NCBI GenBank assembly: GCA_902766695.1
Contig: CACXEY010000161.1
Span: forward strand, 1-35,548
Reading direction: 5' to 3'
DNA: 35,548 nt
DNA from: an uncultured bacterium
GTDB taxonomy: Bacteria > Verrucomicrobiota > Kiritimatiellia > CAIQIC01 > Lenti-01
Part shown: positions 1-35,548 of the stretch, piece by piece
Position numbering within the stretch: the stretch's first letter is position 1
Layout of the letters: each line of letters starts with the position of its first letter
The notes under the pieces: model-generated
The model's database searches: none
What the model was told of the DNA's origin: nothing
Seen by the model: the letters and a program-made list of their open reading frames with translations, nothing else
Made by a program: the position numbers and the translations under genes

Positions 1-16
1 ATTGATGGCATGACTT

Positions 17-70
17 GTTTCCATGGCGGATGCTTTTACGGGAAACGGTGAAAACTGCAAGCATAATCTC
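17..70 (-). promoter_or_regulatory. Partial copy of the GAGATTAC upstream element
   Basis: Read on the minus strand, GAGATTAT (70-64) is followed by pyrimidine- and A-rich sequence and then CCATGGAAAC (26-17). This resembles the better-preserved elements at 2057-2115, 6675-6733 and 24729-24788. It points at whatever minus-strand gene lies left of the window. The match is looser than the other three: the last base of the first box differs, the gap is 37 nt and the second box is CCATGGAA. Nothing else is recognised in bases 1-83. Confidence 0.3.
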
Positions 71-83
71 GTGACTACACACT

Positions 84-95
84 CTAGGTATCTAG
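84..95. repeat. Short CTAG-type 8-bp repeat, 1.5 units
   Basis: CTAGGTAT followed by CTAG. The unit matches the four-unit 8-bp tandem repeat at 6161-6192. It contains the stop codon (TAG, minus strand) of the MFS-PlsC gene. Confidence 0.4.
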
Positions 96-2000
96 CCCCC
101 GTCCGCCCCCCGTAAACCACTCCTCCAGCCTCCCGTTGAACTCCGCGCGCGGGAGCGCGGCCCAGACGGCGGCACGGTCGGTGATGTCTTCGAGGTGGAG
201 CACGACCCGGCGGCGCCGCATGAAGGGTACCGCAAACAGCCAGAGGAACGCGCTCCCGAGCAGCGTCGGGACGAACGGCGGCGAGGCGGTGCGGCCGGCG
301 CGGCTCCAGATGCTGCCCCAGAGTCCGGTTGTGCGGAGGGCGATGACGCGGGTGCCGGGCGGGAGCGTCCGGCAGGCGGTCCAGGCGAGGCGGCGGTTGC
401 CGATGGCGTCGAGGCCGTCGGCCGTCTGGATGTGCCCCGCGGGATAGAGGAGGATAGAGCCGCCGGACGCCAATGCGCCGGGCACGAGGGTTTCGAGGGC
501 ATGGGCGGCGCCGGCGCGGTCGCGGCTGGCGGCGTGCGCGGCGAGGTCGGGTACGGGCACCGCGCGGAGGGTGTGCAGGACCAGCCGGGTCAGGAGTCCG
601 GCGCGGAAGAAGCGTTCGTCCACCAGCGGGCGCAGGGGGACGCGGCGGAGGGCGGTCGCGACGATCATGGGATCGACCATCGCGGGGTGGTTCGGCAGGA
701 CGAGGAACGGTCCGGGCCCGTCGAGGCAGGCGGCGCCCTCGACCGCGACTTCGTAGCGGCGGGCGAGGGCGCGCGCGCCGAGGGAGAGCAGGACGGGGCG
801 GTACGCCAGCGCGAAGACCGCCGGCGCCGCCACGAACGCCGCCCCCATCGCCCACAGGAACGCCCCCAGCCCGAACGCCCAGCTCAGCGCCGCGTAGAAC
901 GCGCTCGCCGCGAACATGAACAGGAACGTCACCTGGTTGAACCACGCGAGGACGGTGTTCAGGCGGGGACCCTTCACGACCCGCTGGATCTCCGCGTCGA
1001 GCGGCAGCTTGAAGAATCCCAGCGAGAACGACAGCACCGCCAGCAGTGCCGTGAACGCGCCCGACCCCACCGGACGGGACCCCAGCGCCAGCAGGATTCC
1101 CCCCGCCAGCCATCCCGCGGCGGGCACGAGGGCGAGCAGCGGGCGGCGCTTGTCGGCGAACCCCGCGAGGACCTGCCCGGCGACGATGCCGACCGCCGCC
1201 GCGCACAGCATCAGGCCCGTGCGCGTGGCGTCGAGGCCGAGCCCTTCGCGGCCGTAGACGAGCAGGCCCATCTGGAGCATCGCCGCGCCCCACCAGAAGA
1301 CGCACAGCGCCATCACCACCGCCATCAGCCCCGGATACCCCCGGACGATCCGCACCGATTCCGCGAAGAACCGCACCGGCCCCACCGGCCGCCGCTCCGT
1401 CCCGCGCGTTTCGTCCGCGCGTATGAAGTGGCTCGCCGCGAGCCCCGCCAGCGCGAACCCCGCCAGCAGCGCCCACTGCACCGGCGGCGGGGCGCGGTCC
1501 GACGCCACCGACCCCACGATCGTGCCCGCCAGCATCCCGCCGAACGCGATGCCTTCCATGCCGCCCATCCCCGTCGAGATGCGGCCCTCGCCGCCGATGT
1601 CGCGGATCAGCGCGTAGCGGGCCGGGGAGTAGAGGGAGCTCTGCAGCCCCATCAGCAGCACCGCCGCCACCACCGTCCACGCCGAATGCGCGCGGAAGCC
1701 CGCGACGGCCACCGCCATGATCGGCAGCTCGGCCCACTTGGCGAGGCGGACGATGGTCTTCTTGTCGAACGCCGTCGCGAGGCGGTCGGCCAGGGGCGAA
1801 AAGAGGACGTACGGCAGCACCAGCGCCGCGGCGGTCGCCCCCATGTAGAGCGGCTTGAGGCGCGGGTCCTCGATCCAGCCGATGACCGCGAAGCTCGCCA
1901 GCGTCTTGAGGAAGTTGTCGTTGACCGTCCCGAACAGGTTCGTCGCGAACAGCGGCAGGAAGGAGCGCGGGCGCGCCGGGGCTGGCTTTTGGGGGTCCAT
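84..2000 (-). CDS. MFS transporter fused to PlsC-type acyltransferase (LplT-Aas-like)
   Basis: A 638-aa fusion. Residues 1 to about 400 form a 12-helix major facilitator domain; its start (FATNLFGTVNDNFLKTL) is typical of LplT lysophospholipid flippases. Residues about 410-638 form a PlsC acyltransferase with the catalytic NHPAMVD (NHx4D). By family knowledge such fusions import lysophospholipids across the inner membrane and re-acylate them. The AMP-binding acyl-ACP ligase domain of longer Aas-type proteins is absent. Oddity: the block that normally reads FPEGTRS is YPAGHIQ here, lacking the conserved Glu and Arg. The start is supported by a TTGACG-18-GACTAT promoter whose -10 ends 7 nt before the ATG, with no Shine-Dalgarno, so the mRNA may be leaderless. 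Family assignment is firm; exact lipid specificity is not known. Confidence 0.9.
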   Translation of the reverse strand: MDPQKPAPARPRSFLPLFATNLFGTVNDNFLKTLASFAVIGWIEDPRLKPLYMGATAAALVLPYVLFSPLADRLATAFDKKTIVRLAKWAELPIMAVAVAGFRAHSAWTVVAAVLLMGLQSSLYSPARYALIRDIGGEGRISTGMGGMEGIAFGGMLAGTIVGSVASDRAPPPVQWALLAGFALAGLAASHFIRADETRGTERRPVGPVRFFAESVRIVRGYPGLMAVVMALCVFWWGAAMLQMGLLVYGREGLGLDATRTGLMLCAAAVGIVAGQVLAGFADKRRPLLALVPAAGWLAGGILLALGSRPVGSGAFTALLAVLSFSLGFFKLPLDAEIQRVVKGPRLNTVLAWFNQVTFLFMFAASAFYAALSWAFGLGAFLWAMGAAFVAAPAVFALAYRPVLLSLGARALARRYEVAVEGAACLDGPGPFLVLPNHPAMVDPMIVATALRRVPLRPLVDERFFRAGLLTRLVLHTLRAVPVPDLAAHAASRDRAGAAHALETLVPGALASGGSILLYPAGHIQTADGLDAIGNRRLAWTACRTLPPGTRVIALRTTGLWGSIWSRAGRTASPPFVPTLLGSAFLWLFAVPFMRRRRVVLHLEDITDRAAVWAALPRAEFNGRLEEWFTGGGRGLDT

Positions 2001-2007
2001 GCCCCCG

Positions 2008-2037
2008 ATAGTCGCCGCTTCCGCCCCCCGCCGTCAA
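2008..2037 (-). promoter_or_regulatory. Promoter of the MFS-PlsC gene
   Basis: Minus strand: -35 TTGACG (2037-2032), 18-bp G-rich spacer, -10 GACTAT (2013-2008, 3 of 6 to TATAAT), then 7 nt to the ATG at 2000. Initiation 6-8 nt after the -10 would give a leaderless mRNA. The -10 is weak; the spacing and the shared design with other genes here support it. Confidence 0.5.
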
Positions 2038-2056
2038 GCCCGGAGACGGGGAGTGG

Positions 2057-2115
2057 GTTCATGGCGGCGGAATGGGGGCGGAACGGCGGAAAACCGGGTG
2101 TTTTCCCGTAATCTC
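2057..2115 (-). promoter_or_regulatory. Bipartite upstream element (GAGATTAC - 43 nt - CCATGAAC)
   Basis: Minus strand: GAGATTAC at 2115-2108 and CCATGAAC at 2064-2057, separated by 43 nt. The same pair, order and gap recur before the cobalamin operon (6675-6733, 43 nt) and gspI (24729-24788, 44 nt). Here the first box ends about 108 nt upstream of the MFS-PlsC start. Intervening sequence is also partly conserved (AAAAC..CCGGTTTTCC). Function is unknown. An activator site or a small transcribed element are both possible. Confidence 0.5.
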
Positions 2116-2165
2116 GCAATGGGTCGGCAGGACCCGCGGGAGGGAGCGGGAGGAGGGGGGGGCCG

Positions 2166-3347
2166 TCAAGGACGGACGAGGCCGGGGAGGGCGTCCGCGA
2201 GGTCGCCGGGGAGGGGGATACCGGGCCAGGCGGCGGCGCGGTGGGCGGCGACCTGCCGGGCGAGGTCGGGTCGTCCGGCGCAAAGCCACGCGCGGGCGAG
2301 CTGGTCGCAGATGGCCGCCTGCACGTCCGGGGCGCGGTCCCGGGCGCGGGACCAGGCCCGTTCCAGGGTGGCCGCGGCGGTGTCGCAGTCGCCCGCGGCG
2401 ATCTGGGCCCCCCCGGCGGTTTCGAGGTAGAAGGGGTTGGTCGGGACGATACGGCAGGCGGTCCCGGCGTGGTCGAGGGCGCCGGCGGGATCGGTTCCTT
2501 CCTGCAGCAGCGCGCAGGCGAGATTGTTGTGCAGCCGGGGATTCCCCGGATCAAGTTCCAGCGCCCGCCGGTACAACGGGATGGCCTCCCCCGGCTTCCC
2601 CGTCCGGACGAGCGAATCGGCCCGCCCGCAGAGGGCATGGACCGCCAACTCCGGCGCGGCGGCTTCTTCGAGGAGCCGTCCGTAGAGCGCGGCGGCCTGC
2701 CGGTCGTCGCCCTGCGCGGAATGGTAGTCCGCGAGCAACCGCGTCCGCTCCGCCGCGTCGATCGGCAGGCGGTCCAGTCCGCGCGGCGGGGAGAGGCACA
2801 ACGCGGCGTGGGACAGGCTTTCGCGCATTCCGAAGAAGCGGCTTGCGGGCATCTCCTCCAACGGGCCGTCGCCGACCATGAGGCGGATCCGGTCGGACTC
2901 CGGATCCCAGCCCGCGGGCATGGCCAGCCGGATGCTCCGATGCCGTCCGCCGGGCAGGTACAGCAGGAGCGGGCGGTTGGCCCCGAAGGCCTCCCGCAGT
3001 CCCTCCGGATCGGTCTTCAGGGTGGCCGCGATGCGATTCCGCTTCCGGGCGGCCCGCAGGAGGGCGGCCCGGTCGAGCCGACCCTGCACGACGCCGGACG
3101 GCAGGATGTCCGCCCGCTCTTCCGGCGGCAGACCGATGCCGTACGCCGCGAAGAAGGCCGCCAGCACGGCATCCGCGTCGGATATCGTGCCGGCCGGGAC
3201 CGACGGCGCCGGCGACAGGGCGAGAGGGCGCGGCGCGCGGGGACCGCGCGTGGCGCACCCCGCCGCCAGGAGGACGGCCGCGACGGCGGGAAGGACGCTC
3301 CGGATTCCGCCGGCGCCCCTCCCGTGCCGCGACGGAAAGCCCCCCAT
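2166..3347 (-). CDS. TPR lipoprotein with a C39-like but cysteine-less N-terminal domain
   Basis: A 393-aa lipoprotein: signal peptide with lipobox LLAAGC near residues 25-30. A region at about 55-190 (AAFFAAYGIGLPPEE, then LPSGVVQGRLDRAALLRAARKR and NRPLLLYLPGG) has the layout of bacterial C39-like cysteine peptidases that carry a TPR tail. I see no catalytic Cys in it, so it is probably non-enzymatic; this is inference from pattern. Residues about 210-380 hold TPR repeats (KPGEAIPLYRRALELDPGNP and following). The start was chosen at 3347 because its ATG overlaps the stop of the upstream BON gene (ATGA), implying translational coupling. A longer reading frame upstream is not needed. Likely envelope-located scaffold protein; substrate unknown. 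Confidence 0.75.
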   Translation of the reverse strand: MGGFPSRHGRGAGGIRSVLPAVAAVLLAAGCATRGPRAPRPLALSPAPSVPAGTISDADAVLAAFFAAYGIGLPPEERADILPSGVVQGRLDRAALLRAARKRNRIAATLKTDPEGLREAFGANRPLLLYLPGGRHRSIRLAMPAGWDPESDRIRLMVGDGPLEEMPASRFFGMRESLSHAALCLSPPRGLDRLPIDAAERTRLLADYHSAQGDDRQAAALYGRLLEEAAAPELAVHALCGRADSLVRTGKPGEAIPLYRRALELDPGNPRLHNNLACALLQEGTDPAGALDHAGTACRIVPTNPFYLETAGGAQIAAGDCDTAAATLERAWSRARDRAPDVQAAICDQLARAWLCAGRPDLARQVAAHRAAAWPGIPLPGDLADALPGLVRP

Positions 3348-3652
3348 CAGAAGATGCGGGTGTGGTCCCGGACCTCGAAGATGCCGTCCGTGCGCTCCAG
3401 GATCTGGATGGCGCGCTGCCGCACCGCCTCGCTGGGCACGCTGCCGGTGAGGGTCGCCAGACCGTTCTCTACCGTCACGAGCAAGGTGGCGTCGGCCGTC
3501 ATGGCGTCGCGGGCCAGGCCCTCCGCGGCGGCGGCCTGGATGCCGGCATCGCTCGCCGGATCGGGGGTCCATTCCTGTCCCTCCAGGAGGGCGCATCCGG
3601 AGGCCAGGGCCACCAACAGGGCCGCGGCCGCTCCCAACATGTATCTGCTCAT
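3347..3652 (-). CDS. BON-domain lipoprotein
   Basis: 101 aa: short signal peptide with lipobox LASGC (Cys about residue 20), then a BON domain (about 50-101; ADATLLVTVENGLATLTGSVPSE...AIQILERTDGIFEVRD). BON domains are associated with membrane or phospholipid interaction in the periplasm (OsmY and relatives). The start is supported by AAGGAG ten or so nt upstream. It is the first gene of a two-gene operon with the TPR lipoprotein, overlapping by 4 nt. A well-placed promoter lies at 3677-3705. Confidence 0.85.
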   Translation of the reverse strand: MSRYMLGAAAALLVALASGCALLEGQEWTPDPASDAGIQAAAAEGLARDAMTADATLLVTVENGLATLTGSVPSEAVRQRAIQILERTDGIFEVRDHTRIF

Positions 3653-3676
3653 CGTCGGAATCTCCTTCCGCCCGCG

Positions 3677-3705
3677 TGAATAGCGAAAACCCCGCCCCGT
3701 GTCAA
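3677..3705 (-). promoter_or_regulatory. Promoter of the BON-TPR lipoprotein operon
   Basis: Minus strand: consensus -35 TTGACA (3705-3700), 17-bp spacer containing two GGGG runs, -10 TATTCA (3682-3677). It leaves a leader of about 17 nt that carries a good Shine-Dalgarno, so this gene is not leaderless. Confidence 0.6.
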
Positions 3706-3758
3706 CGCGGAGCCCCACGCCATCCCCCCTTCCCGCCCGCGCAGCGGGCGCACCGCAT

Positions 3759-3786
3759 CTCGTCACTCGTCTCCCGTCTCTCGTCA
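3759..3786. repeat. Heptamer tandem repeat, 4 units
   Basis: CTCGTCA, CTCGTCT, CCCGTCT, CTCGTCA in tandem. It lies in the gap between ptsP and the BON gene. It is one of several unrelated 7-9 bp tandem repeat families in the window. Confidence 0.6.
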
Positions 3787-3792
3787 CTGCGG

Positions 3793-3811
3793 GCGGGCGC
3801 GACGCGCCCGC
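3793..3811 (-). terminator. GC hairpin directly after ptsP
   Basis: A near-perfect palindrome of CGGGCGCG-type sequence begins 2 nt after the ptsP stop on the minus strand. It could form a very stable stem but has no U-tract after it. It may act as a 3' end stabiliser or a weak terminator. Confidence 0.3.
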
Positions 3812-3812
3812 T

Positions 3813-6134
3813 TCAGGATTTGCAGAGGTCTTCGAGGTAGGCTTCGACTTCGGAGATGCGGGTGAAGGTGAGCATTTCGCGGGCCTGCCATTCGGCTTCG
3901 TCGATGTTGATCTTGCCGATGGCTTCCTGGACGGCCGGGATGCTCGCGGAGTCGATGCTGATGGTCCGCAGGCCGATGCCCAGCAGGAAGGGGAGCATCT
4001 GGACGTCGCTGCCCAGGTTACCGCAGAGGGAGAGGGCCTTGCCGGTGGGTTTGACGGCTTCGGCGATGCGCGCCAGGGTGCGCAGGACGGCCGGATGGTG
4101 CGGGGAGAAGAAGCTCGAGACGGCGCTGTTGGTGCGGTCCACCGCCAGCAGGTACTGGATGAGGTCGTTGGTGCCGATGCTCAGGAAGTCGGCCGCTTTC
4201 GCGAAGTCGGCCGCGAGCATGGCGGTCGCGGGGATCTCGATCATGACGCCGATCTCGGGCAGGCGGCAGGGGATGCCTTCGGCCCGCAAATCGCGGTAGC
4301 AGGCGAGGGTGATTTCCTTGGCGGTCCAGTATTCGTCGAGGGAGGCGACCAGCGGGAACATGATCTTGGCCCGCTCGGACACGTGCGCGGCCCGCAGGAG
4401 GGCCCGCAGCTGCTGCTTGAAGATTTCGGGGTTGCGCAGGGAGAAGCGCAGGGCGCGGAGGCCCAGGAAGGGGTTGGATTCGTGCGGCGTGGGGAAGTAG
4501 GAGAGGGCCTTGTCGCCGCCGATGTCGAGGGTGCGGAAGACGACGGGCTTGCCGGCCATGCGCTCGAGGACGCTCTTGTAGCCGACGTACTGTTCTTCCT
4601 CGGTCGGGAAGGCGTTGCGGATGATGAAGGGGAATTCGGTGCGGTAGAGTCCGATGCCTTCGACCTTGGCGCTCATCGCGAGGTCGAGTTCGCTGACGAG
4701 GTTGAGGTTGGCCATGAGGGTGACGCGCGTGCCGTCGAGGGTGCGGGTCTCGGGCTTGCTGCGGCGGGCGAGCTGCTCGGTGGTGGCGAGGTTGCGCAGC
4801 AGTTCGCGCATGGTCTGGATGGCTTCCTCGCCGGGACGGATGACGATCTGCCCGCCCTTGGCGTCGAGGAGCACGGGGGTCTTTTCGGGGACGGCGAGGA
4901 GGCGCCGGTCGCCGCAGACGACGAGGGGCAGGTCGAGGGCCTTGGCGAGGATGGCGACGTGGGAGTGCTGTCCGGTGCCGAGCAGGATGAGCCCGGCGGC
5001 GCCCTCGGCGGAGAGTTTCAAAATGTCGGACGGCAGGAGGCTTTCGGCGATGACGATCTGCCCGGTGTAGTCGGGCATGTCGGCCTCGGCGGCGGCGGGA
5101 TTGAGGTTGTGCAACAGGCGGTGGCCGAGGTCCTCGACGTCGAGGACCTTTTCGCGCATGAGCGAGTTGGGGCTGTGCTCGAAGAGGTCGGCGTAGTGGC
5201 GGATTTCCTCCATGACCGCGTCCCACGGGTTCTTGCCCGCGCGGATCTTGAGGCGGATTTCGCCGGCGAACGCGTCGTCCTTGAGCATCAGCACGTGCGC
5301 GCCGAAGATCATCGACGCAGCGTCCTGTATCTTGTCCTGGAGCCGTCGCTGCAGCTCCAGCAGCTGGCGTTCGGTGAGGGCGGCCGCGCGGTCGAAGTCG
5401 GCCTCCGTGAGCCCTTCCGGCGCGGGGTCGTTGAGGGCGGTGCGCTCCAGGTAGTGGCCGATGCGGGTGGACAGGCCCATCGCCATCCCGCCCGCGGCCC
5501 AGATGCCCGGTATGCAGTGCGTGCCGGTGGCGAGCAGCAGCGCCTCGGGACCGTCGGTTTCGAGCTTGCCGCCGGGGCCGTCGGCGGAAGTGGAGACGGC
5601 GTCCTGGTTCTTGCGGAGGGCGAGGAGCAGGTGGGCGTTCTCGACGACGCCAGCGAGCTGCGAGGCGATGACGCGCAACGCCTGGATGTCGTTCGCCGTG
5701 AAGTAGTTGTACTGCGGGTCCTGCACGACGATGACGCCCACGGGGTTCATCTTGCGCGTGATGGGGACCGCGAGGTAGGAGACGAACGCCTCCTCGCCGC
5801 TGTCGGGCACGAACTTGTAATTCGGGTTGTCGCGCCCGTTCGCCTCGCAGATGGGCTTCAACGTCTTGAGGCTGGTCCCGACGAGCCCCTCGCCGAGCGC
5901 GAAGCGGAGCCGCCCGACGAGCGCCGGATTGAGCCCCTGGTTGGCGCGGAGCACGAGGTCCTGGGTTTTCGCCTCGTAGAGGTAGATCGAGCACACGGCG
6001 GCGCGCATGTGCCAGGCGACCATCGACACCGCGCGCTTCAGGAACGAGTCCAGCCCGCTCTCGAAATCGAACAACCCGACCAACTCCCCGATGTCGCACA
6101 TCAGCGCGACCGGATCTTTCTGGAAATCGCTCAT
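3813..6134 (-). CDS. ptsP: Phosphoenolpyruvate-protein phosphotransferase with GAF domain (enzyme I Ntr)
   Basis: 773 aa. Residues about 20-165 form a GAF sensor domain, followed by the EI N-terminal HPr-binding region (about 195-345), the swivelling phosphohistidine domain with HSHVAI in place of the usual TSHxAI (the phosphorylated His), and the C-terminal TIM barrel with LGLRALRFSL, MIEIPATAM, FLSIGTNDLIQY and the active-site Cys in LCGN. It transfers phosphate from PEP to NPr in the nitrogen-related PTS, a regulatory rather than sugar-uptake chain. No NPr, EIIA or sugar permease gene is in the window, so partners must lie elsewhere. Length is that of PtsP, not of PtsI. Start: AAGG five nt upstream of the ATG at 6134. 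Confidence 0.95.
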   Translation of the reverse strand: MSDFQKDPVALMCDIGELVGLFDFESGLDSFLKRAVSMVAWHMRAAVCSIYLYEAKTQDLVLRANQGLNPALVGRLRFALGEGLVGTSLKTLKPICEANGRDNPNYKFVPDSGEEAFVSYLAVPITRKMNPVGVIVVQDPQYNYFTANDIQALRVIASQLAGVVENAHLLLALRKNQDAVSTSADGPGGKLETDGPEALLLATGTHCIPGIWAAGGMAMGLSTRIGHYLERTALNDPAPEGLTEADFDRAAALTERQLLELQRRLQDKIQDAASMIFGAHVLMLKDDAFAGEIRLKIRAGKNPWDAVMEEIRHYADLFEHSPNSLMREKVLDVEDLGHRLLHNLNPAAAEADMPDYTGQIVIAESLLPSDILKLSAEGAAGLILLGTGQHSHVAILAKALDLPLVVCGDRRLLAVPEKTPVLLDAKGGQIVIRPGEEAIQTMRELLRNLATTEQLARRSKPETRTLDGTRVTLMANLNLVSELDLAMSAKVEGIGLYRTEFPFIIRNAFPTEEEQYVGYKSVLERMAGKPVVFRTLDIGGDKALSYFPTPHESNPFLGLRALRFSLRNPEIFKQQLRALLRAAHVSERAKIMFPLVASLDEYWTAKEITLACYRDLRAEGIPCRLPEIGVMIEIPATAMLAADFAKAADFLSIGTNDLIQYLLAVDRTNSAVSSFFSPHHPAVLRTLARIAEAVKPTGKALSLCGNLGSDVQMLPFLLGIGLRTISIDSASIPAVQEAIGKINIDEAEWQAREMLTFTRISEVEAYLEDLCKS

Positions 6135-6160
6135 GCCTTATGCCGCTCCATCCACGCCAT

Positions 6161-6192
6161 CTAGATACCTAGATGCCTAGATATCTAGAAAT
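6161..6192. repeat. 8-bp tandem repeat, 4 units
   Basis: CTAGATAC, CTAGATGC, CTAGATAT, CTAGAAAT, in tandem 27 nt upstream of ptsP. Each unit holds the palindrome CTAG, which is normally scarce in bacterial DNA. A shorter copy is at 84-95. Confidence 0.65.
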
Positions 6193-6222
6193 CCAGCTCC
6201 TTCCCCCCCCTGCAAACCCCGC

Positions 6223-6250
6223 TTGACAACGCCCCGCGAAAGAGTAAGGT
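6223..6250 (+). promoter_or_regulatory. Promoter of tRNA-Gln
   Basis: Consensus -35 TTGACA (6223-6228), 16-bp spacer, -10 TAAGGT (6245-6250). Predicted initiation about 6257, a few nt before the tRNA 5' end. Confidence 0.65.
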
Positions 6251-6263
6251 GGTGCGAGTTGCC

Positions 6264-6337
6264 TGCCCGATGGTGTAACGGTAGCACAGCAGACTCTGGA
6301 TCTGTTTGTTCAGGTTCAAATCCTGATCGGGCAACCA
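6264..6337 (+). tRNA. tRNA-Gln (anticodon CUG)
   Basis: A 74-nt cloverleaf with encoded CCA. The acceptor arm TGCCCGA pairs with TCGGGCA. The anticodon stem GCAGA/TCTGT encloses the loop CTCTGGA, giving anticodon CTG (codon CAG). The T arm contains GGTTCAAATCC. It is flanked by its own promoter and an intrinsic terminator, so it is a single-gene transcription unit. Confidence 0.97.
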
Positions 6338-6343
6338 CCCTTC

Positions 6344-6368
6344 GGCCGGACCGCGCGTCCGGCCTTTT
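6344..6368 (+). terminator. Intrinsic terminator of tRNA-Gln
   Basis: Stem GGCCGGAC / GTCCGGCC (8 bp, perfect) with loop CGCGC, followed by TTTT. It starts 7 nt after the tRNA. Confidence 0.8.
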
Positions 6369-6396
6369 CCGTGCCCCGCCGCGGGCCGCCGGAAAG

Positions 6397-6541
6397 TTTT
6401 CCAACGATTGGAAACTTTTTTTCCAATGATTGGAAACTTTTTTTCCAATGGTTGGAAAACCGGGCGGAATTTTCCAATGATTGGAAAAAATTTTCCCGGT
6501 TTTTCCAATGATTGGAAAAAAGTTTTCCAATGGTTGGAAAA
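6397..6541. repeat. Array of six 19-bp palindromes, TTTTCCAATGATTGGAAAA type
   Basis: Six copies begin at 6397, 6419, 6441, 6470, 6501 and 6523. Arms TTTTCCAA/TTGGAAAA are almost invariant and the centre is TGA, CGA or TGG. Centre-to-centre distances are 22, 22, 29, 31 and 22 bp, close to two or three turns of B-DNA. A second four-copy array is at 31644-31744. It lies between tRNA-Gln and the cobalamin operon promoter. Multi-site operator, nucleoid-protein site or repeat family are the options. The spacers are not uniform and the units are palindromic, so it is not a CRISPR array. Confidence 0.85.
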
Positions 6542-6674
6542 CCCCATGTTCACCGCCTGACCTGTAGCCGACCTGTCCATCGTGCGCGGGATTGTACCGC
6601 CCCCCCCGCCCCCCTGCAAGAGGGAAAGTTCCCCCGCCGCCGCGCCGCGTGGCACGCCTTGGCGGAAGTGTCGT

Positions 6675-6733
6675 GAGATTACTGTAAACCGCCCGTTTTT
6701 CCCTGTTTCCAAACCATGCTCCCCTCCATGAAC
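6675..6733 (+). promoter_or_regulatory. Bipartite upstream element before the cobalamin operon
   Basis: GAGATTAC at 6675-6682 and CCATGAAC at 6726-6733, with a 43-nt gap that contains GTTTTTCCCTGTTTCC. Same arrangement as at 2057-2115 and 24729-24788. The first box ends about 128 nt upstream of the predicted transcription start near 6810. Confidence 0.5.
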
Positions 6734-6774
6734 GCATCCGCCGCGGCGAGACGGGAGACGGCGGCGGATAACGG

Positions 6775-6803
6775 TTGAAACGGCGCGGGGGCGGGGATAG
6801 GAT
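6775..6803 (+). promoter_or_regulatory. Promoter of the cobalamin riboswitch operon
   Basis: -35 TTGAAA (6775-6780), 17-bp G-rich spacer, -10 TAGGAT (6798-6803). Predicted initiation about 6810, just before the aptamer. Confidence 0.65.
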
Positions 6804-6825
6804 GGAGGCTCAAACCACGGCGGAG

Positions 6826-7000
6826 AGGTTCCGCCCCGGGGCAAACGGAATCCCGTGCGAATCGGGAGCTGTTGCGCAACTGTGAGCTTCCGCATGTCCC
6901 GGCCACTGCGCCACCCTGCGGCGGGGTCGTTCCGGCTTCCACGCGGCGGGGGAAGGCCCGGCCGGGTCCTACAGGAGGTCAGCCAGAAGACGTGTCCCGG
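6826..7000 (+). promoter_or_regulatory. Cobalamin (adenosylcobalamin-type) riboswitch
   Basis: The aptamer core is clear: GTGCGAATCGGGAGCTG, GCGCAACTGTGAG, then GCCACTGCGCC, GGGGGAAGGCC, and the 3' B12 box AGCCAGAAGACGTGTCC (6981-6997). The outer helix can form between TTCCGCCCCGGG and TCCCGGGGAA. A small GCGAC/GTCGC hairpin (about 7041-7053) lies just before the AAAGGA ribosome site of the next gene, consistent with translational control. By family knowledge, cobalamin binding represses the downstream uptake genes. Exact ends are estimated. Confidence 0.93.
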
Positions 7001-7067
7001 GGAAGGGCATCCGGACAACCGGGTCCGAACCCGCCCCTCCGCGACGGTGGTCGCAAAGGAACGACAA

Positions 7068-8189
7068 ATGAAGAAGACATCCAACACGGGGTGTGCCGCG
7101 CCGGCGCGCCTGTTTGGCCGCATCGCAGCCACTCTCCTCCTGGCGGCTTCCGCCGCCGCAACCGCCTCCGCGGATTCGCCCTACCCCTCCGGCCCCGACT
7201 GGGCGACCACCGTCGTCGCCGACCCCTCCGGCGGCGGCTACCACTACAACCCCGGCAACATCCCCTTCTCCTACCCCGGCTGGGCCAACGACATCGGCCA
7301 CCTCTACCCCGATGCCCCCGTCGTCCTCGAATTCGACCACGACGTCCTCGACGACGACCGCAACCCCTACGGCCTCGACTTCATCGTCTTCCCCTCCTTC
7401 TACGGCAAATGGCAGTCCGGCCGGACGTCCGGCGGCTACATCGACACCGAAGACGTCGACGCCGTCTACGACCTCTACCGGGACGAATACGAAGACAACG
7501 ACCAGTGGCAAATCCGCGTCTCCGTCTCGCTGGACGGCGAATCCTGGTACGCCGCCCCCACCCTCGCCACCCGCGAAAACACCGCCCCCGTCTACGGCAT
7601 GCCCGCCAACGCCGACGGCTCCTGGGGCCCCGGCGCCAACGACTTCCTCTGGCCCCTTGACCGCGAAGCCTACCGGCAGGCCATCGCGGTGCGGGGCGGC
7701 GTCATCGGCGCCCTCGAACTCTCCTCGCTCTACAAAACCTCCGGCGGCGGCATCGCCTTCGACCTGAAGGAATTCCTCTCCGGCGGCAACGGCCCGACAA
7801 ACGCGGAAGGCCGCCTCGCCATGCGCTACGTCAAACTCGAACTCGCGAACACGACGGACAAGGGCTACGTCGCCATCGCCAGCGCCTCCGACGTCCGCCC
7901 CGTGGACGTGGAAATCGAGGACTTCGCCGTCTCCGCCGCCGACAGTACCATCGGCGGCCATCCCGTCACCCACGACATGGCCTCCTTCTCCTGCACCCTC
8001 CCCCCCGGCGCCACCCCCTCCGGGCTCTTCCTCGAAGCCACCGACGCCATGACCGAAGCCTTCTACCGCTTCCCGGTATATCCCGTCAGCTCTTCGGAAA
8101 ACCCCGATGGCACCCTCTCCATCCGCGCCATCGCCCCGCTGGCCGGCCAGAACCTCCAGTTCTTCCGGCTGGGGCATGCCGGCGAATGA
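7068..8189 (+). CDS. Secreted protein, first gene of the cobalamin-riboswitch operon
   Basis: 373 aa with a Sec signal peptide (about 1-36, ending TASADS). The mature part is rich in aromatic and acidic residues, with the motif NPYGLDFIVFPSFYG followed by VSLDGESWY (residues about 95-165). This pattern recalls surface proteins with a D-x-VFGN ... VSxDGxxWY core that I associate with cobalamin loci in other didermic bacteria; that recall is not checked. There is no lipobox or transmembrane anchor. The start was set at 7068 because a signal peptide and AAAGGA ribosome site follow the riboswitch; the longer frame would run through the aptamer. The next gene overlaps its end. A role in capturing or handling corrinoids outside the cell is inferred from context. 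Confidence 0.85.
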   Translation: MKKTSNTGCAAPARLFGRIAATLLLAASAAATASADSPYPSGPDWATTVVADPSGGGYHYNPGNIPFSYPGWANDIGHLYPDAPVVLEFDHDVLDDDRNPYGLDFIVFPSFYGKWQSGRTSGGYIDTEDVDAVYDLYRDEYEDNDQWQIRVSVSLDGESWYAAPTLATRENTAPVYGMPANADGSWGPGANDFLWPLDREAYRQAIAVRGGVIGALELSSLYKTSGGGIAFDLKEFLSGGNGPTNAEGRLAMRYVKLELANTTDKGYVAIASASDVRPVDVEIEDFAVSAADSTIGGHPVTHDMASFSCTLPPGATPSGLFLEATDAMTEAFYRFPVYPVSSSENPDGTLSIRAIAPLAGQNLQFFRLGHAGE

Positions 8190-8940
8190 GGAACGCCCCC
8201 CCTTGAACCGCCGCGCTTTCACCCTCGTCGAGCTCCTCGCCGTCATCGTCCTCGTGGGCGTGCTGGCGGCGCTGCTCGTGCCGACGCTGGAACAGGGCCG
8301 CGAGGCGGCGCGGGCCGCCGCGTGCGCCACGAACCTGCGGCAGCTCGCCGCCGCCGCGCTCTCCTACGCGGCCGACCACGGCGGCGAGTTCCCGTGGGGG
8401 ATGCGCATCGAAGGCGGCGAAACGGCGTGCTGGGACTTCACCACCGGCGCCGGCGGCAAGGTGCGGCCGGGCGTGATCTGGGAGCGCATCCCCGAGTGCG
8501 CGAACGGGCGCGTCCTGCAGTGCCCGTCCTACGTCGGCGGCAGCGCGAACTGGCGCGGCGACCCCTACACCGGCTACAACTACAACTGCAGCTACGTCGG
8601 CAAGGTCGAGGGCGACACCGTCGTCCGCGACCGCCCCGCCCTCCCGTCGCCAATCGAGGTCCCAGCGCGCACGGCGCTCTTCGGCGACGGCCAGTACGCG
8701 CGCGGGGCGAACAAATTCATGCGCGCGCCCGACCCCGACCGCGCCCACGACGGCTCCGGCAGCGGCATCCGTTCCGCCGGCACCCAGGGCTTCCGCCACC
8801 GCGGGCGCACCAACGTCGCGTTCGCCGACGGCCACGTCGAGTCGCTCTCCACCCCTTACCGCCGCGGCTCGGAAGGTTTCGTCTCCGACGGCTGCGGCTT
8901 CCTCTCCCCCGACAACTCCCTCTACTCCCTCGCCAAATGA
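8176..8940 (+). CDS. Prepilin-type protein with H-X9-DG C-terminal motif
   Basis: About 254 aa. A type IV prepilin leader and hydrophobic helix (RRAFTLVELLAVIVLVGVLA) are followed by a periplasmic domain ending with the motif HRGRTNVAFADGH, typical of the large prepilin-like family abundant in Planctomycetes and relatives. Such proteins are processed at the F of FTLVE and anchored through the helix. The ATG at 8176 overlaps the previous gene by 14 nt; a TTG at 8203 with GAGGAA about 10 nt upstream would give the usual short leader and is a serious alternative. It sits inside the cobalamin operon and its stop overlaps the next start (ATGA), so it is co-translated with the transporter. Its role there is unknown. 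Confidence 0.88.
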   Translation: MPANEERPPLNRRAFTLVELLAVIVLVGVLAALLVPTLEQGREAARAAACATNLRQLAAAALSYAADHGGEFPWGMRIEGGETACWDFTTGAGGKVRPGVIWERIPECANGRVLQCPSYVGGSANWRGDPYTGYNYNCSYVGKVEGDTVVRDRPALPSPIEVPARTALFGDGQYARGANKFMRAPDPDRAHDGSGSGIRSAGTQGFRHRGRTNVAFADGHVESLSTPYRRGSEGFVSDGCGFLSPDNSLYSLAK

Positions 8941-10622
8941 CCTCCCTCCTCCGCTGCGAAAACCTCACCGTCCGCCTCGGCCGCAAGACCGTGATCGACG
9001 GCTTCACCGCCGACTTCGCCGCGGGCACCCTCGCCGTCCTCTCCGGTCCCAACGGAGCCGGAAAGACAACCCTCCTCCGTACCCTCGCCCGCGCGCTGGC
9101 CCCCTCCGCCGGACGCGTGCTCCTCGACGGCCACCCCTCCGACGGAATTCCCCGCGCCGCCTGGGCGCGCCGCGTCGCCTACCTTCCCCAGTCGCCCGAC
9201 GCCCGTTCCCTCGCCGGCTTCCCCGTGCGCGCCGCCGTCGCCGCCGGACGCCTCCCCCACGCCGGATTCTTCGGCGCCCTCGCCCGCCGCGACGAAGACG
9301 CCATCGACCGCGCCCTCGCCGCCACCGGACTCACTCCCCTCGCCGCCGCGGACGCCGGCTCCCTCTCCGGCGGCGAAACCCGCAAGATGTTCCTCTCCGC
9401 CGCCCTCGCGCAGGAAGCCGAAACCCTCCTCCTCGACGAACCCTTCGAAGGCCTCGACGCCGCGGCCCGCGCCGCCCTCGCCGACACCCTCCGCGCGCAG
9501 CTCGCCGCCGGACGCGCCGTCGTCCTCGCCACCCACGACCTCGCTCCCCTCGCCGGCATCCCGCACCGCGTCATCGAGATACGGCCAATAAAAAACAACT
9601 CAAACAACTCAAAGACAAACGAAAACAAAATTGTTGTAGAAAGGGAAAATGTAAAGCGGGAGGGAAAGACCGGAGGGCCCAGTTGTTTGCCCTCCTTGTC
9701 CATTTTCAAAAGAGTTGTCCCGAGTTGTTTTACCCTTCTCCTCCCGCTCCTGCTCGCCGCCGCGCTTGCCGCGCTGGCGGTGCGCGGATGCCCGCCCGGC
9801 CTCCTCTGGAGCTACCGCGTGCCGCGGCTGCTCTGCGCCTTCTGCGTTGGCGGCATCCTCGCGGTGACGGGATGCATCTACCAGACCCTCTTCCGCAATC
9901 CGCTCGCCTCGCCCTACACCCTCGGCACCGCGTCCGGCGCGACCCTCGGCGCCTACCTCGCGACGGCGTTCGCGCCCGGACTCGTCTCCGTGGGCGGGGC
10001 CGCCTTCGCGGGCGCATTGCTGTCCCTGGCTCTCGTGCGAGCCTGCGGCGGATCGGGCGGACGCCCGGCACGGCTGCTGTTGGGCGGCATCGCCTGCGCC
10101 TACCTCTTCGGCGCGGGCACGATGCTCTGCCAGTTCGCGATGACGCCCTGGGAGAGCTTCTCCATGGCCCACTGGAGCCTCGGCGGCATCGTCGTCCCCG
10201 AAGGCCCGTGGCGCATCGCCCTCCCCGCCGCCTGGTGCGCGGCGCTTGCATCGACCCTCCTCTCCCGCCCCCTCGACGCCCTCCTCGCTGGCGACGACGC
10301 GGCCTTCTCGCACGGACTCGACCCCGGGCGGCTCCGCTTCGCCCTGCTCGCCGGCGCGGCGCTGCTCGTCGCGTGCGCCGTCGCCGTGTGCGGCCCGGTG
10401 GGGTTCGTCGGACTCCTGGTACCGCACCTCGCGCGGCTCGCCGGCGGCGCGGCGCACCGGCGCCTCCTCCCCGCCTGCGCCATCGGCGGCGGACTCTTCC
10501 TCGCCCTCTGCGACGCGGCCGCCCGAGCCCTCCCCTTCGCCGGAACGCCCCCCGTCGGCATCGTCACCGCCGTCCTCGGCGCCCCCGCACTCGCCCTCCT
10601 CCTCGCCCGGAGCAGCCGATGA
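8937..10622 (+). CDS. BtuD-BtuC-type fusion: ABC ATPase joined to transport permease
   Basis: 561 aa in one open frame. Residues 1 to about 220 are an ABC ATPase: Walker A GPNGAGKTT, Q-loop YLPQSP, signature LSGGE, Walker B LLLDEP, H-loop THD. Residues about 220-262 form a polar linker rich in N, K and E, coded by unusually AT-rich DNA. Residues about 265-561 are a FecCD/BtuC permease with many membrane helices and the coupling motif GFVGLLVPH. These two are normally separate subunits of type II importers. The cobalamin riboswitch and the following BtuF-like gene point to corrinoid import. An internal TTG at 9687, preceded by GGAGGG, could let the permease be made separately, so two products cannot be excluded. 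ATGA overlaps link it to both neighbours. Confidence 0.88.
   Translation: MTSLLRCENLTVRLGRKTVIDGFTADFAAGTLAVLSGPNGAGKTTLLRTLARALAPSAGRVLLDGHPSDGIPRAAWARRVAYLPQSPDARSLAGFPVRAAVAAGRLPHAGFFGALARRDEDAIDRALAATGLTPLAAADAGSLSGGETRKMFLSAALAQEAETLLLDEPFEGLDAAARAALADTLRAQLAAGRAVVLATHDLAPLAGIPHRVIEIRPIKNNSNNSKTNENKIVVERENVKREGKTGGPSCLPSLSIFKRVVPSCFTLLLPLLLAAALAALAVRGCPPGLLWSYRVPRLLCAFCVGGILAVTGCIYQTLFRNPLASPYTLGTASGATLGAYLATAFAPGLVSVGGAAFAGALLSLALVRACGGSGGRPARLLLGGIACAYLFGAGTMLCQFAMTPWESFSMAHWSLGGIVVPEGPWRIALPAAWCAALASTLLSRPLDALLAGDDAAFSHGLDPGRLRFALLAGAALLVACAVAVCGPVGFVGLLVPHLARLAGGAAHRRLLPACAIGGGLFLALCDAAARALPFAGTPPVGIVTAVLGAPALALLLARSSR
9594..9731. repeat. AT-rich linker with inverted 9-bp repeats inside the ABC fusion gene
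   Basis: Left end: AACAACTCA twice in tandem (9594-9611), then AAGACAAAC. Right end: GAGTTGTCCCGAGTTGTTTT (about 9711-9730), the inverted complement of the same units. The whole stretch is far more AT-rich than its surroundings. It codes the linker between the ATPase and permease halves without breaking the frame. It looks like an inserted or expanded repeat. Confidence 0.65.
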
Positions 10623-11464
10623 AAAAAATATGTGTTTTGCTGGTTCTCCTCTTTGCTGCGGGCTGCACTCCACGCGCCGACCGCGACGCTCCGAAAGCGG
10701 ACGCCGTGCGCATCGTCTCCTTCCTGCCGAGCGCGACGGAAACCCTCTACGCCCTCGGCCTCGGCCCCTGCGTCGTCGGGCGCTCCAGCTTCTGCGACTA
10801 CCCGCCCGAAGCCGCGGCCCTGCCCGTCGTGGGCGACCTCTTCAGTACCAACGAAGACGCCCTCGCGGCCTTGCGCCCGACCCACGCCGTGCTGGGCCGC
10901 GCCGATGCTCCGCAAGCACCCCTCCTTCGCGCGCTGGGATGCGAAATCATCGAAGGCGGCGCCGAAACCGCCGCGGACGTCCTCGCCTTCGCCGATGAGA
11001 TCGGCCGCCTTTTCCCCGACCGCACCAACGGACTCGCCTCCGCCGGATCTCCCTGGCGCACGGCCATGGAGGAACTGGCCCGAGCCGGAACCTCCGGAAC
11101 TTCCGGGATCTCCGGAACTCCCGAACGCGTCCTAATCGTCGTTTCCCATGCTCCGGGCCGCTACGGCTCGGCCTTCGCGGCCGGCGAAGGCACCTTCCAC
11201 GACGAACTCCTCCGCGCGGCGGGTTTTTCCAACGCCCTGGCCGGCGTCCGCGGCTATCCCTCGCTCGATCCCGACCGCATCGCCGCGCTCGCCCCCGACC
11301 TCCTGATCGACATCCACCCCGACGGCGATTCCCCGGACGAAGATGCCTGGACCTACCTTCCCCACACCCGCACCGAACTCCTCCCCGACACCGCCGCCCT
11401 CCGTCCCGGGCCCCGCCTCCCCGAGGTCCTCGCCCGCTTCCGCGCCATCGCCCGCCAGCCGTAG
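10619..11464 (+). CDS. BtuF-like cobalamin-binding lipoprotein of ABC importer
   Basis: 281 aa. Signal peptide with lipobox LFAAGC (Cys about residue 16). The fold is a periplasmic-binding-protein TroA/BtuF type: VRIVSFLPSATETLYALGLG at the start, VVGRSSFCDYP, and FHDELLRAAGFSNAL near residue 200. It should deliver the substrate to the fused BtuD-BtuC transporter, whose stop codon overlaps its ATG (ATGA). Specificity for corrinoids is inferred from the riboswitch; the fold alone could also serve heme or siderophores. Oddity: a 9-bp tandem repeat (11087-11122) adds a flexible GTSGTSGISGTP segment between two domains. Confidence 0.88.
   Translation: MKKICVLLVLLFAAGCTPRADRDAPKADAVRIVSFLPSATETLYALGLGPCVVGRSSFCDYPPEAAALPVVGDLFSTNEDALAALRPTHAVLGRADAPQAPLLRALGCEIIEGGAETAADVLAFADEIGRLFPDRTNGLASAGSPWRTAMEELARAGTSGTSGISGTPERVLIVVSHAPGRYGSAFAAGEGTFHDELLRAAGFSNALAGVRGYPSLDPDRIAALAPDLLIDIHPDGDSPDEDAWTYLPHTRTELLPDTAALRPGPRLPEVLARFRAIARQP
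11087..11122. repeat. In-frame 9-bp tandem repeat in the btuF-like gene, 4 units
   Basis: GGAACCTCC, GGAACTTCC, GGGATCTCC, GGAACTCCC. It codes a Gly/Ser/Thr-rich loop. The same unit family occurs in the gspJ gene at 23275-23319. Confidence 0.7.
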
Positions 11465-11468
11465 AGCG

Positions 11469-14400
11469 TCAGCGGCCGCCGGGGTTGCCGAGGGAGTAGA
11501 TGGCGGCGGGGAGGTCGGGACAACGGATGGTGACGGTGGAGCCGGAGAGGGTGACGTTGGTGGAGGGGACGGGGTTCCAGGTCCAGGAACGGTTGGTGGG
11601 GTCGAGGGAGACGGCGTACCAAATGGAATCGGCGAGGGTTGCGGGGGCGTCGGCGTCGAGGGTGGCGGTCAGGACGGGGGCGCCGGTGGCGGGGTCGGCG
11701 GCGACGGTGGCGGAGGTGGGGGTGATGATGACGGGAGCCGGGGCGCCGGGGCGGACGACGGTGAGGGTCTGGGCGAGTTCGGGGGCGAGGTTGGGGTTGG
11801 CGGAGGTGATGGCCAGGTCGGTGACATAGAAATTGTGGTCGCTGCCGCCGCCGGCGGTGTAGTTCCAGAAGCGGACGGCGGCGATGCGCTCGACGCTGGC
11901 GTTCTTGAGGTTCCCGGTCCAGGTGTTGGTGCCGACGGAAAGGGTGTAGGTCCAGTCGGGGCCCAGGGTGAAGGCGATGCGCTGGAGGCGGGCGGTGAAG
12001 GGCAGGGCGTTGGTGGTGCGGGCGGCGGCGTTGAGGGTGTAGCCGTCGGTGCCGCCCTGGAAGTACCATTCGAGGGCGGTCTGGCCGTGGGCGTTGCGGA
12101 AGCCGAAGCCGACGGAGCCGCCTTCGTCGATGTAGCCGTTGCGGATGCCGAAGGTGACGGTGTCGCCCGGCTGGAGGGGGTGCACGAAGGGGCGCGTGGC
12201 TTCGACCATGGCGCCGGAGTTGGCCCAGAAGCCCCATCCGTCGGTGGCGGAGGTGAAGACGCCGGCGTTGGCGGCGGGCACGGCAATGCTCCAGGGGGCG
12301 AAGCCGTGGCCGCCGTTGGCGCCGGTGCGGAAGTCGGTGTAGTCGAAATCGGCGGCGCCGTCGTTGGGGTTGAGGGCGATGAAGTGGAGGGTGTTGGTGC
12401 CGAGGGCGACGGGGATGTCGGCGGTCCAGACGGGGCCGGGGCGGAGGGTGGCGGCGGCGCCGTTGGCGGTGTTGGTCCAGAGGAGGGGGCCGGGGAAGTT
12501 GGTGGAGGTTCCGCGGACGGCGACGGTGGCGTTGGAGATGGTGACGGGGGAGGCCGAAGGGGTTGTAATGGCGAAGCCGGGGACGGGGGTGGTGTCTTCG
12601 ATGGCGACGGCGATGGTCCAGTTTTTTTCGTTGTGGTTGTCCCAGACGGAGGAGGCGCCTTCGCCGGTGTAGAAGCAGACGGGGATGTACCAGGTGCCGA
12701 GCGGGATTTCGACGTCGCACGCCCAGAGGTCGCCGGTGGTGTTGGTCATGGGGATGTCGCGGGAGGTGGACCATCCGTTGAAGCCGACGTGGGCGGTGAT
12801 GCCGGCGCCGGCGGGGCGGTTGGTCAGGGGGCCGGCGTTGACTTCGTAGGTGAGGCGGAAGGTGCTGCCGTCGGTGGGGCGGGCGGGGGTGGCGGTTACG
12901 GCGGAAGGGAGGTCGCCGCAGTTGGCGACGGGGCAGAGCCAGTTGTCGCCGGAGTTGTTTTCCCAGAGGGTTTTGGTTTGGTCGTGGAAGCAGACGTGGA
13001 GGGCGGTGGTGCCGTCGGGGATGGCGAGGGTGCAGGTCCATTGGGCGCCGCCGCCGGCGCGCGCCATGGGGAGGGTGAGGACGCGGGATTCGGACCAGTC
13101 GCCGTTGGGGGCGACGAGGGCGTAGACGGGGTCGGCGTCGGCAAGGGCGCCGTCGCCGGGGTCGAAGGCGATGGTGACGTTCGTGCAGCCGTCGGGGAGG
13201 GGCGGGTCGAAGGCGACGGCGGCGTCGGCGGGGAGGGGGGAGGTGCCCCAGACCTGGAGGGAGTAGGCGCCGAGAGAGACGGCGGCGATGTGGCTGTCGC
13301 CGACGGTGACGGTGTCGCCGACGGCGGGGCCGACGTCGCCGAAGGAGCGGTCGTAGGCGCGGGAGTCGGAGTTGTAGAGGCAGTGCCAGGTGCCCTTGAC
13401 GGGGAATTTGAGGGTGTCGTAGGGCTTGTAGGCGGTGGCGCTCCAGTTGAAGACGAGGAGGAGGCCGCCGCCGCGCGCGACGGCGACGACTTTGCCGTCG
13501 TTGTTCAGGACGGTGTACGCGGCGTTGCCGGTTTTGCGGAGGGCGCCGGTGACGCCCTTGGCGTTGCGGCGGAGGGCGATGAGGTCGGCGTACATCTGGA
13601 CGATGCCGACGTTTTCTTCGGCGAGGCCGGTCCAGCGGAGGGAGTGGTCGTTGGAGAAGTCCCAGTCTTCGTTGTATTCGCTGCCCATGAAGAGCATGGG
13701 GATGCCCGGCGAGACGAGGGCGACGGCGTTGGCCAGGAAGGCGCGCTTTTTGGCCCAGTAGCCTTGCGGGGAGCCGCCGTCAATGACGCGCGGGAGGCGG
13801 TGCTTGTTGTTGAGGTCGCCGCAGGTGTCGTGGCTTTCGGCATAGAGGACGTTGTCGAAGCCGCCGTAGAGGAGGACCGCCGCCAGGGTGGTCATGTCGC
13901 GGTTGGCGTCGTCGGAGGACGCCGCCAGGTTGCGCACGAACTCCAGAAAGCCGTGAGCCCACTGGGCCTCGAAGTTCATGTTGGCGTCGAAGGCGTTGTC
14001 TTCGGCGATGCGGAAGACGTCGGGATACCGGTCCTTGAGCTCGGTGTTGATGGCGTCGAGCAGGGCGACGCCTTCGGGGTTCTGGTTGTAGCCGCCGTAG
14101 TAGGCGATGTTGAAGACGCTGTCCCAGCGGAAGCCGTCGACGTGGTAGTCCTCGACGAGCGAGAAGATCTGGTCGCGGACGAAGGCCACGACGTTGGTGT
14201 TGCCGTAGTCGGGACGGGTCTCGCCCCAGTCGGTGTAGCGGCGGTCGTCGTCGTAGAAGTACATGCCGCCGCTGTAGCCGCCGGTGCCGTCGAACTGCCA
14301 GATGGCGAGGTCGGTCGGGCCGTAGTGGTTGTGGACGACGTCCACGATGACCGCGATGCCCGCCTTGTGGCACGCCTTCACGAAGCGCTTGAAGCCGTCG

Positions 14401-15056
14401 GCGCCGCCGAGGCTCGACTCGGGCGCGAAGAGGTCGGCCGGATTGTACCCCCAGGAGCGGTCGCCCGCGAACTCGGCGATCGGCATCAGTTCGACGGCGG
14501 AAATGCCGAGGTGCTTGAGGTGCGGAATCTTCTCGATGGCTTCGTCGAAGGTCGATGGCAGCCAGTCCTCGCCGTTGAAGGAGCCGACGTGCATTTCGTA
14601 GACGACGAGGTCGTTGCGCCAGATGCAGGGGTGGCCGTCCGTGCCTCCGACGACATGCTCGGCGCCCTCCCAGTCGAAGAGGGAGTGGTCGTAGATGGTG
14701 CAGTTGGCGTCGGTGGCCGAGGAGTAGACGCGTACCGCGCGCGGGTCCTTGCGCCAGTTGCCGCCGTCGAGGATGAATTTGTATTCCTGTCCGTGGCCCG
14801 CGCCGGGGACGTCCACCGACCAGATGCCGTTGCCTTCGGAAGAGAGGGCGGTGCGGCCCCATCCGTTGAAATCGCCGGCGACCTCGACCTTCTTGGCGGC
14901 GCCGGCCCACACGCGGAAGGTGGTGCCGGTGCCCTTCGCGTCGGCGTAGGGAATGGCGCCCATTCCGGGACGGGTGGACTTCGCCGCCGAAGCGGTGCAT
15001 ACCGCCGCCGCCAATGCCATCCCCCCCAGCCAATTCCGCAATGCGACCGTCTTCAT
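11469..15056 (-). CDS. Secreted multidomain GH13 alpha-glucan enzyme with starch-binding modules
   Basis: 1195 aa. Signal peptide 1-25; CBM48-like domain about 40-125 (VEVAGDFNGWG); GH13 barrel about 145-500 with DVVHNH (239-244), nucleophile D312 in GFRWDS, acid/base E352 in RIAED and D410 in AESHD; a beta-domain to about 620. Then two starch-binding-like modules (about 630-860) with the ENNSGDNW and DNHNEKNW signatures of CBM25/26 type. The last 300 residues are Gly/Asn/Thr-rich beta-sandwich sequence I do not recognise. All catalytic residues are present. The barrel resembles branching enzyme/trehalohydrolase types, so amylase versus branching activity is open. The ATG at 15056 was preferred because the ATG at 15065 lies inside the -10 hexamer. 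It converges with the btuF-like gene, leaving 4 nt. Confidence 0.92.
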   Translation of the reverse strand: MKTVALRNWLGGMALAAAVCTASAAKSTRPGMGAIPYADAKGTGTTFRVWAGAAKKVEVAGDFNGWGRTALSSEGNGIWSVDVPGAGHGQEYKFILDGGNWRKDPRAVRVYSSATDANCTIYDHSLFDWEGAEHVVGGTDGHPCIWRNDLVVYEMHVGSFNGEDWLPSTFDEAIEKIPHLKHLGISAVELMPIAEFAGDRSWGYNPADLFAPESSLGGADGFKRFVKACHKAGIAVIVDVVHNHYGPTDLAIWQFDGTGGYSGGMYFYDDDRRYTDWGETRPDYGNTNVVAFVRDQIFSLVEDYHVDGFRWDSVFNIAYYGGYNQNPEGVALLDAINTELKDRYPDVFRIAEDNAFDANMNFEAQWAHGFLEFVRNLAASSDDANRDMTTLAAVLLYGGFDNVLYAESHDTCGDLNNKHRLPRVIDGGSPQGYWAKKRAFLANAVALVSPGIPMLFMGSEYNEDWDFSNDHSLRWTGLAEENVGIVQMYADLIALRRNAKGVTGALRKTGNAAYTVLNNDGKVVAVARGGGLLLVFNWSATAYKPYDTLKFPVKGTWHCLYNSDSRAYDRSFGDVGPAVGDTVTVGDSHIAAVSLGAYSLQVWGTSPLPADAAVAFDPPLPDGCTNVTIAFDPGDGALADADPVYALVAPNGDWSESRVLTLPMARAGGGAQWTCTLAIPDGTTALHVCFHDQTKTLWENNSGDNWLCPVANCGDLPSAVTATPARPTDGSTFRLTYEVNAGPLTNRPAGAGITAHVGFNGWSTSRDIPMTNTTGDLWACDVEIPLGTWYIPVCFYTGEGASSVWDNHNEKNWTIAVAIEDTTPVPGFAITTPSASPVTISNATVAVRGTSTNFPGPLLWTNTANGAAATLRPGPVWTADIPVALGTNTLHFIALNPNDGAADFDYTDFRTGANGGHGFAPWSIAVPAANAGVFTSATDGWGFWANSGAMVEATRPFVHPLQPGDTVTFGIRNGYIDEGGSVGFGFRNAHGQTALEWYFQGGTDGYTLNAAARTTNALPFTARLQRIAFTLGPDWTYTLSVGTNTWTGNLKNASVERIAAVRFWNYTAGGGSDHNFYVTDLAITSANPNLAPELAQTLTVVRPGAPAPVIITPTSATVAADPATGAPVLTATLDADAPATLADSIWYAVSLDPTNRSWTWNPVPSTNVTLSGSTVTIRCPDLPAAIYSLGNPGGR

Positions 15057-15063
15057 GTTCCCC

Positions 15064-15093
15064 ATCCTATCCCACTTCCCGCCCCCCTCTCAA
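15064..15093 (-). promoter_or_regulatory. Promoter of the GH13 gene
   Basis: Minus strand: -35 TTGAGA (15093-15088), 18-bp G-rich spacer, -10 TAGGAT (15069-15064), 7 nt, then ATG at 15056. Predicts a leaderless mRNA. Confidence 0.6.
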
Positions 15094-15358
15094 GCCCCGT
15101 TTGCAGCGTCCTCCGGACATCATTTGGAAACAGGAAAATGTTCATGCATTCCCCCCTTTTCCGGCCATGGTCCCATCCATGAAAAATACCCCGTCTTTCC
15201 CGGCCCATGGGAATCGCAGGGTTTTTCATCTGGCGACTCCGATGCGAAAGGGTACGCCGTCCGCCGTACCCGGACTCGGTTCGGTCATGCCGCCTTTGCC
15301 CCATGCGGCATGGGCATGGGGAGCGCCCGACGGGCGGCAGAGGTTCCCCCCTCCCCCG
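15094..15358. other. Intergenic region upstream of the GH13 gene
   Basis: No gene seen. On the minus strand it holds GCATGAACATTTTCCTGTTTCC-like sequence in the 15110-15140 area, which resembles part of the bipartite element before the cobalamin operon, and two CATGG boxes (15160-15215). There is no GAGATTAC box. The right part lies downstream of the HAD phosphatase gene and shows no clear terminator. Confidence 0.35.
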
Positions 15359-16057
15359 TTATGGGGCCGGAACCGGACGAGCGGCGTCGGCGGCAGGTTC
15401 GCCACCGGGGAGGAATGCGCGGACGAAGGCGGGGAAATCGGGAAAAACGCGGGTCGGGGTTTCGTCGCCGGGGGTGCCGAGGCCGCTGAGAAGAAACACG
15501 GAAGAGACGCCGGCGCGGCGGGCGGCTTCGAGGTCGGTATGGTGGTCGCCGACCATCCACGTGGAGGAGGGGTCGGCGCCGGTGCGGCGCATGGCCTCGA
15601 GGATGGGATCCGGCGCGGGCTTGAGGGCGGGAGTGTCGCCGCCGGACATCAGGACCGAAAACAGGGGCGTCCAGCCGAAATGGTCGAAGATGCGCCGGGC
15701 GTGGCGGGCGGGTTTGTTGGTGACGAGACCGAGGCGGTGGCCCGCGCCACGGAGGGCCCGCAGACCGGCATCGACGCCGGGATAGGGGCGGGTGGCGTCG
15801 GTTTCGCGCCCGTCGTAGCAGTCGCCGATCTCGCGCACGGCGGCATCGGGATCCACGGGAGCCCCTTGAAGGGCCCGCACGGCGAGCTTGCCCAGGCCGT
15901 CGCCGACGTAGGAGACGACGGTGGCCACGTCCAGCGGCGGCAGTCCGTGGAGCGCCCGCATCCGGTTGGTGGCGGCGGCGAGGTCGGCGCGGGAGTCGAC
16001 GAGAGTGCCGTCGAGGTCGAACAGCAGCAGAAGGGGGAAGGGTCGGGTCGTTTGCAT
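15359..16057 (-). CDS. HAD-superfamily phosphatase, phosphoglycolate phosphatase-like
   Basis: 232 aa. HAD motif I FDLDGTLVDS near residues 13-22, helical cap with NRMRALHGLPPL and YVGDGLGKL, motif II LVTNKP, motif III Lys in LKPAPDP, motif IV VGDHHTDLEAA. This is the Gph pattern, which removes phosphate from 2-phosphoglycolate; related HAD enzymes such as pyrophosphatase PpaX share it, so the substrate is not certain. Length is normal for the family; the C-terminus has a short Ala/Pro tail. The ATG at 16057 was chosen as the first start that leaves motif I intact; no good Shine-Dalgarno is visible. It is divergent from nadE. Confidence 0.88.
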   Translation of the reverse strand: MQTTRPFPLLLLFDLDGTLVDSRADLAAATNRMRALHGLPPLDVATVVSYVGDGLGKLAVRALQGAPVDPDAAVREIGDCYDGRETDATRPYPGVDAGLRALRGAGHRLGLVTNKPARHARRIFDHFGWTPLFSVLMSGGDTPALKPAPDPILEAMRRTGADPSSTWMVGDHHTDLEAARRAGVSSVFLLSGLGTPGDETPTRVFPDFPAFVRAFLPGGEPAADAARPVPAP

Positions 16058-16063
16058 GGGGCT

Positions 16064-16092
16064 ACTCAAACACAAGCGTCCCCCGCTGGCAA
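16064..16092 (-). promoter_or_regulatory. Possible promoter of the HAD phosphatase gene
   Basis: Minus strand: -35 TTGCCA (16092-16087), 17-bp spacer with GGGGG, -10 TTGAGT (16069-16064), 6 nt to ATG. The -10 is poor (3 of 6). The geometry matches the other short-leader promoters here. Confidence 0.3.
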
Positions 16093-16133
16093 GGACGACG
16101 CGAGGGCATCCGGGACGGGGGCCGGACGCTCCG

Positions 16134-16162
16134 TTGACGGACGGAGGGGTTTCCAGTAGGGT
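16134..16162 (+). promoter_or_regulatory. Promoter of nadE
   Basis: -35 TTGACG (16134-16139), 17-bp spacer with GGGG, -10 TAGGGT (16157-16162), then TGGGGC and the ATG. Both hexamers are identical to those before the second hybrid kinase (35387-35415). Predicts a leaderless mRNA. Confidence 0.6.
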
Positions 16163-16168
16163 TGGGGC

Positions 16169-17710
16169 ATGAAAATTCGTCTGGTCCAATTCAATCCGGT
16201 GGCGGGGGATGTACGGCGCAATGCGGAGGGGATCGCGGCGGCGGCGCGCGATGCGGCGGCGGCGGGGGTGGATGCCGTCGTGTTCCCGGAGGGGGCGCTG
16301 GGAGGTTTTCCGTTGGGCGATCTGGCGCGGCGGGACGCGTTCCTGGAGGCCGTGCAGGCGGAGCTGGCGCGGCTGAAGAAGATGCTGCCGCCGGAGACGG
16401 TGGTGGTGTTCGGGACGCCGTTGCGGACGCAGGAAGGGAAGCGGAATGCGGCGGTGGCGTACCGCGGCGGGCAGGGGCCGGAGGTGATCTGCACGGAGCA
16501 CGGGGCCGGAGGGTGCGGAGTGCTGAAGGTGGCCCAATCGCGATGGTGGGTGTGTCTGGACAGCCATCAGGCGTGGGAGGGGAGCGACGTGGTCGTGAAG
16601 CTGACCGCGCGACCGTGGCTCCGCGGCGGGAAGTGGAGCATCGAACCGGAAGCGGTCGCGGACGCGAAGAAGCACAAGGTTCCGGTGCTGTACGCGAACT
16701 TGTCGGGCGGGCAGGACGATCTCGTGTTCGGCGGCGACGTCGGGGCGGTGGGGGTGGACGGCACGGTACGGGCGCGGGGGACGCTCTTCGGCGAAGGGAC
16801 GCTCGACGTGGAAATCGCGCCGGACGGCTCCGTGTCGGGGCCGCTCGCGCCGGAACCGGACGGGCTGGAGGCCGTCTACACCGCGCTGCGGACCGGCATC
16901 CGCGACTACGCGCTCAAGAACCGTTTCCCCGGCGCGCTGATCGCACTCTCGGGCGGCATCGACTCGGCGCTGGTCGCCGCGCTGGCGGTGGACGCGCTCG
17001 GACCTGAACGCGTGATGGGCGTGACGCTGCCCTCGACCGTCACGTCCTCCGAGACGCTGGACGACGCGCTGGATCTGGCGCGGCGGCTGGGCATCCCGTG
17101 CCTGCGGATCCCGATCGCCCCGGCGGTGGAGGCCGTCACCGGGATGCTGGCGCCGGCGTTCGCGTCGGTGGACTGGGCGAAGCCGCTGCCGGGCACGCTG
17201 GTGGAGGAGAACCTGCAGGCGCGGGTGCGCGGCGTGGTGGCGATGGCGCTCTCCAACCGCTACGGCCACCTCGTGCTCTCGACCGGCAACAAGAGCGAAT
17301 CCTCGACCGGCTACGCCACCCTCTACGGCGACATGTGCGGCGGCTACGCCCCCATCAAGGACGTGCCCAAGACGCTCGTGTTCGCCCTGGCCCGCTGGCG
17401 CAACCGCCGCGGGGAGGTCATTCCGCCGAGCACCATCGAGCGGCCGCCCAGCGCGGAGCTGCGGCCGGGACAGAAGGATACCGATTCGCTGCCGCCCTAC
17501 GACGTGCTCGACCCCATCCTCGATCGCTTCATGGCCGGCCGCGAAAGCGTGGCGGACCTCGTCGCGTCGGGCGCCCCCGAAGACGTCGCCCGCCGCGTGG
17601 CCCGCCTGGTGGTCCGCAGCGAATACAAGCGCCGCCAGGCCGCCCCCGGCGTGACGCTGTCGCCCGATGCCTGGCGAATGCCCATCACCGACGGCTTCGA
17701 CGCCTGGTGA
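16169..17710 (+). CDS. nadE: NAD+ synthetase with shortened, probably inactive glutaminase domain
   Basis: 513 aa, shorter than the usual 540-575 aa two-domain enzyme. The C-terminal synthetase half is complete: SGGIDSAL (261-268), STGNKSE, YGDMCGGYAPIKDV. It adenylates deamido-NAD and amidates it to NAD+. The N-terminal nitrilase-type half keeps the catalytic Glu (E41 in FPEG) and a Cys (C129 in VCLD). However, the segment that normally carries the catalytic Lys and the LPNYGVFDE motif is missing between about 100 and 120. It therefore probably cannot hydrolyse glutamine and may use free ammonia or another amidotransferase; this is inference from motif loss. The ATG lies 6 nt after a -10 hexamer. 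The gene converges with the PilZ-like gene. Confidence 0.92.
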   Translation: MKIRLVQFNPVAGDVRRNAEGIAAAARDAAAAGVDAVVFPEGALGGFPLGDLARRDAFLEAVQAELARLKKMLPPETVVVFGTPLRTQEGKRNAAVAYRGGQGPEVICTEHGAGGCGVLKVAQSRWWVCLDSHQAWEGSDVVVKLTARPWLRGGKWSIEPEAVADAKKHKVPVLYANLSGGQDDLVFGGDVGAVGVDGTVRARGTLFGEGTLDVEIAPDGSVSGPLAPEPDGLEAVYTALRTGIRDYALKNRFPGALIALSGGIDSALVAALAVDALGPERVMGVTLPSTVTSSETLDDALDLARRLGIPCLRIPIAPAVEAVTGMLAPAFASVDWAKPLPGTLVEENLQARVRGVVAMALSNRYGHLVLSTGNKSESSTGYATLYGDMCGGYAPIKDVPKTLVFALARWRNRRGEVIPPSTIERPPSAELRPGQKDTDSLPPYDVLDPILDRFMAGRESVADLVASGAPEDVARRVARLVVRSEYKRRQAAPGVTLSPDAWRMPITDGFDAW

Positions 17711-17719
17711 TGTCCGCGG

Positions 17720-18094
17720 TCAGCAGTTGCCGCAGTCGTCGCAGCGCATGCCGGCGCAGCGGGTGAAGCGCTCGAGCAGGCGGTATTCTTCCTCGTCCAT
17801 GCCGAGGAAGTGGATGACGTTGCGGTAGGCGCCGTCCTCGGGGTCGGATTTGACCACGACGCCGGAGCAATGGACGGGGCCGTGGTCGCTGCCGACCTTG
17901 ATGTCGAACTCGTAGAGGCCGAACTCCGGCAGCGGCTGCGGGGAGAGGAACTTCATGCCGAGGTGGCAGATGTGGAGGTCGTCGAGCGAGGACAGCGGGT
18001 CGCTGGTGGTCAGCGACTGTTCCAGCGAGACGCAGGTTCCGCCGCAACGGTACTCGATGGACCGGTGCACGTGCATGGTCCGTTCGGCTCTCAT
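17720..18094 (-). CDS. PilZ-like small protein with Cys-rich tail
   Basis: 124 aa. The layout resembles a PilZ beta-barrel: basic start (RSIEYR), a central HICHLGMKF where PilZ has D/NxSxxG, and VVVKSDPEDGAYRNVIHFLGMDEEE near the end. The c-di-GMP-binding residues are not canonical, so binding is doubtful. The C-terminus CAGMRCDDCGNC has four closely spaced cysteines, possibly a metal site. The ATG at 18094 overlaps the argH stop (ATGA) and has AAGGA upstream. It is the last gene of the zinc-ribbon, argH, PilZ-like operon. Domain assignment is by eye. Confidence 0.65.
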   Translation of the reverse strand: MRAERTMHVHRSIEYRCGGTCVSLEQSLTTSDPLSSLDDLHICHLGMKFLSPQPLPEFGLYEFDIKVGSDHGPVHCSGVVVKSDPEDGAYRNVIHFLGMDEEEYRLLERFTRCAGMRCDDCGNC

Positions 18095-19482
18095 CCGGCG
18101 CATCCTTCCGGGGCGGGGAGCGGCGTGCCGGAGAGCAGCGCGTCGCGGTGCATCTCGAAATCGGCGCGTTCGTCGGCGACCCAGCGGGCGGCTTCCTCGA
18201 TGCGGGCGTCCAGTCCGTCGAAGTCGAGTCCGGCGGGGGCTCCGAGGTGGGTCTTGGCGGCGATGGCGGCGTCGGGGTCGCGGTCCTTGAGGTCGCCGAG
18301 GTGCGCCTTGACTTCGCGGTAGGCGTCGCGGAAGGGCATACCGCCGACCACCAGCTCCAGGGCGCGGTCGGTCGCGAAGACGTCGGGCGTGAAGGCGCGG
18401 CGGCAGGCGTCGGCATCGACTTGCAGGGAGGACATGACCGCCGTCATGACGCGCAGGCTGGAGATGGCCAGGTCGAAGCCACGCATGAAGGGTTCCTTGG
18501 TCTCCTGCAGGTCGCGGTTGTAGCCGGACGGGGCCGCGCGGACGATCTCGGCGGTGACGGACGCCTGCGCCATGACCTTGGCGGCCTTGGCGCGGAGCAG
18601 TTCCATGACGTCGGGATTGCGCTTCTGCGGCATGATGCTGCTGCCCGTCGTGTACTCGGCGGGGAGACGGAAATAGCCGAACTCCGGCATCGAGAAGAGA
18701 ATCAAATCCTCCGCCAGCCGCGAGAGCGTCAGCATCGCCTGCGAGAGCGCGGAGAGAATCACCGACTCGAGCTTGCCGCGCGACTGGTTGGCGTGGAGCA
18801 CGTTGGATACGGGCCGGGCGAAGCCGAGCAGGTCGCTCGTGAGCTGCCGGTCGATGGGGAGCGGCACGCCGTAGCTGGCCGCGGAGCCGAGCGGGCACTG
18901 GTCGTTGAGGTCGTACGCCGCCATCAGCAGGGAGAAGTCGTCCAGAAGGCTCTCCGCCCACGCCGAGGCCCAGAGGCCCACGCTGGACGGCATCGCCGGC
19001 TGCATGTGCGTGCGGCCGACCATCGGGATTTTGCGGTGCTGGCGCGCGAAGGCGGAGAGTACGCCCGCGAGTGCGGCGGCGGCCTGCATCGCGTCGAGGA
19101 GGCGCGTCTTGCCGAAGAGGCGCAGGTCCACGGCCACCTGGTCGTTGCGGCTGCGGCAGGTGTGGACGCGCTTGCCGAGGTCGCCGAGCTTCGCGGTGAG
19201 ACGGCGCTCGACGGCGAGGTGGACGTCCTGGTCTTCGAGCGTGATCTTGAACTTGCCCACGCGCGAATCTTCCACGATGCGCGCGAGCTCGGCGGTCACG
19301 GCTTCGACTTCGGCCGCCTTGAGAACCGGCGGCTCGACCGGCATGGCGGCGAGCATCCGCACGTGGGCGGCGGTGCCCATGCAGTCGGCCTCGACGAGCG
19401 CGAGGTCGAGAATCCGGTCCTGCCCGGCGGTGTACGCGAGGACCTCGGCGTCCACCGTCCCGACGGTCGTGTTCCGGCGCAT
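18091..19482 (-). CDS. argH: Argininosuccinate lyase
   Basis: 463 aa, normal length. It splits argininosuccinate into arginine and fumarate, the last step of arginine synthesis. Seen: the lyase signature GSSIMPQKRNP with the catalytic Ser loop, GRTHMQPA with the active-site His region, CRSRNDQVAVD and SRGKLESV. No argG or other arg gene is nearby. It starts 4 nt after the zinc-ribbon gene and its stop overlaps the next gene by 4 nt, so the three are one operon. Confidence 0.97.
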   Translation of the reverse strand: MRRNTTVGTVDAEVLAYTAGQDRILDLALVEADCMGTAAHVRMLAAMPVEPPVLKAAEVEAVTAELARIVEDSRVGKFKITLEDQDVHLAVERRLTAKLGDLGKRVHTCRSRNDQVAVDLRLFGKTRLLDAMQAAAALAGVLSAFARQHRKIPMVGRTHMQPAMPSSVGLWASAWAESLLDDFSLLMAAYDLNDQCPLGSAASYGVPLPIDRQLTSDLLGFARPVSNVLHANQSRGKLESVILSALSQAMLTLSRLAEDLILFSMPEFGYFRLPAEYTTGSSIMPQKRNPDVMELLRAKAAKVMAQASVTAEIVRAAPSGYNRDLQETKEPFMRGFDLAISSLRVMTAVMSSLQVDADACRRAFTPDVFATDRALELVVGGMPFRDAYREVKAHLGDLKDRDPDAAIAAKTHLGAPAGLDFDGLDARIEEAARWVADERADFEMHRDALLSGTPLPAPEGCAG

Positions 19483-19486
19483 GGCG

Positions 19487-19753
19487 TCAGTGCTGGATGC
19501 GCTTGATCTTGAAGATGTGCTTCTCGGGTTCGGCCAGGAACTCGGGCGGCAGCTCGATGCGGATGGTCTTGCCCTTGTCGTCGTTGGTGGAGGGGGGCGG
19601 GGAAGGCGGGCGCTGGATTTCGGTTTCGATGAGGCCGCCGGGAATCTGGAAGCTCTTGTTGCAGACGGGGCAGTCGACGACCTGGCCGGCCATGTCGTCG
19701 GTGCCGTTGAGTTCCTGGCCGCAGTGCGGGCAGGTGAAATCGATTTGGGCCAT
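19487..19753 (-). CDS. Small zinc-ribbon protein
   Basis: 88 aa. Two CxxC pairs (C8/C11 in CPHC and C28/C31 in CPVC) define a zinc ribbon; this is followed by a Pro/Ser-rich linker and a charged C-terminus (KTIRIELPPEFLAEPEKH). AAGGAG and AAGGAT precede the ATG. It heads the operon with argH. No specific function can be named; similar ribbons occur in many regulatory or structural proteins. Confidence 0.8.
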   Translation of the reverse strand: MAQIDFTCPHCGQELNGTDDMAGQVVDCPVCNKSFQIPGGLIETEIQRPPSPPPSTNDDKGKTIRIELPPEFLAEPEKHIFKIKRIQH

Positions 19754-19785
19754 ATCCTTGTGCTCCTTGTTGGACGTTCACCGCC

Positions 19786-19814
19786 AATCTACCACGCTCC
19801 GCCCCGGTTGAAAA
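19786..19814 (-). promoter_or_regulatory. Promoter of the zinc-ribbon/argH operon
   Basis: Minus strand: -35 TTTTCA (19814-19809), 17-bp spacer with GGGG, -10 TAGATT (19791-19786). The same -10 occurs before the first hybrid kinase. It leaves a leader of about 25 nt carrying a Shine-Dalgarno. Confidence 0.45.
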
Positions 19815-19908
19815 GGGGCCGCGCGGCATTTTTCTCCCGCCGCCCGCGGCCTCTCCCGCGCAAACGCCCCGGAAGGGCGGCGCGGCCCCGCCCCTCTCCC
19901 TTGCCTGC

Positions 19909-20844
19909 TCACTTGACCAGATAGACCAGCTTCTCGGGCCGCCCGTCGCGCTCGATGTCGAGGACGACGGCTCCCAGACCGCCCTTCACGAACTCCCCGA
20001 TGAAGTATTCCGCCCGCTTCTGGCTCGTCATGTGCAGCGAGTTCACCCGCCGCACCACGTCGCCCTGCCGGAGTCCCACGTCCGCGAAGAAGTCCGCCTC
20101 GCCGCGTTCCGTGTTGACGCGGTAGCCGCCGATCTTGCCGTCGTCCCCGTAGTCGGGTTCGAGCGCGTTGAAGAGGCCGACGAGGCGGTCCGGGTGGTCC
20201 ATCATCTCCTGGTAGTACTCCATGACGGCGTCGCGGCTGACCTCCCAGCGCGTCTCGCCCACGCGCGCGCCGAAGCGGTTGGTCGAGAGGACGGACGGCG
20301 CCGGTTCCGCGGCGGCGGCGGCCGCGGTCTCCCCGGCGTCGCGGGCGGCCGCGCCCGGCGCGATGGAGAGACGCTCGCGGCGCGTGCCGTCGCAGACCAC
20401 CGCGTAATCCGCGCCGACCTCCTCGACCCGCAGCCCGTCCTCTTCCTCGCCCGTGGCGAGCAGCAGCTGGCGGCGCTCCTTCAGGTCGTCCAGGATCGCG
20501 CACGAGCCATCGGCCCCGGCCCCGCCGCCGCCGAGCATCCGGAACACGCCCGCCAGGCGGTAGCGTCCGGCCAGCGGCCCCTCCGGCGTTGCCGGGGATT
20601 CCCCTTCGCCGCGGAAATGCGCCCAGAACGCGCCGTCTGCCTCCCCCCACCCCGCTGCCGCGGTTTCCGCCGGCGACCCGGCCTCGACCGCCGCCCTCGC
20701 CGTCTCCTGCCGGACCTCGTGCAGTCGCGCCCGGCGGACGCCGGCCATGCACGCGTCCCACGCCAGCTGCGCCGCCAGCGCGGCCGCGAGGACCGCGCCC
20801 AGCGCCAGGGCCGCGCGGCCCGCCTGGATGCCGTTCAGTTCCAT
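19909..20844 (-). CDS. GspC-like type II secretion protein with C-terminal PDZ domain
   Basis: 311 aa. One N-terminal membrane helix (about 9-27), an Ala/Gly-rich periplasmic part with a region like the GspC homology domain (YRLAGVFRMLGG... about 95-165), and a C-terminal PDZ domain (about 220-311: GLRQGDVVRRVNSLHM ... LDIERDG). GspC links the inner-membrane platform to the secretin. The assignment rests on this layout and on the nearby pseudopilin genes. The ATG at 20844 was chosen because longer starts would run into RNase P RNA. No strong Shine-Dalgarno is seen. It is 39 nt downstream of rnpB and may be read from the same promoter. Confidence 0.72.
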   Translation of the reverse strand: MELNGIQAGRAALALGAVLAAALAAQLAWDACMAGVRRARLHEVRQETARAAVEAGSPAETAAAGWGEADGAFWAHFRGEGESPATPEGPLAGRYRLAGVFRMLGGGGAGADGSCAILDDLKERRQLLLATGEEEDGLRVEEVGADYAVVCDGTRRERLSIAPGAAARDAGETAAAAAAEPAPSVLSTNRFGARVGETRWEVSRDAVMEYYQEMMDHPDRLVGLFNALEPDYGDDGKIGGYRVNTERGEADFFADVGLRQGDVVRRVNSLHMTSQKRAEYFIGEFVKGGLGAVVLDIERDGRPEKLVYLVK

Positions 20845-20883
20845 CTTGTCGTGTGCGTTCGCATCGGTAAGCAAGCGTTCTCC

Positions 20884-21287
20884 GACAGCCGGGACTCCGT
20901 GCGAATAAGCCGGATTCTGTCGCCGCGCCTCGCGGCGCGGCCCGGTCATTTGTCTGAGCGGCCAACCCGGACCCGCCCCGCCTTGCGGCGGACGGAACGG
21001 GCCGCTCCGTTTCGGGTCCCTATTTGGCCTTGCTCCGGGCGGGGTTTGCCTTGCGCGGGACCTTCCGGCCGCCGCACGGTGGTCTCTTGCACCGCCGTTT
21101 CACCCTTGCTCCGGCGCCTTGCGGCACCGGGGCGGTATCGTTTCTGTGGCACTTTCCTTTCCCGGCGTTTGCCACCGGGATCCCGCACCTCCCGGCGCGG
21201 GCGCCCTGCCCTGCGGAGTCCGGACTTTCCTCCGGCGGCGGCACTTGCGCGTCCCGCCGGCGACCGGCGCCCGGAGCCCCGGCTGTC
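20884..21287 (-). ncRNA. rnpB: RNase P RNA (bacterial type A)
   Basis: Catalytic RNA that matures tRNA 5' ends. About 404 nt. Helix P1 closes with GACAGCCGGGGCTCCG at the 5' end (from 21287) against CGGAGTCCCGGCTGTC at the 3' end. Core motifs in order are GGAGGAAAGTCCGGAC, a P8-P10 region with CACAGAAACGATACCGCC, CAAGGGTGAAACGGCGG, then AAATAGGGACCCG, GGTCCGGGTTGGCC, GACAAATGACC and CAGAATCCGGCTTATTCGC. A promoter at 21301-21329 fits the 5' end. Confidence 0.97.
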
Positions 21288-21300
21288 AAAGAACGCCCCG

Positions 21301-21329
21301 ACCATACCCCTTCCCCTCCCGGAACACAA
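21301..21329 (-). promoter_or_regulatory. Promoter of rnpB
   Basis: Minus strand: -35 TTGTGT (21329-21324), 17-bp spacer with GGGG twice, -10 TATGGT (21306-21301). Predicted initiation about 21294, close to the 5' end of the RNA. Confidence 0.65.
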
Positions 21330-21377
21330 CCCGATTGCGCCGGCAAAGACACCGCCGGGGGACCGGGGAGAAGGGAA

Positions 21378-22151
21378 TCACAGGACGATTTCGAGCCCGT
21401 CCCAGGCCGGATGGATGCCCTCCGGCAACAGCGCGTCGGCCTGCGCGTGGGAGGCGGCGTGGCACATGTGGATGATGTACGAGCGCTTCGCCCCCATGCG
21501 GAGGAGAAGTTCGCCCGCCTGGCCGATGCTCAGGTGCGTGGCGTGGAGTTCCGGGCGGAGGCCGTCGAGGACCGCGAGGTCCGCGCCGAGGCAGAGCGGC
21601 CAGGTGGTTTCCGGGATGCGCTTGCAGTCGGTGATGAGCACGCACGCGCGGCCGTCCGCCTCGATGCGCCAGCCGGTCATGAAGGACCGCCCGTGCTCGA
21701 CGGGGAGCGGCGTGACGCGGAACGGCCCGTACGCGAACGGCCCCTCCACCTCGCGCAGTTCGACGCGCGCAAGCGACGTGCCCGGCAGCGGCGGGCGGCC
21801 GAGGTAGTCGAAGATGCGGCGGAGGGATTCCGCCGTGCGCGGCGAGGTCCAGACGGGCATCGGCGCGGCCATCCGGTTGGTGTAGGCGCGGAGGTCGTCG
21901 AAGCCGAACACGTGGTCGGCGTGGTTGTGCGAAACCAGCACCCCGTCGATGCGCTTCACGCCGTACCGCAGGCACTGGGTGCGCAGGTCGGGCGGCGTGT
22001 CGAGCAGCAGCACGGTGCCGTCGACGGCCGTGACCAGGATGGACGTCCGCAACCGCTTGTCGCGCGGGTCGTCCGACGTGCAGACGGGACATCCGCAGCC
22101 GGGCACCGGGATGCCGTAGGAGGTGCCGGTGCCCATGAACAGCAGCTTCAC
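21378..22151 (-). CDS. MBL-fold metallohydrolase (PhnP/cyclic phosphodiesterase-like)
   Basis: 257 aa. Metal-binding SHNHADH (HxHxDH) and a start KLLFMGTGTSYGIPVPGC typical of the PhnP/RNase Z-like MBL branch. The CGCPVCTSDDPRDKR segment (Cys cluster plus RTS) is typical of phosphoribosyl 1,2-cyclic phosphodiesterase-like enzymes. No phn genes are here, so the substrate is unknown. The GTG start at 22151 overlaps the gspK stop (GTGA) and has GAGGAG 8 nt upstream, so it is translated in the secretion operon. An ATG a few codons later is the alternative. Confidence 0.9.
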   Translation of the reverse strand: MKLLFMGTGTSYGIPVPGCGCPVCTSDDPRDKRLRTSILVTAVDGTVLLLDTPPDLRTQCLRYGVKRIDGVLVSHNHADHVFGFDDLRAYTNRMAAPMPVWTSPRTAESLRRIFDYLGRPPLPGTSLARVELREVEGPFAYGPFRVTPLPVEHGRSFMTGWRIEADGRACVLITDCKRIPETTWPLCLGADLAVLDGLRPELHATHLSIGQAGELLLRMGAKRSYIIHMCHAASHAQADALLPEGIHPAWDGLEIVL

Positions 22152-23179
22152 TGCATCTGCTCCTCGCGCCAGTAGATGGGGGTGACCTTGCGGTTGCCGA
22201 CCTCGAAGATCGCCCACACGCCGCAGCGCACGCCGCCGTTCTCGCCGATGGAGGTGACGCGCACGAACGTGCGGTCGCTCACGGACAGCCGGTCGGAAAG
22301 CGACGCGTCGAGCCCGGTCTTGGCGATGGCCTCGCCGACGCTCTCGAAGCCGTCGTCCTCGGTGTTGGGCTCGCCGTCGTCGCCGAGCCGGTACTTGAGG
22401 ATGTCGTCCACGACCCAGTCGTCGAGCATCTTGCCGTTGGCGCCCGTGAGGGTGAGCAGCACCTCGCGCGAGGCGGTGTTGACGTTGACCTTGCCGTCGC
22501 CGAACGTCGTCAGCAGGTGGGCGATCCCCCGCAGCGGCTCGGCCTTGGGGTCGGGCGGCGGGCCGCCGTAGACGATTTCGGGCGTGAAGCCCTTGACGAG
22601 CAGCAGTTCGTCCACCGTGTCGAGCGGCGCGTTCTTGGGAACGTAGCCCTTTTCCTTGTAGTAGGCGTCGTCCTCCTCGGCGCCGTTGAGGCGGTGCGCG
22701 TCGCCCTCGTCGATCCAGTCCATGAAGCAGTCGATCAGGTCGGGCCACTTCTCCTCCGGCACGCCGCACTGGTCGAGCAGCTCCTCCCAGTCCTCGTCCT
22801 CGAGCTTGTTGACGTTGCGGCGGCCGCTCTCGGGCAGGATGTCCACGGTGGCGGTCGATTCGCCCATCGTGACCTCCACGCTGGTCGCGCCGATGCCCTT
22901 TTCGAGGTTGAGGGCCATGACGCGCAGGGACTCGTGCTCCTCGTCGTCCTCCTCGAAGACGCTCGTCTCGAAGCTCTTCGCCAGCAGGAACTTCGCGTAC
23001 TCGACCCCGCCCGCCGCCGCCGCGCGCGCCTTGACCAGCTTGCGCGAATGCGACGTGATGCCGGCCTCCACGTGCATCTCGTACGCCAGCGACCCGATCA
23101 GCAGGCTCAGCAGCAGGATCGTCCACAGCGCCACGATGAGCGCCGCGCCGTTCTCGCGGTGGTTGCGGCGGGGCGTCAT
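22148..23179 (-). CDS. gspK: Type II secretion minor pseudopilin GspK
   Basis: 343 aa. N-terminal segment GAALIVALWTILLLSLLIGSL lacks the usual Glu-5 pseudopilin residue, as GspK does, and is followed by the large alpha domain (about 110-290) with VNVNTASREVLLTL. GspK caps the pseudopilus tip together with GspI and GspJ. The ATG overlaps the gspJ stop (ATGA). Confidence 0.88.
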   Translation of the reverse strand: MTPRRNHRENGAALIVALWTILLLSLLIGSLAYEMHVEAGITSHSRKLVKARAAAAGGVEYAKFLLAKSFETSVFEEDDEEHESLRVMALNLEKGIGATSVEVTMGESTATVDILPESGRRNVNKLEDEDWEELLDQCGVPEEKWPDLIDCFMDWIDEGDAHRLNGAEEDDAYYKEKGYVPKNAPLDTVDELLLVKGFTPEIVYGGPPPDPKAEPLRGIAHLLTTFGDGKVNVNTASREVLLTLTGANGKMLDDWVVDDILKYRLGDDGEPNTEDDGFESVGEAIAKTGLDASLSDRLSVSDRTFVRVTSIGENGGVRCGVWAIFEVGNRKVTPIYWREEQMQ

Positions 23180-24135
23180 GGCCGGCCGCCTCCCCGTCCG
23201 CCGCCCGTGATGACGAGCGAGCCGTCCTCCGTGCGCACGCCCGTGCGGCCGCCGCCGGGGCGCCCGGGGAAACCGGAGCTTCCGGAGGTTCCGGATCCTC
23301 CGGAACTTCCGGAGAAACCGGGCCCGGAGTCCTCGTGCCGCGGCGGTTCCGGGCGCCCTCCGCCACCGCCGTTGCGGTTCTCCTCCTCGCGCGCCGATTC
23401 GCGCTCCTCGCGGTCGAGCTCGTCCTGGGTGGTGCGGTCCTTGCGCTCCCGGCCGGGCAGGTCGGGGGCGACCTCCAGCTCGACGATGCGCTGCAAGCGT
23501 ACCGGGTCGCCGTCCTTCTCGCGCGGCTCCATCGTGAGGGACACCTTCAGCACCTTGGGCAGCGAATTCGTCTCCTCCCACTCCTGGCTCCAGGCGTCCT
23601 CCTCGAAATCGTACCACTCGCAGCTGAACCCGCGCACGTCCGGCACCACGATCCACGGGTCCACGTCCTTGCCGTCCGTCTCCTCCGAGAGGTGGGGCCA
23701 CGCACGCACCGCGAGACCCTGGCCGCCGCCGCGCGCGTGTTCGACCGTCACCGACAGCCGGTGCAGGCCGTCCTTGAGCGGCGAATCCGGCGGCAGGAAA
23801 GCCGTCCCGCTGGTGACCCAGCTGATCTCGTTCGCGGCCCGGTCCGAGTTCCCCCCGTTGTCGTCGAGCCAGAACCCGAACGCCTCCGGCTTGGACGAGA
23901 ACCACGCCGCCCCGCGCAGCGCCGCGACGAGCTGGTCCATCGCGAACTCCCCGTAATGCAGGTTTTCGAGCAAATCGTTTGCGCGGTTCCACGTGCGCGT
24001 GATGCTCCAGAACGACCCCGCCGCCATCCCCGCCACCAGCGTGAAGATCGACAGCGCCAGCAGCAGCTCCAGCAACGTGAAGCCCGCCGTGCCGGCGTGC
24101 CGGCAAACCCCAATCCTGTTCCTTCCGCTTTCCAT
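23176..24135 (-). CDS. gspJ: Type II secretion minor pseudopilin GspJ
   Basis: 319 aa. Prepilin leader cleaved before FTLLELLLALSIFTLVAG (about 19-36), then a GspJ beta domain (WNRANDLLENLHYGEFAMDQL; ISWVTSGTAFLPPDSPLKDGLHRLSVTVEH in part). The last 90 residues are unusual: a charged stretch (TTQDELDREERESAREEENRN) and a Gly/Ser/Pro-rich tail coded in part by a 9-bp tandem repeat. The core is of normal size; the tail is an extension. The start at 24135 has no strong ribosome site. Confidence 0.85.
   Translation of the reverse strand: MESGRNRIGVCRHAGTAGFTLLELLLALSIFTLVAGMAAGSFWSITRTWNRANDLLENLHYGEFAMDQLVAALRGAAWFSSKPEAFGFWLDDNGGNSDRAANEISWVTSGTAFLPPDSPLKDGLHRLSVTVEHARGGGQGLAVRAWPHLSEETDGKDVDPWIVVPDVRGFSCEWYDFEEDAWSQEWEETNSLPKVLKVSLTMEPREKDGDPVRLQRIVELEVAPDLPGRERKDRTTQDELDREERESAREEENRNGGGGGRPEPPRHEDSGPGFSGSSGGSGTSGSSGFPGRPGGGRTGVRTEDGSLVITGGGRGGGRP
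23275..23319. repeat. In-frame 9-bp tandem repeat in gspJ, 5 units
   Basis: Plus strand: GGAGCTTCC, GGAGGTTCC, GGATCCTCC, GGAACTTCC, GGAGAAACC. It codes a Gly/Ser tail. The same unit type is in the btuF-like gene (11087-11122). Confidence 0.7.
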
Positions 24136-24148
24136 CAGCTCTTCAAAC

Positions 24149-24175
24149 CCTTTGCGCCCTTTGCGTCCTTTGCGG
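24149..24175. repeat. 9-bp tandem repeat between gspI and gspJ, 3 units
   Basis: CCTTTGCGC, CCTTTGCGT, CCTTTGCGG. It fills most of the 40-nt gap, starting right at the gspI stop. Confidence 0.65.
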
Positions 24176-24646
24176 CTACAACCCCTTCGGCTTGAGCGTC
24201 CGCTTCCCGTCGACGTTTTCCGGCACGTACAAATACCGCACCGTCTCCTCCGAGCTCGTCTTCCCGCTGCCGCTCCCCCAGTACACCGTGGTCGTCACCA
24301 GGTACAGCCCGCCCATCTTCTCGTCGTCCTCGCCCTCCTCCGACGCCGCCTCGATCTTGCGCGTCCACCGCCATCCCGGCGGCCCGTCCTGGAACGACCC
24401 GCCGTCCTCGCCGACCGTGATTTCGTCCTCCAGCCGCAGCGGCTTCTCCACCTCCACCAGCGCGAGCATCGTCCGGGCGGTCTCGTAGTTGCGGGCCTGC
24501 TTGACGACACCGATGGCCTGCGACGCCGCCCCCAGCAGCGCCGCCAGCGCGGACCCCAGGATCACGATCGCCAGCAGCACCTCCACCAGCGTCATCCCGG
24601 CCCGCGCCCCGCGCCGGGGGCGTTGCGATGTACCGACACCTTTCAT
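24176..24646 (-). CDS. gspI: Type II secretion minor pseudopilin GspI
   Basis: 156 aa. Prepilin motif AGMTLVEVLLAIVILGSALAA with Glu-5 of the mature protein (about residues 17-37; the residue at +1 is Met), then a short GspI-type domain (QARNYETARTMLALVEVE). GspI starts assembly of the pseudopilus tip complex with GspJ and GspK, whose genes follow. The ATG at 24646 lies 7 nt after a TATAAG -10, with GGGGAGAG between, so it may be leaderless or have a very short leader. Confidence 0.88.
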   Translation of the reverse strand: MKGVGTSQRPRRGARAGMTLVEVLLAIVILGSALAALLGAASQAIGVVKQARNYETARTMLALVEVEKPLRLEDEITVGEDGGSFQDGPPGWRWTRKIEAASEEGEDDEKMGGLYLVTTTVYWGSGSGKTSSEETVRYLYVPENVDGKRTLKPKGL

Positions 24647-24653
24647 CTCTCCC

Positions 24654-24682
24654 CTTATACTTCCAATCCCCCCGCCGCACAA
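24654..24682 (-). promoter_or_regulatory. Promoter of the gspI-J-K operon
   Basis: Minus strand: -35 TTGTGC (24682-24677), 17-bp spacer with GGGGGG, -10 TATAAG (24659-24654, 5 of 6), 7 nt to the ATG. Confidence 0.65.
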
Positions 24683-24728
24683 TCCCCCGACCGATGGTTG
24701 CCGGAATCGGCCGGGACGGAGCTTGCAC

Positions 24729-24788
24729 GTTCATGGGCAAGGACCATGCATGAAACAAACGGGTTTTCGGATGTTTTTCCGTAATCTC
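24729..24788 (-). promoter_or_regulatory. Bipartite upstream element before gspI
   Basis: Minus strand: GAGATTAC (24788-24781) and CCATGAAC (24736-24729) with a 44-nt gap. It is the third well-preserved copy. The first box ends about 135 nt upstream of the gspI start. Confidence 0.5.
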
Positions 24789-24977
24789 AAGACATGGGAG
24801 AGAATGCCCCGCGAAAACCTTGTGCGGGTCCATCCGCGCGTCTCCGGCGCCATTCTTCGGCGTGTCCGGCCCCGGCGGGCAGGGCCTGCCCTCCCTACCC
24901 TTCCCTGCTCACGGGGATCGCAAGGATTTCGCCGGCCCCCCCTTCGGACGGGGAGGGGATTCCGGACAGGTTGCGCC

Positions 24978-25006
24978 TTGTGTTTTGCCGCGGGGCGGGG
25001 TACAAG
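24978..25006 (+). promoter_or_regulatory. Promoter of preT-preA
   Basis: -35 TTGTGT (24978-24983), 17-bp spacer with GGGG twice, -10 TACAAG (25001-25006). Initiation about 25012-25013 would give a leader of about 55 nt before preT. Nothing is recognised in 24789-24977. Confidence 0.5.
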
Positions 25007-25011
25007 GGGAC

Positions 25012-25095
25012 ATGGATCGGGTCCGCGCGGGCGCGCTCCGGAAAAGAAGCACACGGAGGATCATGCATGAAGGACAAATACACCAGCGAGCTTGA
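25012..25095 (+). other. Possible leader peptide ORF before preT
   Basis: A 27-codon frame starting with the ATG 5 nt after the -10 and ending inside preT, in another frame. The peptide is strongly basic (MDRVRAGALRKRSTRR start). It contains the preT ribosome site. It may be chance; only its position at the predicted transcript start is suggestive. Confidence 0.2.
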
Positions 25096-26293
25096 ACCCG
25101 GCTTCACGCCGGTGACCATCGGAGGGGAGGCGGCACGCTGCCTGCTCTGCCACGACGCGCCTTGTTCCAAGGCCTGTCCCGCGGGGACCGACCCGGCGAA
25201 ATTCATCCGGTCGGTCCGGTTCCGCAACTTCAAGGGCGCCGCGGAGACCATCCGCGAAAACAACGTGCTCGGCGCGGTCTGCGCACGCGTCTGCCCCCAG
25301 GAGAAGTATTGCCAGATGGGATGCTCGCGCAGCGGCATCGACCGGCCCATCGAAATCGGGCTGATCCAGCGGTACGTGACGGACATGGAGGCCGCGCTCG
25401 GGATGAAGGTCCTCGAAAAGGCCGCCCCCAACGGCAAGAAGGCCGCGGTCATCGGCGGCGGGCCCGGCGGGCTCGCGGTCGCCGCGGAGCTGCTCAAGCG
25501 GGGATGGGCGGTGGAGCTCTTCGAGAAGGACGCGAAGCTCGGCGGGTACCTGCGCTACGGCGTGCCGGAGTACCGCCTGCCGTCCAAGGTGCTGGACCTG
25601 GAAATCCAGCGCATCCTCGACCTCGGGCTCGTGGCGCACACGGGCGTGGAGGTCGGCAAGGATGTCACGGTCGACGGGCTCAAGGGCCAATTCGACGCGG
25701 TGGTGCTGGCGATCGGCCTCTCGGCCGGGAAGTGGCTGCCGATGTTCGAGGGGAATCCGGCGGTGGAGACGGCGGTGTCGTTCCTGCGCCGCGCGAAGGA
25801 CGCCGGCGGGGAGATCGACATCCCGGCGAATGTGCTGGTGGTCGGCGGCGGCGACGTCTCGATGGATGTCTGCACGACGCTCAAGCTGCTCGGCGCGAAG
25901 AACGTGACGGCGGTCGTGTACGAGGAGCTCTGCGAGTTCAAGGCCAGCCGCAAGGAGCTCGCCGGGGCGCGCGAGGCCGGCGTGTCGATCCACGACGGCT
26001 ACGTGCCCACCGCGGTCGACGGCAACAAGGTCACGTTCCGCCACCGCAAGATCGACGCGGAACTCTCCTACACCGCCGACAGGATCATCCTCGCCATCGG
26101 CCAGGAGGTCGCCGCGGGCGGGCTCGGGCTCGCGTTCGGGCGCAACCGGATCGGGGACGAATCCCTGAAGGCCGGGGACAAGTTGTACGTCGTCGGCGAC
26201 GTCTCGGCGGACCCGGAGAAAACCGTGGTCGGCGCGGTCGCGGGAGCGAAGCGCGCGGCGGCCCTCATCGACGAAGAGCTGGGAGGAAAGTGA
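25067..26293 (+). CDS. preT: NAD-dependent dihydropyrimidine dehydrogenase subunit PreT
   Basis: 408 aa. N-terminal iron-sulfur domain with [14 protein letters not shown] and [15 protein letters not shown] (about 25-100), then a flavin/NAD(P)-binding reductase domain: [17 protein letters not shown] (about 130), [19 protein letters not shown] (about 262) and a C-terminal [19 protein letters not shown]. It feeds NADH electrons to PreA for reduction of uracil and thymine. The ATG at 25067 has GGAGG 9 nt upstream. The stop is one base before preA. Confidence 0.93.
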
Positions 26294-26294
26294 G

Positions 26295-27542
26295 ATGATC
26301 AAGAAAGATTTGTCCGTCGAGTTCCTGGGGGTGCATTTCGAGAACCCCTTCTGCCTGTCGTCCTCGCCGGTCGGCAACTGCTACGAGATGTGCAAGAAGG
26401 CCTACGACACCGGCTTCGGCGGCGTGGTCTTCAAGACCATCGGCCCCAAGAGCTACTTCATCGACGAGGTCTCCCCCCGCTTCGACAAGCTCGACAAGGA
26501 ATGCACGCCCTTCGTCGGCTTCAAGAACATGGAGCAGATCGCCGAGCATCCGCTCGAGCAGAACCTCGCCGACATCCGGCGCCTCAAGGCCGAGTATCCC
26601 GGCAAGGTCCTCATCGCCTCCATCATGGGCAACGACGAAGCCACCTGGGAAGAACTCGCCCGCCTCGCCGAAGAAGCCGGCGCCGACATGCTCGAGCTCA
26701 ACTTCTCGTGCCCGCAGATGACGTCCCACGCCATGGGCTCCGACGTCGGGTCCAACCCGGACCTGTGCCGCAAGTACTGCGCGGCCGTCAAGCGCGGCTC
26801 CAAGCTGCCCGTCCTCGCCAAGATGACCCCCAACATCACCGACATGGTGCCCGTCGCCATCGCCTCCCTCGAAGGCGGCGCCGACGGCATCGCGGCCATC
26901 AACACCATCAAGTCCGTCTGCAACGTCGATCTCGCCCGCGAAATCGGCATGCCGATCGTCGACGGCAAGTCCTCCATCTCCGGCTACTCCGGCAAGGCCG
27001 TCAAGCCGGTCGCCCTGCGGTTCATCCAGCAGATGCGCGCCGACCCGCGGCTCAAGGACCTGGCGATCTCCGGCATCGGCGGCATCGAGACGTGGGAAGA
27101 CGCGGCGGAGTTCATCCTGCTGGGCGCCACGACCCTGCAGATGACGACCTCCGTCATGCAGTACGGCTACCGGGTCGTCGAGGACCTCAAGAACGGCCTG
27201 ATGCACTTCATGGCCGAGAAGGGCGTCGACCGCCTGCAGGACCTCGTCGGGCGGGCCACCGCCAACATCATCCCGGCGGAGGAACTCAACCGCGACTACA
27301 TCGTCTATCCCGAGATCGACTCCGACGCGTGCGTCGGCTGCGGCCGCTGCTACATCAGCTGCTACGACGGCGCGCACCAGGCCATGAAGTGGGACGAGGC
27401 GGACCGCCGCCCCTTCTGCGACCACGAGAAGTGCGTCGGCTGCCACCTCTGCGCCCTGGTCTGCCCCGTCGGCGCCATCTCCAAGGGCGAGATCGAGATC
27501 AAGCCCGGCCGCTCCACCAAGGCGGAGAACGTGAAGGTCTAG
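26295..27542 (+). CDS. preA: NAD-dependent dihydropyrimidine dehydrogenase subunit PreA
   Basis: 415 aa. FMN-binding TIM barrel of the dihydroorotate dehydrogenase type (about 1-330) with NPFCLSSSP, the active-site Cys in [15 protein letters not shown], and [15 protein letters not shown]. Two [4Fe-4S] clusters at the C-terminus: [11 protein letters not shown] and [12 protein letters not shown]. It reduces uracil/thymine to the dihydro form in the cytoplasm with PreT. No dihydropyrimidinase or beta-ureidopropionase gene is in the window, so the rest of the pathway, if present, is elsewhere. AGGA precedes the ATG. Confidence 0.95.
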
Positions 27543-27586
27543 GCCGCAACGCCAGCCGGTTCCCGCCCGGCGAACGCCCGGCGGAC

Positions 27587-27625
27587 TTCGGGGAAGTGCC
27601 GTGAAGCATGCGGCGCTTCCCCGAA
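27587..27625 (+). terminator. Hairpin downstream of preA
   Basis: Stem TTCGGGGAAGTGCCG (27587-27601) / CGGCGCTTCCCCGAA (27611-27625), 15 bp with one G-T pair and a 9-nt loop, 44 nt after preA. No long U-tract follows. A second small hairpin, CCCGCTCT/AGAGCGGG, is at 27641-27659. Confidence 0.5.
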
Positions 27626-27672
27626 TTGTCCATCGTGCTTCCCGCTCTTCCAGAGCGGGTCAGGAAATAGCG

Positions 27673-28010
27673 TAGCCTCAAACCGTTGTCGCATCAGCCA
27701 TTTCCACTGCAGACGCGCTTCCGCGCGACCGTGGTGGAAAAGGTGGCGGAACAAGGAAGTTGCCAGGTGACAACCGTGTGTTTTCTTGTCGGGTGCTTCC
27801 GACGGTAGGGCCCGACCTCCGGGCGGGCCGTGCGAAAGGATGGCCCATGGCGGGCCGCCCGGAGGTCGGCCTGCCGCACGGTGCCCCAGACGTTTCCCAA
27901 CCACATGGTCGCGCGGAAGCGCGACCCTCCCGGTGCGCTCTCCATGGGGAGGGACGCGCTTCTGCGCGTCCGCGGTGGGAAATGGCTGGTGAGACAATGG
28001 CTTGAAGCCA
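27673..28010. repeat. Composite palindromic repeat element between preA and the first kinase
   Basis: About 340 bp bounded by inverted copies of one sequence: 27677-27718 reads like the reverse complement of 27963-28005 (about 35 of 43 positions, both with CAGCCATTTCC). The right copy contains two adjacent hairpins, GGTCGCGC-GGAA-GCGCGACC (27907-27926) and GGACGCGC-TTCT-GCGCGTCC (27952-27971). A further long inverted repeat is inside (CCGACCTCCGGGCGG at 27812 against its complement ending 27869). A related element is at 31912-32026. No coding sequence is supported here. Confidence 0.7.
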
Positions 28011-28023
28011 CACAATTTTTGAA

Positions 28024-28041
28024 ACCGCCGCGCTAGGCGGT
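28024..28041 (-). terminator. Small hairpin around the stop of the first kinase
   Basis: Minus strand: ACCGCC / GGCGGT with the TAG stop in the 6-nt loop, then TTTC. Weak candidate. Confidence 0.3.
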
Positions 28042-31000
28042 GAAGTGCTGGAGGGCTTGGAGGAGTTCTTTGATTTTCAGGGGTTTGGTGATGTGGCCGT
28101 CCATGCCGGCGCGGAGGGATTTTTCTTTGTCTTCTTCGAAGGCGTTGGCGGAGAAGGCGATGATCTTGAGTTTGTCGCCGCCGGGAAGGGCGCGGATGGC
28201 CGCGGTGGCCTGGTAGCCGTCCATCACCGGCATCTGGACGTCCATGACGACGATGTCGTAGTAGGAGGGGCCTTTTTCGCGGATGGCGTCGAGGGCGAGT
28301 TGGCCGTTGGAGGCGGTGTCGACGGTCATGCCTTGTTCGCCAAGGAGGAGCATGCCGACTTTGAGGTTGAGGCGGCTGTCGTCGACGAGGAGGACTTTTT
28401 TGCCCTTGAGGGTCGTGAGGGGCGCGGCGGCGTCTTCGCCCGGGGCCGCGGGCTTTCCGCAGGCGCGCAGGAGGACGCGGCGGAGGTCGGAGGGGAAGAG
28501 GGGCTTGGAGATGAAGTCGGTGACGCCGGCTTCGCGGGCCTCGTTCTCGATGTCCACCCAGTCGTAGGCGGTGAGGAGGAGGTAGGTGGCGCCGGGGGGG
28601 GCGATCTTGCGCAGGTGCCGGACGGTCTCGATGCCGTTGATGTCGGGCATGACCCAGTCGACGATGTAGACGCGGAAGGGTTCGCCGATGCGGAGGGCTT
28701 CTTCGGCGCGGATGGCGGCTTCGCGCCCGGTGACGCACCATTCGCTCTGGAGGCCGGCGGCGCGGAGCATGTCGGAGATGCTCTGGCAGGAGTTGACGTC
28801 GTCGTCGACGACGAGGGCGCGCAGGCCGTGGAGTTCGGGGATGGCGGGAAGGGCGGTCTTGGCGTCGGCGACTTTGAAGGGGAGGGTGACGGTGAATTCG
28901 GTGCCTTCGCCCTTCTTGGTCTGGAGGGTGATGGTGCCGCCCATCATTTGGACGATGTTCTTGGCGATGGCCATGCCGAGGCCGGTGCCCTGGATGCCGG
29001 AGACGGTGGTGTTTTCTTCGCGGGTGAAGGGGTCGAAGATGATCTTGGCGAATTCGGGGGTCATGCCGATGCCGTTGTCCTTGCAACGGAATTCGTAGGT
29101 GGCGCGGCCGTTCTCGGCGGGGGTGGTCTGGGCGACGCGCAGGGAGATGGTGCCGCCGGGGGGGGTGTATTTGATGGAGTTGGAGAGGAGGTTGAAGAGG
29201 ACCTGGTTGAGGTGCATCTTGTCGCAGTGGACGAGTTCGTTGCGGACGCCGATGGTGTCGATGTGGAAGTTGTGCTGGCGGGACTGGATGTCGGCCTGGA
29301 CGATGTCGTGGAGGGAGTGGAGGATTTCGGCGAGGGATTCGACGTGTTCGTGGAGGGTCATCTTGCCGGACTCGATGCGGCTCATGTCGAGGACGTCGTT
29401 GATGAGGGCGAGGAGGTGTTCGGAGGATTGGGCGATGGTCTTGAGGTATTCCTTGACGTGCTCGGGTTCGGCGAGGTGGGTGGCGGCGAGGCCGGTGAAA
29501 CCGATGATGGCGTTCATGGGGGTGCGGATGTCGTGGGACATGTTGCTGAGGAAGGTGGTCTTGGCGCGGTTGGCGGACTGGGCCATGCGGAGGGCTTCTT
29601 CGAGGTCGACCTGCTTGCGTTCGAGTTGCTTGCGGAGTTCGGATTCCTGGATGCCCTGCTGTTCGATGGTTTCGGAGTATTCGGTGAGGGCCTGGTTGAT
29701 TTCTTCGAGCCGGCGGTTGCTGAGGCGGGAGCCGACGAGGGCCATGAGGAGGGCGGCGAGGATGGCGCCGGCGAGGATGGCGGCGAGGATGTGTTTGCGC
29801 AGGAGGTCGAGGAGGGAGGGGGTGTAGATGCGCCCGGCGTAGGTGTAGGCGGCTTTGTTGATGAAGTCGGGCTCGAGCATGGTCAGACCGCGGTTCATGA
29901 GCAGGAGCAGGCCGAGGTTGTCCTGGGCGAAGGCCATGTGGAATTCGAACCCCTGGCGGCCGCGCATGGAGCCGAGGAGCTGGTATTTTTCGGCCTTGAG
30001 GAGGCCGGCGGTGCGCAGGCCGTTGAGGAAGGTGCCGTCGGAGGTGCCGCCGAGGATGCCGTCGAGGCAGGCGTGGATGTCGTCGTAGTAGACGATCTGG
30101 GCGAGGGGGTGGGCGTCGCGGGTGTAGTAGTCCTGCATGAGGTTGTGGCGGTTGACGCCGATGCGCACTTCGTTGCCCTGGCCGATTTCGCGGCCGTCGA
30201 GGAAGGCGAAGTCGCAGGCGAGGGTGAGCAGGACGCGGCCGCCGACGATGCGGAAGTCGCGCCGGACGGAGCTGCTGAGGTAGGCGGGGACCATGATGTC
30301 GATTTCGCCGGATTCGACGGCCTTGTAGCCCTTGAGCTGGTCGTCGTAGCAGATGAATTCGAGCTCGACGCGGTCGTCGAGCTTGAGGCGGCGGACGATT
30401 TCGCGGATGGCGTCGATGACGGCGCCGGTGGGGCGGCCGAGGTTGTCGCGTTCGCAGAAGGGGAGGTAGTCGTCGAAGTAGCCGACGCGGAGGCGGGTGT
30501 GGGTGTCGATCCAGTCTTTTTCGTCGCGGGTGAGGTTGCGGCTGAGGACGGTGTTGGAGAAATACCGTTCCTGGAGGCGGGTGAAGTAGTAGAGGTCGTT
30601 GTTGATGACCTTTTCCATGGCGAGGTTGATGTCGTCGACGAGGTCGGGCCGGAGCTTGCTGGCGACGAGGAAGTAGGAGGAGGAGCCGATCTTGGCGACG
30701 GCGGCGAGGTCGCTCTTGGCGAGCATGCTGACTTCGAGGTCGAGGTCGATTTCGCCGGCGCGGAGGGCGTCCTCCTTTTCGGGGATGCCGTCGTATTCGA
30801 CGATGCGCAGGCGGATGTTCTTGCGCCAGGCCCACTGTTCGAGCAGGCCGATCTGGATGGTGCCGGTGGTGACGCCGACGGACTTGCCGTCGAGGGTGGC
30901 GTAGTCGTCGGGGACGATGGAGGTGTTGTCCTGGGAGGCGTAGAGGTAGTAGTACTCGAAGCCCATGGGCTCGTCGGGGAAGAGGAGGGACTTGGCGCGC

Positions 31001-31335
31001 TCCTCGGTGTAGCTGACTTCGTAGTAGACGTCGGCGTCGCCGTCCTGGAGCTGGCGGATGCCGTCGAAGAAGTTGTCGCAGGGGACGAATTCGACGTCCC
31101 ATCCGGCGTAGGTGGCGATGGTCTGGATGAAGTCGTAGGCGTAGCCGGAGACGGGCTGGCCGTTTTCGTCGACGATCATCTGGCGGTTGAATTCCTGGCA
31201 GGGGACGCGCACGGCCTTGCGGGCCTCCTTCTCGGCGGCGCGGAGGGCCCCGGGGAACAGCAGGAGCGCCGCGAGGGCGAGGAGCCCGGCGGCCCGGCGG
31301 AACGCGGACGGGGCGATGCGCGGCTTGTCGCTCAT
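28033..31335 (-). CDS. Hybrid histidine kinase with two periplasmic solute-binding domains and two receivers (kinase 1)
   Basis: 1100 aa. Signal peptide 1-33; two tandem family-3 solute-binding domains (about 42-265 and 280-510); membrane helix about 514-534; coiled coil about 540-595; HisKA with phospho-His H601 in SNMSHDIRTPMN; HATPase with N box LSNSIKY, DNGIGM (753) and GTGLGMAIAK. Receiver 1: D844/D845, acceptor D893 in VDWVMPD, K944. Receiver 2: D985/D986, acceptor D1032 in MDVQMPVMDG, K1084. All phosphorelay residues are present. It should sense a small periplasmic ligand. No HPt, DNA-binding or effector domain is in the protein or next to it, so the output is unknown. The start overlaps the stop of a 13-codon leader frame (ATGA) and has no Shine-Dalgarno. 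Confidence 0.93.
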   Translation of the reverse strand: MSDKPRIAPSAFRRAAGLLALAALLLFPGALRAAEKEARKAVRVPCQEFNRQMIVDENGQPVSGYAYDFIQTIATYAGWDVEFVPCDNFFDGIRQLQDGDADVYYEVSYTEERAKSLLFPDEPMGFEYYYLYASQDNTSIVPDDYATLDGKSVGVTTGTIQIGLLEQWAWRKNIRLRIVEYDGIPEKEDALRAGEIDLDLEVSMLAKSDLAAVAKIGSSSYFLVASKLRPDLVDDINLAMEKVINNDLYYFTRLQERYFSNTVLSRNLTRDEKDWIDTHTRLRVGYFDDYLPFCERDNLGRPTGAVIDAIREIVRRLKLDDRVELEFICYDDQLKGYKAVESGEIDIMVPAYLSSSVRRDFRIVGGRVLLTLACDFAFLDGREIGQGNEVRIGVNRHNLMQDYYTRDAHPLAQIVYYDDIHACLDGILGGTSDGTFLNGLRTAGLLKAEKYQLLGSMRGRQGFEFHMAFAQDNLGLLLLMNRGLTMLEPDFINKAAYTYAGRIYTPSLLDLLRKHILAAILAGAILAALLMALVGSRLSNRRLEEINQALTEYSETIEQQGIQESELRKQLERKQVDLEEALRMAQSANRAKTTFLSNMSHDIRTPMNAIIGFTGLAATHLAEPEHVKEYLKTIAQSSEHLLALINDVLDMSRIESGKMTLHEHVESLAEILHSLHDIVQADIQSRQHNFHIDTIGVRNELVHCDKMHLNQVLFNLLSNSIKYTPPGGTISLRVAQTTPAENGRATYEFRCKDNGIGMTPEFAKIIFDPFTREENTTVSGIQGTGLGMAIAKNIVQMMGGTITLQTKKGEGTEFTVTLPFKVADAKTALPAIPELHGLRALVVDDDVNSCQSISDMLRAAGLQSEWCVTGREAAIRAEEALRIGEPFRVYIVDWVMPDINGIETVRHLRKIAPPGATYLLLTAYDWVDIENEAREAGVTDFISKPLFPSDLRRVLLRACGKPAAPGEDAAAPLTTLKGKKVLLVDDSRLNLKVGMLLLGEQGMTVDTASNGQLALDAIREKGPSYYDIVVMDVQMPVMDGYQATAAIRALPGGDKLKIIAFSANAFEEDKEKSLRAGMDGHITKPLKIKELLQALQHFTA

Positions 31336-31373
31336 CGCCGGCCTGGGGGCGGGAATTTACGTGGGTGGAACAT
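31332..31373 (-). CDS. Candidate 13-aa leader peptide coupled to kinase 1
   Basis: Reads MFHPRKFPPPGRR and stops at TGA overlapping the kinase ATG. Its ATG is 9 nt after the -10 (TAGATT), so it would be the first start on a nearly leaderless transcript. The kinase itself has no ribosome site, so coupled reinitiation is plausible. The PPP motif is a known EF-P-dependent stall sequence. It could be chance; codon evidence is too short to judge. Confidence 0.35.
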   Translation of the reverse strand: MFHPRKFPPPGRR

Positions 31374-31382
31374 GGCGCAGGG

Positions 31383-31411
31383 AATCTACCACACCCCCCG
31401 CCGCACGGCAA
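31383..31411 (-). promoter_or_regulatory. Promoter of kinase 1
   Basis: Minus strand: -35 TTGCCG (31411-31406), 17-bp spacer with GGGGGG, -10 TAGATT (31388-31383). Confidence 0.55.
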
Positions 31412-31524
31412 CCCGAATGCGTCACGCGCCGCGGCGCGCGGAGGGGGGCGGGAGGGGAGCGGGAGGAAGGCTCACGCAGAGGCGCGGAGAGGCGGAGGCG
31501 CAGAGGGCTTGGGGGGGGGATTTT

Positions 31525-31614
31525 CTCGCGCGGAGGCGCGGAGGCGCGGAGAGGCTTGGAGGGGGGAACGGGAAAAAAAGGTTTCCTCTCCGCGCCTCCG
31601 CGGCTCCGCGCGAG
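31525..31614. repeat. Long inverted repeat of CGGAGGCG-type units
   Basis: Left arm 31525-31554 and right arm 31585-31614 are complementary at 29 of 30 positions. Both are built of GCGCGGAGG-like short units, and the flank 31474-31507 holds further units (CGCAGAGG, CGCGGAGA). It would form a very stable stem with a 30-nt loop. Lies upstream of kinase 1. Confidence 0.75.
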
Positions 31615-31643
31615 TTATTTGCCCGGGGCGGGCGGCGGGAAAG

Positions 31644-31744
31644 TTTTCCAATGATTGGAAAATAGTTTCCAATGGTTGGAAAATTCCGGGCGGTTTTTCC
31701 AATGATTGGAAAAATTTTTCGGCGGTTTTCCAATGATTGGAAAA
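31644..31744. repeat. Second array of 19-bp palindromes, 4 units
   Basis: Copies begin at 31644, 31665, 31695 and 31726 (TTTTCCAATGATTGGAAAA type; the second starts GTTTCC and has centre TGG). Centre distances are 21, 30 and 31 bp. It lies 310-410 nt upstream of the kinase 1 start. Spacer CCGGGCGG is shared with the array at 6397-6541. Confidence 0.85.
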
Positions 31745-31770
31745 CATTTTCGGGGAGGGGCGGGCGGCGG

Positions 31771-31856
31771 GCATGGTGGGGCGAGCACTCCGTGCGAGCC
31801 GTTCGGGGAAAAAAAAGGGGAAAAACGGCGCGCTCGGAGAGCTCGCCCCACCATGC
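31771..31856. repeat. Long inverted repeat with GGTGGGGCGAGC arms
   Basis: Left arm 31771-31803 and right arm 31824-31856, 33 nt each, complementary at 30 positions, loop of 20 nt rich in A and G. No coding sequence supported. Confidence 0.75.
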
Positions 31857-31911
31857 GGGGAGACCAAGCAGGAAGCGGCCCCCGGCGCCAGAGCGGTTCA
31901 AGTTATGCTGT

Positions 31912-32026
31912 GGCGCACCAGGCGTTTTCCAACCACAAGGTCGCGCGGAAGCGCGACCCTCCCGGGGCGGTCTCCACGGGGAGGGTCGCGCTTCTGCGCG
32001 ACCTTGTGGGAGGGGAATGGCCGGGA
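31912..32026. repeat. Paired-hairpin repeat downstream of kinase 2
   Basis: Arms 31933-31963 and 31979-32009 are complementary at 30 of 31 positions. Each arm is also a hairpin by itself: GGTCGCGC-GGAA-GCGCGACC and GGTCGCGC-TTCT-GCGCGACC. It is homologous, with its flanks (CCAGGCGTTTTCCAACCACA), to 27881-27998. It starts 26 nt after the kinase 2 stop and could also protect or terminate that transcript. Confidence 0.75.
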
Positions 32027-32051
32027 AGTGGCCGGGAACCCGGGCCCTGCG

Positions 32052-35000
32052 CTAGACGCCGAAGGTGCGGAGTTCGGTGAGGAATTCGGTGATTTTCAGG
32101 GGTTTGGTGATGTGGCCGTCCATGCCGGCGCGGAGGGATTTTTCGCGGTCTTCTTCGAAGGCGTTCGCGGAGAAGGCGATGATCTTCAGTTTGTCCCCGC
32201 CAGGAAGGGCCCGGATCGCCGCCGTGGCTTCGTAGCCGCCCATCACCGGCATCTGGACGTCCATGACGACGATGTCGTAGTAGGCGGTGCCTTTGGCGCG
32301 GATGGCGTCGAGGGCGAGCTTGCCGTTGGCGGCGGTGTCGACGGTGGCGCCTTTTTCGGTCAGCAGCAGGACGCCGATCTTGAGGTTGAGGTGGCTGTCG
32401 TCCACCATCAGGATTTTCTTGCCGGCGAGGGTGGTGTCGTCGGGGGCGGCTTTCTTCTTGGGCCGCACGGGGCAGGCGCGGCCGCAGGTCTGGAGGAGGA
32501 CTTTGTGCAGGTCGGTGGGGAATACGGGCTGGGACAGGAAGCCGGTGACGCCGGCGGAGCGCGCCTCGGCTTCGATGTCCAGCCAGTCGTCGGCGGTGAC
32601 GATGAGGATGTCGGCGCCGGGCGCGAGGTGGCCGCGGAGGCGGCGTACGGTTTCGCGGCCGTTGAGGCCGGGGGCGAGGCAGTCGACGAGGACCAGGCGG
32701 AAGGGGGCGCCGGCGCGCTGGGCGGCTTCGGCGCGCGCGGCGGCGTCTTCGGCGGTGGTGGAGGCGTCGCTCTGGAGGCCGGCGTCGCGGAGCATGCCGG
32801 CGAGGCTGCGGGCGGCGTCGGGGTCGCCGGAGACGGCGAGGGCGGGACGGCCGTGGAGTTCGGGGATGTCCGGGTCGGGGGTCTTGCGGGCGGCGAGGCG
32901 GAAGTCGAGGGTGGCGGTGAATTCGGTGCCTTCGCCTTTCTTGGAGGCGACGGTGATGGTGCCGCCCATCATCTCGACGATGTTCTTGGCGATGGCCATG
33001 CCGAGGCCCGTGCCCTGGATGCCGGAGACGGTGGAGTTGCGGGCGCGGACGAAGGGGTCGAAGACGGTCCTGAGGAATTCTTTGTCCATCCCGATGCCGT
33101 TGTCGCGGCAGCGGAATTCGTAGCGGGCGCGGCCTTCCTCCCCGGCGGGTTTCTGGGCGATGCGCAGGGTGATGGTGCCGCCGGGAGGGGTGTATTTGAT
33201 GGCGTTGGAGACGAGGTTGAAGAGGAGCTGGTTGAGGCGGAGTTTGTCGCAATGGACGAGTTCGTCGCGGACGCCGAGGGTCTGGATGGTGAAGCGGTGG
33301 TGGCGGGCGCGGACGTCGGCGCGGACGATGTCGCGGAGGGCGTGGAGGATGTCGGCGAGGGATTCGTCCTTTTCGTTGAGGGTCATCTTGCCGGATTCGA
33401 TGCGGCTCATGTCGAGGACGTCGTTGATCAGGGAGAGGAGGTGCTCGGAGGATTCGCCGATGGTCTTGAGGTATTCCTTGACGTGTTCCTTGTCGTCGAT
33501 GTGGTCGGCGGCGAGGCCGGTGAAGCCGATGATGGCGTTCATGGGCGTGCGGATGTCGTGGGACATGTTGCTGAGGAAGGCGGTCTTGGCGCGGTTGGCG
33601 GCCTGGGCCATCTGGAGGGCGTCTTCGAGCTGGGCCTTGTTCTTTTCGAGCTCGTGGCGCTGGCGCTCGATGGTGGCGTAGTTCTCCTCCAGGCGGCGGT
33701 TGACCCGCGCGAGGTCGCGGTTGTGGATGCGGCCGACGACCGCGAAGGCGAGCAGCGCCGTCAGGACGATCGCCACGAGGATGATCGCCAGGATGTGGTC
33801 CATCAGGAAGTCCATCCACGTGGGCTGGGTGATCTCCCCGGCGTAGGTGTACGAGGCCTTGCTGATGAAGTCCGGCTCGAGCATCGAGAGGCCGCGGTTC
33901 ATCAGCAGCATCAGGCCGACGTTGTCTTCGGCGTAGGCGAAGCAGAGCTGGAAGGAGTCCTTCGCCCGCACCGCCTGCAGGGAGTGGTACTGGCCCGGGC
34001 GCAGCAGGCCCGCCGTGCGCGCGCCGTTGACGAAGGTGGCGTCGGACGTCCCCTCCAGCAGGCCGTCGAGGCAGGCGCGGATGCCGTCGTAGAAGACGAT
34101 CTGCGACCCGGGGAAGGCGTCCTTGCTGTAGTAGTACTGCATGAGGTTGTTGCGGTTGACGCCGATGCGCGGGACCTGGCCCTCCTCCGGCTCCTCCACG
34201 AACGCCAGGTCGCTCGCGAGAGTCGCCACGCCCTTGCCGCCGATGAGGTGGTAGTCCCGGCGGACGGAGGCGCTGACGTAGGCGGGGAACATCAGGTCGA
34301 TCTTGCCGGATTCGAGCGCGCGGTAGGCCTCGTCCTGGTCGAGGAAGCAGACGAACTCCGTGCGCACGCGGTCGTCCAGTTCCAGGCGCTTGAGGATTTC
34401 CGGGATGGCGTCGACGAGGGAGCCGTAGGGGTCGCCGGACTCGGCCCTGGCGGAAAAGGGGAGGTAGTGGTCGAAATAGCCGATGCGGAGGGTGTCGTGC
34501 TCCCCGACCCAGCGGCGCTCGTCGGTGGTGAGGTTGCGGCTGCGGACGGCGTCGGAGAAGTAGTGCTCCTGGAGGCGGGTGAAGTGGTAGATGTCGTTGT
34601 AGAGGATCTTGTCCATCGCGGCGTCGATGTCCGCGAGCAGGTCGGGGCGGTCCTTGTTCACCGCCAGGTAGTAGGCCGAGGAACCGACCTTCTCCACCGC
34701 CGAGAAGCGCAGGGGGGCCATCATGCTCACCTCGTAGTCGAGGTCGATGCGGCCGGCGTCGAGGTCGGCCTCCTTGACGGGGAGGTCCGTGTATTCGACG
34801 AACTCGAGGCGGACGCCCTTCTTTTCGCACCACTGGCGGAGGAGGTCGATCTGCATGGTGCCGCGGGTGACGCCGACGCGCTTGCCCTCGAGGGAGGCGT
34901 AGTCGTCGGGGGCGATGTCGGTGTTCTCCTCGGAGACGTAGAGGTAGTAGTACTCGAGGCCCATGGGCTCGTCGGGGAAGAGCATCAGCTTCTCGCGCTC

Positions 35001-35381
35001 CTCGGTGTGGCTGAGCTCGTAGAAGAGGTCGGCGTCGCCGCGGACGAGCATGTCGATGCATTCGGCGAAGTTGGCGGCGGGGATGTATTCGACCTCCCAT
35101 CCGGCGTAGGTGGCGATGGTCTGGATGTAGTCGTAGGCGTAGCCGGAGACGGGCCGGCCGGCGGCATCCGCCACCATCACCCGGTTGAGCTCCACGAGCG
35201 GAATCCGCACCACCTTGCGCCCCGCCTTCCGCTTGGCCTTGGCGAAACCCGTCGAGGGCAAGAGCAGCAGCACCAGCACCGCCGCCAAACAGACCCGCAC
35301 GGCGGCCCGGAGGAACCCCCTTCCGGGGCTGGAAAGGCGGAATGATGCGGCGTCGGCTCGGAAAATGCGTTTCATCGTCAT
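32052..35381 (-). CDS. Hybrid histidine kinase with two periplasmic solute-binding domains; first receiver degenerate (kinase 2)
   Basis: 1109 aa, paralogue of kinase 1 over its full length. Signal segment about 22-48; two family-3 solute-binding domains (about 58-285 and 298-520); membrane helix about 529-549; HisKA H608 in SNMSHDIRTPMN; HATPase with VSNAIKY, DNGIGM, GTGLGMAIAK. Receiver 2 is complete (D994/D995, acceptor D1041, K1093). Receiver 1 is not: the acidic pair is Ser851/Gly852 (AVSGDPD) and the conserved Lys is Gln951 (LSQPVF), although D900 remains. It probably cannot be phosphorylated normally. Start: three ATGs lie close; the first (35384) is only 2 nt after the -10, so 35381 was used; 35375 (MKRIFR) is also possible. 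No output gene adjoins. Confidence 0.93.
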   Translation of the reverse strand: MTMKRIFRADAASFRLSSPGRGFLRAAVRVCLAAVLVLLLLPSTGFAKAKRKAGRKVVRIPLVELNRVMVADAAGRPVSGYAYDYIQTIATYAGWEVEYIPAANFAECIDMLVRGDADLFYELSHTEEREKLMLFPDEPMGLEYYYLYVSEENTDIAPDDYASLEGKRVGVTRGTMQIDLLRQWCEKKGVRLEFVEYTDLPVKEADLDAGRIDLDYEVSMMAPLRFSAVEKVGSSAYYLAVNKDRPDLLADIDAAMDKILYNDIYHFTRLQEHYFSDAVRSRNLTTDERRWVGEHDTLRIGYFDHYLPFSARAESGDPYGSLVDAIPEILKRLELDDRVRTEFVCFLDQDEAYRALESGKIDLMFPAYVSASVRRDYHLIGGKGVATLASDLAFVEEPEEGQVPRIGVNRNNLMQYYYSKDAFPGSQIVFYDGIRACLDGLLEGTSDATFVNGARTAGLLRPGQYHSLQAVRAKDSFQLCFAYAEDNVGLMLLMNRGLSMLEPDFISKASYTYAGEITQPTWMDFLMDHILAIILVAIVLTALLAFAVVGRIHNRDLARVNRRLEENYATIERQRHELEKNKAQLEDALQMAQAANRAKTAFLSNMSHDIRTPMNAIIGFTGLAADHIDDKEHVKEYLKTIGESSEHLLSLINDVLDMSRIESGKMTLNEKDESLADILHALRDIVRADVRARHHRFTIQTLGVRDELVHCDKLRLNQLLFNLVSNAIKYTPPGGTITLRIAQKPAGEEGRARYEFRCRDNGIGMDKEFLRTVFDPFVRARNSTVSGIQGTGLGMAIAKNIVEMMGGTITVASKKGEGTEFTATLDFRLAARKTPDPDIPELHGRPALAVSGDPDAARSLAGMLRDAGLQSDASTTAEDAAARAEAAQRAGAPFRLVLVDCLAPGLNGRETVRRLRGHLAPGADILIVTADDWLDIEAEARSAGVTGFLSQPVFPTDLHKVLLQTCGRACPVRPKKKAAPDDTTLAGKKILMVDDSHLNLKIGVLLLTEKGATVDTAANGKLALDAIRAKGTAYYDIVVMDVQMPVMGGYEATAAIRALPGGDKLKIIAFSANAFEEDREKSLRAGMDGHITKPLKITEFLTELRTFGV

Positions 35382-35386
35382 CATGG

Positions 35387-35415
35387 ACCCTACTTGAGAA
35401 GGAGGGGGACGTCAA
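35387..35415 (-). promoter_or_regulatory. Promoter of kinase 2
   Basis: Minus strand: -35 TTGACG (35415-35410), 17-bp spacer, -10 TAGGGT (35392-35387). Both hexamers equal those of nadE, but the spacer is C-rich. The -10 is 5 nt before the ATG at 35381. Confidence 0.6.
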
Positions 35416-35526
35416 CATCTTTGACCACCTCGTCCCCTCCCCTTCCCCTCCCGTTTTCCCCCCGTCCGCTCCTCTCGCCCCCCCGACCCCGTACTTTTGC
35501 ACACAGGAAAAATCCTTGACTTTCGT

Positions 35527-35548
35527 CCCTGTTTTCCCCATGCTCCCC
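35527..35548 (+). promoter_or_regulatory. Possible start of another upstream element at the window edge
   Basis: CCCTGTTTTCCCCATGCTCCCC resembles the CCCTGTTTCC...CCATGCTCCCC part of the element before the cobalamin operon. It is cut by the window end. The rest of 35416-35526 shows nothing recognised. Confidence 0.25.

Follow-up and report, generated by a model that had tools for sequence, protein, structure and literature searches.

Helically phased palindrome arrays recur in intergenic gaps across Kiritimatiellia and are candidate sites for a cooperative DNA-binding protein

Short arrays of a palindrome, with centres set two or three helical turns apart, were found at hundreds of intergenic places in the genome of an uncultured member of the Kiritimatiellia and in many relatives across its class. 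The arms and the spacing of these arrays are under selection, and the arrays are indifferent to the direction of neighbouring genes. They are read here as sites for a sequence-specific, cooperatively binding protein that would organise the nucleoid or insulate transcription units from one another and would not control particular promoters, a reading to which we give about an even chance. No published description of the palindrome was found in a literature library searched by sequence and for Kiritimatiellae palindromes.

Arrays in the analysed window

The window (the whole stretch of 35,548 nucleotides that was analysed) contains two arrays of a 19-bp dyad (Table 1). The six and four copies first read from the letters, together with their centre spacings, were recovered exactly. 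Each array dyad carried 0–2 mismatches (better strand scored), and a scan of the window with ≤ 3 mismatches returned these ten dyads as its sole matches. No palindrome match was obtained in 100 dinucleotide-preserving shuffles of the window. The copies are non-identical, with a central triplet that varies among TGA, TGG and CGA. The GC content was 0.34 for array 1 and 0.36 for array 2, and 0.69 for the window as a whole.

Array 1 follows a tRNA gene with its likely terminator; beyond the array come the cobalamin riboswitch at the head of the following unit and then a BtuC/D-type transporter unit. The stem of this terminator has 8 pairs, of which 7 are GC (consensus scan), and the call is weak on the scan alone because two such stems were found against 1.7 expected. 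Array 2 is located inside a gap of ~700 bp, with two co-directional hybrid histidine kinases on its sides.

Table 1. Coordinates of the arrays and neighbouring features in the window
Feature	Coordinates	Strand	Description	Source
Array 1	6397..6541	.	six 19-bp dyads, starts 6397, 6419, 6441, 6470, 6501, 6523; centre triplets CGA, TGA, TGG, TGA, TGA, TGG; spacings 22, 22, 29, 31, 22	
Array 2	31644..31744	.	four 19-bp dyads, starts 31644, 31665, 31695, 31726; centre triplets TGA, TGG, TGA, TGA; spacings 21, 30, 31	
GAF + PEP-utilising enzyme (PtsP/EI-type) gene	3813..6134	-	left of array 1, divergent	Pfam
tRNA-Gln(CTG) gene	6264..6337	+	shortly 5' of array 1	ARAGORN, Rfam
Likely intrinsic terminator of tRNA unit	6344..6364	+	GC-rich stem, then TTTT; ahead of array 1	
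Cobalamin riboswitch	6845..6993	+	42 bits; ~300 bp past array 1, heads next + unit	Rfam RF00174
Fused ABC ATPase + FecCD/BtuC-type permease	8937..10622	+	cobalamin-type uptake unit	Pfam, NCBIfam
Peripla_BP_2 protein	10706-11464		cobalamin-type uptake unit	Pfam, NCBIfam
Hybrid histidine kinase 1	28033..31335	-	start ~310 bp from array 2	NCBIfam, gene call
Hybrid histidine kinase 2	32052..35384	-	stop ~310 bp from array 2	

Genome-wide occurrence and helical phase

The genome of the window (3.04 Mb, 318 contigs) was searched for the palindrome at ≤ 2 mismatches, which returned about 440 sites, nearly all of them intergenic. The reversed-motif control, run genome-wide at the same threshold, returned zero sites. 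Within 774 kb sampled from this genome, 84 clusters were counted, mostly of 4–6 sites each, with centre spacings of 22 bp (n = 91), 30 bp (54), 31 bp (57), 21 and 29 bp (6 each) and a few further values. Runs reach up to 6–7 sites. The distribution of centre distances, whose genome-wide histogram the earlier note had proposed as a check, was non-flat in the sampled sequence, with modes at 22, 30 and 31 bp. Copy numbers are lower bounds because arrays break the assembly, with contig ends often ~90 bp from a site; in many draft contigs (L032, L055, L056, L064, L067, L077) an array site follows about 90 bp after the start.

Spacing was found to follow a grammar of centre triplets, with 22 bp from TGA to TGG (66 cases), 30 bp from TGG to TGA (38 cases) and 31 bp from TGA to TGA (40 cases). 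Given that 22 + 30 = 52 bp is close to five turns and 31 bp close to three, phase drift is minimal. When helical periods were scanned in the window's genome, within-array phase coherence was maximal at 10.4 bp (R = 0.92), compared with R = 0.64 at 10.0 and 0.31 at 11.0. This peak fits dyads on nearly the same side of the helix; the difference between copies in their centre triplet refines what was first read from the letters.

Distribution among relatives

Many genomes of the window's order carry the palindrome in large numbers. A paired pattern with a spacing of 20–50 was present in 23 of 388 genomes of the phylum, every one of them in the window's class. Named matches were MAGs labelled Kiritimatiellae, Lentisphaerae, Verrucomicrobia and a few others, and the sheep and goat rumen Kiritimatiellae MAGs among them show the 22-bp mode. 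The core common to relatives in the class (Kiritimatiellae-type MAGs) is TTTCC-N7-GGAAA, and with this relaxed core pairs at 29–33 bp were found in 80 of 346 class genomes and in 26 of the 28 genomes of the window's order. Among the class genomes, the same core gave no arrays in genus g8, in families f8, f12 and f15 and in nearly all of family f13, nor did it in the sister genus to which G001 and G002 belong. Since arrays are missing from G001/G002 and from families f8, f12 and f15, the system is dispensable.

Lineages differ in the inner bases of the dyad, which switch from TTTCCAA-N3-TTGGAAA to TTTCCA-N5-TGGAAA (e.g., TTTCCATTGCGTGGAAA, in G013–G015 and other sister genera), with the arms and the 31-bp spacing unchanged. 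Genera that appeared empty by the exact motif hold dyads of the type TTTCCA-TTGCG-TGGAAA at the same spacing. Genus-level patchiness within the order was accordingly dropped, except for genus g8, because the exact TTTCCAA-N3-TTGGAAA search had missed the changed inner bases. The switch suggests a change in the specificity of the putative protein. A dyad pair at 31 bp was also seen in two viral-collection contigs (L210, 3459–3506; L211, 10588–10635), which may stem from the host genome or from phages that infect these bacteria.

Whole-genome pair counts, which are free of the selection bias of the 20–50-bp pattern and cover 20–60 bp, were summed over 18 genomes outside the window's family, giving about 2,242 pairs at 29–33 bp, 20 at 20–28 bp and 57 at 34–60 bp; spacing in these genomes is almost only 31–32 bp. 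In sampled sequence, where some loci had been picked by the 20–50-bp pair pattern and spacing is thus partly pre-selected, 214 of the 233 neighbouring sites no more than 200 bp from each other were 31 or 32 bp apart. All eight tested genomes of f1, the family of the window, are rich in the two-turn mode (22 bp), which hardly occurs elsewhere.

Spacer identity was 0.345–0.379 in G003 and G004 (random, 0.343–0.359) and also near random in SCQF. It was somewhat above random in CAISWQ and CAIVKH (0.47 vs. 0.38 in the latter) and clearly above random only in the window's own genome, G000 (0.65 vs. 0.33). Spacing is thus fixed across families and spacer sequence mostly random, which supports a cooperative dimeric DNA-binding protein.

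Divergence between congeners

Orthologous arrays of G000 and its congener G012 were aligned, a comparison of only a handful of arrays. Differences were counted at 5 of 427 arm positions (1.2%), 22 of 217 spacer positions (10.1%), 5 of 90 centre positions and 117 of 4400 flank positions. The arms diverged less than the spacers (p = 2.6e-7); arms and flanks, the latter largely coding, did not differ significantly (p = 0.07). No spacer indels were seen in the aligned arrays, and change between the congeners took the form of gain or loss of whole units (31 bp, 52 bp or larger). An array was retained in every orthologous gap compared and no empty orthologous site was seen; in the gap orthologous to array 1, G012 keeps two of the six dyads, 22 bp apart. 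In the more distant G003 and G004, three of the four pairs examined are found in the same gaps, where the copy number or position has changed or sites have degenerated; the fourth is missing.

Selection therefore acts on the arms and the spacing. Maintenance of both, while the spacers drift, again supports a cooperative dimeric DNA-binding protein. The earlier note had favoured such a protein over simple repeat growth, and fixed spacing, arm conservation and the 10.4-bp coherence all argue for it, whereas the gain and loss of 31-bp, 52-bp and larger units indicates that repeat growth does occur as well. Judged from the sequences compared, a cooperative dimer in place of simple repeat growth is a well supported candidate.

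Gene context

Genes outside the window were called with a simple codon-usage caller trained on those window ORFs that have protein-family support, and distances to starts are rough there because of the simplicity of the caller. In the sampled genomes, 185 clusters were assigned to 121 tandem, 37 divergent and 27 convergent gaps. Background gaps ≥ 60 bp were 66% tandem, 19% divergent and 15% convergent, which is indistinguishable from the clusters (chi-square p = 0.96). Within tandem gaps, 73 of 121 arrays were closer to the upstream stop than to the next start (p = 0.03). The genes scanned beside arrays were ordinary housekeeping or signalling genes, and no neighbour gene family recurred in more than three of the sampled genomes. 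Array placement is unlike that of operators or terminators. The promoter or operon link that had been drawn from the position of both window arrays upstream of a transcription unit was consequently not upheld, given contexts equal to background and a slight lean to the upstream stop; nor do arrays lie mostly at convergent gene ends, the outcome named beforehand as telling against a phased binding array, yet enrichment upstream of genes is likewise lacking.

Proposed nucleoprotein model

Each 17–19-bp dyad is predicted to be the site of one homodimer of a putative DNA-binding protein. The core TTTCC-N7-GGAAA, in the window's genome TTTTCCAA-NNN-TTGGAAAA, would place the half-sites about one helical turn apart, and adjacent dimers would touch each other at three turns (30–32 bp) on the same helix face, with a two-turn contact (22 bp) also permitted in the window's family. 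Half-sites one turn apart at two or three turns, a spacer of free sequence and fixed length, and selected arms all point to dimers in contact on one face of the DNA. A run of 2–6 sites may then nucleate a cooperative nucleoprotein patch, and such patches would occupy intergenic gaps whatever the gene direction, often near an upstream stop codon. An architectural or insulating role is suggested because arrays are indifferent to gene direction, which amounts mainly to an absence of promoter bias.

A bolder version, which we regard as tentative and somewhat less probable than not, would be a chromatin-like system in which a dedicated sequence-specific protein would polymerise along phased dyad arrays between transcription units, advancing strictly by two or three turns, so that the arrays would serve as genome-wide insulators, with inner recognition bases that change by lineage. 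Cooperative, helically phased dyad arrays at hundreds of intergenic places, with a geometry conserved across many families and a spacer sequence mostly not, would amount to a code for organising DNA on the scale of the genome, of a kind otherwise met mainly at single operators. A defined probe of 50–150 bp offers a concrete handle on the protein, and sister lineages with altered inner bases or without arrays provide natural comparisons in which protein and sites would change together.

Alternative explanations

The dyads could instead be operators of a global transcription factor with a large regulon, which, like NrdR, would pair its dimers into a tetramer spanning two dyads at a distance of three turns. 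NrdR boxes are palindromes 15–16 bp apart, about three turns centre to centre with four tolerated, and binding of NrdR to a pair of boxes is best if their centres are whole turns apart (PMC12051234). In common with these boxes, the arrays have dimer-sized palindromes at a fixed spacing, the centres being separated by whole turns, most often three; this commonest geometry, dominant as 31/32 bp outside the window's family, is that of NrdR boxes (PMC12051234), and each window array also lies upstream of a gene. Unlike NrdR boxes, which are few per genome and sit at RNR promoters, the arrays comprise hundreds of sites of a different sequence, in all gap types and in runs of up to 6–7; they are not confined to RNR promoters or nrdR, and the core dyad was absent from eight nrdR loci. 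Copy number in the hundreds, gene contexts equal to background (convergent gaps included) and neighbour genes without wide recurrence further weigh against a regulon, and we consider this explanation unlikely. NrdR itself was rejected as the binder because its presence in 47 of 48 genomes, array-rich and array-free alike, fails to separate genomes with arrays from those without.

The dimers of Lrp/AsnC-type regulators come together as octamers, around which DNA is wrapped across several phased sites. The arrays resemble such targets in having several phased sites each and differ in that no sequence link was shown. The family was present in 28 of 28 genomes tested, two of them array-free, and its presence therefore does not separate array-bearing from array-free genomes. 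The sites of MatP (matS), Noc and SlmA are many palindromes bound by one dimeric protein without promoter preference, mostly single, in tens per genome and in one chromosome region. The arrays are likewise many palindromes without promoter preference; unlike those single sites they form helically phased runs, as read from draft contigs.

Spread of the palindromes as DNA elements, in the way of REP/BIME/REPIN dispersed repeats and with a spacing inherited from an ancestral unit, would account for hundreds of short intergenic palindromes that are often regularly clustered, for the whole units gained or lost between congeners, for the likeness of spacers within the window's own genome and for the slight lean to gene 3' ends and their stop codons; many E. 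coli REPs are also placed nearer stop codons (PMC12306157). It accounts less well for a spacing that stays at 31–32 in most other genomes despite near-random spacers, for arms that evolve far more slowly than spacers and for the lack of any empty orthologous site among the congener gaps compared. Copies dispersed as units together with their spacer were not seen in G003 and G004, and only partly in CAIVKH and G000. Unlike REP/BIME/REPIN elements, the arrays repeat one core at least twice at a constant distance with spacers that are mostly unrelated, extend class-wide across families, change their inner dyad bases by lineage and have no link to Y1 (RAYT-type) transposases. In a domain-level search, PF01797 (Y1_Tnp) gave two weak partial matches in G000 and none in the array-bearing G018 and G168, and several Y1 transposases were present in the array-free G001 and G002; a Y1 transposase was rejected as the driver because its presence does not separate the two kinds of genome. 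RAYT-driven spread thus fits poorly, the arrays may have arisen as REP-like elements and been recruited later, and dispersal of this kind as the explanation is regarded as quite improbable. These phyla go unmentioned in the main text of a REP survey from 2025 (PMC12306157).

Elements acting in RNA, as transcript hairpins formed by single palindromes or between them and serving as terminators or as processing or stability elements, were judged very improbable. Long stems (about −20 to −30 kcal/mol) can form between adjacent palindromes, some arrays are placed near stop codons, and 7 of 46 double mismatches were compensatory pairs, a weak signal in a small test. Single hairpins, however, are weak (−5.1 kcal/mol), and the arms are invariant in sequence and do not covary. 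Divergent gaps hold as many arrays as background (37 of 185 vs. 19%) and do not show the depletion expected of intrinsic terminators. Helical phasing has no meaning in RNA, the orientation of the centres is mixed in several genomes, and the tRNA unit beside array 1 appears to own a terminator.

Other features of the window

A second palindromic word, CTAGRTATCTAG, was observed at positions 84 and 6177 of the window and at 1467–1483 and 1855–1871 of L257. It forms short tandem runs of about 8 bp adjoining genes, and in the congener G012 it borders the same ptsP-like region. ARAGORN called a tRNA-Lys at 32904–32979 (+), which lies within, and antisense to, the hybrid kinase 2 gene and is probably spurious because it is absent from the Rfam matches. 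The window also contains a bacterial RNase P RNA of class A at 20890–21277 (−; Rfam RF00010).
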